Shown: piece by piece, positions 1 to 64,000 of the stretch | How positions within the stretch are numbered: the first letter of the stretch is position 1 | Layout: every line of letters begins with the position of its first letter | Assembly: GCA_030446305.1 (NCBI GenBank) | Contig: JASUSA010000006.1 | Location: 1-64,000 of the forward strand | Origin: Clostridiales bacterium | Lineage (GTDB): Bacteria; Bacillota; Clostridia; Peptostreptococcales; Acidaminobacteraceae | Direction: 5' to 3' | DNA: 64,000 bases | Position numbers and translations under genes: made by a program | Notes under the pieces: model-generated | Database searches by the model: none | The model's input: the letters and a program-made list of their open reading frames with translations, nothing else | What the model was told of the DNA's origin: nothing

Positions 1-1149
1 AAAATGATATGTTTGGCCGTCCAGCAGTGATTTGGCATGTGTGGCGTCAAATGCGTAAGCTTCTATCTCGGGATTGTACCACTTGCTGGTCTTCGGAACG
101 TATCCCATGCTGCTTACCTCTGCAGCACCGCGTGCAATTTTTGCAACGAGGGCTTCTCGGTCAATGCCGTAAGCCATGGCCTGACGGACATTAGCAGCTT
201 CCAGCGCAGGCATATCGGCCATATTCATCATCAGGCGATAGGCATGGTATGAGGGCAGTTTGCGGACGACAAATGCATCATCACCTTCATAGCGCGAGAG
301 CAAATCGGCGGAGACGTTGACAAGACTGATTTCGCTGTTTTCAAAAGCTAGGATTGAATCGCTCACAGGCAGCCATTCAATGGCATCGACAGCGGGTGCG
401 GGTCCCCAATATGCGTCAAACGCTTCGTAGCGGTATTCGCCTTTTACAGGGTCATAATGTGTCATATAATAAGGGCCGGAACCAATCGTAGCGTCTGGTG
501 CATCATAGGCAATGGGATCGTCGACTGTCTCCCAGATGTGCTTAGGGAGAATGCGGACGCCGCCTAATCTCGAGAGATTGGTATTATCCACTTGACTGAC
601 GTGGATATCAATCGTCCATGCATCTGACTGAACAACGGACTCAACGATATAGGTGCCGTCAATATTCAGGTTGTCAACCACAGGTGTATGTGTTTTGTAG
701 TATTCAAAGGTAAAGAGGACATCTTCTGCCGTAAGCGGCGTACCGTCGTGCCATTTGGCATTTTCGACGAGTTTAAACGTAAATATCTTGCCGGTCTCAT
801 CAATATGATACGATTCTGCAAGCCATGGAATGTAGCCGTCGGCATCAATTTCCAGAAGGCTGTCGTAAAGAATCTGCATCTTTGACATGCCGGGCCCGCG
901 GGTAAGGTGCTTAAATGGATTTGGCAGCCCTGTATCGCTTCCTTCCAAGCGGATCACGGTTGGTGTATCCTCTAATGTATTTGATGCGTTATTTTCGGAA
1001 CTTTCATCTGCTGTTTGCTGGGAGTTTACTTCGGTATTGTTTGCCGGCGAGGCGGCATTGGCTGTATTGTCATCGGTAGATTGTGCACAGCCGATGAATA
1101 GGATGCTGAGGCAGCTTATGATTAAGAACAGCATGATTTTTTTAGACAT
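1..1149 (-). CDS. ABC transporter substrate-binding protein, family 5 (oligopeptide/nickel type); C-terminus cut by window edge
   Basis: Reverse-strand reading from ATG at 1149: MSKKIMLFLIISCLSILFIGCAQS lipoprotein signal, then KWHDGTPLTAEDVLFTFEYY and NVRQAMAYGIDREALV, typical of SBP_bac_5. Not in the ORF track because it runs off the window. Confidence 0.88.
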   Translation of the reverse strand, partial: MSKKIMLFLIISCLSILFIGCAQSTDDNTANAASPANNTEVNSQQTADESSENNASNTLEDTPTVIRLEGSDTGLPNPFKHLTRGPGMSKMQILYDSLLEIDADGYIPWLAESYHIDETGKIFTFKLVENAKWHDGTPLTAEDVLFTFEYYKTHTPVVDNLNIDGTYIVESVVQSDAWTIDIHVSQVDNTNLSRLGGVRILPKHIWETVDDPIAYDAPDATIGSGPYYMTHYDPVKGEYRYEAFDAYWGPAPAVDAIEWLPVSDSILAFENSEISLVNVSADLLSRYEGDDAFVVRKLPSYHAYRLMMNMADMPALEAANVRQAMAYGIDREALVAKIARGAAEVSSMGYVPKTSKWYNPEIEAYAFDATHAKSLLDGQTYHF

Positions 1150-1975
1150 TTTTCTCTCCTTGTGATAGATGATGAGCTGGATTGGATGACCATGAAACCA
1201 GCGCTGAAACAGACCGCTTTTTCACATGGCAAAAGCCGCCTTCTGCATAGGCTTCAATGGTACGAAGCACGTTTGCCATACCGAATTCTGCGCTGAACTT
1301 GGCATGCGCGTATTGATCTTTGGCGACTTCAAGTGAGATCGTCTGCGTGGTTTCGCTGGAAAAGCATTTGACTTCCGGTGTGTAGCCGCGGTTCCAAAGC
1401 ATATTGAAGAGATCTTGAACCATCTGGCGGTCATTATGCGGATCGTAACGAGGCGTGTCCGATGGCGGTGAAAGTGTTGAGACGATAAAGTCGCGAAGGG
1501 TATCCTCTGATAGGATAAACTGGTGAACGGCACAGTGCCTTTTTGAAAAAGTCATCATTTTTTCAATACCGTCAATGGTACTGGCGGCGGGACTCATTGA
1601 GGCAAAGACGATATCGAAAGTGTCTTGGATGCGTTCAGTTTGCGTATGGTCATACCAATCCAGTTTCTTAAAAGCAATATTTGAGAGATGTGCTTTTTTG
1701 GCATTGGCGGCTGCGTAGTCAATCATTTTGCCTGAAATATCAGTCATCAGTATATGTTCTGCCCACCTTGCAAAGTGCAAAGCGTAGCGCCCCGAACCGC
1801 CGCCGACATCTAAAACCGACTTGGCATTGGGGAAGCGCGTATGGAGATGGTGGGAGACTGCCTGCGGCAGTGTTTGTGCGTCGCGCTGCTGAAGGGCATT
1901 GAATTGCTGTGCGCGCGCATCCCATTTGGTTTCTTGGTCTTGTAACGTCGTAGGATCGACGGATTGTTTTAACAT
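1142..1975 (-). CDS. class I SAM-dependent methyltransferase
   Basis: Motif VLDVGGGSGRYALHFA (SAM-binding motif I). Stop overlaps the start of the downstream SBP gene by 8 nt (ATGTCTAA). Confidence 0.85.
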   Translation of the reverse strand: MLKQSVDPTTLQDQETKWDARAQQFNALQQRDAQTLPQAVSHHLHTRFPNAKSVLDVGGGSGRYALHFARWAEHILMTDISGKMIDYAAANAKKAHLSNIAFKKLDWYDHTQTERIQDTFDIVFASMSPAASTIDGIEKMMTFSKRHCAVHQFILSEDTLRDFIVSTLSPPSDTPRYDPHNDRQMVQDLFNMLWNRGYTPEVKCFSSETTQTISLEVAKDQYAHAKFSAEFGMANVLRTIEAYAEGGFCHVKKRSVSALVSWSSNPAHHLSQGEKNV

Positions 1976-2020
1976 GGTGTTTCCTTCCTTTCATCGGTAT
2001 GAATTTAACGATGGTTTGTT

Positions 2021-2039
2021 GATAATGATAATCTTTATC
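2021..2039. promoter_or_regulatory. Fur box (candidate)
   Basis: GATAATGATAATCTTTATC, 18/19 match to the GATAATGATAATCATTATC consensus, 46 nt upstream of the methyltransferase start. Confidence 0.8.
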
Positions 2040-2085
2040 AATGATAAGCGCTTTTAATATTTTGACCTTTTTTTCAAATTGATGC

Positions 2086-2144
2086 AATAAAAATACCCAT
2101 TTGCAGTATTCGTCTCTGGTGAGATGAATAACGCACAAATGGGT
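2086..2144 (-). terminator. terminator of mscS-like gene
   Basis: ACCCATTTG...CAAATGGGT stem with nested ATTC-CTC/GAG-GAAT stem; on minus strand followed by ATTTTTATT. Confidence 0.7.
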
Positions 2145-2203
2145 GACTGATCAATACGATTGATTTGTGATGATATATTTGTTGCAGGAGCGTGATGAAA
2201 TCA

Positions 2204-3085
2204 TTAACGTGGTTCGGGCGTCTTTTTTGAATCGACTAGCAACCGCTGTGTTGCATAGGCGAAGTCAATGTCTTCTGAGGCTTCGACGAAAATGAGAATG
2301 GCTTCGGTGATGCGTTCGTTGATAATACGCTTTTGCTGAGGATCACATAAGAAGCGAATGGTGAGGACAACGCCGTTTGATGCCATACTGGTATAGACGA
2401 TTGGCGTCAGTTTGGAATAATAGATCATGAATTTTTTGGCGGATTCGCGAAGGCGCGTTTCGGCTTCTTCTGTTAATTTTTCAGCGTTCTGTTCGGCAAT
2501 GGTTAAAAAAGCTTCTTTGGCACGCTGCCAGTTGCTTTCGAAAGTAAGCGTAATGTCGAGTTCGCTCCACATGTACTGAAAACCCTGTCCGTAATTGGTA
2601 AGTGCGCTGGTAAAGACCATGGCGTTGGGGATATGGACAATGCGCCCTGTACTTTGATCGCCGCCGTCCTGATTAATTTCATTGATGGTAAATTGAAACA
2701 GACGATGATCGATGACATCGCCTGCAACGCCATTAATGGCAATGCGATCACCAACCTCAAAAGGTTTGCGCCACAGGATAAAGAGCCATGCTGCAATATT
2801 GGAAAACAGGTCTCTGAGTGCAATGGCGATCCCGGCTGAAAAAAGCCCTAAAATTGTAGGGATAGCACTGATCTGACTGATCCAGATCATGAGGATCAGG
2901 ATAATGTCAAGTATAACGGCAATGTAATTCAGCGTCTTTTTAACATGGTAAAACCGCTTGACATCCGTCATGCGCTGATGAATTTTTGAAAGCATAATGC
3001 GATTAATAATCCATGTAATCAGCATAATGATCAATGAAAACAATGCTTTTTCTGAATTTGTGAGATCCTTAATAAAGTTCAACAC
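2204..3085 (-). CDS. mechanosensitive ion channel family protein (MscS)
   Basis: TM helices followed by IALRDLFSNIAAWLFILWRKPFEVGDRIAINGVAGDV, typical MscS. GTG start at 3085 preferred (GAGGAG RBS); the ORF-track start at 3172 lies inside a hairpin. Confidence 0.85.
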   Translation of the reverse strand: MLNFIKDLTNSEKALFSLIIMLITWIINRIMLSKIHQRMTDVKRFYHVKKTLNYIAVILDIILILMIWISQISAIPTILGLFSAGIAIALRDLFSNIAAWLFILWRKPFEVGDRIAINGVAGDVIDHRLFQFTINEINQDGGDQSTGRIVHIPNAMVFTSALTNYGQGFQYMWSELDITLTFESNWQRAKEAFLTIAEQNAEKLTEEAETRLRESAKKFMIYYSKLTPIVYTSMASNGVVLTIRFLCDPQQKRIINERITEAILIFVEASEDIDFAYATQRLLVDSKKTPEPR

Positions 3086-3139
3086 CGTGTTATGCTCCTC
3101 ATAATGGTCATTTAAATTTCTCGCTTTTAGTGATGATTG

Positions 3140-3167
3140 ATCTGTGTTCCGGCAAGGAACACAGATT
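3140..3167. other. perfect hairpin between the AMIN-like and mscS genes (possible terminator/attenuator)
   Basis: ATCTGTGTTCC-GGCAA-GGAACACAGAT, 11-bp stem, no strong T-run. Confidence 0.6.
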
Positions 3168-3173
3168 ATCATT

Positions 3174-3203
3174 TATCCGAATGTCCGGTATCCGAATGCC
3201 TGG
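3174..3203. repeat. 15-bp imperfect tandem duplication
   Basis: TATCCGAATGTCCGG TATCCGAATGCCTGG. Confidence 0.85.
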
Positions 3204-3212
3204 CTGCGAGGA

Positions 3213-5291
3213 CTATTTTGGCATGACGTCAACAACGATTTTTCCAGGGCTCTTTAGCTGAAAGACCTTGTATTCACTTGCTTGATTAAGCAATATTGTA
3301 AAACTTACCGTTGAGTCATCTTCTGGAAAGGATGCTTCGACGCTTTTAAAGAAGGTGCTTCTCGAAAGGTCGGGGGTACCGGCACTGACGCCGCGTGCGC
3401 CGCTGAGTGTCAGGATCACAGATTTTCCGTCGTCAGAGATTTTAGCTTCATAATGACAAGCTTCGTCAACGCGTTCTGTTGGTGTGCCGCCTGTCCACAC
3501 GGAAAGGTCTAAAACGACGCGTTCAAAGAGTTCGTGCTTGCCGAAGCGGATGCCTGAAACATCTTGGCCGTCTGTGACGATGCCGCCGGAGAATGTGCCT
3601 GTGGCAATAAAGCCTTCAGGCTTTTCAGCAGTGGTCGTCGTAGCGGTACTGGAACCGCCGCTGGATGTATTTTGAGCCGGATTTTGAGTTGTGCCATTAT
3701 TGTTAACGGTTGTACTGCCTTCTTGAGAAGAGATGACGAGTGTATTAATTCGCCAAATATCTTCAACTTCTTCCCAACTGAATGCCCAAGTGGAATCGCT
3801 TTGAACAGAGGTGCCGTCAATGGTTCTACTGAGGTTGACCGTGACGCTTACATCTGCTTTGGAATCCGTGACATCAATGGTTTCAGGCATAGAGAGTGTA
3901 AAGTCATCCAGCGTGCCAATTGCTTTAAATGCCGCCAGTTGTTCAAGTGCGTTTTGACTGTCTTCGAACATACTCAACACGGCGATATTGCCGCCATTTA
4001 CGTAAGATTGCAATTGACCAAAGAAAATGCCAGTTTGTTCTGCGATGGCCGCTGAAGAAGACGGTTTTTCAGCTGGGGCAGTAACGGTTGGGGTGGCATT
4101 AATTGGTTCAGCCGGTTCTTCGGGTGTCGTTCGAATAAACATTTTTAAAAAGATGATAATAAGAATGACAGCCAGTACGGCGAATATAATCATGCGGTTG
4201 CGATGCGCGTTGGGATTAACGCGGGGATCTTCATCTAATGCTTCGTATGCAATAGGGGCATCCTCTGCCATTTCACGATGGTTTCTTGCCTTAGGCATTT
4301 CTTCGCCAGTTGCTTCGGATACCGTAAAGTTTAGGTGAATGACTTCCTCACCATCCACAGTGTGATGATGTTCCTGTGGATGTATTTGTGATTCATCAAA
4401 ATTGTCCACAGAATCGGATGTGATTTCTGCTTCGCTTGAAACTGGCTTGAACGCTTTCTTAACATCATTTGACTTCGCCGTTTCATTGAAAATGTCAGCA
4501 GCCGTGTTTTCTTCATGGCCATCCGCTTTTTCCATGACATCTGTTTCTTCCAAAACTTCATTTTGGTCTAAAACATCTTGGTCTAAAACATCCGGTTTAT
4601 GAGAAGCAATGGTTTTGTCCGTTTGTGTATAAGAAGCTCGACTGTTAAAATGCGCGCCTGTTTCAATGCGCTCAGCTGTGTTTGGTGCTGTCGTTTCTGT
4701 GTCAACTTCGATAATTGTCGGTCTAAATTTATGGGTGTCAAAAGTTTGTTCCCCTTTAAAGACTTTAGTATCTTCAGCCAGATCGGGCGATGCCTCCTCG
4801 CTAAGATAATCTGTTTCACTTGGTTTTTTGATGTGCGCTGAGTCGTCATCTTGGGATGAAGCACTGGTCGCGTTATTGACGACAGAGACTTTTTCCGTTC
4901 TGTGATCCGGTTCAGATACAGTGGGCGTACTGTTCTTTCGTCTCATGCGATCGAATTCATCATCCACTTGCTTTATGTCGCGCTGGAGTCGCTCCAGCCA
5001 TCGGAGTTCATCTTCTGAAATGGGCTCATCATCGGCATCCGGCATTTCAGCATATGCTTCAAAGCGTTTGTCGACGCGCTTGACAGTGCTCTTTTCTTTA
5101 GGTTTTTTTTGAGCGGGCATCTCGCCAAAGAGTGCATCGACAGTTTTATCCAGATCTTCATCATCATCATCAAAACTGCGCTTTGTTCTTTTGGGTGGTT
5201 CTGATGCGGGATCGGGTGTCAATTCATAGCCGCAAATTTTACATTCGTCGGCATCGTCCGGGTTGAGAAAACTACAGTTTGGACATCTCAT
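3213..5291 (-). CDS. zinc-ribbon / single-TM / NTF2-like / AMIN-like domain protein
   Basis: N-terminal MRCPNCSFLNPDDADECKICGYEL zinc ribbon; long acidic linker; TM MIIFAVLAVILIIIFLKMFI; C-terminal beta-rich FERVVLDLS...KIVVDVMPK. Confidence 0.7.
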   Translation of the reverse strand: MRCPNCSFLNPDDADECKICGYELTPDPASEPPKRTKRSFDDDDEDLDKTVDALFGEMPAQKKPKEKSTVKRVDKRFEAYAEMPDADDEPISEDELRWLERLQRDIKQVDDEFDRMRRKNSTPTVSEPDHRTEKVSVVNNATSASSQDDDSAHIKKPSETDYLSEEASPDLAEDTKVFKGEQTFDTHKFRPTIIEVDTETTAPNTAERIETGAHFNSRASYTQTDKTIASHKPDVLDQDVLDQNEVLEETDVMEKADGHEENTAADIFNETAKSNDVKKAFKPVSSEAEITSDSVDNFDESQIHPQEHHHTVDGEEVIHLNFTVSEATGEEMPKARNHREMAEDAPIAYEALDEDPRVNPNAHRNRMIIFAVLAVILIIIFLKMFIRTTPEEPAEPINATPTVTAPAEKPSSSAAIAEQTGIFFGQLQSYVNGGNIAVLSMFEDSQNALEQLAAFKAIGTLDDFTLSMPETIDVTDSKADVSVTVNLSRTIDGTSVQSDSTWAFSWEEVEDIWRINTLVISSQEGSTTVNNNGTTQNPAQNTSSGGSSTATTTTAEKPEGFIATGTFSGGIVTDGQDVSGIRFGKHELFERVVLDLSVWTGGTPTERVDEACHYEAKISDDGKSVILTLSGARGVSAGTPDLSRSTFFKSVEASFPEDDSTVSFTILLNQASEYKVFQLKSPGKIVVDVMPK
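4563..4592. repeat. 15-bp perfect tandem duplication, in frame in the zinc-ribbon protein
   Basis: TTGGTCTAAAACATC x2, giving DVLDQDVLDQ in the protein. Confidence 0.92.
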
Positions 5292-5343
5292 CATATCACT
5301 CCTTTTCATTTGTATGCCAAGTTGCGTTTAAATAGTCTGTCAT

Positions 5344-5360
5344 TGGCGATCAGATCGCCA
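5344..5360. promoter_or_regulatory. perfect palindrome, operator candidate
   Basis: TGGCGATC-A-GATCGCCA between the histidine kinase gene and the start of the zinc-ribbon gene. Confidence 0.45.
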
Positions 5361-5383
5361 TGAGTATGTCGGTTATACGGCCA

Positions 5384-6454
5384 TTAGCGATCAATGGGAA
5401 TATTGATGGTGAAGGAAGTACCCTGATCGAGGGCGCTTACAACCTCAATGCCGCCCTCATGCGCTTCAATAAGCTGCTTGACGATGGCAAGGCCTAAGCC
5501 TGATCCGCCCTTTTCACGCTGATCCTTTTTCTTGTTCACCATAAAAAAGGGATCAAAGAGATTTTGCAGATAATCCTGCGGAATACCGGCTCCGTCGTCG
5601 GATACCGTAATATAGAGATGATAATTTCTGACGGTGGTCTCCACGACGATCTGTGTTTTTGTGTATTTTTTCGCATTGCTGATGAGGTTGTCGAGCACCT
5701 GGGTAAAACGGTAGGGATCGACATTGATGTAAGTTGCAATAAATGGTTTTTTTAAAATCAGTTTGATATTTGAAAATTTAAATTCATAGGTTTTATGCTC
5801 AAAATAGTGATTGAGCAGTCGCCCTGAATGAATGCGTTCGAGGTTTAAAGTGAATTCGCCGAGTTCCTTTCTCGTATAGACGGAGAGATCGTCGATCAAA
5901 TGGTTGAGCAACTCCGCTTTCTCGTGAATGGTGCCCAAATATTGTTCATAAGTGTCCTGATCTTTGGCAATGCCGTCCTGAAGTGCCTCGACATAGCCGA
6001 TAATGGATGTCAGCGGCGTCCTGAGATCATGAGTAATGCTGGCGATGAGGCGCTTTCGCCCCTTTTCGAGTTCGTGTTGCTCCATGATGGTATCGCGCAG
6101 GCGAACGCGCATTTTGTCGAATTCCTCACAGAATTCGCCGATTTCATTATCCGGCTGATAAGTGAGCGGATAATTGAGATTGCCCGCTTTAATATGGCTG
6201 GCGGCGCGCTTCATTTCACCAATGGGAACAAAGATGTATTTTGTTACCAAAGAAATCAGCATCATGAAGTAGATGACCATGATAACGATAATAAGGGCGA
6301 GTAACAGATACGGGCTTCTGATAACAGATTCGGCTGTAAGCATGCCAATGCCAAATCGATAAATTATGTAGAAAAAGAAAATTGTCGAAGCCAAGACCAT
6401 TTCAAACATAAAGAAAATGATTTTGGACTTTAATGAAAGCCTAGGCAGTTTCAT
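5384..6454 (-). CDS. sensor histidine kinase
   Basis: Two TMs, HAMP, SITHDLRTPLTSIIGYVEAL H-box, DDGAGIPQDYL and GGSGLGLAIVKQLIEAHEG. Confidence 0.95.
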   Translation of the reverse strand: MKLPRLSLKSKIIFFMFEMVLASTIFFFYIIYRFGIGMLTAESVIRSPYLLLALIIVIMVIYFMMLISLVTKYIFVPIGEMKRAASHIKAGNLNYPLTYQPDNEIGEFCEEFDKMRVRLRDTIMEQHELEKGRKRLIASITHDLRTPLTSIIGYVEALQDGIAKDQDTYEQYLGTIHEKAELLNHLIDDLSVYTRKELGEFTLNLERIHSGRLLNHYFEHKTYEFKFSNIKLILKKPFIATYINVDPYRFTQVLDNLISNAKKYTKTQIVVETTVRNYHLYITVSDDGAGIPQDYLQNLFDPFFMVNKKKDQREKGGSGLGLAIVKQLIEAHEGGIEVVSALDQGTSFTINIPIDR

Positions 6455-6456
6455 GA

Positions 6457-7146
6457 TTACCCCTTAAATTTGTAGCCGATTCCCCAGACGGTTTCGATGT
6501 AGGAAGGTTCAGAAGGGTTTTCTTCAATTTTTTCCCTAATTTTTCGAACGTGTACCGTCACAGTATTAATGTCGCCAAATTCATTGTAGCCCCAGATTTC
6601 GTCGAAGATTTTTTCTCTTGAAAGCGCTTGGTTTTTATTGAGCATTAAATAGTGGAGAATTTCGAATTCTTTGACAGAGAACGGAATACTTTCACCTTTT
6701 AAGGTAACAGTGCGCGCTTTGACGTCTACTTCGAGATCTTTGACGCGCAGTGTGTCTGTCACAGGTGCGCCTGAAAGTTCGTAGATTCGTCTGAACTGTG
6801 CTTGGATTTTAGCAATGAGCACACGTGGGCTAAAGGGCTTCTCAATGTAATCATCTGCGCCGAGACCGAGTGCCAGTATTTTATCGGTATCTTCTTTTTT
6901 GGAGCTCAGCATAATAATGGGCATATTGGATTCCTGTCGGATTTTACGACAGAGTTCAAAACCGTCGATCTTTGGCAGGATAATATCCAAAAGTGCCAGT
7001 TGTGGGGATTCCGTTTCGAACTTTTGCAGCGCTTCTTCACCATCTGAAGCGGTGACGGCGATATAGCCGGAAGCATTGATATAATCTTTTAACAGTGTTT
7101 GAATTTGCAGGTCGTCTTCGACCACCAGTATTTTTTCAGATGCCAT
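6457..7146 (-). CDS. OmpR/PhoB-family response regulator
   Basis: KILVVEDDLQIQTLLKDY receiver and winged-helix EIWGYNEFGDINTVTVHVRKIREKIE. Confidence 0.95.
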   Translation of the reverse strand: MASEKILVVEDDLQIQTLLKDYINASGYIAVTASDGEEALQKFETESPQLALLDIILPKIDGFELCRKIRQESNMPIIMLSSKKEDTDKILALGLGADDYIEKPFSPRVLIAKIQAQFRRIYELSGAPVTDTLRVKDLEVDVKARTVTLKGESIPFSVKEFEILHYLMLNKNQALSREKIFDEIWGYNEFGDINTVTVHVRKIREKIEENPSEPSYIETVWGIGYKFKG

Positions 7147-7258
7147 TAAAAACCTCCATTGAAATGGTTATCGCACATAAATGACAGCGTATTGGCAGTT
7201 TGTTTGATTGTAATTCGTTAAAAATGGCTGCCGTTAACATAAAGATATGAAGATCGGT

Positions 7259-7285
7259 TCAAAGGGCTTTAATAAAGCACTTTGA
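7259..7285. terminator. inverted repeat downstream of ddl, probable terminator
   Basis: TCAAAGGGCTTTAATAAAGCACTTTGA directly after the ddl stop; no good T-tract on minus strand. Confidence 0.45.
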
Positions 7286-7286
7286 G

Positions 7287-8453
7287 TTATTTTTTCAATC
7301 CCTTTAGATCTTTTTTTGACAGCAGGTTAAGGCTGTTTGAACGCGTGATGCCGATTTTTCGACGATGGGTTCGATAGGCGGCGTCAATGGCCTTTTGCAG
7401 CATTTCTAAAAAGGGAACGCCTGTTGCCTCCCAAAGATAGAAGGCCAGTGAACCTGGAACAGTATTGAATTCGTTGATATAAGGCAGTCCTGTACTTTTT
7501 TCGATCATAAAGTCGATGCGAACGACCCCTGCACAGTCGAGGGCGACAAATGCTTCAGCGGACATCTTCTGAATTTCTTTAAGTGTATTTGGATGAAGCG
7601 TTGCTGGAATTTGACGCTTAGAGGCAGACATGCCCTTGCTGCCGCCTTCGCTCATGTATTTATCTTCATAAGTGAGGATTTCGCTGGCGGTAAGCGGTTC
7701 CTCACAAACAGATAACTCGAGGTGCTCACAGTCGCCCAGTACGGAGATGTTGATTTCCCGCATATCGCTGAGCATGCGCTCGACGAGAATTCGCGATGTA
7801 AACTGTCTGGCGAAGTTTATGGCATCGGTGAGTTCGTGTCTGTTTTTAGCTGTTTTAATGCCGACGCTGGAACCGATGTCAGCGGGTTTGACAATCATGG
7901 GATACGTTAACTTTTGCTCGATGTCACTGAGAACCTGATCGCTGTACGCCATCCAGTGATGTGCATAGAACCATTCGCCTTCAACGACGCGAATGCCCGA
8001 AGTCTGCAGAAAAAGTTTGCTGGCAACCTTGTCCATGGTCATGGATGCCGCTAAGACATTACAGCCGACATAGGGGATGGCCATGTGCTCAAGCAATCCC
8101 TGAAGGGTGCCGTCTTCGCCGCCGGTGCCATGAATCATCGGAAAGGCAATATCGATTTCCGAAATGATATTTTGGCCGAAAGGCTTGATCGGATCGTTAA
8201 TCAGCAGCGCACATTTTTCTGACTTGATCATATTGACGCGCGTTGCATTGGCGACGACTGCCTTTAAATCCCGAAAGTGTTCGACATTCAGAAGGTAATC
8301 GCCGGTATACCAGTGGCTATCCTTGGCAATGTATATGGGAACGATATGATAGCCATCTAGCTTTTTAAGCTGGGCGATGGCTTGCTGCGCCGTGATGACG
8401 GATACTTCGTGCTCGACACTCGGTCCGCCGAAAAAGATCCCAAGATTGATCAT
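7287..8453 (-). CDS. ddl: D-alanine--D-alanine ligase
   Basis: MINLGIFFGGPSVEHEVSVITA, HGTGGEDGTLQGLLE, INEFNTVPGSLAFYLW. Confidence 0.93.
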   Translation of the reverse strand: MINLGIFFGGPSVEHEVSVITAQQAIAQLKKLDGYHIVPIYIAKDSHWYTGDYLLNVEHFRDLKAVVANATRVNMIKSEKCALLINDPIKPFGQNIISEIDIAFPMIHGTGGEDGTLQGLLEHMAIPYVGCNVLAASMTMDKVASKLFLQTSGIRVVEGEWFYAHHWMAYSDQVLSDIEQKLTYPMIVKPADIGSSVGIKTAKNRHELTDAINFARQFTSRILVERMLSDMREINISVLGDCEHLELSVCEEPLTASEILTYEDKYMSEGGSKGMSASKRQIPATLHPNTLKEIQKMSAEAFVALDCAGVVRIDFMIEKSTGLPYINEFNTVPGSLAFYLWEATGVPFLEMLQKAIDAAYRTHRRKIGITRSNSLNLLSKKDLKGLKK

Positions 8454-8471
8454 ATTGCCTCCTGAAAGTGA

Positions 8472-10133
8472 TTAAAGTGCTTCATTAAAAGAATCCGGCA
8501 AGTCGTTTTCAATGAGAACGACATCGTCAATGGCGACAATGGCGTTCAGGCGTGCATAGGCCTCGTGAATACTCTTGACGCGGTATATATTGTGTTCAGG
8601 GAAATGCCGATTTTTAAGACCTTCCCAAATGGGTTGCGTCTGCTTAATGCCGACGAGAATCACAGCGTCGCAGACATCGGCGATTTGTTCACCAAAGGTT
8701 TGATTCAATGTTTCCGCCATATTACCCAGCTCAATCATGCCGGGGGTGATAATAATTTTTTTATTGCCTTCAAAAGCCTTTAACACTTCAAGTGCCATGG
8801 CAGCCCCTATGGGATTGCTGTTAAAGGCGTCATCCAAAAGTGTGTACTGGTCTGCAACCCTGCGATGTGAGAGACGGTGTTCAACCGGTTCGACTTCGCT
8901 GACGAGCAGCGGCAGTCTCTCGGGGGGAACGCCCAGTGTCAGTGCAACCGCACAGCCTGCCACAACATTTGAAAGGTTATGGCGTCCGAGCAGCTTTGTT
9001 TTCAGGTTGATGCGAATGATTTTTGTTTTGACGTTTGTTGCCGTTTTTATATTGTCGTGCGATTCATTTATACTTTCAATACTTTCAATGCCATAGCCGT
9101 CCGGAGACCACACCAGTGTAAAAGCAGAGCCCATCTGATTGAGTACGAGATTTTCAATGGCAAAATGTGTATGGTGCTGCAAAGCATTTTCACGGTCAAC
9201 AGCATAACGGTATGCCGTAACATCGGATCGCTTTGGCAGTTTTAAGATATTTGGCTCATCACAATTGACATAAATCGTACCGTTCTGAGTGATGTTTTCA
9301 AAGAGTTCACCCTTTGTTCGGATAACGTTGTCAAGTGATTTAAAGGTTTCAAGATGTTGGGGGCCAATGGATGTGATAATGCCCATATTCGGCTGGACAA
9401 AATCGCAAAGTTCTTTGATATCACCAACTTCTTTTGCACCCATTTCGGCGAGAAAGACATTGTGTATGGGTTTTAAACCTTCTCGCAGAGTGCGCGTAAG
9501 GCCCATTTTAGTGTTGAAGCTCTCCGGTGTCATTAAAACGTTAAAATCACGGCTAAGCATTTTATAAAGCACATTTTTAGTGCTGGTTTTGCCATAACTG
9601 CCTGTAATGCCAATGACATTTAGATTCGGTGCCTTGGCGAGTGTCCTGCGGGCATCATCAAAATAATGCTTGTTAACGGCGCTTTCAATGGGCATATTAA
9701 TAGCAGCGGCAATAAAGACATAGATAAACGAAGTAAAATAGCCGATGAATCCCACATAGAGCAGTGATGACCAATAAAAGCCGCCGACGGCTACAAGTGC
9801 CAGCAAAATGGTTAAGGTCACCTTAAGGCGTTTGACCCTTGGCGTGTAGACGAGTTTTTTCTTCACGGGATATGCGGTTTTAATCAGCCAGTAAAAATAG
9901 GCATCGAGACACATGAGCACGCAGCCAATTATTGCTAAAACCGCGTTGCCCCAAATCGTGAATAAAAACCCTAGGACAAACAGGAGTTCATGTGGGCGTA
10001 CAATGCGTGAAGGCGTTTCAAAACGCCATTTTAAATAGCGCTTGAAGCGGTAGCTGTTTTGCTGAAATTTATGCAGATCGTCTTCGCACCGGCTATAGGT
10101 GAGCAAGACGATAATGAGCAGAATAATTGGCAT
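8472..10133 (-). CDS. murF: UDP-N-acetylmuramoyl-tripeptide--D-alanyl-D-alanine ligase (MurF-like, N-terminal TM segments)
   Basis: GITGSYGKTSTKNVLYKML Mur ligase P-loop, LAEMGAKEVGDIKELC, DDAFNSNP. Confidence 0.85.
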   Translation of the reverse strand: MPIILLIIVLLTYSRCEDDLHKFQQNSYRFKRYLKWRFETPSRIVRPHELLFVLGFLFTIWGNAVLAIIGCVLMCLDAYFYWLIKTAYPVKKKLVYTPRVKRLKVTLTILLALVAVGGFYWSSLLYVGFIGYFTSFIYVFIAAAINMPIESAVNKHYFDDARRTLAKAPNLNVIGITGSYGKTSTKNVLYKMLSRDFNVLMTPESFNTKMGLTRTLREGLKPIHNVFLAEMGAKEVGDIKELCDFVQPNMGIITSIGPQHLETFKSLDNVIRTKGELFENITQNGTIYVNCDEPNILKLPKRSDVTAYRYAVDRENALQHHTHFAIENLVLNQMGSAFTLVWSPDGYGIESIESINESHDNIKTATNVKTKIIRINLKTKLLGRHNLSNVVAGCAVALTLGVPPERLPLLVSEVEPVEHRLSHRRVADQYTLLDDAFNSNPIGAAMALEVLKAFEGNKKIIITPGMIELGNMAETLNQTFGEQIADVCDAVILVGIKQTQPIWEGLKNRHFPEHNIYRVKSIHEAYARLNAIVAIDDVVLIENDLPDSFNEAL

Positions 10134-10136
10134 GTG

Positions 10137-10928
10137 TTAGCCTCCGATAAAAGTCTTGAGAATGGTACTGAATCTAAGTGGCTGTTCCAAATAGGAAAAA
10201 TGCCCGGCACCTTCAAAGACGACAAGCCCTGAATCCGGAATATGTGCCACCATGGTTCGTGCATCGGCAATGGGTGTTGCCGTATCCTGATCGCCCCAAA
10301 TGAGCAATGTCGGCATCTCAATTTTTGAAAGGAGATGCGTTAAATCTTCATTGACGACGTTGGAGAGGATGCGCTTCATCATTGGCGAGGCCGACTTGTA
10401 ATCGGCAGAACTGTATTTTTCACTGTAAGCTTTAACAGGCTCGTCCAAGATAAAATGCAGGCCGGGAACGCGGTTGAGTGCACGTACCAATTTAAAGCCG
10501 TAGACTTTAAGGTAATATGAAGGACTGCGTTTCGGCTTGATTCCCGCACTATTTGTTAGGATGAGCTTGTCGATAGGTGTGATCTGCGTGAGCTTTATGG
10601 CGACGCGGCCGCCAAACGAATGGCCGAGCACAATAGGGGCTTCAAGCTGAAATGCTTCAATAAACTGCTTTACCATTGCCGTATAATCATCTAAATGCCA
10701 AGGTGCGTCGGGCTCATCAGAGGCGCCGAATCCGGGAAAGTCCAGTGCATAGATGGGCAATACCTGCTGGAGTTCTTCAATGAGTGCTGAAAAAGTCTCT
10801 TTATTGGTTCCCCAGCCGTGCAGTAGCAGGAGCGGCGATTTTGACACCGGCGCATCGACATCGTACATACGCGTTGGGTGATGATACGTGTAGGCAATGC
10901 GTATGGTTTTATACGTATAAATAGGCAT
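10137..10928 (-). CDS. alpha/beta hydrolase
   Basis: LLLLHGWGTNKETF, VLGHSFGGRVAIKL nucleophile elbow, GAGHFSYLEQP. Start moved to MPIYTYKT. Confidence 0.85.
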   Translation of the reverse strand: MPIYTYKTIRIAYTYHHPTRMYDVDAPVSKSPLLLLHGWGTNKETFSALIEELQQVLPIYALDFPGFGASDEPDAPWHLDDYTAMVKQFIEAFQLEAPIVLGHSFGGRVAIKLTQITPIDKLILTNSAGIKPKRSPSYYLKVYGFKLVRALNRVPGLHFILDEPVKAYSEKYSSADYKSASPMMKRILSNVVNEDLTHLLSKIEMPTLLIWGDQDTATPIADARTMVAHIPDSGLVVFEGAGHFSYLEQPLRFSTILKTFIGG

Positions 10929-11100
10929 ATAGACCTCTTTTAACTTATTGGAATAACAGGTCAATGCCTGTTTCAATCATCATTTTACCACAAATGACCA
11001 AAGGACATAAGACTATACTAAAAACCTGTTATTGAAATGTAATAAACATTTTGAAAGGGCATGGTATAATAAGGTTAGAAAAATTGACAAGGAGGGCCAA

Positions 11101-13041
11101 ATGATTTTAGGAAAGTCGAAAATCTATTATAAACTCACGGCGATTTTAATGGCATTCATGATGATTGGCAACGTCAGCTTTGCTGCAGTGATGACGGATG
11201 TCACGGAATCGCATTGGGCAAACACCGTGGTACAGCACATGGTGGATGAAGACATTATGGCAATTTATGAAGACAACAGTTTTAAGCCAAACGAAACGGC
11301 AACAAAGGCGGAAACTTTAATTGTGATATACAGGGCGGCAATTGCAGCTGGCCTGCTAACAGCTTCTGAAGGTGCAACACTGGCAGATACTTATGAATCG
11401 CAGCTCGAAGCACTGAACATCCCTAAGATGCTGGCACCTTACGGCGGTGATGTCTATCCTGCGCTGGGTTATGCGCTTGAAAATGATATTGTCGTCATGG
11501 ATGAAGTCAAATACTTTGTCAATGAAGGTGCATTTACCGGCGTCAGCAGGGTTGAAGCCTCTGTCTTCTTCGGGAAGGCATTGAATCTCTATAAAAATGA
11601 GAATCTCAATAAAATTATTTCACTTTCTTATAAAGACGCCTTTGAAATTTCATTAAGTGCGCTGAAATATGTTAACTTGCTGATTGATTACAATATCGTT
11701 TCGGCAAAGGGTGACAGCAACGGCAACTTTAATCCGAAGACGATTTTAAACAGAGCCGTACTCGCTGTCTTTGCAGACGGTTACTTTGGCGCCATTACAA
11801 CAGGCGTATCAGAAATTCCGACGACAGATCCCGAGCAGCCTTCGACAGTGGATAGCGAAGACCCGGTGACTGGTGATCCCGATACACCAGTAACCGGTGA
11901 TGTTGAAACCGCGGAAACGCCTACTGTCCAAACGGTTACCGGAACGATTACCGATATTTTCAGTGATCTTAAATACCTTGAAGTGAAGTCAACTGCCGGA
12001 AAGGTTGCAACATATAATGTGAAGAGTGTTCCCATTTATGCAGATCAAGTGGCCATTAGCCTCGATCATTTAAAAGCGGGGATCGCTGTGACGCTGACCA
12101 TCGAAAACAGTGCCGTGACACGCGTTGATGTGCCGCTGTTCTTTGACAGTGTTTCAGGGAGCTTTAACAGTATTTCAGGCTACCTCGGCACGGAAAAAGA
12201 TTTTAGGTCATTAAAAATAGCACTTGATTCAGGCGGGTTTGATTTTAAACGCGTTTATGCCGATACGCGCGTTATTGTCGACGGCGTCAGTGCCGATATT
12301 GACGATCTTAAAAACAATTATTACCTCACGATCTACTATCAGGACTATACGGCGATGAGCATTGTCGCATATTCTGATAATTATGAATTCAAAGGGATGC
12401 TCACGAAGGAAATCCCACTGAAGGGGCCGACATCCCTTGAAGTGACGCTGGAAGACGGTACACAGTTCAAGGCGCCTATCTCAGATGGTGTTGCATTCAG
12501 CAATGTGACGGGCAATCGCCTTAACGAAAATGATATTGTCAATGTGAAACTGGTCTATGGCAAGGTAAAATCTATTGCGTATGCAGGCGTTGTCAGAGAT
12601 ATTAAGGGTATCATCAAGGGCATCTATATCAAAGCAGAATCAGAAATTGCACTGGATACAGGTGCAAAGGAATATGAAATCGTCGCTGTCGATCCAAATC
12701 TCAATATCATTGCAGAAGATGGTGAAGAAGGACTCAACATTTATGATCTGCGCCTTGATCAGATCGCCAATGTGCACATTGGCTTTGACGGAATCGAAGT
12801 GATTCGCCTTGGCGACGAAGCGGATATTGAAGCATTTAATGCGACAGTCACCAGTGTTATCACTACATCGAATATTATGATTGTCGTCGATGACAGCGGG
12901 ATCTCTAAGACCATTGCATTCGCAAAGAATTCGAACCTCGACATCGCTGATTACATGGCTGGCGACAAGCTTTACATTAGTGGCCGTAAGATTACAGAAG
13001 GCCTGTTTGAAGCCGATCATATCACTTCTGTCACCCAATAA
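11101..13041 (+). CDS. S-layer homology (SLH) domain protein
   Basis: Signal peptide and SLH-like repeats (TDVTESHWANTVVQHMVDEDIMAIYEDNSFKPNETATKAE). Start at 11101 after AAGGAGG; ORF-track start 11032 is too far upstream. TGGTATAAT at 11062-11070. Confidence 0.82.
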   Translation: MILGKSKIYYKLTAILMAFMMIGNVSFAAVMTDVTESHWANTVVQHMVDEDIMAIYEDNSFKPNETATKAETLIVIYRAAIAAGLLTASEGATLADTYESQLEALNIPKMLAPYGGDVYPALGYALENDIVVMDEVKYFVNEGAFTGVSRVEASVFFGKALNLYKNENLNKIISLSYKDAFEISLSALKYVNLLIDYNIVSAKGDSNGNFNPKTILNRAVLAVFADGYFGAITTGVSEIPTTDPEQPSTVDSEDPVTGDPDTPVTGDVETAETPTVQTVTGTITDIFSDLKYLEVKSTAGKVATYNVKSVPIYADQVAISLDHLKAGIAVTLTIENSAVTRVDVPLFFDSVSGSFNSISGYLGTEKDFRSLKIALDSGGFDFKRVYADTRVIVDGVSADIDDLKNNYYLTIYYQDYTAMSIVAYSDNYEFKGMLTKEIPLKGPTSLEVTLEDGTQFKAPISDGVAFSNVTGNRLNENDIVNVKLVYGKVKSIAYAGVVRDIKGIIKGIYIKAESEIALDTGAKEYEIVAVDPNLNIIAEDGEEGLNIYDLRLDQIANVHIGFDGIEVIRLGDEADIEAFNATVTSVITTSNIMIVVDDSGISKTIAFAKNSNLDIADYMAGDKLYISGRKITEGLFEADHITSVTQ

Positions 13042-13060
13042 AATTCTATTTAAAAAAGTG

Positions 13061-13089
13061 TTGACTTCACTAAGTGAAGTGGATATACT
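13061..13089 (+). promoter_or_regulatory. sigma-A promoter with embedded palindromic operator
   Basis: TTGACT-17 nt-TATACT; spacer region holds the perfect palindrome ACTTCACT-A-AGTGAAGT (13064-13080). Confidence 0.8.
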
Positions 13090-13094
13090 ATGTA

Positions 13095-13203
13095 AGTATT
13101 GTTAATTGAATCGGTATAGTGACACCCTTAAGGGTGGCTACTTGAGCCTTAGGAACAAGAGTGTTTAGTCATCCTTAAGGGGTGATTTCTCACTCTTTTT
13201 TTG
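13095..13203 (+). ncRNA. structured pyrG leader or stand-alone small RNA ending in an intrinsic terminator
   Basis: Hairpin CACCCTTAAGGGTG (13123-13136); terminator AAGAGTG...CACTCTTTTTTT (13157-13203) enclosing CATCCTTAAGGGGTG. Confidence 0.65.
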
Positions 13204-13257
13204 TACAATTAACAGCACGGTTATTTACTGTTATTCATTTTGATTTATATAGGATAG

Positions 13258-14892
<1,635 letters not shown>

Positions 14893-14895
14893 TTT

Positions 14896-14940
14896 CAAAG
14901 CTGAACGACAAAGCTGAATGACAAAGCTGAATGACAAAGC
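14896..14940. repeat. 13-bp tandem repeat, about 3.5 copies
   Basis: CAAAGCTGAACGA CAAAGCTGAATGA CAAAGCTGAATGA CAAAGC. Confidence 0.9.
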
Positions 14941-15121
14941 GCCGTGGCGAATGATGCATATCCAGTGTCGACGGGCGCCTGACGCCTTTGTGGCATTTTG
15001 AGATAGGCATCAACAGAGGCATGACTGTAAACAATCGTTGTGATAGATAACGGCAGAGATAACAATAGATGGTGAACTTGACTGACTGCTGCCATGAAGC
15101 GGTGGTATAATGGAGCGATTT

Positions 15122-16057
15122 ATGATCAAGATAAGCGTCGTCGTACCGGCGTATAATGAAGAAGCAAATATTGCACCGCTTTGCCTGCGTCTGCATAAGA
15201 CGCTCGCCGATATTGATGAGGCTTATGAAATCATTTTCATTGATGACGGCAGCAGGGACGGCACTGTTTCAGAAGTACTAAAATGCAGGGCAGTTGATGA
15301 GCGCGTGAAACTTATTTCTTTTGCGCGAAACTTTGGACATGAAATGGCAAATACGGCGGGATTTCGAAAAGCAACCGGAGAAGCTGTGGTCATTATCGAT
15401 GCAGACCTTCAAGATCCGCCGGAAGTGATTCGCGAAATGTATGAAAAATACGTTGAAGGGTTTGATGTCGTTTATGCACAGCGACGTTCACGTAAAAAAG
15501 AATCACCGCTTAAAAAGGCAACCTCAAAACTGTTCTATCGCGTCTTGAAGTCGCTGAGTGATACCGAAATTCCCCTTGATACTGGAGATTTCAGGCTGCT
15601 CAGCCGCAGGGCTGTGGATGCGCTCAATCTAATGGATGAGAAGAATCGGTTTTTTAGAGGGTTGACACATTGGATTGGATTCAATGTCACTCAGGTCTAC
15701 TTTGATCGCGACGAGCGTCATGCGGGGGAGACCAAATACAGTTATTTAAAGCTCATGCGTCTTGCACTGGATGCGATTGTTTCTTTTTCTTATAAACCGC
15801 TGAAGTTATTCAGTCTCTTTGGTTTTATTTCTGCCATCGTCGGTTTTGTAATGATGGCTTACTGGATTGTTAAAAAGCTGGTATTCGGGAATCCAACAGA
15901 TGGATGGACGTCAACGGTAACCATTTTTCTCTTTTTCTTTGGGCTTCTCATGATACAATTGTCGCTGATTGGTGAATACATTGCACGGATTTATGAAGAA
16001 GTGAGAGCGCGACCACTTTACATCATTGGCCGTGAAGAGGGCTTTGAACATGAATAA
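15122..16057 (+). CDS. family 2 glycosyltransferase, GtrB/DPM1-like
   Basis: ISVVVPAYNEEANI, IDADLQDPPEVI, two C-terminal TMs. Confidence 0.9.
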   Translation: MIKISVVVPAYNEEANIAPLCLRLHKTLADIDEAYEIIFIDDGSRDGTVSEVLKCRAVDERVKLISFARNFGHEMANTAGFRKATGEAVVIIDADLQDPPEVIREMYEKYVEGFDVVYAQRRSRKKESPLKKATSKLFYRVLKSLSDTEIPLDTGDFRLLSRRAVDALNLMDEKNRFFRGLTHWIGFNVTQVYFDRDERHAGETKYSYLKLMRLALDAIVSFSYKPLKLFSLFGFISAIVGFVMMAYWIVKKLVFGNPTDGWTSTVTIFLFFFGLLMIQLSLIGEYIARIYEEVRARPLYIIGREEGFEHE

Positions 16058-16451
16058 GACACCCGTTGGCGAAGGTATTCGCTATCTCATTATCGGATTT
16101 GCAACAACGGTTATCAATATAAGTTTTTACAAGGCGCTTCTCATAATGGGAAGCGCTTATGGCATTGCGACAACGGTGGCATTTGTTGTAGCAGTGCTCT
16201 TTGCCTATTGGGCCAACGCGCGGTATGTTTTTCGTAAAGCGCTGTCAAATGTGGCACTTGTTAAGTTTTTCGGTGCGCGTATCGGCACTTTTTTTCTGGA
16301 AACTGCCGGATTGGTGTTTTGTGTTGAAATGCTGACAATGGATGCGTTTTATGCAAAATTGGCCGTTAATGTGGTCATTATTATACTAAACTATCTCATT
16401 AGCAAGTTTTGGATTTTCAAGGGGGATGTAAATGAAGGCATGGATCACTGA
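16050..16451 (+). CDS. GtrA family protein
   Basis: Small four-TM protein, YLIIGFATTVINISFYKALL...ANARYVFRK; overlaps the GtrB-like gene. Confidence 0.88.
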   Translation: MNKTPVGEGIRYLIIGFATTVINISFYKALLIMGSAYGIATTVAFVVAVLFAYWANARYVFRKALSNVALVKFFGARIGTFFLETAGLVFCVEMLTMDAFYAKLAVNVVIIILNYLISKFWIFKGDVNEGMDH

Positions 16452-17790
16452 GAACAGACGAACTTCGCTGGCGTTGGTTATTTTGCTGCTACTCAGCACG
16501 CTGGTGCGCGTCTGGTTCATCACGCACATACCGACGATACAGCAGTATGATTTTGAGACCTATTACCAGTTGGCAGTCAATGTGGCGACGGGACAGGGCT
16601 ATACGCTGGGGGGCTATCCGGTGGCATGGCAGGGAATGCTGTATTCAACAGCACTAGGCGTTGTCTTTAAATTGCTTGGGACGACTGATGTGATGGTGCC
16701 AAAAGTGCTCAATATCGCGATGTCTGAAGCGACGATTCTCTTTGTTTTCATATTGATGCGTCGGCTGTATAACAAGCCGTTTGCCGTCTGGACGGCAATT
16801 GTGTTAATGGCTTTTATGCCGCAGCAGATTGCGTACTGCAACGTCGTCGGCACGGAGATTGTAACGGCATTTGTTTTAAGCTTTACCATGGTGGTGATGA
16901 CGATGCATCTGAAACCTGCTGTCAAATATCCGATTTTAGGGATTTTATCAGCCATTTTATCGCTTTTAAAACCTTTTTACTTGGCCTATCCATTGGTGCT
17001 TGCCGTTTACGCATGGCTCACGGAAAAAAAATTAAAGTCGGCGATCGTGAAATTTGCAGTGGTTTTTTGTGTGATGTGGCTGGCGATTATGCCGTGGTCC
17101 ATTCGAAACTATCAGAAATACCATCGGTTTATTCCGATTTCGTATAATTCGGGATTTAATCTCTTCATTAATAACAATGCGCAAAATGTTCATGGCGGCT
17201 GGATGGATTATCATGAAATTGAGATGCCCGCAGCACTGGCTGATGCAATTGATGCTGAAGTCGATGCGCACGGCGCGTCTGTAAAGACTTCGCCAAATCT
17301 GGAAGTCATGATGAAACCCTATGCAAAAGCGTGGATCATGGAAAACCCCGTTGAATTTTTTAAACTGGGCATTATTCGCACACAGGCCACTTATTTTAGC
17401 GGAGCGTGGGATGTCAGCGCGTGGACGATGAATGCACTGACATATGATGAAACCACGTCGGCGACAGATGTGTATACATTCCAGCGAAACTTAAATCTGC
17501 TTAGAGCGGTATCCGATATATTATTGGCCTTTGTCAGCACGTTTGGCTGCCTCTTTGTCTTCATGAACAGCTGGCGCGTCTTAAAAAACCTTTTCAATCA
17601 GCATACGAAATTGAAACCGGCAATGCTTTTGCCCGTGATCAATCTGGCTTTTATTTCTGTGGTCTATTTTGTCTATGAGGGACAGCCAAGATATAATTTT
17701 ATTGCACTCTTTATGCTGATTATTTGTTTTGCGATTGGCCTTGAAGTCCTTTTGTCACAGATGAAAAAATATAGTGAGGAAGGGGTTTAA
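16432..17790 (+). CDS. polytopic membrane glycosyltransferase (GT39/PMT-like)
   Basis: Multi-TM protein, YDFETYYQLAVNVATGQGYTLGG, PWSIRNYQKYHRFIPISYNSGFNLFINNN. Confidence 0.75.
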   Translation: MKAWITENRRTSLALVILLLLSTLVRVWFITHIPTIQQYDFETYYQLAVNVATGQGYTLGGYPVAWQGMLYSTALGVVFKLLGTTDVMVPKVLNIAMSEATILFVFILMRRLYNKPFAVWTAIVLMAFMPQQIAYCNVVGTEIVTAFVLSFTMVVMTMHLKPAVKYPILGILSAILSLLKPFYLAYPLVLAVYAWLTEKKLKSAIVKFAVVFCVMWLAIMPWSIRNYQKYHRFIPISYNSGFNLFINNNAQNVHGGWMDYHEIEMPAALADAIDAEVDAHGASVKTSPNLEVMMKPYAKAWIMENPVEFFKLGIIRTQATYFSGAWDVSAWTMNALTYDETTSATDVYTFQRNLNLLRAVSDILLAFVSTFGCLFVFMNSWRVLKNLFNQHTKLKPAMLLPVINLAFISVVYFVYEGQPRYNFIALFMLIICFAIGLEVLLSQMKKYSEEGV

Positions 17791-17872
17791 AAACCCTATG
17801 AATAGGCATATAATGGGTGTGGAGCTGATTGGATCAGCAATCGGCGCGATATTTGTATGACGGGAGGCAAAG

Positions 17873-18262
17873 ATGTCAGAGAAAGTAATGATACGGTTAA
17901 GAATGTCCATGCATGACGCACATTATGGTGGTAATCTTGTTGATGGCGCAAAGATGTTAAATCTTTTTGGTGATGTGGCAACAGAATTGCTTATACGCAA
18001 TGATGGTGATGAAGGCTTATTTGCAGCATACGACAGTGTTGAGTTTTTGGCGCCGGTTTATGCAGGCGACTATATTGAAGCGGAAGGTGAAATTGTCTCT
18101 GTGGGCAATTCATCCAGAAAAATGGTCTTTGAAGCGAGAAAGGTGATTGTACCGAGACCTGACATCAACGATTCGGCCTGTGACGTGCTCGAAACACCAG
18201 TGGTCGTCTGTCGTGCATCGGGTACGTGCGTTGTAACAAAGGATAAGCAGCGCAATCGTTAA
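17873..18262 (+). CDS. kal: 3-aminobutyryl-CoA ammonia-lyase (hotdog fold)
   Basis: [44 protein letters not shown] matches the Kal family as I know it; adjacent to kce. Confidence 0.82.
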
Positions 18263-18351
18263 CGTATTAAAACGATTATTGTGATAGGTGCACCTGTTTG
18301 ATCCGTGCACCTGTAGGATATGATTGATACAAAGCTGGAAGGAGCGCAATC

Positions 18352-19173
18352 ATGGAAAAGTTGATTATAACGGCGGCGTTAACGGGTGCGGAAGTGACAC
18401 GTGAGCAGCAGCCGAATCTACCGCTGACGCCGATAGAAATTGCAGAAGAGGCATTGGCATGCTATCAGGCGGGTGCTTCAATAGTCCACGTTCACGCCCG
18501 AACAGCACAGGGAGTACCGACACAGGAAATTGAGATGTACCGAGAAATTGTCTCAGAAATTCAGGCGCGATGTCCGGTGATTATTCAGCCGACCACAGGC
18601 GGCGCCGTTTGGCATACCTTTGAGCAGCGGATGCAGCCGCTGCTGCTTAAACCGGAGATGGCAACGCTGAGCTGTGGTACATGCAATTTTGGCGATGACG
18701 TCTTTGTGAATACAGCGCCATTTATGAAAGAATTGGCGGAAAAGATGCTGACTTTAGGCATTAAACCTGAACTCGAAGTTTTTGAACGCGGCATGATTCA
18801 AAATGCAGTGCGCTTGGCGCAGCAGGGCCTTTTAAAAACACCGCTTCATTTTGATATGGTGCTTGGTGTTCCGGGCGCTTGTCCGGGGACGCCGGAAGAT
18901 TTGATGTACATGGTTGGACAATTGCCAAAGGATGCAACATGGACGGTTGCCGGTATTGGCCGGGCGCAATTGCCGCTGGCAGCAATGGGAATTATACTCG
19001 GCGGTCATGTTCGCGTGGGATTTGAGGATAATGTCTATTTGGAAAAAGGTGTGCTGGCAGGCTCAAATGCCGATTTTGTCAAACGTATTGCACGTTTGGC
19101 GAATGAATTGGGTCGACCGGTTGCAACACCTGAAGAAGCCCGTAAAATTCTGCAGATCCGAAACGATTCGTAA
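18352..19173 (+). CDS. kce: 3-keto-5-aminohexanoate cleavage enzyme (BKACE family)
   Basis: LIITAALTGAEVTREQQPNLPLTPIEIAEEALACYQAGASIVHVHAR...GHVRVGFEDNVYL. Confidence 0.88.
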   Translation: MEKLIITAALTGAEVTREQQPNLPLTPIEIAEEALACYQAGASIVHVHARTAQGVPTQEIEMYREIVSEIQARCPVIIQPTTGGAVWHTFEQRMQPLLLKPEMATLSCGTCNFGDDVFVNTAPFMKELAEKMLTLGIKPELEVFERGMIQNAVRLAQQGLLKTPLHFDMVLGVPGACPGTPEDLMYMVGQLPKDATWTVAGIGRAQLPLAAMGIILGGHVRVGFEDNVYLEKGVLAGSNADFVKRIARLANELGRPVATPEEARKILQIRNDS

Positions 19174-19184
19174 AAATATCAGTT

Positions 19185-19237
19185 AAGCCTCGGCAAGACG
19201 CATGTATAAACACATGTGTATCATTGCCGGGGCTTTT
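19185..19237 (+). terminator. intrinsic terminator after kce
   Basis: AAGCCTCGGCAA...TTGCCGGGGCTTTT. Confidence 0.75.
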
Positions 19238-19320
19238 AATTTTCATCAATTAAGCGCTAAACCATCAAGTTTCCCATACGTGTGCAACAGATGAACAGCA
19301 TTTGCATGATCGATTCATTA

Positions 19321-19356
19321 AAGATAATCTCTGTGAAAAAGATAATCTCTGTGAAA
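19321..19356. repeat. 18-bp tandem duplication
   Basis: AAGATAATCTCTGTGAAA x2. Confidence 0.9.
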
Positions 19357-19553
19357 GGCGTGTGCCGGAAATTGTCATATTTCCGACTGTAATTTGAAGA
19401 TAGAAATTCACAAAATATTAAATTTCGTTTATAATATAGGTTATTATAATCATTGAAGAACAGTCGCATAGGCATAATGCATGACATCTTATGGAAGGCA
19501 TAGGGCAGTTTATGTACCAATCGGCTGATACAGGGTAATGCTGAGGAGGAAAT

Positions 19554-20456
19554 ATGACCTTACAACAATTACAGTATTTTCGCGTCTTGGCGAAGGTACA
19601 ACATTATACCAAGGCTTCGGAGCAGCTTTTTATTTCACAGCCTACCCTTAGTTATGCTATTTCGGAGCTTGAAAAAGAATTACAGATGCCTCTGTTTATT
19701 AAAAAGGGAAAGAAAATCCAGATCAGCCGTTTTGGCGAAGCCTTTTTAACGTATGTTGAAGAATCGCTCGACAAGCTGGATGAAGGTGTAAAGCACGTGC
19801 AGCATATGGTCGATCCGCGTGAAGGGAGCATTTACCTTGGCTATATTTATAGCTTGAGTTCGAATCTTTTGCCGAGTATTATGCAGGATTTTTATAAAGA
19901 TCCAGAAAACAAGGCGATTGATATTGCGCTGACGCAAAATCTCAATAACTATATCATGAGCGATTTAGTAAATGGCAAAGTGGATTTGGCGTTTTGCACA
20001 CAGACAAAAGATGATTTTGCCTCAGTGCCGATTCTCAGGCAGGAGCTTTACCTGATTGTTCCCAAAACACATCCGTTGGCTGGGCGCAAAAGTATTCGTA
20101 TTGAAGAGACAAAAGAAGAACCTTATGTTTTGCTAAACGATCACAGCGGGCTGAGGGGCATGGTCGATAAAGTGTTTAAACAGAAAAAAATTAAGCCGAA
20201 TATCGTCATGGAAGTTGAAGAGTGCAGTGCGGCAATTACGTATGTTTCAATGGACTTTGGGATCTCCGTCATCCCGACGCTGCCGGCATTAGATCAGCGA
20301 AATGTTGCCGTCCTTCGCATTGAAAATCCTGAGTTTAACAGGACAATTTCAATGTACTGGATGGAGGACCGTTACATGGCGCCTGCAGTCAAAAAAATGA
20401 GAGACTTTATTATCGAGCGCTATGCCGATCCGTCGCTCTTAAAAACATTGGAGTAA
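19554..20456 (+). CDS. LysR family transcriptional regulator
   Basis: MTLQQLQYFRVLAKVQHYTKASEQLFISQPTLSYAISELEKEL. Confidence 0.93.
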   Translation: MTLQQLQYFRVLAKVQHYTKASEQLFISQPTLSYAISELEKELQMPLFIKKGKKIQISRFGEAFLTYVEESLDKLDEGVKHVQHMVDPREGSIYLGYIYSLSSNLLPSIMQDFYKDPENKAIDIALTQNLNNYIMSDLVNGKVDLAFCTQTKDDFASVPILRQELYLIVPKTHPLAGRKSIRIEETKEEPYVLLNDHSGLRGMVDKVFKQKKIKPNIVMEVEECSAAITYVSMDFGISVIPTLPALDQRNVAVLRIENPEFNRTISMYWMEDRYMAPAVKKMRDFIIERYADPSLLKTLE

Positions 20457-20603
20457 CGTTCAAACAGATCTCCTTTAAAATGCAGATGTGAAGGGTACAA
20501 AATTTAATAGATAGAGAAGAATAGACCGTATCGTATCGGAGCGATGAGACAGATCGGAACGGTTTAGAAAAATTATATCGACCAGCATATTATCAATAAA
20601 AAT

Positions 20604-20640
20604 GGAACCCCGGCCTAGAATGGCAGGAGTTCCGTTTTTT
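20604..20640. terminator. bidirectional terminator overlapping the minus-strand stop codon
   Basis: GGAACCCCGGCC-TAGAAT-GGCAGGAGTTCC followed by GTTTTTT on plus; ATTTTTATT on minus. Confidence 0.75.
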
Positions 20641-22447
20641 CATATTGCGAACCGTGCAGTGTGCGATCAATATCAAAGTATTTCTGGGTGCTGAAAATAT
20701 TTTTACTCATGACATCGGAGGCGATGTCCGTGACGATCCATTTGCCGTTTAGATAAACTTCAACCCAGTAGTGCGAATAGTCTGCGGATGTTCCGCGGAT
20801 GACGCGAGCCTGAATATCAAGCGCTCTTAGCAGTCCTGTATAGAGAAGTGTCAGTTCAAAATCACTGCCTTCGCGATAGCCAAGCATTTCATGCGCCGTA
20901 TAGATCACCTGATTTGAGGCATCTTCGGTGTAGGCATAATTTTTTAAAACCCATGTGTAAACAGATTTTGCCTTGCCGTATTCGCTTGTTTGATCGTAAG
21001 TGATCGAGTTGGCAATGGTATAGACATCGTTGTTGTCAAAGTCAATATAAGCGGACGGCAACAGGTATTTGTTTTCAGCATCTGATGTGTTGATGACGCT
21101 AAAGCGCATAATTAAATCCTCAGGCGCGCTGTCATCATCATCTGTAATAACTTCTTCGATGTAATCATCCAGAGAGAGGTCACTGGTCTTTGCCTGTTCA
21201 GGCATATCCGAAAATTCATCGACATAAATACTGATATCGTGTTTGCCGACGCCAAATGGCAGCGGTACCGAAGCGCTGAATTGATTAGCCATTAGCGGCG
21301 CATAATAGGCGATGGTTTCCGTGTCTTTTTTTATGACGATGTGGTAACCTTTTAAGCGATTGTCCTCATTGTTTTCAACATAGCCTTCAAAGCGGAATTG
21401 CCCGTCGGCCATCATATTGGAATAGATCGGTGCTGACAATGCCGTTCGATATTCGAAAAACTTATTGAGTTCGATGTAATGTTCTGCATTTTCATCAATG
21501 GTTATTTTACTGATCTGGAAGGTATCCATGACGGCATTAAAAATGTCTTCGCCCTCGTAGAGGCTGTTTTGCGCATCATAGAGACAGTCAAAAGCATAGC
21601 CGATGTTGTTTTCAAAGAAAATATAAAGACTCCCCTTGTAAGCGCGATCGTCTAAGGTTAAATCATAGTCAGTCTGAGAACAGAGAAACCCGTTGTAGAC
21701 CGAGAGTTTAACATCGCCGAAGTCAATGGCTCTCCCATAGGTATAACGCATGTTCTTTTCAAGCGTTGACGCGAGAATGTTGCGATTAAAGCTCGAATCC
21801 AGCGGCAAAACCTGCGGTGTAATGGCGTAGGTTTCAAAGTCATTTGAAACGCCATAGGCATTGTTGTTGCCTTCGAGCGCTTCCCAGTACTCGGGAATGA
21901 AATAGCTGATGCCCCAGTTGGTCGTCGTAATTTTTTTATATTGGCGAAATCCAATTTGTTTATATTGATAGATGTTTTCGCGGAAATCCAGCGCCAGCGT
22001 GTGTGTTGTTTTATCGTAGTTATAGGTCATACTGAAGGCGTCTGCAATAACTTTCATGGGGACGAATTGTATGCCGTCACGCATAAAGGCGGGTGTCTTC
22101 ATTTTAATCGCACTGCCGTTGACATAGACGATATCGCGATTCATCTTAAATTTGATGAACGTATTGTCACGGTAGCCGACGAGTTCGCCTGTATCCTCAA
22201 ACCAATATGTTTGAATACCGAGAATCGTATAAAGCTGTGCAGCGGGAACGAAAATATCGTCATTGAGCGCAATGGGCGCATTGTCAAAGCTGAGCGGTGC
22301 ACCATCGAGCAGAACATTGGCATAAGTCGTAATGCCGTCTGGTACCGGAACCGCTTTTCTCACAGGATAACTTGCCGCGAAGTTTGGAGTTGTTATTAAT
22401 ATCAATAAGAGCATCGAGAAGATGCATTCGAAGAGTTTGCGTTTCAT
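20615..22447 (-). CDS. transglutaminase-like domain protein with copper-amine-oxidase-like N-terminal domain
   Basis: Signal peptide, LLDGAPLSFDNAPIALNDDIFVPAAQLYTILG (Cu_amine_oxidN1-like), and C-terminal IQARVIRGTSADYSHYWVEVYLNGKWIVTDIA. Confidence 0.75.
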   Translation of the reverse strand: MKRKLFECIFSMLLLILITTPNFAASYPVRKAVPVPDGITTYANVLLDGAPLSFDNAPIALNDDIFVPAAQLYTILGIQTYWFEDTGELVGYRDNTFIKFKMNRDIVYVNGSAIKMKTPAFMRDGIQFVPMKVIADAFSMTYNYDKTTHTLALDFRENIYQYKQIGFRQYKKITTTNWGISYFIPEYWEALEGNNNAYGVSNDFETYAITPQVLPLDSSFNRNILASTLEKNMRYTYGRAIDFGDVKLSVYNGFLCSQTDYDLTLDDRAYKGSLYIFFENNIGYAFDCLYDAQNSLYEGEDIFNAVMDTFQISKITIDENAEHYIELNKFFEYRTALSAPIYSNMMADGQFRFEGYVENNEDNRLKGYHIVIKKDTETIAYYAPLMANQFSASVPLPFGVGKHDISIYVDEFSDMPEQAKTSDLSLDDYIEEVITDDDDSAPEDLIMRFSVINTSDAENKYLLPSAYIDFDNNDVYTIANSITYDQTSEYGKAKSVYTWVLKNYAYTEDASNQVIYTAHEMLGYREGSDFELTLLYTGLLRALDIQARVIRGTSADYSHYWVEVYLNGKWIVTDIASDVMSKNIFSTQKYFDIDRTLHGSQYEKTELLPF

Positions 22448-23169
22448 TTGCCACCTGATCCATTGATTATATTCCATGCTGGCGAATGTGATTATTCACA
22501 TTTTGCCTCTTCTAAATATATCATAAAACCCATGTCCGAGGATAGCAGTTTAAGAATTCTTTGCGTCTAAAGCAGATTTGTGTTAGACTTAAGGCATCAT
22601 CTGAAAACGTTGAAAAACACTGAGATGCACCGAATTAAGCAGACTGGCTTTCAAGTGAACGCCATGAGGGTGCGCTTAGCGACATATCTATTGATTTCTA
22701 TAAATTAAGGAAACAACCTCTTAGCCATATGGATGTTCTTGAATGATTACCCAAAAGACAGGACAAGTGATCGTGTAGCGTTAAACAGAATTGCCGCGGA
22801 GAAAGATTAAGCGGCTTTGTCGGTTTGCGTTTTTATGCGCCTGTAATGCGAAAGCATCAATTTTGTGATGATCATAAAGTGATGATTAAAAATAGGTGTA
22901 TGAAAAAGCAAAACATTCAATTTTAATGCTTTTAATACAATCAAGGTCATTGGCATAGGCAAAAGTTCAACCGATTTAAGGAGAAGTGTTCGCTTAAGGA
23001 AAGATCAACTTAAAGGAAAGAATCCAACAAAGCAATGATGCAATTTCTTTACATAGTTATAGTGATAAGGGAGATGGCTGCGAAGCGGTCATGACAGATA
23101 AGCAGACGACAGGCGACAGGAACGGCAGATGGTAGGCGATAAATGCCGCATAAAACAGTGAGGATGAAG

Positions 23170-24705
23170 ATGGATATACGCGTATTAAGGAAGAAAAAAG
23201 TTGCAGATTTACGTGAAATTGCAAAGGCGATGGGATTTGCAAACGTCGAAAAGATTAAAAAAGATGATTTGATCGACATGATTGTCAATGGCAACGTCGA
23301 AGCTGAAACAGCGACAGAAAAAAGCCCGTATCCAAATGGTTCAGAAAAGACAGATTCATATGATGCCGATTCGTATGAAACAGCAAAATACGACGAGGAT
23401 TACGGTGTTGCCGCTTTTGACGATTATGAAGATGATGAAGATATGGAAGACGATGAGGACGAAGAGGATTCTGATGATGAATCAGAATTTGAATTGTCGG
23501 ATGAGGCTGCGCATGACGATGTGCATGCGACGCCTCACGCTGAATCTCAAAAAAATATGCATGCCTCGGCAAAGGCCAATAAAAATGAAAAAGACGGTCG
23601 GTTTGAAGTTGAAGGCGTTCTAGAAATCATTGAGCAGGGTTATGGCTTTTTGAGATTTGAAAATTTTCTGTCCAGTGAACAGGATGTGTATGTTTCACCT
23701 TCTCAAATTCGAAAATTTTCCATGCGCACCGGTGATAAGATCAAGGGTGTGACGCGTATACCAAATCCGGGTGAACGCTTTAGGGCACTGCTTTACGTTA
23801 GTCAGATCAATGGCTTCAAACCTCAGTCCAATGTTCGGAGAGCAAAGTTTGATGATTTGACCCCGATGTATCCGGTGTCCAGATTCAGACTTGAAGGCGA
23901 AAGCAAGGAAATGGCCATGCGCCTAATCGATCTGGTATCGCCAATTGGCAAGGGACAGCGCGGGCTCATCGTTGCACCGCCAAAATCCGGCAAAACGATT
24001 TTACTGCAAAAAATTGCGAAAAGTATTTGTGCGAATTATCCGGAAGTGGAACTCATCGTCTTGTTAATCGATGAACGTCCGGAAGAAGTAACGGATATGA
24101 AGCGTTCGATAAATGCCGATGTGGTTTACAGTACCTTTGATGAATTGCCGTCACATCATATCAAAGTGGCGGAGATGGTGTTAAGCCGCGCAAAGGCGCT
24201 GGTCGAACAGAAAAAGGATGTTGTGATTTTGCTCGACAGCATTACGAGACTGGCGCGTGCCTATAACCTCGTGATGCCATCCAGCGGCAAGACGCTCTCG
24301 GGCGGCCTTGATCCCAATGCGCTGCATAAGCCGAAACGTTTTTTTGGGGCGGCGCGCAATATAGAAGAGGGCGGTTCGCTTACGATTTTGGCGACGGCGC
24401 TTATCGAAACGGGTTCCCGCATGGATGATGTCATCTTTGAAGAATTTAAAGGAACCGGGAATATGGAGCTCTTGCTGGACAGGAAGCTGACGGAAAAACG
24501 CATATTCCCATCGGTAGATATTAGGCGCTCAGGCACTCGGCGTGAAGAGCTCCTCTTTGAACAGGAAGAACTTGAGGCAATTTGGCGCATGCGTCGAAGC
24601 CTTGATAAATTTAATCCTCAGGAAATTACGGAAAGGCTCATTGATACCATGTTGACGACGCGCAATAACCGTGAATTCATTCAGTGGGTTAATAAAGAAT
24701 TTTAA
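23170..24705 (+). CDS. rho: transcription termination factor Rho with acidic N-terminal insertion
   Basis: Rho_[75 protein letters not shown]. Confidence 0.97.
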
Positions 24706-24810
24706 ATATTTTAATGGTTGAATCTTAAAAAGGCATGTGATATAATGTAAAAGCTTGAATTTTGATTATCGTGTATTGATATAAATACGAATAAGAAAGA
24801 GGTGAAGAGA

Positions 24811-25011
24811 ATGAAAGAAGGAATTCATCCAAAATATCATGAGACTACTGTCCATTGTGCATGCGGCAATACTTTTGTGACGGGTTCTACAAAGGACGAG
24901 ATTAGAATTGAAATCTGTTCAGAATGTCATCCATTCTTTACTGGTACGGCTAAACAAACAGAACGTGGCGGTAGAGCAGAAAAATTCAAAGAAAAATATG
25001 GTCTTAAATAG
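24811..25011 (+). CDS. rpmE: 50S ribosomal protein L31 (Cys-containing type)
   Basis: [45 protein letters not shown]. Confidence 0.97.
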
Positions 25012-25022
25012 ATTGTATCGGC

Positions 25023-25058
25023 TAGGTTAGGATGATGTATTCCTAACCTATTTTATTT
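25023..25058 (+). terminator. rpmE terminator
   Basis: TAGGTTAGGA-TGATGTAT-TCCTAACCTA-TTTTATTT. Confidence 0.88.
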
Positions 25059-25078
25059 CATGGAAGAATGGCAGGCTC

Positions 25079-25106
25079 TAATGATGAATTGCCCAATTCA
25101 TCATTA
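25079..25106. other. perfect 12-bp inverted repeat
   Basis: TAATGATGAATT-GCCC-AATTCATCATTA; no T-tract on either side. Confidence 0.85.
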
Positions 25107-25161
25107 AAGGGGTAGCCAAATTTCAGTATCCGATGTAAAATGATGACAGTTGGAGGGCAAT

Positions 25162-25755
25162 ATGTCAAAGCTTTATTTTAGATACGGTGCCATGAACTGT
25201 GGCAAGTCGACGGCGCTGATGCAAGTGCGCCATAACTACGAAGAACGCGGCATGCAGGCGATTGTCATCAAGCCGTATACAGACACGAAAGGCGGCAATA
25301 AGATCGTATCGCGCCTAGGCATTGCCAAAGACGTTGACCTCTTGGTAAAAGGGGATGAACACGTTACGGCATCTATTGACCGCTGGCTCGAACAGCATGG
25401 CAGCATTCACTGCATTCTCGTAGATGAGGTACAGTTTATGAAAGCTTTTCAAATTGATGAGCTCTTTGAAATTGCCGTAACAAAGCAAATCCCCGTTATT
25501 TGCTACGGTCTGAGAACAGACTTTCAAATGAGGGGCTTTGAGGGCTCTGAGCGTCTTTTGCTCATTGCACATAGTATTGAAGAATTAAAAACGATTTGTC
25601 GGTGTGGCCGAAAAGCCATTTTAAACGGACGGAAAATTGACGGCGCGTTTGTATTTGAAGGTGATCAAGTTGCCATTGACGGTGAAAATCACGTTGAATA
25701 CGAATCGCTTTGTGCAAGTTGTTACTTTAAATATAAGGCAGGTGCGAAGGCGTAG
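25162..25755 (+). CDS. tdk: thymidine kinase
   Basis: KLYFRYGAMNCGKSTALMQ P-loop, ILVDEVQFMKAFQIDELFEIA. Confidence 0.95.
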   Translation: MSKLYFRYGAMNCGKSTALMQVRHNYEERGMQAIVIKPYTDTKGGNKIVSRLGIAKDVDLLVKGDEHVTASIDRWLEQHGSIHCILVDEVQFMKAFQIDELFEIAVTKQIPVICYGLRTDFQMRGFEGSERLLLIAHSIEELKTICRCGRKAILNGRKIDGAFVFEGDQVAIDGENHVEYESLCASCYFKYKAGAKA

Positions 25756-25786
25756 GTGCGCTGAGCGCACAAGAGAGAAGGGTCTT

Positions 25787-26728
25787 ATGCAAGCAGACAA
25801 ACCGAAATATACAAGCATTGGCGGACAGGCACTCATCGAAGGCGTTATGATGCGCGGTAAAGATGATATTGCGATTGCCGTTCGCAAACCAGATGGTGAA
25901 ATTGAAATTAAAATGGACAAAGTGGGCAAGCTTGAAAAGATGAAAATTGCCAAGATCCCATTTGTCAGGGGAATCGTCAGTCTAATCAGTTCCATGGTTA
26001 CCGGGGTCAGCGCTTTGACGTATTCTGCGGAATTTTACATTGAAGAAGAAGCGGCGGATGACAAGGATGAATTGGAAAGACGTCTTCAGAAAATTTTTGG
26101 CGATCATGCTGATGATGTCATTATGGGCTTCTCCATTGTGACGGCGTTTCTCTTTGCACTGATTTTATTTGGCGTACTGCCGACGTTTGTCGTCGGTCTC
26201 TTTAGGCGCTTTGTACAGGAGCCGATAATGCTAAGCGCCATTGAGGGCGTCATGAAAATTGCGTTCTTTATTATTTATGTAGCCTCTATTTCAAAGATGA
26301 AAGATATTCAGCGTGTTTTTCAATACCACGGCGCTGAACATAAAACCATTCACTGCTTTGAAAGCGGGCAGCCGGTAACAGTGGAAAATGCCAGAAAGTT
26401 TACGACACTGCATCCCAGATGCGGCACGAGTTTTATCTTTTTTGTGCTTATTATCAGTATTATTCTCTTCAGTTTCATTAGCTGGAACAGTATTCTCATG
26501 CGCATTGGTATAAAATTGCTATTGCTGCCGCTCGTAGCGGGGATTTCCTATGAAGTGCTTAAACTGGCGGGACGTTCAGATAACGGTTTCATCAAAGCCA
26601 TTAGCAAGCCTGGACTGATGATGCAGAACCTGACGACGGCAGAACCGGATGATTCTCAGCTCGAAGTCGCAATTGCGGCGTTTAATGCTGTATTGGCGAC
26701 AATGGGCGACGAGGCGAAACCACAATGA
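25787..26728 (+). CDS. DUF1385 domain protein
   Basis: SIGGQALIEGVMMRGKDDIAIAVRKPDGEI, YHGAEHKTIHCFESGQPVTVENARKFTTLHPRCGTSF. Confidence 0.92.
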   Translation: MQADKPKYTSIGGQALIEGVMMRGKDDIAIAVRKPDGEIEIKMDKVGKLEKMKIAKIPFVRGIVSLISSMVTGVSALTYSAEFYIEEEAADDKDELERRLQKIFGDHADDVIMGFSIVTAFLFALILFGVLPTFVVGLFRRFVQEPIMLSAIEGVMKIAFFIIYVASISKMKDIQRVFQYHGAEHKTIHCFESGQPVTVENARKFTTLHPRCGTSFIFFVLIISIILFSFISWNSILMRIGIKLLLLPLVAGISYEVLKLAGRSDNGFIKAISKPGLMMQNLTTAEPDDSQLEVAIAAFNAVLATMGDEAKPQ

Positions 26729-27585
26729 CACTCGGCACCTTGCTGAAACAGACTGAAGACCGCTTGAGCGCTGTTACGGAAACAGATGCCGTTGAAGCGA
26801 GGATGCTGCTTACAGCACTGCTGGGTGTTTCAAAACTGGATCTGGTACTCAATCGAAATACCGTTGTTGAAGCACCGGAAGTGGCGCGTGTTTTGGCAGC
26901 GGTTAAACGACGTGAGGCGCATGAACCGATTCAATATATATTGGGGGAACAGGGGTTTATGGGCATGACCTTTCATGTAAGGCCGGGTGTGCTCATTCCT
27001 CGAGATGATACCGAATCGCTGGTGGTCTATGCTTTAAAATGTCTGGAGACGATTGAAAAACCGCATATTTTGGATGTGGGAACGGGGAGCGGCGCCATTG
27101 CCGTCAGCCTTTTAAAGGGAAAGGATGATGCCAGCGCGGTAGCGGTTGATATTGCATTGACTGCGCTTGATGTAACAGCTGAGAACGCCCGCCGCCTCGG
27201 GGTTTCAGAACGTCTGACGATACTCGAAAGCGATTTGTTTGAAGCGGTCAGCGACCTACAGTTTGATTTAATTATATCCAATCCGCCGTATATTCCCATT
27301 TCGGATCGTGAAACACTTCAGCATGAAGTGTCGTGCTTTGAACCGGAGACGGCGCTCTTTGGCGGCGATGACGGACTCGATTTTTATCGCCGTATGATCC
27401 CAATGGCTGAAAGGCATTTAAAGGCTGAGGGGCTGTTAATGTTTGAAGCCGGGCATGATCAGGGTGAGCGCATTGCTGCAATGATGTGGGAAGCGGGCTA
27501 TGAAGACGTTCATCTGGAATGTGATCTTCGCGGGGTTCCGAGGTTTATTATAGGAAAATGTCGTCATGGAGGTTATGATGTTTGA
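26725..27585 (+). CDS. prmC: peptide chain release factor N5-glutamine methyltransferase
   Basis: [25 protein letters not shown]; directly upstream of prfA. Confidence 0.95.
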
Positions 27586-28657
27586 TAAATTAGAATTTAT
27601 AGAAGAAAAATTTGAAGAGCTTGGGCTCAAAATATCCGATCCCGAGGTCATCAATGACCAGAAACTCTGGCAAAAGCTGATGAAAGAGCATTCGGACATG
27701 GCGCCGATTGTTGAAAAGTTTAAAGTCTACAAGGCTGTCAATACCGGTATTGCAGAAGCAAAAGCGCTGATCAGAGAAAGCGATGAGGAAGAACTGCGGG
27801 AATTGGCAAAAATGGAGCTTGGCGATCTTGAAGAACAGCTGGAAACGGTTTCGCTGGAACTAAAAATGCTGCTGCTGCCGAAAGATCCCAATGACGAGCG
27901 CGATGTTATCTTAGAAGTGCGTGCCGGTGCAGGCGGCGATGAAGCCGGACTCTTTGCGGCGGAACTTATGCGTCTTTATATACGTTATGCAGAAAACAAC
28001 CGATGGAAGACAGAAGTGATCAATACATCTGAGACTGGTGTCGGCGGCATCAAGGAAGCGTCTGTGATGATTAAGGGAAAGGGCGCTTACTCCAGACTTA
28101 AATATGAAAGCGGAACGCATCGCGTTCAGCGAATCCCTCAGACGGAATCCGGCGGCCGCATCCACACGTCAACAGCGACAATTGCCGTTTTGCCGGAAGT
28201 GGATGACGTCGAAGTCGAGATCAAGCAAAATGATCTTCGCGTCGACGTATACAGATCTTCAGGCAATGGCGGACAGAGTGTTAATACGACGGACTCTGCC
28301 GTCAGAATAACACATTTGCCCACGGGGCTCGTGGTGACCTGTCAGGATGGCAAGTCACAGCTTAGCAATAAGGAACGTGCATTACAAGTGTTGAAAGCGC
28401 GTCTTTACGAAATAGAACAAAATAAACAAAATGAAGAAATTGCCGAACAGCGTCGGAGCCAAGTTGGTACAGGTGACCGAAGCGCGAAGATCAGAACGTA
28501 TAACTTTCCGCAAGGGCGGATTACGGATCACCGCGTTCCCGTTACACTTTATAAACTTGACAGTTACATGAATGGTGAAATCGATGAGATGATTGACCAA
28601 GTGACGACATTCTTCCAAGCTGAAATGTTAAAACAACTCGAAGAAAACGATCTGTAG
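27578..28657 (+). CDS. prfA: peptide chain release factor 1
   Basis: [52 protein letters not shown] (GGQ motif). Confidence 0.98.
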
Positions 28658-28678
28658 ACGATTGTGTTAATGATTAAG

Positions 28679-28701
28679 GCGGCTGGTAATCAGCCGCTTT
28701 T
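28679..28701 (+). terminator. terminator after prfA
   Basis: GCGGCTG-GTAAT-CAGCCGC-TTTT. Confidence 0.8.
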
Positions 28702-28833
28702 GCATGCTGTTGTACGATTGCGTTATGTATAAAAAAATATACATCCATGCGGATTCCTTTCCCGGAAGCCTTGAAAGTTATTTTTTAGAAGCGTATACTT
28801 AAAAAATAGGGGTTACGTTGAAGGTGGGTTAGT

Positions 28834-30012
28834 ATGGATTCGAAATATTTATTTTTATTACAGCTCGGGATTGTGCTCATTAGTGCACACCTCGCCGGGC
28901 TATTGAGTGAGCGTTTTAAACAACCGGCTGTTTTAGGACAGATTATCGTCGGGTTAATTCTCGGGGCGGGGTTTATGGAAAAGACGCCGATGATCAGTGA
29001 GTTTGCAGAAATTGGCGTAATCCTATTGATGTTTATTGCAGGTCTTGAAACCGATGTAAAGGAACTGGTGAAATCCAGTCGTTCATCATCGTTGATTGCC
29101 CTTGGCGGCGTCGTACTGCCTGCATTTTTTGTCTATTTTGGGATGCGCCTCATCTTGCCGGATCACGATTCAAATGTGGCACTCTTTTTAGCCGTTGTGT
29201 CAACCGCTACTTCGGTGAGTATCTCCGTCCAAACACTGCGGGAAATTGCGCAGCTTAGAACACGGCAGGGGATTATGATTCTCGGTGCGGCAATTATAGA
29301 CGATATTATTGGTATTATTCTTCTTACGCTGCTGGTGGGGGTCGTCAGACCGGGGGCTGCGGGGTCAATACTGATGACTGTCTTTAAGATTTTGGCTTTT
29401 TTCATTGTTTTGTACGTGGTCGGCAAAATTATTGTCACTGTTTTAAGGAAGCTTGAGCGAACGAACATTTCGGAAGACAAGCTCATTACATGGGCGATTT
29501 TCATCTGTCTGGTTCTTTCGTTTACATCTGAGGAATTTGGTGTTGCTGCGATCACAGGTGCTTACTTTGCAGGGGTCATCTTCTCATTGACATCGCATAA
29601 GCATAGAGTGTCTCATGAAGTCAGCAAACTTTCGAATTTTATGTTTACACCGGTTTTCTTTGTGAGCATCGGTATGGATATTGACCTCGGTGCGGCGTTT
29701 TCAGCGCTGGGTGTCGGTTCGCTGCTGATTGTACTCGGCGTACTCGGTAAAGTTTTGGGATGCGGTTTTGGCGCGTATCTCACGGGCTTTGACAGACATC
29801 ATGCGATCCAAATTGGCATTGGTATGATTCCGCGGGCGGAAGTCGCCATTATCGTTGCAAATCTAGGCTTACAGATGTCGATTTTGACAGATAAGGAAAT
29901 GGCGGCAACCATTGTTATGGTTCTTGTGACGACGCTGATTACACCGTCTTTACTCAAATGGAGTTTCAGCAGAGATGCCAAGCCACAGGAGGCGCATTCG
30001 CATTCGACCTAG
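28834..30012 (+). CDS. cation:proton antiporter (CPA2 / KefB-like)
   Basis: ERFKQPAVLGQIIVGLILG, LLMFIAGLETDVKELVKSS, VSTATSVSISVQTLRE. Confidence 0.9.
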   Translation: MDSKYLFLLQLGIVLISAHLAGLLSERFKQPAVLGQIIVGLILGAGFMEKTPMISEFAEIGVILLMFIAGLETDVKELVKSSRSSSLIALGGVVLPAFFVYFGMRLILPDHDSNVALFLAVVSTATSVSISVQTLREIAQLRTRQGIMILGAAIIDDIIGIILLTLLVGVVRPGAAGSILMTVFKILAFFIVLYVVGKIIVTVLRKLERTNISEDKLITWAIFICLVLSFTSEEFGVAAITGAYFAGVIFSLTSHKHRVSHEVSKLSNFMFTPVFFVSIGMDIDLGAAFSALGVGSLLIVLGVLGKVLGCGFGAYLTGFDRHHAIQIGIGMIPRAEVAIIVANLGLQMSILTDKEMAATIVMVLVTTLITPSLLKWSFSRDAKPQEAHSHST

Positions 30013-30090
30013 GCAATGGTCGAAGATACCACTGCAGTGATGATGAACATTTGCGTGCAATGACCGAATCGGATTACGAATGGCTTAATG

Positions 30091-30117
30091 ACAGCACCCG
30101 TTGCGGTGCTGTTTTTT
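30091..30117 (+). terminator. terminator after antiporter gene
   Basis: ACAGCACC-CGTTGC-GGTGCTGTTTTTT. Confidence 0.88.
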
Positions 30118-30159
30118 AGCGTTAAGCAATAAACATGTTACATTGGGAGATGAATAAGC

Positions 30160-31248
30160 ATGAAAGAAACAATCATTTTTGATGTTAGAAAAATGACGGG
30201 GGATGCCGTCGAATGGCCTGAGCTCAAAAGCGCAGCGACGCTTTTAATGGCAGGCGGTACGGTTGCCTTTCCGACGGAAACCGTTTATGGGCTGGGTGCC
30301 AATGCACTTGATGCTATGGCAATTGAGAGCATCTATTCAGCAAAAGGACGCCCTTCTGACAATCCGCTCATCGTTCATATATCGAGCCGCGATATGCTGA
30401 CAGCGCTTGTTTCGTCGATTTCTGAAACGGCGGTTCGCCTGATGGATGCATTTTGGCCGGGACCGATGACGCTGATCTTTAAAAAATTGCCGATTGTGCC
30501 GGATAAGGTGACCGGTGGCCTTGATACTGTGGCGGTTCGCATGCCGTCGCATGATGTGGCACGTGCACTTATTGATCTCTCAGCTCTTCCCATAGCGGCG
30601 CCTTCTGCGAATATATCCGGCAGACCGAGCCCGACGACAGCGGAACACGTGATCAATGATCTCATGGGAAGGGTTGACGGAATTGTCTTAGGGGATAATG
30701 CTGCGGTAGGACTGGAATCGACGGTTATTGACACAACAGGTGACATACCGGTAATTTTAAGGCCCGGCGCCATTACAGAAGCCATGATCGCCGCTGTCGC
30801 AGGCGCCTGTGAAACCGATGCGGCACTGAAAGCTTCAAAAGGGGAACAGGTGGTGCCGAGAGCGCCGGGCATGAAGTATCGACACTATGCGCCTAACGCT
30901 GAAGTTACCGTATTTACAGGTGATACCATTGGTATTCTCAAACAATTTGAAAACGCTGTTGAAGAAGCTTCAGCAGGAGATTATAAAATTGCAATTCTGC
31001 TGTTTTCAGAGGATTTGGCCGTCTTAAACCGATTGCTGGCTGGAAATACCGCACACGTCGTTTTATTTGATCAGGGCAGTGTCAAGGACCCCGCTGTATT
31101 TGCAAGTCGGCTCTTTAGAGATTTAAGGGCTTCTGATGACTGTGGATGCAAGCGCGTATTGGTTCACGGCATGGCTGAAGATGGTATTGGCAGTGCGATT
31201 ATGAACCGACTTCTAAAGGCTTCTGAAGGCTCGGTAATAAGAATTTAA
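30160..31248 (+). CDS. ywlC: L-threonylcarbamoyladenylate synthase (Sua5/YwlC)
   Basis: GGTVAFPTETVYGLGANALD, KGRPSDNPLIVHI, RPGAITEAMI, PGMKYRHYAP. Confidence 0.93.
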   Translation: MKETIIFDVRKMTGDAVEWPELKSAATLLMAGGTVAFPTETVYGLGANALDAMAIESIYSAKGRPSDNPLIVHISSRDMLTALVSSISETAVRLMDAFWPGPMTLIFKKLPIVPDKVTGGLDTVAVRMPSHDVARALIDLSALPIAAPSANISGRPSPTTAEHVINDLMGRVDGIVLGDNAAVGLESTVIDTTGDIPVILRPGAITEAMIAAVAGACETDAALKASKGEQVVPRAPGMKYRHYAPNAEVTVFTGDTIGILKQFENAVEEASAGDYKIAILLFSEDLAVLNRLLAGNTAHVVLFDQGSVKDPAVFASRLFRDLRASDDCGCKRVLVHGMAEDGIGSAIMNRLLKASEGSVIRI

Positions 31249-31305
31249 TTTGATTTTTAAGGCGTAAAAATTTATAATATTAAGGAATAAATTTGGAGGT
31301 GGCTT

Positions 31306-31752
31306 ATGAAGATTGCAATGGGCTCCGATCACGGCGGCTTCAATCTCAGGCACAAGGTAAAGGCACATTTGGAGGCAAAGGGGTACGAGGTTGTCGATTT
31401 TGGCGTTGATGAACCCGTCTCATGTGATTATCCCGACTATGCCTTAAAGGTAGCGCTCGCCATCACAGAGGGATCGTGCGATTTGGGTGTTCTCGTCTGC
31501 GGCACGGGGCTGGGCATATCCATTGCCGCCAATAAAGTCAAGGGCATTATTGCCGCACCAGTCAGCGACACGTTTAGCGCTGAAATGGCGAGAAGACATA
31601 ATAACGCGAACATATTGGCATTGGGTGAGAGAGTTGTCGGCGAAGGACTGGCGCTCAAAATCGTCGATGCTTTTTTTGAGGCATCTTTTGAGGGCGGCCG
31701 ACATGAATCGCGCGTCAATAAAATAGTAGCAATTGAAAAAAAATATTTATAA
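31306..31752 (+). CDS. rpiB: ribose 5-phosphate isomerase B
   Basis: [43 protein letters not shown]. Confidence 0.95.
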
Positions 31753-31762
31753 GGAGATTCAA

Positions 31763-32392
31763 ATGAGTAAGGTTTTTGAAATGGACCATCCGTTGATACA
31801 GCACAAGTTGAGCTTCATTAGGGATAAAGAGACGGGGGCAAAGGAATTTAGAGAACTGGTAAAGGAAATTTCAATGCTTTTAGCATATGAAGTAACACGT
31901 GACTTGCCGCTTGAAGAGATAGAAATTGAAACGCCGATCTGTAAGACGAAGACGAAAGTGCTTGCAGGCCGCAAAGTGGCAATTATCCCAATTTTGCGCG
32001 CTGGTCTCGGAATGGTTGACGGTTTCTTAAATCTTTTGCCGGCGGCGAAGGTGGGTCATATTGGCCTCTACCGTGATCCGGAGACACTTGAACCGGTTGA
32101 ATATTACTGCAAATTGCCTTCAGACGTGCCGGAGCGCGATCTTATCGTTGTCGATCCAATGCTTGCAACGGGCGGATCTGCCAACGCGGCAATTAAGTTT
32201 ATCAAGGACAGGGGTGCAACCAGCATTCGACTTGTTTGCCTTATTGGCTGTCCGGAGGGGATTGCCGCTGTACAAAAAACACATCCGGATGTCGACATTT
32301 ATATTGCGGCAATTGATGAAAAACTCAATGATCACGCATACATTGTTCCGGGACTTGGCGATGCGGGAGACCGCTTATTTGGTACAAAGTAG
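31763..32392 (+). CDS. upp: uracil phosphoribosyltransferase
   Basis: [44 protein letters not shown]. Confidence 0.96.
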
Positions 32393-32423
32393 GCACTCGC
32401 AGATTTGAGAGGGCGTGTTGATA

Positions 32424-32909
32424 ATGAGACAGGATAAGACGAATTACTATTTGGATATTGCTGAGACGGTGGCCAACCGCGGCACCTGTCTAAGGCGTAA
32501 TTTTGGCGCGATTATTGTCAATGAAGACGAGATCATCGCAACGGGCTACACCGGTGCACCAAGGGATCGCAAGAACTGTATTGACCTTGGCCATTGTGTC
32601 AGAGAGTCAATGAACATTCCAAAAGGTGAGCGCTATGAAATGTGTCGGTCTGTACATGCAGAGGCCAATGCGATTATTTCTGCAGCTAGACGGGATATGA
32701 TTGGATCAACGCTCTATCTCGTCGGAAAAGAAATGAATTCAGATGCCTACGTCGCAAATGCCAATTCCTGTGCAATGTGCAAGCGTCTCGTGATTAATTC
32801 AGGCATTGAAAAAGTCGTGATCCGTGATACAGAGACTGATTTCCGTATTATTCACGTATGTGATTGGGTCTATTACGATGATTCTCTGGAAAACCATTTT
32901 GGCTATTGA
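32424..32909 (+). CDS. comEB: dCMP deaminase family protein
   Basis: HAEANAI and CAMCKRLVINSGI Zn-deaminase motifs. Confidence 0.9.
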   Translation: MRQDKTNYYLDIAETVANRGTCLRRNFGAIIVNEDEIIATGYTGAPRDRKNCIDLGHCVRESMNIPKGERYEMCRSVHAEANAIISAARRDMIGSTLYLVGKEMNSDAYVANANSCAMCKRLVINSGIEKVVIRDTETDFRIIHVCDWVYYDDSLENHFGY

Positions 32910-32926
32910 TTGAAGGTGTAGATATC

Positions 32927-33964
32927 ATGTATATAGCAGCTTTGTTTGCTTTTTTAGTAAGTTTTTTGACGACACCGCTGGTAATTAAGCTGGCGCATCG
33001 CTTTGGTGCGCTGGATATTCCGAAGGATAACCGCCGTGTTCACAATAAACCGATGCCACTGTGGGGCGGCGTAGCAATTTACGTCGGCTTCTTTTTGAGC
33101 ATGCTGATTTTCTCGAATATCGAGACACAGAAACTCATTGGACTCTTTGTCAGTTCTACGCTGATCCTCGTCACCGGTATGATTGACGACGTAAAGGATC
33201 TGGGGGCGAAGACGAAGCTTGTTATTCAGATTATCTGTGCCGGTATACTGGTAAAGGCGGGCTTCGAAATCAATTATTTTACAAACTTCTTCGGGGAATC
33301 AGGCTATATCCATTTGGGAATCCTGTCTGTACCCGTTTCGATTATATGGATTGTCGGGGTTACCAATACGGTTAATCTCATTGATGGCCTCGATGGCCTC
33401 GCGGCAGGCATTTCTGCCATTGCCGCTGTGACGCTTGGCTATATTGCCTTTACCAATCATCGCTACGATGCGGCGATGATTACGCTGATATTGGCAGGCA
33501 GTTCAGCAGGCTTTTTGCCGCATAATTTCAACCCTGCCAAAATCTTTATGGGTGACACTGGGGCGTTGTTTTTAGGGCTTGTTCTCTCGGCTATATCCAT
33601 AGAAGGCGCTTTAAAAGGCGCGACGGCACTCACAGTTGTCGTACCGATACTGGCACTGGGCGTTCCAATTTTTGACACGGCTTTTGCGATTTTAAGACGT
33701 ATGATTAACAAGCGTCCTATTATGGAAGCAGATAAGGGACATCTGCATCATCGAATGCTTTCAACAGGACTCAATCAGCGTAAAGTTGTGCTCTCCATGT
33801 ATCTGATTAGCGCGCTGATGGGGGCTGGCGCCATTGCGCTTTTAAAACACGACTATATAAATGCCGTCGCGTTATTAGCCATTGCGGCAGTTGTCGTCTT
33901 TATTCCCGTCAACAAGTCCATTGAGATGGAGAAAAAAGGCAGGCTTAACGGCAATGACGGCTGA
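32927..33964 (+). CDS. undecaprenyl-phosphate GlcNAc-1-phosphate transferase (MraY/WecA/TagO family)
   Basis: VTNTVNLIDGLDGLAAG, FMGDTGALFLG, DKGHLHHRML. Confidence 0.93.
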   Translation: MYIAALFAFLVSFLTTPLVIKLAHRFGALDIPKDNRRVHNKPMPLWGGVAIYVGFFLSMLIFSNIETQKLIGLFVSSTLILVTGMIDDVKDLGAKTKLVIQIICAGILVKAGFEINYFTNFFGESGYIHLGILSVPVSIIWIVGVTNTVNLIDGLDGLAAGISAIAAVTLGYIAFTNHRYDAAMITLILAGSSAGFLPHNFNPAKIFMGDTGALFLGLVLSAISIEGALKGATALTVVVPILALGVPIFDTAFAILRRMINKRPIMEADKGHLHHRMLSTGLNQRKVVLSMYLISALMGAGAIALLKHDYINAVALLAIAAVVVFIPVNKSIEMEKKGRLNGNDG

Positions 33965-34068
33965 ATGGATGATCGAAACAAACGATCGCGATAGTATTGA
34001 ATGATTGGTTAAGACTTATCATGTAAAGCCATTGCATCATTTAAAAGCCATGGCATCATGTAAGCTGT

Positions 34069-34128
34069 GATACAAAATAAAATGATATAAAATAAAGTGA
34101 TATAAAATAAAGTGATGTAAAACAAAAA
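34069..34128. repeat. 15-bp tandem repeat, 4 copies (two central copies identical)
   Basis: GATACAAAATAAAAT / GATATAAAATAAAGT / GATATAAAATAAAGT / GATGTAAAACAAAAA. Confidence 0.88.
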
Positions 34129-34160
34129 CGAAAGAATAATATGCAGCAAAGGAAGACGCT

Positions 34161-35276
34161 ATGTTAAAAGTTATGCTCGTGTTCGGTACGAGACCGGAGG
34201 CGATTAAAATGGCACCACTGGTAAAGGCAATTGAACGCGAACCGGGTATGGAGGCGATTGTCTGTGTCACGGCTCAGCATCGTGAAATGCTCGACCAAGT
34301 GCTGACGCTGTTTGAGATCAAGCCGAAATACGATTTAAACTTAATGAAGGCAGGCCAAAGTCTCAGTGATATTACAGCAGGCGTCCTCAAAGGGCTTGAG
34401 GACGTTCTGAAAGCAGATCGACCGGATCTTTTGCTGGTGCACGGCGATACGACGACAACACTCTCGGCGGCACTTGCTGCCTTTTATCAGCAAATTCCAG
34501 TTGGGCATGTTGAGGCAGGTCTTCGAAGCGGCAATGTCTACAGTCCATATCCGGAAGAGATGAATCGTATGCTGGCATCCAGGCTTGCGGCAATTCACTT
34601 TGCGGCGACAGAGGGAAACGTTGCCAATCTGGTGCGTGAAGGCGTAGCGAAGGCAATGATTGCCAGAACGGGCAATACCGTTATAGATGCGCTAAAAATG
34701 ATGATTCGCGATGATTATAGCTTTGAACTGCCACTGCTCAATCAAATAGATTTCAAGCGACAAAAGGTTATGCTGATGACGGCGCATCGCAGAGAAAATC
34801 TAGGTGAGCCAATGGCGGACATTTTTAAGGCCATTCGCGATGTGGTGGATGCGCATCCGGACACGGCACTGATCTTTCCGATGCATCTCAATCCCAATGT
34901 GCGCAGAATTGCCAAAGCGTATTTTGACGGCTGTGATCGCATTCATCTCATTGAACCACTGCCTTATGAAGCGTTTGCCAATCTTCAAAATCGCGTAAAA
35001 CTGATCTTGACGGATTCGGGCGGCATTCAGGAAGAGGCGCCGGCACTGGGAAAACCAGTGGTGGTGCTTCGCACGGAAACCGAGAGACCGGAAGCGGTGG
35101 AAGCGGGAACAGTAGTGATCGCAGGTGTCGCCTATACGGATGTGAAACGTGAAATTACCAAGCTGATTACAGACGAAGCGCATTATCAGGCGATGTCAGA
35201 AGCAGTCAACCCTTATGGCGACGGCACGGCTTGTGAACAAATTGTCAAAGTTATCCGTCAAAAATACCTTGCATAA
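34161..35276 (+). CDS. wecB: UDP-N-acetylglucosamine 2-epimerase (non-hydrolyzing)
   Basis: VFGTRPEAIKMAPLVKAIE, VHGDTTTTLSAALAAFYQQIPVGHVEAGLRSGN, LTDSGGIQEEAPALGKPVVVLRTETERPE. Confidence 0.96.
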   Translation: MLKVMLVFGTRPEAIKMAPLVKAIEREPGMEAIVCVTAQHREMLDQVLTLFEIKPKYDLNLMKAGQSLSDITAGVLKGLEDVLKADRPDLLLVHGDTTTTLSAALAAFYQQIPVGHVEAGLRSGNVYSPYPEEMNRMLASRLAAIHFAATEGNVANLVREGVAKAMIARTGNTVIDALKMMIRDDYSFELPLLNQIDFKRQKVMLMTAHRRENLGEPMADIFKAIRDVVDAHPDTALIFPMHLNPNVRRIAKAYFDGCDRIHLIEPLPYEAFANLQNRVKLILTDSGGIQEEAPALGKPVVVLRTETERPEAVEAGTVVIAGVAYTDVKREITKLITDEAHYQAMSEAVNPYGDGTACEQIVKVIRQKYLA

Positions 35277-35286
35277 AAATTAAAAG

Positions 35287-35322
35287 AAATCACAGTAACT
35301 TAGAGGATACTGTGATTTTTTG
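35287..35322 (+). terminator. terminator after wecB
   Basis: AAATCACAGTA...TACTGTGATTTTTTG. Confidence 0.88.
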
Positions 35323-35465
35323 TTTTTTTTATGATACTTTTATGATATCCTAGTATAAGAATTCAAACATTTTTTTAAAAACGGCGTGGATTATTCTGAT
35401 TATTTGGATAATTGTTAACGAAGCGTAATAAAATGTGTTATAATATCTATCACGTGGAGGTCAGC

Positions 35466-35804
35466 TTGAAGAAGCAGACAAAGAGCATTATGGAAAATTT
35501 AGCGCTGTTGTCACAGGTTGGAATCATGATGATTGTTCCAATTTTCGGCGGCGTTTTCATTGGGCAGTTCCTTGACCGTAAATTCGGAAATGGGAGTCTT
35601 TTTTTAATTGTGGGAATCGTGCTGGGGGTTGGCGCCGCTTTTAGAAACCTTTACCAGCTGGCGCAGACAAAAGGACGCGAATATGAAGATTCTGAAACAC
35701 CGGAACGATATGTACAGCGTTTTGAACGAGAAGTTATGCAGGAACGGCGCCGTGTTGAAGAGGCTGAGAAACAATCTGAGGATCAAAATAAGGAAGACCA
35801 GTAA
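35466..35804 (+). CDS. AtpZ/AtpI family small membrane protein
   Basis: LALLSQVGIMMIVPIFGGVFIGQFLDRKFGNGSLFLIVGIVLGVGAAFRNLYQL. TTG start assumed from the upstream GGAGG. Confidence 0.75.
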   Translation: MKKQTKSIMENLALLSQVGIMMIVPIFGGVFIGQFLDRKFGNGSLFLIVGIVLGVGAAFRNLYQLAQTKGREYEDSETPERYVQRFEREVMQERRRVEEAEKQSEDQNKEDQ

Positions 35805-35928
35805 CGATTTAAATGATTGTCAATAAAATAACAATGAATGTTTCTTTATGAAAAATATTATGAAATTTTAGCATGTGGTACAAATCAATTGGAAAAGCAT
35901 ATGAAAAGCTTTAAAAAGCTTAACGATA

Positions 35929-35963
35929 ACATGATTATCATGTGCCATAAATAGTGCTATAAT
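35929..35963 (+). promoter_or_regulatory. extended -10 promoter with palindrome over the -35 region
   Basis: TGCTATAAT at 35955-35963; perfect palindrome ACATGAT-T-ATCATGT at 35929-35943. Confidence 0.55.
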
Positions 35964-35993
35964 GGTTAAAGATGATTTAAGGCGGGTATTTGA

Positions 35994-36413
35994 ATGGACG
36001 AAACAAGAAAACTTCAACAAACATACTTAATTTATCTGCTGCTGGCAGATATCGTCTTTGTGGTTTTGGCTTTTATATTTTTTGAAGAGCCGCTTGCATT
36101 TGTCTATGGTTTGGTCTTTGGATCGGCCATCAGCGCGCTTAATTTTGTTGAGCTTGGTATAACGCTCAGACGTGCGGTTGCAATGCCGCCGGCAAAAGCG
36201 CAAGGCTATGCAACGCGGAAGTATTTTGTACGGTATATCGTGACGGGGGAGGTGCTTTACGTCTCCATCGTCGCACCTTATATAAATGTGCTGGGTACCA
36301 TTATAGGTATGACCATCATTAAATTCATTATTTTTGCTACCAATCTATTTAATGATAAGCAGTATTACAAAAACATCTTTAAAAGAAAGGAGGATGAACC
36401 TAGTGGGCATTGA
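35994..36413 (+). CDS. atpI: ATP synthase subunit I
   Basis: Four-TM small protein immediately upstream of atpB. Confidence 0.8.
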   Translation: MDETRKLQQTYLIYLLLADIVFVVLAFIFFEEPLAFVYGLVFGSAISALNFVELGITLRRAVAMPPAKAQGYATRKYFVRYIVTGEVLYVSIVAPYINVLGTIIGMTIIKFIIFATNLFNDKQYYKNIFKRKEDEPSGH

Positions 36414-37104
36414 AGGTTTTGGACCACGCGTTGCATTTTTTATCGGTGATATTCCCGTTACAGAAACGGTGACCGTCACATGGTTTATTATGTTCGTACT
36501 CTTCGTTTTTTCATTTTTGGTAACGCGAAACATGAAAAAGGAAGCAACGGGCGTGCAATTGGTGGTAGAAACAATAGTCAGGACTATTAATAACCTTACT
36601 AAGCAAAACATGGGCGAGAAAAATGCAGCTTTTGCACCGTATGTCGGTACGTTGATGCTGCTGATAGGTATCTCAAACATCATTGGCCTCTTTGGCCTGA
36701 GACCGCCAACGGCTGATCTCAATACAACGATGTGTCTATCAATTATGACCTTTGTATTGACACAGTTCTTTGGCATGAAGTCGAAGGGAATCGGAGGCTA
36801 TGCCAAAGGTTTTCTAGAGCCAATTCCATTGTTGCTGCCGCTTAATATCATTGGCGAACTCGCCAACCCGGTATCACTTGGATTTCGTTTGTTTGGTAAC
36901 ATCACTGCTGGTGTTATCATTATGACATTGCTCTATGGTGCACTTGGCAGCTTTACCCAATTATTACTCGGACTGACCGTTCCATTGCTTCAAGCCGGTA
37001 TTCCTGCAGTACTTCATATTTATTTCGATTTATTCGCAGGGTTATTGCAGTCATTTATCTTTACAATGCTAACAATGGTGTTCATTTCCGGTGCTATGGA
37101 GTAG
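36403..37104 (+). CDS. atpB: F-type ATP synthase subunit a
   Basis: LLPLNIIGELANPVSLGFRLFGNITAGVI. GTG start at 36403, 9 nt after AAAGGAGG. Confidence 0.95.
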   Translation: MGIEGFGPRVAFFIGDIPVTETVTVTWFIMFVLFVFSFLVTRNMKKEATGVQLVVETIVRTINNLTKQNMGEKNAAFAPYVGTLMLLIGISNIIGLFGLRPPTADLNTTMCLSIMTFVLTQFFGMKSKGIGGYAKGFLEPIPLLLPLNIIGELANPVSLGFRLFGNITAGVIIMTLLYGALGSFTQLLLGLTVPLLQAGIPAVLHIYFDLFAGLLQSFIFTMLTMVFISGAME

Positions 37105-37704
<600 letters not shown>

Positions 37705-37787
37705 ATTTGAATACGCCCGCGTTGACAAAACGCTTGTGGCTTTTATGGCGTCAGTTGAACTTTCAAGGACGTCCCAAATATGATTAA

Positions 37788-38096
<309 letters not shown>

Positions 38097-38134
38097 ATAT
38101 AGGATACTATATCCTTTATTAAAAGGAGGATAAA

Positions 38135-38668
38135 ATGAACCCGGAATTAACAATTGCCAGCTTGAGATTGGGCCTTGTCGAGATTAGTCCGACCTTTGTA
38201 TTCCAGTTGATCAATACATTCATCCTATATTTGATTTTGAGAAAGTTTCTCTTTGGTCCAGTGACTAAATTCATGGCAAACCGTGAAAATGAAATAAAAG
38301 ACCAAATCCAATACGCACAGAACTTGGAAGATCAGGCACACGAATTAATTGCACAATATGAGAAAAAGCTAGAATCCGCAGAGGACGAAGGCAAGGAAAT
38401 CATTAAAAAGCAAACCCAACGTGCTGAAAACAGGGCTTTTGAAATCATTAAAACTGCTGAAACCGAAATTGATACAATGAAGGTGAATGCACACAGAGAG
38501 CTTGAAAGAGAACGAATCAAAGCGGTGAATGAACTAAAGGATCAAATATCCGAGCTTACTATTATGGCAGCGTCTAAAGTCGTTGAAAAAGATCTTAATG
38601 AAGCCGATCACAAAGCGCTGATTGATCAATTCATCAATGAAGTAGGTGACGTTCAATGGCAGAATTAG
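38135..38668 (+). CDS. atpF: ATP synthase subunit b
   Basis: N-terminal TM, long coiled coil, operon position. Confidence 0.95.
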   Translation: MNPELTIASLRLGLVEISPTFVFQLINTFILYLILRKFLFGPVTKFMANRENEIKDQIQYAQNLEDQAHELIAQYEKKLESAEDEGKEIIKKQTQRAENRAFEIIKTAETEIDTMKVNAHRELERERIKAVNELKDQISELTIMAASKVVEKDLNEADHKALIDQFINEVGDVQWQN

Positions 38669-39198
38669 TCAGTAAAGCATATGCAGAAGCGCTTTTTAGT
38701 GTTGCGACTGAAGACGACAGCATGAAAGCATTGCGTGACGAATTAAATTTTGTCGTTTCGAGCTTTGAAATGTACCCAGCTTTTTACGAAATTATGAAAA
38801 TGCCGACAATTAATAAAGCGGAAAAGCGAAGCGTTGTATCAGAAACGTTTGAAGGCAAAATCTCTGTGGAGATGATGAACTTTCTGAAGACGCTCATCGA
38901 TAAAAACCGCATCGTCGATATTTTTGATATTGGGTCGACATTCAATGCTATGGTTGATGATTTTAATAAGGTACTGAGCATTTCAGTTGAATCAGTTATG
39001 CCATTAACCGCGCAACAGCTTCAGACATTGACACAGAAACTCAAAGATAAAACGGGTAAGGAAGTGATACTCAATCCCGTTGTCAACCCGGACCTCCTCG
39101 GAGGGATTGTGGTGAAGATGGGAGAACAGATCATTGATGGTTCTGTGAAGTACAAATTGGAAAGTATGCTCGAAGGGTTAACTCAAATAATTGTTTAA
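38656..39198 (+). CDS. atpH: ATP synthase subunit delta
   Basis: Operon position; C-terminal PDLLGGIVVKMGEQIIDGSVKYKLE. Confidence 0.95.
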   Translation: MAELVSKAYAEALFSVATEDDSMKALRDELNFVVSSFEMYPAFYEIMKMPTINKAEKRSVVSETFEGKISVEMMNFLKTLIDKNRIVDIFDIGSTFNAMVDDFNKVLSISVESVMPLTAQQLQTLTQKLKDKTGKEVILNPVVNPDLLGGIVVKMGEQIIDGSVKYKLESMLEGLTQIIV

Positions 39199-39211
39199 TA
39201 GGAGTGTGTAA

Positions 39212-40726
<1,515 letters not shown>

Positions 40727-40749
40727 GGTTCCTTGTAGGAGGGAGAAGA

Positions 40750-41610
40750 ATGGCAGTTAGTAATACGCGCGATATCAAGCGTAAAATACGTAGTGTTAAC
40801 AGCACCATGCAGATCACCAAAGCAATGGAACTGGTCTCAACGGCGAAGCTTAAACGTGCACGCAACCGAATGGATATTACCAAGCCTTACTTTGAAACGG
40901 TAACGGAAGCGGTAAAAGATATTTTGGGTGCCGACAAGAGCATTAAATTAAAGTACGTTGCAGATAAGGAAATCCAAAACACACTCTATATCGTCATAAC
41001 ATCAGATAGAGGCTTATGCGGTGGTTATAATATTAATGCCATTAAGAAAGCACTTGAAGACATCGCCGATCCCAAAAGCGCAAAGTTCATTACCATTGGT
41101 AAAAGGGCAACGGATGCCTATAACCGAATGAACCTTGACGTCGTCGATACATTTCTGTATATCTCTGAACAGCCTGAATACGTTCACGCCGTTCACATTG
41201 CAAAGAAAGCGCTTGCGATGTTTGATGTCGGTGAAGTGGATGCCGTAAAACTCGTCTATACGAATTTTGCCAGTACCATTTCACAGGTACCAGTGACGTT
41301 GCAGCTATTGCCGATTGAAAAGGGTGAGCAAGCAGCAAAGGATGAAGCATCCGATTTTGTCAACTATGAACCTTCTCCGGAAGAGGTGCTGAAATTTGTT
41401 ATTCCTAAGTATGTGGAAAGTACGATTTTCGGCGGACTAATCGAATCCGCTGCATCTGAACAGGCTGCAAGACGCGTCGCGATGGAAAGTGCTTCCGATA
41501 ATGCTGAGGAGATCATTGAAGAATTGACACTGACGTACAATCAGGCGCGTCAGGCGGCAATTACGCAAGAGATCACTGAGATTGTTGGTGGTGCTGAAGC
41601 ACTGAAGTAA
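40750..41610 (+). CDS. atpG: ATP synthase subunit gamma
   Basis: DIKRKIRSVNSTMQITKAMELVSTAKLK; SDRGLCGGYN. Confidence 0.98.
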   Translation: MAVSNTRDIKRKIRSVNSTMQITKAMELVSTAKLKRARNRMDITKPYFETVTEAVKDILGADKSIKLKYVADKEIQNTLYIVITSDRGLCGGYNINAIKKALEDIADPKSAKFITIGKRATDAYNRMNLDVVDTFLYISEQPEYVHAVHIAKKALAMFDVGEVDAVKLVYTNFASTISQVPVTLQLLPIEKGEQAAKDEASDFVNYEPSPEEVLKFVIPKYVESTIFGGLIESAASEQAARRVAMESASDNAEEIIEELTLTYNQARQAAITQEITEIVGGAEALK

Positions 41611-41659
41611 TGAAGAGGCATAACGCCCTAAATTATGATATTAGATTGAAAGGGAGTGA

Positions 41660-43072
<1,413 letters not shown>

Positions 43073-43086
43073 GGGGAGGTGACAAA

Positions 43087-43497
43087 ATGGGCAGAAAATT
43101 CAATCTTGAAGTCGTAACGCCGGACGAAAAGTTCTTTGAGGGCGAAACGGACATGGCGATTCTCAGAACGACTGAAGGAGATATTGGAATTTTATTTGAC
43201 CATGAACCTCTTGTCGCACCGCTCAAAGTTGGCAGTATTCGCATACGCCAGGATGAATCGGCTTTTCGCTGGGCATCTTGTTCCAGTGGGTTCTTAACGG
43301 TTTCAGATGAAAAAGTCACCGTGATTACGGATGCCGCTGAATGGGTCGAGGAGATTGACCTAGACCGTGCGGAGCGTGCTAAAGAACGCGCTGAAAAGCG
43401 TATTCGCGAAGGTGCAAATAAAGAAGTTGATGTATTGAGAGCTAAAGCGTCACTTGAAAGAGCGACGAACCGCATTCGCCTGTACAGCCAGAAATAG
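43087..43497 (+). CDS. atpC: ATP synthase subunit epsilon
   Basis: FNLEVVTPDEKFFEGETDMAILRTTEGDIGIL. Confidence 0.96.
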   Translation: MGRKFNLEVVTPDEKFFEGETDMAILRTTEGDIGILFDHEPLVAPLKVGSIRIRQDESAFRWASCSSGFLTVSDEKVTVITDAAEWVEEIDLDRAERAKERAEKRIREGANKEVDVLRAKASLERATNRIRLYSQK

Positions 43498-43595
43498 TCC
43501 TAGCGTTTCAATAGGCACATGACCATTCTTTGGTCATTGGCAAATGCATAAAGCCATGCGAAAACAATATGTTTTTCATGGATTAAAAGGGTTGT

Positions 43596-43641
43596 AAAGG
43601 GTTGTCTACCATCTGTGTAAACGGATGGCAGACAGCCCTTT
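43596..43641 (+). terminator. probable terminator of atp operon
   Basis: AAAGGGTTGTCTACCATC...GGATGGCAGACAGCCCTTT. Confidence 0.7.
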
Positions 43642-43737
43642 CCTGATTCCAGAGCGCACGTAACGATGTCAAATCAGGCCTTTAGACCTGTCTTCACTTT
43701 ATGAACGGGATGTAATGTTCAAAAGCGTTTAAAAAGC

Positions 43738-43766
43738 TTGAATGCCCTAATTTTTTTATATATAAT
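43738..43766 (+). promoter_or_regulatory. murA promoter
   Basis: TTGAAT-17 nt-TATAAT. Confidence 0.75.
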
Positions 43767-43865
43767 AGTAAAAGGTATAAAGTTTTAACAGGTTTACTGA
43801 AATTAGCTTGATATTATGAAATTACTTGATATAAATTTATGAAAAGCTAGAAACGGAGGCACAAT

Positions 43866-45137
43866 TTGGCAAAGTTAATTGTGGAAAAAAGTGGTCCTTT
43901 AAAGGGAAAGGTGCGAATCAATGGTGCAAAGAATTCTGTTCTGAAGCTCATGGCCGCATCGATTCTTGCTGAAGCGCCTTGTTATATAGAGAGTGTTCCG
44001 GATCTCCTCGATGTAGAGGTCATGAACACTTTACTTGAGTCACTGGGTTTAACGGTTCAATATGACAGAGACGACGAAAGTCTCGTGATTTACCCGGCTG
44101 CCGACCTCAAATGTGAAGCACCTTATGAGATTATTCAAAAAATGCGTGCTTCTTTTCTGGTCATGGGGCCGTTACTCGCCAAAAAAGGCATTGCAAAAGT
44201 CTCGATGCCGGGTGGCTGCGCCATTGGTGCCAGACCGATTGATCTGCATTTGAAAGGGTTTCAGGCACTTGGCGCCGAAGTGACGCTGGGGCATGGCTAC
44301 ATTGAAACAAAAGCCGTTAATGGCCTTGTGGGCAATGAAGTTTACCTAGATTTTCCAAGTGTTGGTGCAACAGAGAATATAATGATGGCGGCGACAATGG
44401 CTAAAGGACAAACCATGATTCAAAATGCCGCGAAGGAACCGGAAATTATTGATCTCGCCAATTTTTTAAACGAAATGGGTGCCAATGTAAAAGGTGCCGG
44501 GACAGATACCATTCGCATTAACGGTGTTGAACATTTAAAAGGTGCAAAGCACCAAACGATCCCAGACCGTATTATCACAGCGACATATATGATTGCAGCG
44601 GCGATGACAAATGGCGACGTTACCATTGAAAACGTCGTTTCAAGCCATGTAAAGCCAATTACAGCAAAACTGCGTGAAATGGGCGTTACCGTTGAAGATG
44701 AAGATGACGTCATTCGCGTCATTGGAACGGACGATCTCAAGGCCGTTGACATCACAACACTGCCGTATCCTGGCTTTCCAACGGATGCACAAGCGCAGTT
44801 TATGGCGCTTTTGTCCATTGCAGAAGGCACCAGTGTCATTAATGAAACCGTTTTTGAAAATCGATTTGGACATGTGGCAGAGATTAACCGCATGGGTGCC
44901 AATGTAAAAATAGAAGGGCACAGCGCCGTGATCCAAGGCGTAAACCAGCTTCAAGGCGCGCAAGTGAGGGCAACGGATTTACGAGCAGGGGCAGCGCTGG
45001 TCTTGGCCGGCATGATTTCAGAAGGCATGACAGAAATAGATGATATTTTTCACATTGATCGAGGTTATCCTCAAATTGAAAAAGACCTTGTGAGTTTAGG
45101 CGCCCATATCAGACGCGTCGAGACAGACAAAGGCTGA
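43866..45137 (+). CDS. murA: UDP-N-acetylglucosamine 1-carboxyvinyltransferase
   Basis: SGPLKGKVRINGAKNSVLKLMAASILAE; MPGGCAIGARPIDLHLKGF. TTG start. Confidence 0.97.
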   Translation: MAKLIVEKSGPLKGKVRINGAKNSVLKLMAASILAEAPCYIESVPDLLDVEVMNTLLESLGLTVQYDRDDESLVIYPAADLKCEAPYEIIQKMRASFLVMGPLLAKKGIAKVSMPGGCAIGARPIDLHLKGFQALGAEVTLGHGYIETKAVNGLVGNEVYLDFPSVGATENIMMAATMAKGQTMIQNAAKEPEIIDLANFLNEMGANVKGAGTDTIRINGVEHLKGAKHQTIPDRIITATYMIAAAMTNGDVTIENVVSSHVKPITAKLREMGVTVEDEDDVIRVIGTDDLKAVDITTLPYPGFPTDAQAQFMALLSIAEGTSVINETVFENRFGHVAEINRMGANVKIEGHSAVIQGVNQLQGAQVRATDLRAGAALVLAGMISEGMTEIDDIFHIDRGYPQIEKDLVSLGAHIRRVETDKG

Positions 45138-45203
45138 ATGATGTTTTCCAGTGCGGTTAAAGCTTATTCAACGCATAGAATATAAATTTGGAAGGTGGAT
45201 CTC

Positions 45204-46232
45204 ATGTTTGGACTAGGTGCTGAAATTGGAATTGATTTAGGAACCGCAAGTGTATTGGTTTACATTAAGGGCAAGGGTATTGTCCTAAGGGAGCCTTCCG
45301 TTGTCGCCATTGATAAAAATACGGACCGCGTTTTGGCTGTGGGCAATGAAGCACGCAAGATGCTCGGGAGAACACCGGGGAATATTATTGCCATTAGACC
45401 ACTTAAGGATGGCGTCATTTCTGATTACGATGTTACCGAAAGAATGCTTAGGTATTTTATTAACAAAACCTGTGGCAGACGCAGACTCTTTAAGCCGAAA
45501 ATTATTATCTGTGTGCCAAGTGGTGTCACCGAAGTAGAAAAGCGTGCGGTTCAGGATGCGACGCTGGAAGCCGGTGGCGGCAAAACTTTTCTCATCGAAG
45601 AGCCCATTGCGGCTGCAATCGGATCGGGGATTGATATTACAAAACCCGATGGCAATATGGTTATTGATATCGGCGGCGGAACTTCCGATATTGCCGTGAT
45701 CTCACTGGGTGGGATCGTTGTCAGCAGTTCGATTAAAGTCGCAGGTGATAAATTTGACGAAGCCATTATCAAGTATATGCGCAAACGTCATAACTTGCTC
45801 ATCGGTGAACGGACGGCAGAAGAACTTAAAATCAATATTGGCACGGCATACCCAAGAACAAAGCCGATTAAAATGGATTGTCGGGGGCGTGATCTCATTA
45901 CGGGCCTGCCAAAAAACATCGCCATATCTTCCGAAGAAATGATGGATGCCCTATCTGAATCCGTCAATGCGGTATGTGATGCCGTTCATGCTGTGCTGGA
46001 GAAAACACCGCCGGAGCTGGCTTCGGACATCAGCTCAAGGGGCATTGTGATGACTGGCGGCGGCAGCCTTTTATATGGGCTGAATAAATTGCTTGAAAAA
46101 CGCACGGGGATACCAACGTATATTGCAGAAGATGCCGTGAGCTGTGTTGCCAAAGGGACGGGCATGAGTCTAGAGCATATTGATATCCTTGAAAAAAACA
46201 TGATGACACCGACGAAGAAGCGTTATCTTTAA
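45204..46232 (+). CDS. mreB: rod shape-determining protein MreB/Mbl
   Basis: EIGIDLGTASVLVYIKGKGIVLREPSVVAID; VIDIGGGTSDIAVISLGGIV. Synteny with flgF/flgG as in B. subtilis mbl-flhO-flhP. Confidence 0.95.
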   Translation: MFGLGAEIGIDLGTASVLVYIKGKGIVLREPSVVAIDKNTDRVLAVGNEARKMLGRTPGNIIAIRPLKDGVISDYDVTERMLRYFINKTCGRRRLFKPKIIICVPSGVTEVEKRAVQDATLEAGGGKTFLIEEPIAAAIGSGIDITKPDGNMVIDIGGGTSDIAVISLGGIVVSSSIKVAGDKFDEAIIKYMRKRHNLLIGERTAEELKINIGTAYPRTKPIKMDCRGRDLITGLPKNIAISSEEMMDALSESVNAVCDAVHAVLEKTPPELASDISSRGIVMTGGGSLLYGLNKLLEKRTGIPTYIAEDAVSCVAKGTGMSLEHIDILEKNMMTPTKKRYL

Positions 46233-46347
46233 ACGGATTGGAAAGGATGCGTTATTTATAGAACAAAATAACGAGTCTTGTAAATATAAAGCGCGAATAG
46301 AAGCTGTTTATATATACAGTTATTTAATTTGTGCAATAGATCAATCT

Positions 46348-46390
46348 AAAAAGCTGTGATCAAATTTTTTGGTCATGGCTTTTATATTTT
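46348..46390 (+). terminator. mreB terminator
   Basis: AAAAAGCTGTGATCA...GGTCATGGCTTTTATATTTT. Confidence 0.7.
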
Positions 46391-46804
46391 AATAAAAAAG
46401 CGAGAATAGGTAGCCATTCTCGACAGGTGATTTGATTCATTGTCCATTGATACAACCATATCTTCATTTTAATGATATGGAAGTATGGTGCCATTACAGC
46501 GAATTGCTTATATTACCATAAAAAGAATATATACCCTTATCAAGGCAAAAAAAGTGGGTGTGATCATAGAATGACACGCCCAAAATGAGGAAATTGAAAT
46601 TAATAAAGGGTATGGTATTTAACCACTTTGAATATATCATTTTTAGGGATAGGCTTCAACCCGAATAACACAGTTTTAACAAGAAAGGCTATCGAAATAC
46701 TTAATAGTTAGAAAATCAAGGATTAGCTGATAGCAATTATCAAATAAAAAATGGTGAAATTTGGATTGTAAGGAAAAGTGTTTGGTTTAATCCGATACTT
46801 TTGC

Positions 46805-46832
46805 TAAAGTATCCGCAGCTTTATGACGATAC
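46805..46832 (+). promoter_or_regulatory. candidate sigma-D (FliA) promoter for flgF
   Basis: TAAA-16 nt-GACGATAC, close to TAAA-N14-16-GCCGATAT, 33 nt before the flgF start. Confidence 0.5.
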
Positions 46833-46864
46833 AATAGGTGAACCTGTTTATACTGGAGGTAGAA

Positions 46865-47935
46865 ATGGTAAAAGGCCTTTACGTCGCATCGACGGCGCTG
46901 GTGACAAATACACATCGAATAGACGCCATAAGCAACAACTTAGCAAATGTCAACAGCAGCGGCTTTAAAAAGGATCGCGTTGAAGTTGAATCGTTTAATG
47001 ACAGACTTTTTACAAGAATCAACGGCTCTAATTATCCTTACAACACTATGACGCCGAATGTAACCATGACGCAGGCAAACAATACCTATAATCTAAAAAC
47101 AGATGGTGGTTACTTCAGGGTTCAAACAGATGAAGGGGTTCATTATGACAACGAGGTCGTTCTTATCAAAGATATTGACGGCTATTTAAGAACGAAATAC
47201 GAAAATATCGGCGGCACGATTGACTACCTAAAGGGCAATCCTATTTTAGGAAGCAATGGCCCTATTTACGTCGGTGACGGCGACTTTACAGTCGATGCAC
47301 AAGGCAATTTAAGCGTTGATGGGTCGTTTGTTGACAACATAGCAGTTTCAACGATGCCAACGGTGATCGGCACCATGGGTGCAGGGATTAAAGCCTATAA
47401 AATTGCGACTGACTTTGAGGCGGGGCAGCTGGAAGTGACCAATTCAAAATACGATGTCGCCCTTCAAGGCGATGGCTTTTTCAATATTGCCACACCAGAG
47501 GGAACCATGTACACGCGAAATGGCGCTTTTACCATTAACCAATATGACGAACTCGTTACCATGGACGGTTATAATGTAATGGGACTTGACGGCCCGATTA
47601 TTATTACCAGTGAGAATTTTTCAATTAATGAATTTGGTGAAGTCATACAGGAAAATGAAATCTCAGACAAACTGACGCTTTCAAATTTCACCAACGTCGC
47701 CGATCTTAAAAAAGTAGGTGGCACATTTTTTAAGTTTGTCGATAATCCAACTGGCGAAATGGTTGATTTTGAAGGTGAAGTCAAGCAGGGCGTCATCGAA
47801 CATTCAAATGTTGATGCAATATCAGAAATGATTAATCTAATAGAGATGAACAGAAATTATGAATCCAATCAAAAGGTTGTTACCACCATTGACGAACTAA
47901 TAGGCAAAGCCGTCAATGATCTCGGAAGAGTCTAG
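46865..47935 (+). CDS. flhO: flagellar hook-basal body rod protein (FlgF/FlhO type)
   Basis: YVASTALVTNTHRIDAISNNLANVNSSGFKKDRVE; C-terminal IEMNRNYESNQKVVTTIDELIGKAVNDLG. Confidence 0.9.
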   Translation: MVKGLYVASTALVTNTHRIDAISNNLANVNSSGFKKDRVEVESFNDRLFTRINGSNYPYNTMTPNVTMTQANNTYNLKTDGGYFRVQTDEGVHYDNEVVLIKDIDGYLRTKYENIGGTIDYLKGNPILGSNGPIYVGDGDFTVDAQGNLSVDGSFVDNIAVSTMPTVIGTMGAGIKAYKIATDFEAGQLEVTNSKYDVALQGDGFFNIATPEGTMYTRNGAFTINQYDELVTMDGYNVMGLDGPIIITSENFSINEFGEVIQENEISDKLTLSNFTNVADLKKVGGTFFKFVDNPTGEMVDFEGEVKQGVIEHSNVDAISEMINLIEMNRNYESNQKVVTTIDELIGKAVNDLGRV

Positions 47936-47951
47936 GAAACGGGAGGTTTAA

Positions 47952-48746
47952 ATGAAAGCATTATGGTCTGCCGCATCCGGCATGAAAAACCTGCAGCTTA
48001 AAATTGACACGATATCCAATAATATTGCCAACGTCAATACGACGGGTTTTAAAAATCAAAGAGTCGAATTTAAAGACATCATGTATGATTCCTATACGCA
48101 AATTGATCAGCTCCAAAATGAAGGCAGCCCTGTTCCCATTGAAATTGGACATGGCGTTATGACATCGGCAACGCTGCGGGATTTTACGACAGGCAACCTG
48201 CAGCAAACGGAGAATGATCTCGATTTTGCTATTAATGGCGATCATTTCTTTACCGTTGTTGATGAGAATGGCAACTACCGTTATACCAAAGACGGCAGTT
48301 TTAAAGTAGCCGTAACGGATCAAGGTGCAAAACTCGTTACATCTGACGGCTATTATGTGCAAGGGTCTGGCGGGGATATTCTGCTGGGCGATGATGTCAA
48401 AGAAATTGCTTCAGACGCACTTGGAAATTTAACGGTAAAACGTGCTGGATCAGATACCTATGAAGCACTTGATAATTTCATGCTCGTTAAATTTGTCAAT
48501 CCGGCAGGGCTTGAATCCGTCGGCAAAAACTTCTATAAAGAAACCACGGCTTCCGGTGCGCCGGTCGAGGGTATTGACATTACCGACAATACAGAAGTAC
48601 TGCAGGGTTTCGTAGAAAACAGCAATGTTCAAATTGTAGATGAAATGATTAACCTCATTACGGCTGAACGCGCTTATGAAATCAATTCAAAATCCATCCA
48701 GACCGCTGACAGACTGCTTGAAATTGCAAATAACTTGAAACGATAA
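47952..48746 (+). CDS. flhP: flagellar hook-basal body rod protein (FlgG/FlhP type)
   Basis: MKALWSAASGMKNLQLKIDTISNNIANVNTTGFKNQRVEFKDIMYD. Confidence 0.92.
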   Translation: MKALWSAASGMKNLQLKIDTISNNIANVNTTGFKNQRVEFKDIMYDSYTQIDQLQNEGSPVPIEIGHGVMTSATLRDFTTGNLQQTENDLDFAINGDHFFTVVDENGNYRYTKDGSFKVAVTDQGAKLVTSDGYYVQGSGGDILLGDDVKEIASDALGNLTVKRAGSDTYEALDNFMLVKFVNPAGLESVGKNFYKETTASGAPVEGIDITDNTEVLQGFVENSNVQIVDEMINLITAERAYEINSKSIQTADRLLEIANNLKR

Positions 48747-48867
48747 ATACATGATTTAAAATGCGTTAACATGACAAATTTACAATTCGATACAAAGAGG
48801 TCGTTCGGCCAAATTTTAGCCAAACTTTGGGCCAAATTTTTAGGCAGCATTGGAGGTATACGGCGAT

Positions 48868-49299
48868 ATGAAAATTGATTCAGCGAGTCTCACTGGCAAT
48901 TATGACATAGCATCTGCGCTTCAAACCGTTACGGACGGCAGTGAAGGTGAAAGCTTTAAAACCCAGCTTGAAAATGCACAGGCAGCAGGAGACGATGACG
49001 CTATAAAAGACGTTTGCAAACAATTTGAAGCGATGTTTATCAATCTTTTACTGAAACAGATGCGCAATACGATACAAGAGGGTGGTCTTACAGAAAAGAG
49101 TCAGGCGAGAGAAACATTTGAAGGCATGCTGGATGAAGAAATGGCGAACCATATTGCAGAGGGCGGCGGCATTGGCATTGCAGACCTCATGGCAAAGGCA
49201 TTAACGCGTCAGGCATACAGCCATTCGGATGAAGAAATTGCTGACGATACCGCTTCGATTGATCAATCCATGATGGACCTTATAACCTCAGATAAATAA
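48868..49299 (+). CDS. rod-binding protein (FlgJ N-terminal domain family)
   Basis: DVCKQFEAMFINLLLKQMRNTI...FEGMLDEEMANHIAEGGGIGIADLMAKAL. Confidence 0.88.
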   Translation: MKIDSASLTGNYDIASALQTVTDGSEGESFKTQLENAQAAGDDDAIKDVCKQFEAMFINLLLKQMRNTIQEGGLTEKSQARETFEGMLDEEMANHIAEGGGIGIADLMAKALTRQAYSHSDEEIADDTASIDQSMMDLITSDK

Positions 49300-49343
49300 G
49301 CACATAAGGGCACTACATGATGATGTTATTGCCTCATATGAAT

Positions 49344-49380
49344 GGGAGACACTGTAAATTTTACAGGGTAGCCCTTTTTT
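49344..49380 (+). terminator. terminator after flgJ-like gene
   Basis: GGGAGACACTGTAAATTTTACAGGGTAGCCCTTTTTT. Confidence 0.82.
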
Positions 49381-49426
49381 ATTGCTCGATTTTAGGGTAT
49401 TATCTACTTGTGGAGGTATGTTTATC

Positions 49427-50710
49427 ATGTCAGAACATAGCATAAAACGCGGTATCGCGCTAGAAGGTGGCGGTGCAAAAGGCTCCTATCAGTTGGGCGT
49501 TATGCAGGCAATTCATGAAATTGGCATTTCCTATGAAGGCGTTGTCGGCGCTTCTATCGGCGCGATCAACGGCGCAATGATTGCAATGCAGGATCTAAAG
49601 CTCATGGAAGATGTTTGGCTTGGCACACAGGTTGGCGACATCATTAACGGTGACAAAGAACTGCTGGAAAAATTGGTCAAACTTGACTTTAAAGAAGATG
49701 TGGACAAAATCAGACAGCTTGTCATTGATACCATAAAGCAAGGCGGACTTGACGTCTCCCCCTATCGTGCATATCTGCGCCGTATTGTTGATGAAGAAAG
49801 GATACGTGCTTCAAATATAGAATATGGTCTCGTTACACTTTCGCTCACAGATCTGAAGCCAATTGAGCGATTTGTCGATGATATTGAGACGGGGATGCTG
49901 ATTGATTATATCATTGCTTCTGCCAATTTTCCTGCTTTTAAGCTTGAAAAGATCAATAATAAAATTTTTCTGGACGGCGGTTTTTTTGATAATCTTCCTG
50001 TCAATATGCTGATTGACAGAGGTTATGACGAAGTAATCGCCATTCGCATTATGGGTATGGGGCGCATTCGAAAGGTAAAAAAAGAAGATGCGGCCAAAGT
50101 GATCACCATTATGCCGTCAGAGGATTTAGGGAAGACGCTGGAGATTGATCCCAAACGCGCGGCTTATAATATAAAACTCGGTTATTACGATGCATATCGG
50201 CATTTTAAAAAACTGAAGGGAAAACGTTACTATATCACTGAAATTTGGACGGAAGATGATGTTTTTAAGCGGCTTGCAAATCTGCCGGAACATTTGACGA
50301 CACAGCTGATGAATACAATGGATGTTCAACAGCCGCCAAGGCGCTTTATCTTTGAAACGTTTTTGCCAACGCTTTGCGACGTTTTAAAACTATCAAGAGA
50401 GGCAACCTACGGCGATATCTTTTTAGCATTTTATGAAGCGCTGGCTGAAGAAGCAGGCGTGGACAGACTCAAATTCTATACACTGGAAACGTTGATCGAA
50501 GCCGTAAATGCACATTATACGAAAGAAGCGCTGGAATTGACGCGAACACTGGACGGTCTGTCAATCCATCTTCTGAATTTTATCCGAAATACGGGCATTG
50601 CGCTAATCTGGTCAAAACAGCGGCGACAGTTCCTTGAATACATTCTTTATTTGCTGCTGCAGTCAGACGTGTCTGCAGAAAGACAAATCATTCAAAAAGG
50701 CAATCAATGA
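49427..50710 (+). CDS. patatin-like phospholipase family protein
   Basis: RGIALEGGGAKGSYQLGVMQAI; GASIGAINGAM (GxSxG); FLDGGFFDNLPV (DGG). Confidence 0.92.
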   Translation: MSEHSIKRGIALEGGGAKGSYQLGVMQAIHEIGISYEGVVGASIGAINGAMIAMQDLKLMEDVWLGTQVGDIINGDKELLEKLVKLDFKEDVDKIRQLVIDTIKQGGLDVSPYRAYLRRIVDEERIRASNIEYGLVTLSLTDLKPIERFVDDIETGMLIDYIIASANFPAFKLEKINNKIFLDGGFFDNLPVNMLIDRGYDEVIAIRIMGMGRIRKVKKEDAAKVITIMPSEDLGKTLEIDPKRAAYNIKLGYYDAYRHFKKLKGKRYYITEIWTEDDVFKRLANLPEHLTTQLMNTMDVQQPPRRFIFETFLPTLCDVLKLSREATYGDIFLAFYEALAEEAGVDRLKFYTLETLIEAVNAHYTKEALELTRTLDGLSIHLLNFIRNTGIALIWSKQRRQFLEYILYLLLQSDVSAERQIIQKGNQ

Positions 50711-50722
50711 GGAGGCAATAAT

Positions 50723-52390
50723 ATGCGTGCAATTGATCGATATGAAGCATGGCGAACCAATGAATATTTTGATGAAGCATTTCGGGCTGAACTTGATTCC
50801 ATCGCTTCTGACACGGAAGAAATTGAAGAGCGTTTTTACCAGGACTTGGTTTTTGGAACGGCTGGAATGCGAGGCATTATCGGTGCGGGAACGAATCGGA
50901 TAAATGAATACATCGTGCGCAAAGCGACACAGGGATTTGCCAATTTTCTGCTCAAGCGCCAGGCTAAACTAAATGGTACTTATCAGTCTGCCGTGGCGAT
51001 TGCCTATGATTCGCGGCGAAAATCCTATGAATTTGCACTTGAAACAGCGCTTGTCATGGCGGGTAATGGCATTAAGGCCTATTTATTTGACGGCGTGCGC
51101 ACGACACCGGAATTATCATTTGCAGTGAGGCATCTTAACTGCATTGGCGGCGTGATGGTGACAGCCAGCCATAATCCACCGCAGTACAATGGCTATAAGG
51201 TATATGATGAAACGGGCTGTCAACTCGTGCCTGAGCTTGCCGACGCGTTGGTCGAAGAAGTAAATGCCGTGGTAAACTTTGAATCCGTTTTACGCATGGA
51301 TAAAAAAGAGGCGGTTCAAAATGACCTCTTGAAAATAATTGATGAAGATGTTGATTTGCCATATGTCGAAATGGTTAAAACCGTGTCCATTCGACCGGAG
51401 CTACTCATGCACTCTGATTTAAAAGTCGTCTATACACCGCTGCATGGTACAGGCGGAGCAACCGTCTCCAGAACATTAAAAGAATTATCGTTTTCAGGAC
51501 TTATTCCAGTGGAAGCACAGATGGCGCCGGATGGTGAATTTCCAACCTGCAGCAAACCCAATCCCGAAGAATACGAGGCATTTGCCTTGGCGATTGAGTA
51601 TGCGGAGCGGTATGATGCCGATCTTGCAATAGCGACAGATCCCGACTGCGACAGGATTGGACTCTTGATCAAAGATCAGAATCACTATAGGGTGCTGACG
51701 GGCAATCAAATTGGCTCGCTGTTTATTGATTACGTCTTGTCTTCAAAGGCACATTGGTCTGATCAGGCTTATATTGTCAATACCATCGTTTCTTCCAATT
51801 TGGCGGTTGCACAGGCGAAGGCCTACGGTGTCCGTTGTATTCAAACGCTAACGGGTTTTAAATTTATCGGTGAGCAAATTGAAAAGGACCGCGACCATTT
51901 TATCATGGGATACGAAGAAAGTTATGGATACTTGTTTTCACCGGAAGTACGCGACAAAGATGCTGTGATGGGAACGCTTTTGGCGATTGAAATGACAGAA
52001 TATTATCGAAGACAAGGCAAGACGCTGTTGATGCAGCTCGATGAAATTTATCAGAAACACGGTTACTTTTTAGAGGAAACCATTTCAAAACAGTTTGAAG
52101 GACGTGAAGGCCATCAAGAAATGGAAGCCATCATGATGAAATTCCGAACAGCAGGCCAAGAAATGGTGCCGGTGAAGTCGATGATTGACTATCAATCGGA
52201 AGGAACGGGATTGCCAAAGTCAAATGTGCTGAAATTCTACTTGGATGATCATTCTTGGTTTGTGTTAAGGCCATCGGGAACAGAACCAAAGTTGAAAGTC
52301 TATTTTTCAATAGCGGATACCAGCGCTCAAGCCGCGAAAGAGAAACTTGAATACTATAAGGCGATGATTTTGGAGAAAATACGTGCATAA
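50723..52390 (+). CDS. pgcA: phosphoglucomutase/phosphomannomutase
   Basis: GTAGMRGIIGAGTNRINEYIV; GGVMVTASHNPPQYNGYKVYDE; DPDCDRIG. Confidence 0.95.
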   Translation: MRAIDRYEAWRTNEYFDEAFRAELDSIASDTEEIEERFYQDLVFGTAGMRGIIGAGTNRINEYIVRKATQGFANFLLKRQAKLNGTYQSAVAIAYDSRRKSYEFALETALVMAGNGIKAYLFDGVRTTPELSFAVRHLNCIGGVMVTASHNPPQYNGYKVYDETGCQLVPELADALVEEVNAVVNFESVLRMDKKEAVQNDLLKIIDEDVDLPYVEMVKTVSIRPELLMHSDLKVVYTPLHGTGGATVSRTLKELSFSGLIPVEAQMAPDGEFPTCSKPNPEEYEAFALAIEYAERYDADLAIATDPDCDRIGLLIKDQNHYRVLTGNQIGSLFIDYVLSSKAHWSDQAYIVNTIVSSNLAVAQAKAYGVRCIQTLTGFKFIGEQIEKDRDHFIMGYEESYGYLFSPEVRDKDAVMGTLLAIEMTEYYRRQGKTLLMQLDEIYQKHGYFLEETISKQFEGREGHQEMEAIMMKFRTAGQEMVPVKSMIDYQSEGTGLPKSNVLKFYLDDHSWFVLRPSGTEPKLKVYFSIADTSAQAAKEKLEYYKAMILEKIRA

Positions 52391-53543
52391 AACGTTTGAA
52401 GCATCAGGACATGTTTACACATTCTCAAGTGCACGTGCAACGGATACGCGGCTCATGGGGGTCGTTGGGCTCGAAATTTGCTGGATGTCTGCTGACGCAG
52501 GTGAATGTTTACAAATTTTTCACCTTGATTTTGAGGCCTACGGCATTGACGGATATCATCAGTTTTTTAAAGGTGATCCGGAAGAAATCGAACGGGTGCG
52601 AAGCGGGGTTACCGGTGGACTTGGCGGTCGCTTTATGCCACTGGCCTTTGAAGAAGCATTGGCACTAATCGCTGCTGCGAGAGCTGTTGATCCCGACTCG
52701 ACAGCTTTGCTCGTTGATTTCGAGTGGTTTGAACACTTTCTGAATAGGGCGTTGCCGGAAAGTGTGCTCAAATCGGCAACTTGTGCGCTGATGCCTGAAC
52801 AACTGACGGATATCAGCGCCATCAATTATTTTCTAATGCGGCTGATTGGCTGTGACGGCTATGGTGCATCTATGCTCTTTCATGGGGATCAAGCGGCATT
52901 GGCATCGCTCACGGATTACCCCTGCACACTTTTAAAAAATACGGTAACACCAATTGTATCATTAGAGGCATCGATGCTTGAAAGACATTACGAAGCTGCT
53001 GCGCTCATTGATTTTGATGAAAAATATCGGCTTATGGTGATTAATCTCGCCATTGTAGACAGTGCGGAAAGGGGCAATATACGCATTGCCTCGGCAGCTG
53101 TAAAAGAAACACTGACAGTATCCAGCATTGAAGCATCCTTTAATTTAAATAAACCGGAGCATATGCTGGTGCTGCATGCTAAAGATTCTTTTCTGGAGCG
53201 GCGCTTTGAACGCAGCAATCCCGAATTTATGAAGCAGACTTATCGCGGCGGTAATCTTTACCTCGAATACAATGCGCACAATCGGCATGTATCGGAAAAC
53301 CCTTATTATCTCAATGGCGATTTATATGCCGCATACTTTTTTGCTCTCTCAGGCCAAGTGATTGTCGCCAGCTTTGAACAAGCGCACATTGCTGAAATCG
53401 ACCAGCTTTTTCATGAGAAAGGCGTTTACGAGCATTCATTGAGTTTTGTCTGTGAAATGCGAACTGATTTTGCCGTAGCATTCAGCTTTGCACAGAGTGC
53501 ATTTGACAATATTTTTGACTTTTTAGATCACAACGCCTTTTAG
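52383..53543 (+). CDS. uncharacterized protein, GTG start overlapping pgcA stop by 8 nt
   Basis: 386-aa intact ORF with coding-like composition; no family recognised. Confidence 0.8.
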   Translation: MHKTFEASGHVYTFSSARATDTRLMGVVGLEICWMSADAGECLQIFHLDFEAYGIDGYHQFFKGDPEEIERVRSGVTGGLGGRFMPLAFEEALALIAAARAVDPDSTALLVDFEWFEHFLNRALPESVLKSATCALMPEQLTDISAINYFLMRLIGCDGYGASMLFHGDQAALASLTDYPCTLLKNTVTPIVSLEASMLERHYEAAALIDFDEKYRLMVINLAIVDSAERGNIRIASAAVKETLTVSSIEASFNLNKPEHMLVLHAKDSFLERRFERSNPEFMKQTYRGGNLYLEYNAHNRHVSENPYYLNGDLYAAYFFALSGQVIVASFEQAHIAEIDQLFHEKGVYEHSLSFVCEMRTDFAVAFSFAQSAFDNIFDFLDHNAF

Positions 53544-53621
53544 GGTTTGCCTATTTGCGTAACAGTGAATCAAATGGGTATGAAATGTGTAATGCATGAC
53601 ACTTTGTTCATAAAAAAATGA

Positions 53622-53651
53622 TTGCATTGGATAAGGCGATTGTGCTATGAT
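53622..53651 (+). promoter_or_regulatory. metK promoter
   Basis: TTGCAT-18 nt-TATGAT upstream of the riboswitch. Confidence 0.5.
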
Positions 53652-53688
53652 AACATTGCAATTGAAGCTTTTATAATTTTATAGCAAT

Positions 53689-53789
53689 CCTTATCAAGAG
53701 TGATGGAGGGAATAGGCCCTATGAAGTCCGGCAACCGGTTGTAACACGGTGCTAAGTCCTACAGATGCGAAGGCATCTGGAAGATGAGG
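53689..53789 (+). ncRNA. SAM-I (S-box) riboswitch aptamer
   Basis: CTTATCAAGAGTGATGGAGGGAATAGGCCCTATGAAGTCCGGCAACCGG...GGTGCTAAGTCCTACAG...GATGAGG. Confidence 0.97.
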
Positions 53790-53805
53790 TGATATCGAAC
53801 ATATT

Positions 53806-53830
53806 ACCTTTTCGCAGAAAAGGTTTTTTT
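53806..53830 (+). terminator. riboswitch-controlled terminator
   Basis: ACCTTTTC-GCA-GAAAAGGTTTTTTT; AGGTGAT of the aptamer 3' side can pair with ATTACCT as antiterminator. Confidence 0.92.
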
Positions 53831-53907
53831 ATGCTCTAAATCTACTTTTATGATAGATGTCACAAGAGATAACGGGATCGCTAACATTGAAAAACGGAGG
53901 TAAACAT

Positions 53908-55098
53908 ATGGGTAAAAGACTTTTTACGTCAGAATCAGTCACTGAAGGACATCCGGATAAAATATGTGATCAGATTTCGGATGCCATTTTAGATGCTATT
54001 TTTGAGCAGGATAAAAATGCACGCGTCGCTTGTGAAACGTCGGTAACGACGGGACTCGTGCTCATAGCAGGAGAGATTACGACGGATTGCTATGTGGATA
54101 TGCAGCATGTCGCACGCGAAACGATTAAAAGTATTGGCTATACAAGAGCCAAATACGGTTTTGACGGTGAAACCTGCGGTGTTCTCGTAGCGATTGACAA
54201 GCAGTCGTCTGATATTGCCATGGGCGTTGACGAAGCACTCGAGAAAAAAGACGGTAAAATGGTTGATGCCGTGGAAGCCATTGGCGCAGGCGATCAGGGC
54301 ATTATGTTCGGCTATGCCTGCAATGAAACGCCGGAATTAATGCCGCTGCCAATTTCATTGGCACACAAACTTGCTCGAAAGCTTTCAGAAGTTCGGAAAG
54401 ATGGCACGCTGCCATACCTGAGACCGGATGGCAAAACACAGGTAACAGTGGAATACGATGAGGATGGCAATCCTGCTCGCGTTGATACTGTGCTTATTTC
54501 AACACAGCATGACGAAGACGTAGAACGGGAACAAATTGAAACAGACCTCATTAAGTATGTGATTAAACCAATTATTTCAGAAGAACTGCTGGTGAATACG
54601 CGGTATTTTGTAAACCCAACAGGCCGATTTGTCATCGGCGGACCTCAGGGAGATGCGGGGTTAACAGGTCGAAAAATAATCGTCGATACGTATGGCGGCT
54701 ATGCACGTCATGGTGGCGGCGCGTTCTCGGGCAAAGACCCTACAAAAGTTGACCGATCTGCAGCCTATGCTGCGCGTTATGTTGCAAAGAATATCGTTGC
54801 GGCAGGGATTGCCGATAAATGTGAGATTGAACTCGCTTATGCGATCGGGGTTGCTTATCCGGTTTCAATCATGGTTGAAACATTTGGAACCGCTAAGATT
54901 AGTGAAGACGATATTTCAGAACTTATTGCGAAATACTTTGATTTAAGACCGGGTGCAATTATCAGAGATCTCGACCTGAGACGACCAATTTATAAACAAA
55001 CAGCGGCTTATGGTCATTTTGGCAGAACGGATATCGATTTGCCTTGGGAGCATACGGATAAAGCTGAAGTGCTTAGAAAAGCGGCATTTGGCGCATAA
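53908..55098 (+). CDS. metK: S-adenosylmethionine synthase
   Basis: [64 protein letters not shown]. Confidence 0.99.
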
Positions 55099-55186
55099 GG
55101 ATGTTTGTAAACATAACGTTGACGACTGTAACCTATTCATTTTAAAGGATACCGTCAATGTTGAAAAAGCATGCTTTGTTCAAAGG

Positions 55187-55216
55187 CATCGACAGAAAAT
55201 AGTCGATGTCTTTTTT
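55187..55216 (+). terminator. metK terminator
   Basis: CATCGAC-AGAAAATA-GTCGATG-TCTTTTTT. Confidence 0.85.
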
Positions 55217-55290
55217 ACATAAAATGGGAATTTGGCTTTCGCGGCGGAATCCTTTATGGTAGAATGAGATCAGTGCAGGAGGACGTCCAA

Positions 55291-57582
55291 GTGGAAACGT
55301 ATATCGGAATCATAGATGAAATTATATACTATAACGATGACAACGGCTATGCCGTTGCGGTATTGACAACAGAAGATGATTCGATCAGCATTAAAGGCAT
55401 TATGCCGTTTATCAATTACGGCGATCAGCTGAAAGTCGTCGGTGAATTGGACGATCACGCTCAATATGGCATGCAGTTAAAAGTGAAATATGTCGAGCAC
55501 GTTAAGCCTACAGATGAAGCATCCCTGCATCGGTACTTGGCGTCGGGCGTCATTAAGGGGATTGGCGAAGCAACGGCTCAGCTGCTCATCGAGGCATTTG
55601 GCAAGGATGTACTGGACGTCATTCAGTATACACCGGAAAAACTGCTTTCGATTTCGGGAATCGGCCCTAAGAAACTCGAGCAGATTATCGAATCGTACCG
55701 AGAACAATATGAACTAAGAGATTTTATCATCTATTTTCAGAATTTGAATTTAAGCGTTGCCAACGCCATGCGCATTTATCGCCAATTGGGCTATGAAGCC
55801 ATGCAGATGGTCGAACGCAATCCATATATACTGGCAGAAACAGTTAGCGGCATTGGTTTTAAAGTAGCTGACCGCATTGCTGAAGGAATGGGCATTGACC
55901 GCCACTCTCCCTATCGCATTAAAGCGGGGATTCAATATGTTCTGCAGCAGTTTGCTTCAGAAGGGCATACCTATATGCCGCTTGATATGTTGGCAAAACG
56001 TGTTGCCATGACCCTTCAGGTGGTCGAGTCGGACGTGGCGATAATCGTTCGTGATGCGGCAATGGGCGGTGCAGTATTTCTGGAAACACAAGACGAGTAT
56101 TCGCAGGGAGACTTGGATTTGGGTATGGTGGATCAAGCGGTGTTGTCAGAAGGAAGTGCTACAGGTGCAGATCATTTGATCAGGGTATTTTTACCGGCTT
56201 ATTACTATGCCGAACAGCATGTCGCAGAAAAACTGTATCAACTGGTATCAGAAGTTCAGCCGCTGACACTGGATAACTTCGATACATTTATTGAACGCTT
56301 TGAACGAGACAAGGGCATCGCTTTAGGTGATAAGCAAAAGCAGGCCATTGAACGTGCTGTTGCCAGCGGTGTTTTTACCATCACAGGCGGGCCCGGAACC
56401 GGCAAGACAACGATTATCAATGCTGTTCTCGAAGCTTATGAATCTCAGGATAAGCGCATAGCACTGATGGCGCCAACAGGACGTGCTGCAAAGCGCATGA
56501 CTGAAGCGACGCGCCGAGAGGCGAAAACGATACATCGGGTACTTGAATTTCAGGGCGAATTTGAATTTGCCAGAAATGAAACCAATCCTATTGAAGCAGA
56601 TGTCATTATTGTCGATGAAATATCCATGGTCGATATCATACTGATGTATCGTCTGCTGGATGCGATCAGCGCCGGGGCACATCTGATACTGGTAGGGGAT
56701 GCAGATCAGCTGCCCTCTGTGGGAGCGGGGCGCGTTTTGGATGATATTCTAAGAAGTGGCCTCATTCCCTTTATTGCGCTGGATGAAATTTACAGGCAAG
56801 CGGATACCTCGCTGATCACCGTGAATGCACATCGCATTAATCATGGTGAAATGCCATTGCTCAATCAGAAAGACAAAGACTTCTTTTTTATTGGCAGATC
56901 AAAACCGGCACTCATATTAAATGAACTGGAAGCGCTGGTTTCAACGCGCCTAAAAGATTATTACGGCCTTTCACCGCTGGAAGACATACAGGTGCTGGCG
57001 CCAATGAAGAATTCGCCAATTGGTGTGACCGCTTTAAATACAATGCTCCAAAAGATTTTAAATCCGGAAACAAAGCAAAAAACACAGCATCAGTTTGGCA
57101 ATATGATGCTGCGAGAAGGCGACAAAGTGATGCAGACAAGGAATAACTACAACCTCGAATGGACGACGGCTGACGGCGAGGAAGGGCAGGGCGTCTTTAA
57201 TGGGGATATCGGTTTTGTTCAAACGATTGACCTCGATACGCGGACAGTGGCTGTCCTCTTTGATGGCGAGCGTGAAGTCGTTTATGATTTTCCCGTTGTG
57301 GATGAGCTGATTCATGCCTATGCGATTACCGTTCACAAGAGTCAGGGCAGTGAATTTAGGGCTGTTCTGATGCCAATGGGTTTTGCGCCGCCAATGCTCA
57401 TGAGCCGAAATATTCTCTATACGGCCATTACGCGTGCAAGGGATCTTGTTATTCTCGTCGGCGACAAGCGTGCCATGGGTGAGATGATTCAACGGGATCA
57501 GGAACTCAATCGCTGTTCCGGCCTTTATGATCGACTGATGCGGCTTAAATTACTTTCAAAAGGGATGAATGGAGATCATTGA
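55291..57582 (+). CDS. recD2: RecD2-type SF1B ATP-dependent DNA helicase
   Basis: N-terminal HhH GVIKGIGEATAQLL; ITGGPGTGKTTIINAVLEAY; AYAITVHKSQGSEFRAV. GTG start after CAGGAGG. Confidence 0.93.
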   Translation: METYIGIIDEIIYYNDDNGYAVAVLTTEDDSISIKGIMPFINYGDQLKVVGELDDHAQYGMQLKVKYVEHVKPTDEASLHRYLASGVIKGIGEATAQLLIEAFGKDVLDVIQYTPEKLLSISGIGPKKLEQIIESYREQYELRDFIIYFQNLNLSVANAMRIYRQLGYEAMQMVERNPYILAETVSGIGFKVADRIAEGMGIDRHSPYRIKAGIQYVLQQFASEGHTYMPLDMLAKRVAMTLQVVESDVAIIVRDAAMGGAVFLETQDEYSQGDLDLGMVDQAVLSEGSATGADHLIRVFLPAYYYAEQHVAEKLYQLVSEVQPLTLDNFDTFIERFERDKGIALGDKQKQAIERAVASGVFTITGGPGTGKTTIINAVLEAYESQDKRIALMAPTGRAAKRMTEATRREAKTIHRVLEFQGEFEFARNETNPIEADVIIVDEISMVDIILMYRLLDAISAGAHLILVGDADQLPSVGAGRVLDDILRSGLIPFIALDEIYRQADTSLITVNAHRINHGEMPLLNQKDKDFFFIGRSKPALILNELEALVSTRLKDYYGLSPLEDIQVLAPMKNSPIGVTALNTMLQKILNPETKQKTQHQFGNMMLREGDKVMQTRNNYNLEWTTADGEEGQGVFNGDIGFVQTIDLDTRTVAVLFDGEREVVYDFPVVDELIHAYAITVHKSQGSEFRAVLMPMGFAPPMLMSRNILYTAITRARDLVILVGDKRAMGEMIQRDQELNRCSGLYDRLMRLKLLSKGMNGDH

Positions 57583-57583
57583 A

Positions 57584-58360
57584 ATGACAATAAAAACACC
57601 TCTGACATTTTCAAAGGCTTCGCGAACTTTGCGAAAGTCGATACTGGACTTGACTTTTCCGATTCATGTACAGTGTGCACTTTGTGAAGATGAGATTAGC
57701 GGCGAATCATACTTTTGCGAATCGTGTATGGCGAAGACGCTGGTGTTGAGTGATCAGATTTGTATGAAATGCGGGAGGCCGCTTGAACTGCCGCGCGAGC
57801 ACTATCGTGCCTATGGCGGCAATTGTTCCATTTGCCAGACGCATTTTTCTTATATAAAGTACCATCGCGCCTTTACACTTTATGAGGGGCGTGCCAAACA
57901 GCTGCTGCTCAGCATCAAGTACAAGGGCAATCTTCAATATACCCCCATTATTGCAGAAGGGATGGCGCATGCGCTCAGACAAAGCCCTTTTGACGGTGCT
58001 GTCGATTTAATTGTACCGGTTCCCATTCACAAGCGCCGGCGATTGTTTCGGGGTTTTAATCAAGCAGAAATTTATGCGAATGCCATGAATGCGCATGATC
58101 CGGAATTGCCGGTTGTAAGTTTACTGAAACGCATAAAACCCACGAAAAAATTAAAAAACCTTGATAAAGAATCTAGGAATAAAATGATGGAGAATGCTAT
58201 AATAATAGAAAAGTCTATGGTGCATTTGGTTGCGGGAAAATCAGTGCTGCTTGTGGACGATATTTTTACAACGGGGGCGACGCTGAATGCGTGTGCTCGT
58301 GTTTTGTACGAAAACGGCGCAAATGCTATTTTTGCAATAACCTTTGCAATGGGGAAATAA
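57584..58360 (+). CDS. ComF family protein
   Basis: Zn-finger CALCEDEIS...CMKCGRPLE and PRTase motif VLLVDDIFTTGATLNACARVL. Confidence 0.92.
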   Translation: MTIKTPLTFSKASRTLRKSILDLTFPIHVQCALCEDEISGESYFCESCMAKTLVLSDQICMKCGRPLELPREHYRAYGGNCSICQTHFSYIKYHRAFTLYEGRAKQLLLSIKYKGNLQYTPIIAEGMAHALRQSPFDGAVDLIVPVPIHKRRRLFRGFNQAEIYANAMNAHDPELPVVSLLKRIKPTKKLKNLDKESRNKMMENAIIIEKSMVHLVAGKSVLLVDDIFTTGATLNACARVLYENGANAIFAITFAMGK

Positions 58361-58425
58361 ATGCGTGTAAAAGATTGTTTAGGGGTATTGTATAGATATA
58401 CGAGTGCTTCATAAGGAGTGATAAA

Positions 58426-58836
58426 ATGAGTGAAAATAAGCTGAACAGTTTGAGAAATTGTAAGAAGTGCGGAAGATTGTTTTCATCCGTTGATGGCAGT
58501 GCTCTTTGTTCGAGATGTAATGACAACGTCGATGATTCCTTTACCAGAGTTCGGGAATACATTTATGACAACCCAACATCCAGTGTCAAAGACGTTAGCC
58601 ATGGCACCGGCGTTGATGCAGATGCGATCCTTAAATGGATTAGAGAAGGTAAAATAACACTGGCCGATAATTCGAATATCGCTTTTTGTGAACGATGCGG
58701 TTCACCGACAGAGGGATCTCGCTTTTGCGGCAAATGTGTCAGGGAACTGACAAATGGTCTCAAAAAAGGGATACAGGATACCGCTGGGCCTGCCATTAAA
58801 CACCGCGGCATGCATATCAAAGAAGAAAAAGAATAA
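58426..58836 (+). CDS. flagellar operon protein, YvyF/TIGR03826-like
   Basis: NCKKCGRLFSSVDGSALCSRCND ... CERCGSPTEGSRFCGKCVREL; upstream of flgM as in Bacillus. Confidence 0.8.
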   Translation: MSENKLNSLRNCKKCGRLFSSVDGSALCSRCNDNVDDSFTRVREYIYDNPTSSVKDVSHGTGVDADAILKWIREGKITLADNSNIAFCERCGSPTEGSRFCGKCVRELTNGLKKGIQDTAGPAIKHRGMHIKEEKE

Positions 58837-58863
58837 ACTTTTTAAAATTAATACAATTAGTGC

Positions 58864-58890
58864 TAAACTCACCCCCATTTGTGCCGATAG
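58864..58890 (+). promoter_or_regulatory. sigma-D (FliA) promoter of flgM
   Basis: TAAA-15 nt-GCCGATAG. Confidence 0.88.
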
Positions 58891-58925
58891 ATATAGTGAA
58901 CAAAGAAATCGGTCGGATGGGGGTG
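58870..58925 (+). promoter_or_regulatory. inverted repeat enclosing sigma-D promoter elements and sequestering the flgM SD
   Basis: CACCCCCAT (58870-58878) / ATGGGGGTG (58917-58925), nested CCGAT (58884-58888) / ATCGG (58908-58912). Confidence 0.75.
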
Positions 58926-58930
58926 TTTCT

Positions 58931-59200
58931 ATGAGAATTAACGGTAACCCTAATATACAAAGTGTATTAAAGAGTTATGGACAGAATGTCAAGAAAACCG
59001 AAGAAGTTGAAAAAAGCGGCTTTGTAAATGACAAAGTTGAAATTTCCGATGAAGCAAAGGCATATCAGGTTGCCATGCAGGCGGCAAAGGCAGATTCCAG
59101 TGATCGGTCTGAAAAAGTAGCGGCCATTAAAGCGCAAGTAAACGCCGGCACTTACAAAGTCAGCGCAGAAGCATTAGCGGAAAAAATATTAAAAGGCTAA
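58931..59200 (+). CDS. flgM: anti-sigma-28 factor FlgM
   Basis: MRINGNPNIQSVLKSYGQNVKK...DKVEISDEAKAYQVA...VNAGTYKVSAEALAEKILKG. ORF-track start 58754 is too early. Confidence 0.93.
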   Translation: MRINGNPNIQSVLKSYGQNVKKTEEVEKSGFVNDKVEISDEAKAYQVAMQAAKADSSDRSEKVAAIKAQVNAGTYKVSAEALAEKILKG

Positions 59201-59288
59201 GAGGTCGCCCGTTTAGACGGGGCGCCACAACATTAAATGGATATGTTTTACATAATACGAATTTAATGTTAATAGAAGGAGTGCATGA

Positions 59289-59783
59289 ATGTCAAAGAGT
59301 ATCGATCAATTGATTTTGACCTTAAATAAAGAGAGCGATATCTATGCTGAAGTATTGGAACTTTCAAAGAAAAAGCGCGAAGCGATTAAAGCCAATGCAT
59401 TAGATGAATTATCCGAAATAACGACTTACGAACAAGGACTCGTTGTGACGCTCTTTAAGCTGGAAGAAATCAGAGAAAAAGTCGTCGATATGGTCATGCG
59501 TGAAAATCATATTGAGACAGCAGAAAATTTAACAGAAATAACAAAGAGCCTGTCCTATGAAGATCGCTCAAAAGTGCTGAACGCTAAAGACAGGCTGATG
59601 GTACTCGTGAAGAATGTAACAGAAGAAAATCGTTTTAATAATCGCGTCTTGGAAGAGCGGCTTCAATTGATCAATCTCAATATCGAACTCATGACACAAA
59701 TTGGCGATGACAGCGGCAAGTACAACCGTAAAGCTGTCAGCGAAGATCAAGAGCATAAATCCATCTTTGACCGACGCGTTTAA
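59289..59783 (+). CDS. flgN: FlgN family flagellar chaperone
   Basis: Helical protein between flgM and flgK. Confidence 0.82.
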   Translation: MSKSIDQLILTLNKESDIYAEVLELSKKKREAIKANALDELSEITTYEQGLVVTLFKLEEIREKVVDMVMRENHIETAENLTEITKSLSYEDRSKVLNAKDRLMVLVKNVTEENRFNNRVLEERLQLINLNIELMTQIGDDSGKYNRKAVSEDQEHKSIFDRRV

Positions 59784-59801
59784 ACGTGTTGTTAATGAAA
59801 A

Positions 59802-59831
59802 AACGCGCGTCATAACCATATGACGCGCGTT
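59802..59831. terminator. strong hairpin between flgN and flgK
   Basis: AACGCGCGTCAT-AACCAT-ATGACGCGCGTT, weak T-tract. Confidence 0.6.
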
Positions 59832-59883
59832 ATTTAAATCGGATAAAAAAACAGGCACGGATGCATGAAGAGGAGTGTGTATA

Positions 59884-61536
59884 ATGGCATCAGGATTTTT
59901 AGGACTGTCAATTTCATTATCGGGATTATTTGCGAATCAGCGTTCCCTGTCTGTCGTCGCGCACAACATCGCCAATGCCAGCACAGAAGGTTATTCGAGA
60001 CAGGTGATGAATACAGAGGCGTATAGTCCTGAAGTATTACCCGGCGGCATGGGAACACTGGGAACAGGTGTCAACGTGACTGCTGTGAAACAGGTTAGAG
60101 ATGAGTATCTCGATAACAAATACCGTGAAGAAAATTCTTCGTTGGCGGAATGGGAAGCGCGGGCAGATGTGTTGAAGCAGATTGAAAGTATTTTTAACGA
60201 ACCTTCTGATACCAGTATTGGTGAACTGTTAGACGGCTATTACGAAGCACTTCAAACACTTTCGACAGAACCGGAAAACTTAACGGCGCGCACTTTGGTC
60301 AGGCAGACAACGATTGCACTTACTGAAGGCGTCGGCATTATTTCACAGTCGCTAAAGGATTTGCAGTCTGAACTCAATTTTCAGTTCAAAGAGTCTGTAG
60401 ATGAAGTCAACAGCTATGCCGAGCAAATTGCACAGCTAAATGAGACCATTTACAAAGCGGAGCTAGAAGGCGGCAGAGCCAATGATTTGCGCGACCAGCG
60501 AAATGTGTTGGTCGACAAGCTATCGGAACTTGTACCGGTAGATTATTATGAAGATGAACAAAATCGCTTTTTCGTACTCGTCGGTGGGCACCAACTGGTG
60601 GCACACTATCGTGCAGACAGCATCGAAATGATTGAGCGGACAGATAAAATGCATGAAGATGATGGCGAAGGACTTGTCGATATCAAATGGGCAGATGGCA
60701 ATGATGTTAATGTAGATACCGGTAAAGTAGCGGGGCTGCTGAGCATTCGAGATAATATCGAAGGTGACAATAAGGGGATTCCTTATTATCTTGATCGATT
60801 AAATGAATTTGTCGACGTCTTGTCCAATACGATGAATGAAATTCACGAAACCGGATTTGGACTTGACGGTTCAACCGGGAATTATATGTTTACCATTGAC
60901 AATATGAGCACAGCAGAGTATCAACAATATTTACTAACAGAAGGGCTTAACGGTGGCGCGGCGCTTGACATTACCTCGTCGGTGATGGATGGTGTTGCCG
61001 CGTTAAATGAAGATGAACAGCAAAGTGCTATCAATGCGAATATCAAAGCAATTTTAGCGAATAATCCCGATTATAAAGATAAATCCGTTAAACTCATTAA
61101 TGGCAATTATTATGTGACTGATCGCGTTAAGGCGACGGAGATTACCATTGCTTCGGATTTGGAGGATTTGAATAAAATCTCAGCATCGGCAGATATTGAA
61201 GATATTCCAGGTGGGACAGATAAAATACTTGAAATGGTTGCAACGCGTTATAACACAACCCTTTATGATTGGGGGGCGCCAGAAGATTTTATTAAATCGC
61301 TCGTTTCTAACTTAGGGGTTGATGCAGCGCAGGCTAACAGAATGCTAAAGAATCAAGAAGCCCTTGTGAATGAATATGAAACTTCCAGACAATCAGTACA
61401 AGGCGTTTCGCTGGATGAAGAAATGGCGAACATGATCAAATTCCAATCGGCGTATAATGCAAATGCCAGAATGGTCAATGTTTACGATGAGATGCTGGAC
61501 TTGATAGTCAACAGACTCGGAACATCGGGCAGATAG
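59884..61536 (+). CDS. flgK: flagellar hook-associated protein FlgK
   Basis: GLSISLSGLFANQRSLSVVAHNIANASTEGYSRQ; C-terminal MIKFQSAYNANARMVNVYDEMLDLIVNRLG. Confidence 0.97.
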   Translation: MASGFLGLSISLSGLFANQRSLSVVAHNIANASTEGYSRQVMNTEAYSPEVLPGGMGTLGTGVNVTAVKQVRDEYLDNKYREENSSLAEWEARADVLKQIESIFNEPSDTSIGELLDGYYEALQTLSTEPENLTARTLVRQTTIALTEGVGIISQSLKDLQSELNFQFKESVDEVNSYAEQIAQLNETIYKAELEGGRANDLRDQRNVLVDKLSELVPVDYYEDEQNRFFVLVGGHQLVAHYRADSIEMIERTDKMHEDDGEGLVDIKWADGNDVNVDTGKVAGLLSIRDNIEGDNKGIPYYLDRLNEFVDVLSNTMNEIHETGFGLDGSTGNYMFTIDNMSTAEYQQYLLTEGLNGGAALDITSSVMDGVAALNEDEQQSAINANIKAILANNPDYKDKSVKLINGNYYVTDRVKATEITIASDLEDLNKISASADIEDIPGGTDKILEMVATRYNTTLYDWGAPEDFIKSLVSNLGVDAAQANRMLKNQEALVNEYETSRQSVQGVSLDEEMANMIKFQSAYNANARMVNVYDEMLDLIVNRLGTSGR

Positions 61537-61546
61537 GAGTAATCGC

Positions 61547-63145
61547 ATGAGAATTACAAATAGTATGATGATTTCGGATATGCTTTGGAACTCAAATCGC
61601 AATTTAAATTCACTTTCAAAATATCAAAATCAACTCTCATCAGGACAGCAGATTTCCAGACCGTCTGATGATCCGGTGGGGATTACAAAGGTGCTGAAGT
61701 ATAAAACAGATATTCGTGCTGCAGAGCAGTACAGTGATAATATTACAACATCACTTGGCTGGCTGGAAGTCTCTGAGAGTTCCACGGACGATGTGAAGGA
61801 AATTCTTCAGCGCGTTAGAGAGCTTACTGTGCAGGCAGCCAATGGCACCAACACCGATGAAGACACACAGAAGATTATGACAGAGGTAGAACAGCTAAGA
61901 GAAGAAATTATATCACTGGGGAATTCAACGATCGCAGGCCGCTATATTTTTTCAGGACTGGAAACAGACGAACCGCTTTTTAATGATGACGGCACTTACA
62001 ATATTGCAATGACATCACAGCGTGTCAAAGAAAAAAATACCATCAATTTTGAAGTTTATGTCAATGAAGTCATGGATGTTGCCACCTATCCAACCGACAT
62101 CTTTGGGATCGGTGAAGATACGAGCTTTTATAATGGGCTTATTTCCTATGGCAGTACAGAGACAACAGCTTCTACACGGAGTAAAATGGCTTTAAATGTG
62201 GATCTGACAAATGATTATGAAGCGACTGGTGAAGCGGTGGCTATTCATGTGGGGACAGCTAATTACGATGTGGATATGACGCTACTGGCACAGTCGCAAA
62301 ACGATCCATTGACAAAATCAGATATGCTTGCGGCACTTCAAGATGCTTCTGATGGAAGTGGTGGTGTCCTTTCTGATGTTGCAACCGTCTATTATGATCA
62401 GAACGATAAACTGATCGTCGAAGCTAAAGTCTATGGTAGTGGAATCATTATTACGAATACAAGTGCCTCAGCTGGGGTTTCCGTCTCAAGCAATACTACG
62501 GGATTAGATGAGGGAACAAATGTCTTTACAAGCGATGTCGCGTTGCACGATGCGGATATCGCCAATGCGGAGGATGTTAATACGCTTATGCTGACACTTA
62601 ATGGCGAGCAAAAAGCGATTAGTGTTGATTTTTCATCACTTTCGACAGTAGCTGACTATGCCATAGCACTTCAAGCAGAAATAGATTCGCAATTTCCATC
62701 AAGTGGAATAACAGTGGCTGGCACGGATGGCAGTAACTTAACGTTTACTATCGATGGTGCTGCAGATGGTTCCGTTAATACCTTAGAAGTTGATTATGTT
62801 GTTTCCAATGAAAGTAGTCTTATCAACGATTTAGATGAATTGATTACAGCACTTGAAACAGATGATTCAGATGTTCTTAGCAATATGATTGGCAGAATGG
62901 ATGATAACTTAGATCAAGTCTTGACAGCCTTAGGCGATATTGGTGGTAAGACAAATCGTATTGAGTTTATCAGTTCCAGAGTTAAAGATAACATTATTAC
63001 ATTTACATCACTGTTAAGTGATGTGCAGGACGTCGATATGGCACAGGCCATTATGTGGTATAAAAACCTTGAAAATGTTTACAAAGCTTCTTTATCGGTT
63101 GGTGCACAGGTCATCCAGCCTTCTTTAGTAGACTTTATTTCTTAA
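61547..63145 (+). CDS. flgL: flagellar hook-associated protein FlgL, enlarged
   Basis: MRITNSMMISDMLWNSNRNLNSLSKYQNQLSSGQQISRPSDDPVGITKVLKYKTDI; 532 aa with a ~200-aa central insertion. Confidence 0.95.
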   Translation: MRITNSMMISDMLWNSNRNLNSLSKYQNQLSSGQQISRPSDDPVGITKVLKYKTDIRAAEQYSDNITTSLGWLEVSESSTDDVKEILQRVRELTVQAANGTNTDEDTQKIMTEVEQLREEIISLGNSTIAGRYIFSGLETDEPLFNDDGTYNIAMTSQRVKEKNTINFEVYVNEVMDVATYPTDIFGIGEDTSFYNGLISYGSTETTASTRSKMALNVDLTNDYEATGEAVAIHVGTANYDVDMTLLAQSQNDPLTKSDMLAALQDASDGSGGVLSDVATVYYDQNDKLIVEAKVYGSGIIITNTSASAGVSVSSNTTGLDEGTNVFTSDVALHDADIANAEDVNTLMLTLNGEQKAISVDFSSLSTVADYAIALQAEIDSQFPSSGITVAGTDGSNLTFTIDGAADGSVNTLEVDYVVSNESSLINDLDELITALETDDSDVLSNMIGRMDDNLDQVLTALGDIGGKTNRIEFISSRVKDNIITFTSLLSDVQDVDMAQAIMWYKNLENVYKASLSVGAQVIQPSLVDFIS

Positions 63146-63222
63146 AAACGATAAGATAAGATTAAGGCGTATGTATGTGGGTATTTGCATGAATGCCATT
63201 TCGCTTGAAAGGAAGTGAAAGA

Positions 63223-63792
63223 ATGCCTATTCAAATACAATCGACAAGAGCTCAGCTATCAGTTCAAACGGTCAATGCGTCACTTGAGATGCAAGGGAAT
63301 GGCGGCCAAGTGCTAGCACTTGACACAGAGCGGGGATCGCTAGAAATGGAATCGACATCACCAGAAATTGAGATTGATCAAACGGCGTGCTTTGCAGAGT
63401 GTGGATTAAAAAATATTAAAGACTTCATGGCAGATTCTGTCGCATACGGACAACAAAAGTTTCAAGAAGGTGTTGCGAGAATTGTAGCGGATGGGAATCA
63501 GATGGCTGCGATCGAAAATAAAGCAGACCCAATTCCAGATCAGGCCATTCAGAATGCCTATACCATGTTTGAGCACGAGTTTAATTATGATGCCATTCCG
63601 AAATCGAGACCAAGTATTACCTTAAAAGAAGGTGATGTCAATTATCAGTATCAGCCAGCTAGGGTGAATAATCGTACGGTTTCGCGAAAAGTTGAAAATA
63701 ATTTTACGCCGGGAAGGGTTGAAATTGCTGTTGCTGAGTATGGTAAAGTAACGATTTCATATGATTCATCCAGTCTTAGTTATCATATATAG
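63223..63792 (+). CDS. DUF6470 family protein
   Basis: IQIQSTRAQLSVQTVNASLEMQ, INYQYQPA-like VNYQYQPARV; between flgL and fliW. Confidence 0.8.
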   Translation: MPIQIQSTRAQLSVQTVNASLEMQGNGGQVLALDTERGSLEMESTSPEIEIDQTACFAECGLKNIKDFMADSVAYGQQKFQEGVARIVADGNQMAAIENKADPIPDQAIQNAYTMFEHEFNYDAIPKSRPSITLKEGDVNYQYQPARVNNRTVSRKVENNFTPGRVEIAVAEYGKVTISYDSSSLSYHI

Positions 63793-63803
63793 GAGGCCTT
63801 GAA

Positions 63804-64000
63804 ATGGAGATGAAAACAGCACATCTGGGGACGATTCAATACGAGGAAAACAATATTATCGTTTTTGAAGATGGAATCCCAGGCTTTGAAGATGAAAAGG
63901 ATTTTATCATTGTTTTATCCAATGATCCGGAATTACCTTTTCACTATTTGCAGTCGGTTAAAAGGGAGGGTGTCTCTTTTATGATCACGAACCCCTTTAT
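63804..64000 (+). CDS. fliW: flagellar assembly factor FliW, truncated by window end
   Basis: Reading from ATG 63804: MEMKTAHLGTIQYEENNIIVFEDGIPGFEDEKDFIIVLSNDPELPFHYLQS. Confidence 0.93.
   Translation, partial: MEMKTAHLGTIQYEENNIIVFEDGIPGFEDEKDFIIVLSNDPELPFHYLQSVKREGVSFMITNPF

Follow-up and report, generated by a model that had tools for sequence, protein, structure and literature searches.

The pyrG leader and its layout

In the 64,000-nt stretch of DNA analysed here (the window), pyrG is preceded by a promoter and a short structured RNA that ends in an intrinsic terminator, which raises the question of whether this RNA controls pyrG in cis or is a separate small transcript, and, in the former case, what signal it responds to. 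Re-reading of the sequence confirmed the elements named in a preliminary description of the locus, which lie on the forward strand: a sigma-70-type promoter with a −35 box TTGACT (13061–13066), a 17-nt spacer and a −10 box TATACT (13084–13089); a perfect 17-bp palindrome between the two boxes, ACTTCACTAAGTGAAGT (13064–13080); a hairpin, CACCCTTAAGGGTG (13123–13136); a third CCTTAGG (13147–13153); and a terminator with the inner arm CATCCTTAAGGGGTG (13170–13184), followed by a U7 tract at 13196–13202. Transcription is predicted to start at 13095/13096, in a conserved AGT (13095–13097), giving a U7-terminated leader of ~107 nt. The terminator as a whole (hairpin and U7, 13157–13202) is kept in relatives and precedes the coding region, with 82 nt between the end of U7 and the pyrG start codon at 13285. 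The gene itself (13285–14892, forward strand) encodes a CTP synthase of 535 aa, recognised by Pfam (CTP_synth_N, E = 3.6e-134; GATase, E = 2.4e-41), and a ribosome-binding site, AAAGGAG, was located by eye at 13272–13278.

Four segments can be distinguished within the leader, all read on the forward strand. Segment A (CACCC, 13123–13127; GCACCC in most members) is the 5′ arm of the first hairpin, H1. Segment B (GGGTGGCTACTTG, 13132–13144) supplies both the 3′ arm of H1 and the 5′ arm of an antiterminator, while segment C (AAGAGTGTTTAGTCATCC, 13157–13174) supplies the 3′ arm of the antiterminator (13166–13174) and the 5′ arm of the terminator. The terminator's 3′ arm is segment D (GGGGTGATTTCTCACTC, 13179–13195), the outer part of which is C-rich and forms the candidate decision stretch discussed below. 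The antiterminator had been put forward only as a possibility, and its pairing turned out to be stronger than described: GGGTGGCTA (13132–13140) is fully paired with TAGTCATCC (13166–13174), and this core is extended by TTAA/TTAA and CTTG/CAAG.

Distribution of the leader among relatives

Inspection of the sequence ahead of pyrG in relatives revealed this arrangement in many of them. A covariance model built from seven such leaders was searched against 395 genomes of one order (E ≤ 0.1) and matched 62 of them; after removal of three noise genomes, 59 leaders, one per genome and spread over five families of the order, were kept and realigned with a model from a clean subset, the initial MAFFT alignments having misplaced H1. 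Fifty-seven of the 59 lie directly before pyrG, one (L153) stands at a contig end, and one (L130) precedes an MBOAT gene. Of the order's sampled genomes, the leader is present in 58 of the 208 that have pyrG and in only 1 of the 187 that lack the gene. By family, the pyrG-bearing genomes with a leader number 26/34 (f1), 8/13 (f2), 8/17 (f3), 3/4 (f5) and 13/14 (f11), and none of the genomes of family f10, where pyrG is more diverged, has one. Sequence comparison thus indicates that the leader tracks one pyrG lineage. In the class and phylum samples, nothing convincing was found outside the order, the matches being same-order members and two weak ones (E ~0.008). Four weak matches (L164, L169, L172 and L173) were dropped for their low scores and the lack of pyrG behind them. 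One carrier is Alkaliphilus transvaalensis.

The commonest form of the leader reads GCACCC..GGGTGCCCT(A/G)CC..GGTAGGTCA(T/C)CC..GGGTGACCTCTCACTTTTTTT. A promoter of the pattern TTGA[C/A]N-17/18-TA[T/A/C]A[AC]T was sensibly placed by the scan upstream of 57 of the 59 members, and in these the bases of the AGT after the −10 box are conserved in 47/57 (A), 48/57 (G) and 54/57 (T). At the predicted start, the longer motif AGT(T)ATT (13095–13100 in the window, and in relatives) keeps a constant spacing from the −10 box across families.

Several individual loci depart from the common arrangement. In genome G079 (98% complete), a typical pyrG leader (L130:1501–1582, forward strand) lies directly before a gene for an MBOAT O-acyltransferase and pyrG was not detected; this leader may be an orphaned or re-used attenuator. 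Upstream of pyrG in genome G028 (L174), H1 is present and the pyrG frame seems to start right behind it, with no C and D arms, a state that may reflect a deletion or an assembly fault. Genome G007 has a divergent leader of the same layout (L019:1390–1472, forward strand) which, at E = 0.38, falls below the model threshold, so that the true spread exceeds our count. With regard to pyrG itself, the copies in f10 and part of f3, where no leader was found, are ~60–63% identical to that of the window; in the f3 genera with copies 71–76% identical to it, the leader is mostly present.

Three competing pairings and their covariation

According to the folding predictions, the leader forms three mutually competing pairings: H1 (A:B), the antiterminator (B:C) and the terminator (C:D). 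The window leader folds at −34.0 kcal/mol, compared with a mean of −24.0 for shuffled sequences (z = −3.3; 0/200 shuffles as good). Over the 59 leaders, the predicted H1 and antiterminator states are separated by a median of only −0.1 kcal/mol before segment D has been made, and in the complete RNA the state combining H1 and terminator is ahead by a median of 4.4 kcal/mol. The prediction for the window's own leader puts the antiterminator ahead by 7.7 kcal/mol at the pre-D stage, with a near tie (0.2) in the complete RNA. The predicted energies describe a bistable stage that gives way to a favoured terminator, as a kinetically decided attenuator would require. The B:C helix is poor in two leaders (L025 and L148).

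The H1 and terminator helices, examined in 43 aligned leaders, consist of 95.5% standard pairs, with six pairs changed on both sides and a covariation score above that of all 500 shuffles. The antiterminator was tested separately in 39 unique leaders, in a fixed register of 12 columns. In these, 79.9% of B:C positions are paired, versus 38–57% in slid versions, and the covariation score reaches 0.110, compared with 0.059 for the shuffles (0/500 as high) and at most 0.057 for the slid versions; two further measures, the number of pairs changed on both sides and the variety of pair types, showed no excess over shuffles. Compensation can be followed at positions 8–9, where the window's lineage has U-A and A-U instead of C-G and U-A; in this lineage, G-U also takes the place of the C-U mismatch frequent in B:C. 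Pairing is likewise retained in L149 (CCUGCCCA versus UGGGUGG) and in L153, which has a different B segment (GGAUGUUGC). The complementarity of B and C is not implied by the A:B and C:D pairings, and it therefore constitutes independent evidence for the antiterminator. Both the pairing and its covariation, measured against shuffles and slides, indicate that evolution has maintained a mutually exclusive antiterminator, and we consider it highly probable that the leader is a conserved, cis-acting transcription attenuator of pyrG with this architecture.

Two additional pairings were considered and set aside. That of GTTAATTG (13101–13108) with CAATTAAC (13206–13213), beyond the terminator, was treated as chance because its 3′ side is altered in a sister genome (L010, CAGTCAAC). 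A nested outer pairing of A with D, predicted in several leaders, is not kept in family f3 when inspected by eye, and was for that reason treated as a by-product of the likeness of A to C.

A possible mechanism of CTP sensing

In the mechanism that we propose, the strong promoter would drive synthesis of the leader RNA, in which B can pair with A (H1) or with C (antiterminator), and C with B or with D (terminator, followed by U7). With B held in H1, C:D would form and transcription would end before pyrG; with C captured by B, the polymerase would continue into the gene. H1 would be the first to form, and B:C would become favourable once C has emerged from the polymerase and D has not, a moment at which the polymerase would be adding the C-rich stretch ahead of the U-tract. 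Ample CTP would let it cross this stretch fast and the terminator would win; scarce CTP would make it linger, so that B takes C and pyrG is expressed.

The base composition of the leaders bears on this point. Nascent RNA was folded stepwise for the 39 unique leaders, assuming a polymerase footprint of 12 nt, and an antiterminator-favoured stage before the U-tract was found in 28 of them, with no such stage in the other 11/39. The bases added during this stage are 58% C, 28% U, 14% A and 0% G, versus 24% C and 28% G at the other steps, a bias whose statistics are inflated by the shared ancestry of the leaders; the composition of the stage is similar for footprints of 9–14 nt. Of the nine bases ahead of the U-tract, 52% are C and 2% are G. 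As a control, 59 other terminators were taken from the loci analysed, and in these the corresponding shares are 24% and 30%; the control set is slightly contaminated by at least three reverse-strand readings of pyrG leaders or of the divergent L019 leader. In some leaders the stretch is predicted to be unpaired and is still C-rich, and part of the C bias may serve pairing with segment C. It is this C-rich, G-free composition at the antiterminator stage that leads us to propose that a polymerase slowed by low CTP would linger where the antiterminator can form.

We put the whole account, a cis-acting pyrG attenuator in which polymerase speed senses CTP, at roughly 50%. The sensing step, a slowing of the polymerase at low CTP, is a proposed one, and the odds on it are even at best. 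That CTP would be sensed by RNA polymerase, through its speed and RNA folding alone, with the C-rich, G-free stretch falling where the antiterminator is favoured and the terminator is incomplete, and with no need for a ligand pocket, a protein, a leader peptide or start-site slippage, is a tentative proposal to which we give somewhat less than an even chance. The conserved AGT at the start is not accounted for by this mechanism and is counted against it.

Alternative explanations

A small-molecule riboswitch, whose ligand (CTP, UTP, glutamine or some other compound) would control termination by stabilising either H1 or the antiterminator, would suit the position, the gene and the switch-like fold, as well as the strong sequence conservation of B and C. 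Against it, Rfam scans at gathering and permissive thresholds found nothing relevant to the leader at the window locus or at 12 homologous loci, in agreement with the initial failure to match it to a known riboswitch; elsewhere in the window (53688–53790, forward strand), there is a complete SAM riboswitch (RF00162, 80.7 bits). Moreover, the H1 loop (2–10 nt), the B–C spacer (~0–25 nt) and the C–D loop (3–8 nt) vary in length and also in sequence, the three helices account for the conserved residues, and in the window's lineage the C-U mismatch frequent in B:C has given way to G-U. With such variable loops and spacer, and with conservation explained by the helices, the alignment offers no hint of an aptamer, and we regard a riboswitch as unlikely. 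The original reading, 'riboswitch/attenuator of CTP synthase', is thus borne out for the attenuator (59 genomes, 57 with the leader before pyrG, three covarying helices), whereas no conserved unpaired residues able to form a ligand pocket were found in the leader alignment. Control by a pyrimidine-responsive RNA-binding protein that would keep H1 or the antiterminator in place appears marginally less likely still: the conserved stem sequences of two hairpins could be protein sites, and PyrR-type control occurs in related genomes, but the PyrR family (RF00515) has no match at the window locus even at the permissive threshold, the loops are not conserved, stem conservation is already demanded by the double pairing, and there is no known candidate protein. 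A constitutive partial terminator that senses nothing and reduces expression of pyrG to a constant degree is improbable, for although all members have a strong terminator and the sensor is only inferred, such a device would not need a covarying antiterminator and an H1 of near-equal energy.

The remaining alternatives concern the start of the transcript, its independence from pyrG and its translation. CTP-sensitive reiterative transcription of the Bacillus pyrG type would give meaning to an AGT start region held at a fixed distance from the −10 box. The leaders, however, begin with AGT and, except for five with short scattered runs, contain no stretch on which the polymerase could slip, and no GGGC was found at their start, ~7 nt past the −10 box; as a positive control, a promoter-N6/7-GGGC start was recovered in 44 of 80 named pyrG loci, nearly all from Bacilli. 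We consider this mechanism very improbable, and agree with the preliminary description that the leader is not of the Bacillus GGGC type. A repressor-controlled small RNA, with the palindrome as operator and the 107-nt transcript acting in trans, is just as improbable. A perfect palindrome placed exactly between promoter boxes is rare by chance (8/20,000 shuffled promoter spacers); its arms are nevertheless kept only in the window and three near genomes (L010, L012 and L013), and are lost in L011, L014, L150 and L157, close relatives that share the leader. No second promoter-like palindrome site and no regulon were found in the genome, the one-mismatch site lying inside an ORF. Of the two features whose conservation in relatives had been suggested as a check, the stems are conserved, with covariation that beats shuffles, and the palindrome is confined to these four near genomes, which leaves both the operator and the small-RNA readings unsupported; the fixed position of the leader before pyrG, in 57/59 genomes, argues for a cis leader. 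The palindrome may be a lineage-specific operator or a coincidence and, judging from the aligned relatives, is not part of the conserved device. Leader-peptide attenuation, in which a ribosome chooses between H1 and the antiterminator, is the least probable of all: amino-acid leader attenuators share the A-B-C-D layout, yet a start codon with a Shine–Dalgarno-like site is present in only 1/59 leaders, and H1 starts as little as 6–7 nt past the predicted start.

Relation to known systems and significance

In E. coli, pyrBI is controlled by attenuation that depends on UTP and a translated leader peptide, a case of 'repression without repressors'. The attenuator proposed here would share with such systems the principle that polymerase speed at a limiting nucleotide decides termination, and differs in that no leader peptide was found in the pyrG leaders. 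Like the PyrR-controlled pyr operon leaders (RF00515), it is a three-state attenuator of a pyrimidine gene in Firmicutes; unlike them, it has no PyrR-family match at this locus, PyrR-like leaders being found elsewhere in related genomes. In Bacillus subtilis, the pyrG attenuator depends on reiterative transcription at GGGC that responds to CTP (Meng, Turnbough and Switzer 2004, as cited in PMC4448216). The two attenuators act on the same gene, combine an intrinsic terminator with a competing structure in the leader, and probably respond to the same signal, CTP. The leader described here differs in its AGT start and its built-in antiterminator of B and C, with no GGGC and no G-run pairing with the terminator.

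A 'pyrG motif' is named in the text of Narunsky et al. 2024 (PMC11109978), where its cis-regulatory call is described as perhaps right and its mechanism as hard to predict; among the organisms surveyed was Clostridioides difficile, which belongs to the Peptostreptococcaceae. That motif (Supplementary Figure S5 of the survey) takes its name from this gene and may be identical with our leader, and we therefore make no claim to have discovered it. The present analysis documents the covarying architecture (H1, antiterminator and terminator), the lack of GGGC and the C-rich decision stretch. Our search of the literature found no other described control of pyrG besides the Bacillus GGGC mechanism.

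With 59 aligned members and a covariance model, the leader can be searched for and tested, and the C-rich decision stretch offers a specific and inexpensive way to ask if a single nucleotide can be sensed by polymerase speed alone, by way of competing RNA folds. As pyrG encodes the last step of CTP synthesis, a different attenuator of this gene in another order would mean that the same control problem has been solved more than once; if the proposed mechanism is true, a polymerase-speed sensor would play in this order the part that the GGGC device plays in Bacillus.

Follow-up and report, generated by a model that had tools for sequence, protein, structure and literature searches.

A sigma-D promoter within a terminator-like hairpin that covers the flgM Shine-Dalgarno sequence in a Fusibacter and related Clostridia

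The flgM start region

The window, a stretch of 64,000 nucleotides taken from one contig (JASUSA010000006.1), comes from an organism that is a Fusibacter, with a FlgM 99% identical to that of F. paucivorans. The genes of interest run in the order comFC - yvyF - flgM - flgN - flgK - flgL - DUF6470 - fliW, and those described here, together with the elements of the flgM start region, lie on the forward strand. The comFC-like gene (57569–58360, Pfam DZR_2 and Pribosyltran) is a possible source of read-through transcription from upstream, and the open reading frame of the yvyF-like flagellar-operon gene (58426–58836) ends with a stop 27 nt ahead of the -35 element described below. The 89-residue anti-sigma-D factor FlgM (Pfam FlgM PF04316, 68 bits) is encoded at 58931–59200, and flgN (59289–59783, Pfam FlgN) is next in the presumed sigma-D operon. 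The flgM frame is open upstream across the hairpin as far as 58754 (58754–58930), so that a mechanical ORF caller lengthens the protein to 148 residues; 58931 is the right start because F. paucivorans has a stop in this upstream stretch. Inside the presumed sigma-D operon, between flgN and flgK, there is a terminator-like hairpin of 13 pairs (59802–59831), which is nearly symmetrical, was flagged on the reverse strand and could separate or attenuate flgK expression.

The promoter ahead of flgM has a -35 element TAAA (58864–58867), a spacer of 15 nt and a -10 element GCCGATAG (58883–58890). Its assignment to sigma-D follows from these elements of the TAAA-N15-GCCGATA type together with a FliA/sigma-D homologue encoded in the same genome (249 bits), and both elements are conserved in relatives. 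The original prediction had placed this promoter, the ATG at 58931, an inverted repeat CACCCCCAT (58870–58878) / ATGGGGGTG (58917–58925) and a nested pair CCGAT (58884–58888) / ATCGG (58908–58912) around it, and every one of these positions is exact. In the RNA fold the stem extends beyond that repeat to 18 pairs with one bulged U, the outer stem joining CACCCCCAUUUG (58870–58881) to CGGAUGGGGGUG (58914–58925) and the inner stem joining GCCGAU (58883–58888) to AUCGGU (58908–58913). In the DNA, the outer 5′ arm CACCCCCATTTG (58870–58881) lies within the promoter spacer and covaries with the right arm, while 58883–58888 of the -10 element doubles as the inner 5′ arm. The inner 3′ arm ATCGGT (58908–58913) is supported by the fold and by pair counts, and the outer 3′ arm CGGATGGGGGTG (58914–58925) by the fold and the arm-swap test. 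The flgM Shine-Dalgarno sequence (SD) GGGGGTG (58919–58925), identified by its pairing with the 16S tail and by its opening energy, is entirely within the 3′ arm. Spacing to the -10 element puts the predicted sigma-D transcript start at 58896–58898, in the hairpin loop, and the SD-ATG spacer TTTCT (58926–58930) occupies the position of a terminator-like U-tract, weak here and mostly T4–T8 in relatives.

The segment 58837–58960 folds with a minimum free energy of -30.8 kcal/mol (z -2.8 against dinucleotide shuffles), and RNA beginning at 58896 has a weak fold (-6.7) and no comparable structure. None of 200 shuffles of the window's promoter spacer paired with the right arm as well as the native spacer. 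There is no Rfam family for the region, and no relevant covariance-model match was obtained up to E = 1.

Accessibility, distribution and covariation

The predicted cost of opening the SD-AUG region is 19–20 kcal/mol for the tested 5′ ends at or upstream of 58870, with a value of 20.3 kcal/mol for the long RNA. It is no more than 4.0 kcal/mol when the RNA begins at 58876 or 58884, and 5.9 kcal/mol at the predicted sigma-D start, where the SD of the short transcript is still partly closed in the predicted ensemble. Over the 77 elements collected from relatives the mean opening energy is 16.0 kcal/mol for the long RNA and 5.9 kcal/mol for the short one, and for flgM genes without the hairpin the means are 4.3 and 4.2 kcal/mol, respectively. 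When the identical truncation was applied to flgM and to other gene starts, the opening energy dropped by at least 5 kcal/mol in 71 of 74 flgM genes and in 2 of 113 other gene starts from the same loci, one of these two being a mis-called start within a flgM hairpin. In none of the window's 28 other genes with an SD does upstream sequence occlude it by at least 5 kcal/mol. Near-consensus sigma-D promoters occur elsewhere in the genome at 23 sites, against 9 in a reversed-pattern control, and none of those with a following gene start hides an SD as at flgM.

A covariance model built from 14 sequences of the Fusibacter family matches 65 of 397 genomes of the order. Forty-eight further matches were fetched and checked, and 42 of them coincide exactly with the flgM start, the other 6 lying elsewhere; flgM loci missed by the model were also fetched and tested without it. 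The element is present in 74 of 78 distinct flgM genes that lie behind a yvyF homologue, only four such loci, all of family f9, being without it, and 74 of the 77 distinct hairpin elements are directly behind a yvyF homologue. Where flgM is preceded by a fliY/fliN-type or another gene, the element is mostly absent. The presence of the element follows the neighboring upstream gene, and since the f9 loci and most fliY/fliN-linked flgM genes do without it, flagellar control does not require it. Among relatives the length of the loop is variable. Outside the order, a class-wide sample gave one clear case (L209) among 59 flgM genes for which a sigma-D promoter could be recognised, and a phylum-wide sample of 399 genomes gave only three covariance-model matches besides that of the window itself, none of them at flgM.

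When all 20 family members were aligned with MAFFT, left arms were misplaced wherever the spacing of the promoter was different, and for this reason the statistics rest on a subset of 14 sequences (A2) and on alignment-free arm swaps; the covariance-model alignment (A3) was left out of the counts, as it contains reverse-strand matches to the near-palindrome. In the MAFFT alignment of the 14 sequences, 95.1% of the cells are paired as compared with 40–53% when the partner columns are slid, and 10 cells are changed on both sides, a number reached by none of 500 shuffles. Arm swaps gave -15.9 kcal/mol for native and -11.1 kcal/mol for swapped combinations (z -16.7), a contrast that is somewhat inflated by the scoring of positives on predicted SD pairing. 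Choosing loci by the upstream gene, independently of pairing, yields nearly the same set, and the pairing statistics are therefore not explained by the selection of loci whose arms pair. Within families f1, f2, f3 and f11 none of 5000 permutations was as good as the native arrangement, and in f4, f5 and f7 the test is limited by the small size of the families. On a tree of FlgM and YvyF the five most variable positions show 18, 14, 11, 9 and 7 changes of Watson-Crick pair type, and G-U pairs make up 16% of all pairs, a share that favors RNA and counts against a DNA operator. Pair counts, arm swaps and the tree agree that the arms are conserved and covary in related genomes, the comparison on which the original prediction was to be checked. 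The arrangement seen in the window is confirmed as real, and is stronger than had first been claimed.

The U-tract and alternative readings

At least five of the last six bases before the ATG are T in 70 of the 77 elements and in 2 of 116 other genes from the same loci, and the longest T-run before the ATG is 2–8 in hairpin-bearing and 0–3 in hairpin-less flgM. The window and F. paucivorans both retain the complete stem, and their U-tract amounts to no more than UUUCU. The stem is stable and GC-rich as in an intrinsic terminator, but the inner loop of 19 nt exceeds the short loop (3–8 nt) of that class, and a terminator pattern scan does not flag the flgM hairpin. In the loci compared, the upstream stop codon is usually 2–19 nt ahead of the -35 element, so that another terminator hardly fits between the genes. 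Since a U-tract right after the stem is unneeded for occlusion of the SD but is needed by an intrinsic terminator, the hairpin looks terminator-like too, and from its sequence the same hairpin may well serve as an intrinsic terminator, weakly so in this window; with a U-tract of just UUUCU, the translational part may dominate in Fusibacter. The original prediction described a switch in which the long RNA hides the SD and the sigma-D RNA leaves it open. Conservation, covariation and opening energies strongly support this logic, which is nevertheless incomplete, having missed the terminator layer.

If that switch were the whole of the matter, the hairpin would only hide the SD and the T-rich spacer would be incidental. 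The opening energies of long and short RNA are what such a device predicts, as is the placement of the SD within the stem in 77 of 77 elements, although the set was constructed that way, and the window and F. paucivorans combine a U-poor spacer (UUUCU) with an intact stem. The T-run, however, goes with the hairpin: 70 of 77 hairpin-bearing flgM genes have it, whereas hairpin-less flgM and other genes do not, and occlusion of the SD does not require it, which makes a purely translational device rather unlikely. The converse reading, an ordinary intrinsic terminator of comF-yvyF packed onto the promoter and SD of the next gene, with occlusion of the SD as a by-product, is also unlikely, if perhaps the more tenable. 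It is consistent with the U-tract coming after the stem, with the scant room left for any other terminator by the nearby upstream stop, and with terminator/SD overlaps lacking a sigma-D promoter at a few other genes (L121, L255). It accords less well with a loop that, nested stem included, is on the large side for a terminator, with an SD lying wholly in the stem, and with the Fusibacter elements, where the U-tract is weak and the stem strong.

Two further readings are answered by the covariation. A long, near-perfect inverted repeat over a promoter could be an operator at which a DNA-binding regulator acts on the flgM promoter, but the arms vary in sequence while their complementarity is kept, and a binding site would conserve sequence; given also the 16% of G-U pairs and the variable loop, this reading was rejected and is very improbable. 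A G-rich SD will match any C-rich stretch, and the hairpin might then reflect chance pairing with a C-rich spacer. The covariation extends beyond the SD core, however, none of the 200 spacer shuffles did as well, and the element recurs across the order, so that chance complementarity is refuted by the relatives and has a negligible probability.

Related arrangements and proposed role

Hairpins of similar design were seen at other genes. At L089 (G032:C248:40681-40754) a sigma-D-like promoter lies within an SD-covering hairpin with T5 before the ATG of a FlgG/FlhO-like rod gene that comes after a degV-like gene, and by this geometry the design is not confined to flgM. In other Bacillota, L254 (G726:C14) has a plausible sigma-A promoter (TTGAAA-N17-TACACT) in a terminator-like hairpin at a lipoprotein-like gene, and L253 (G702:C4) has a sigma-D-like promoter (TAAA..TTCGATAT) in such a hairpin at an unknown gene, the 3′ arm in these two cases being the SD or lying just ahead of the ATG. 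The design of a promoter in a terminator over an SD may accordingly be used by L089, L254 and L253 as well. At L115 (G034:C99:17470-17559) a hairpin of -34.5 kcal/mol with GCCGATGA and T7 lies over the SD of a long protein. At L085, which encodes an apparent homologue in the window's genome, there is a sigma-D-like promoter without an SD-covering hairpin. The start of a spoIIR-like gene (L097, G121:C61:32180-32257) has its SD in a hairpin of -24.9 kcal/mol followed by T5-ATG, and after a DEAD-box helicase gene (L121, G259:C43:4804-4872) there is a terminator-like hairpin of -33.9 kcal/mol whose 3′ arm overlaps the SD of a holin-like gene, without a sigma-D promoter.

Several known systems share parts of the arrangement. 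In Salmonella, flgM is transcribed by early read-through (class 2) and from a sigma-28 promoter (class 3), the same two sources as considered here, but both transcripts make FlgM, whereas the read-through RNA here is predicted to be silent. The transposase genes of IS10 and IS50 are protected from external promoters in that read-through RNA from outside folds over the start and their own transcript does not; these are mobile elements, without an anti-sigma circuit. Intrinsic (Rho-independent) terminators share the GC-rich stem and, in most relatives, the immediate U-tract, and differ in that the flgM hairpin has a large loop containing the transcript start, the promoter -10 in its inner stem, a 3′ arm that doubles as the SD and, in the window, a weak U-tract. 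The closest likeness is to the late genes e, soc, 49 and I-TevI of phage T4 (also segB, and mobE of phage Aeh1), where early read-through RNA is described as hiding the SD and late-promoter RNA as freeing it (PMC3014915, PMC2988022). As described there, the late-sigma promoter falls within the sequence coding for the 5′ arm, and short transcripts, which are without that arm, are translated. At flgM, likewise, the 3′ arm covers the SD and/or start codon, the pairing is conserved in relatives, and the promoter is placed in or over the 5′ arm so that, from its position, the predicted start and the opening energy, the short transcript is without the arm. The T4 case concerns phage genes and the late sigma gp55, whereas flgM is chromosomal and codes for an anti-sigma factor, an inhibitor of the very sigma factor that gives rise to the permissive transcript, and the available text of the two papers reports no conserved U-tract or terminator component (PMC3014915, PMC2988022). 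A paper on E. coli flgM concerns the sRNAs OmrA/B (PMC7549644). The arrangement at flgM was not found in the literature searched, although an earlier remark on a terminator in the B. subtilis flgM operon may exist. The statement in the original prediction that no description was known accordingly stands for flgM itself, but not for the geometry, since an identical promoter-in-hairpin layout is documented for the T4 late genes in what these papers cover (PMC3014915, PMC2988022). What is new is the chromosomal anti-sigma setting, the merger with a terminator and the order-wide covariation.

We consider it probable that the segment 58870–58930 acts as a read-through insulator that does not stand in the way of sigma-D, with transcripts from upstream being terminated and/or translationally silenced. 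RNA from comFC-yvyF would carry both arms and form the long hairpin and, because the 3′ arm of that hairpin is the SD, initiation of flgM translation would be blocked on it. Just ahead of the ATG the hairpin and U-tract would end transcription in most relatives, and probably do so weakly in the window as well. Sigma-D polymerase would initiate in the loop, and its transcript would therefore be without the 5′ arm, with the SD open and no terminator. FlgM would then be made essentially only when sigma-D is active, in dependence on the very sigma factor that it inhibits, and would act as an autogenous brake that neither fires early nor responds to comF-yvyF expression arising for other reasons. 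We infer that read-through RNA exists, that its translation and/or transcription is blocked and that timing is affected; delayed negative feedback is a reasonable expectation from this, and the selected benefit would be either the timing of FlgM or its insulation from comF-yvyF expression. There is perhaps an even chance that these ~60 bp, combining a sigma-D promoter, the intrinsic terminator of the upstream operon and the flgM SD, constitute an order-wide and previously undescribed cis element of flagellated Clostridia.

If the proposed role holds, an anti-sigma gene could be kept beside unrelated transcription units without early leakage by DNA geometry alone, and the mechanism known from T4 would also operate in a conserved regulatory circuit of the chromosome, of which dozens of variants occur in nature. 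A promoter inside a terminator hairpin that covers the SD would also provide a searchable signature for other insulated genes.
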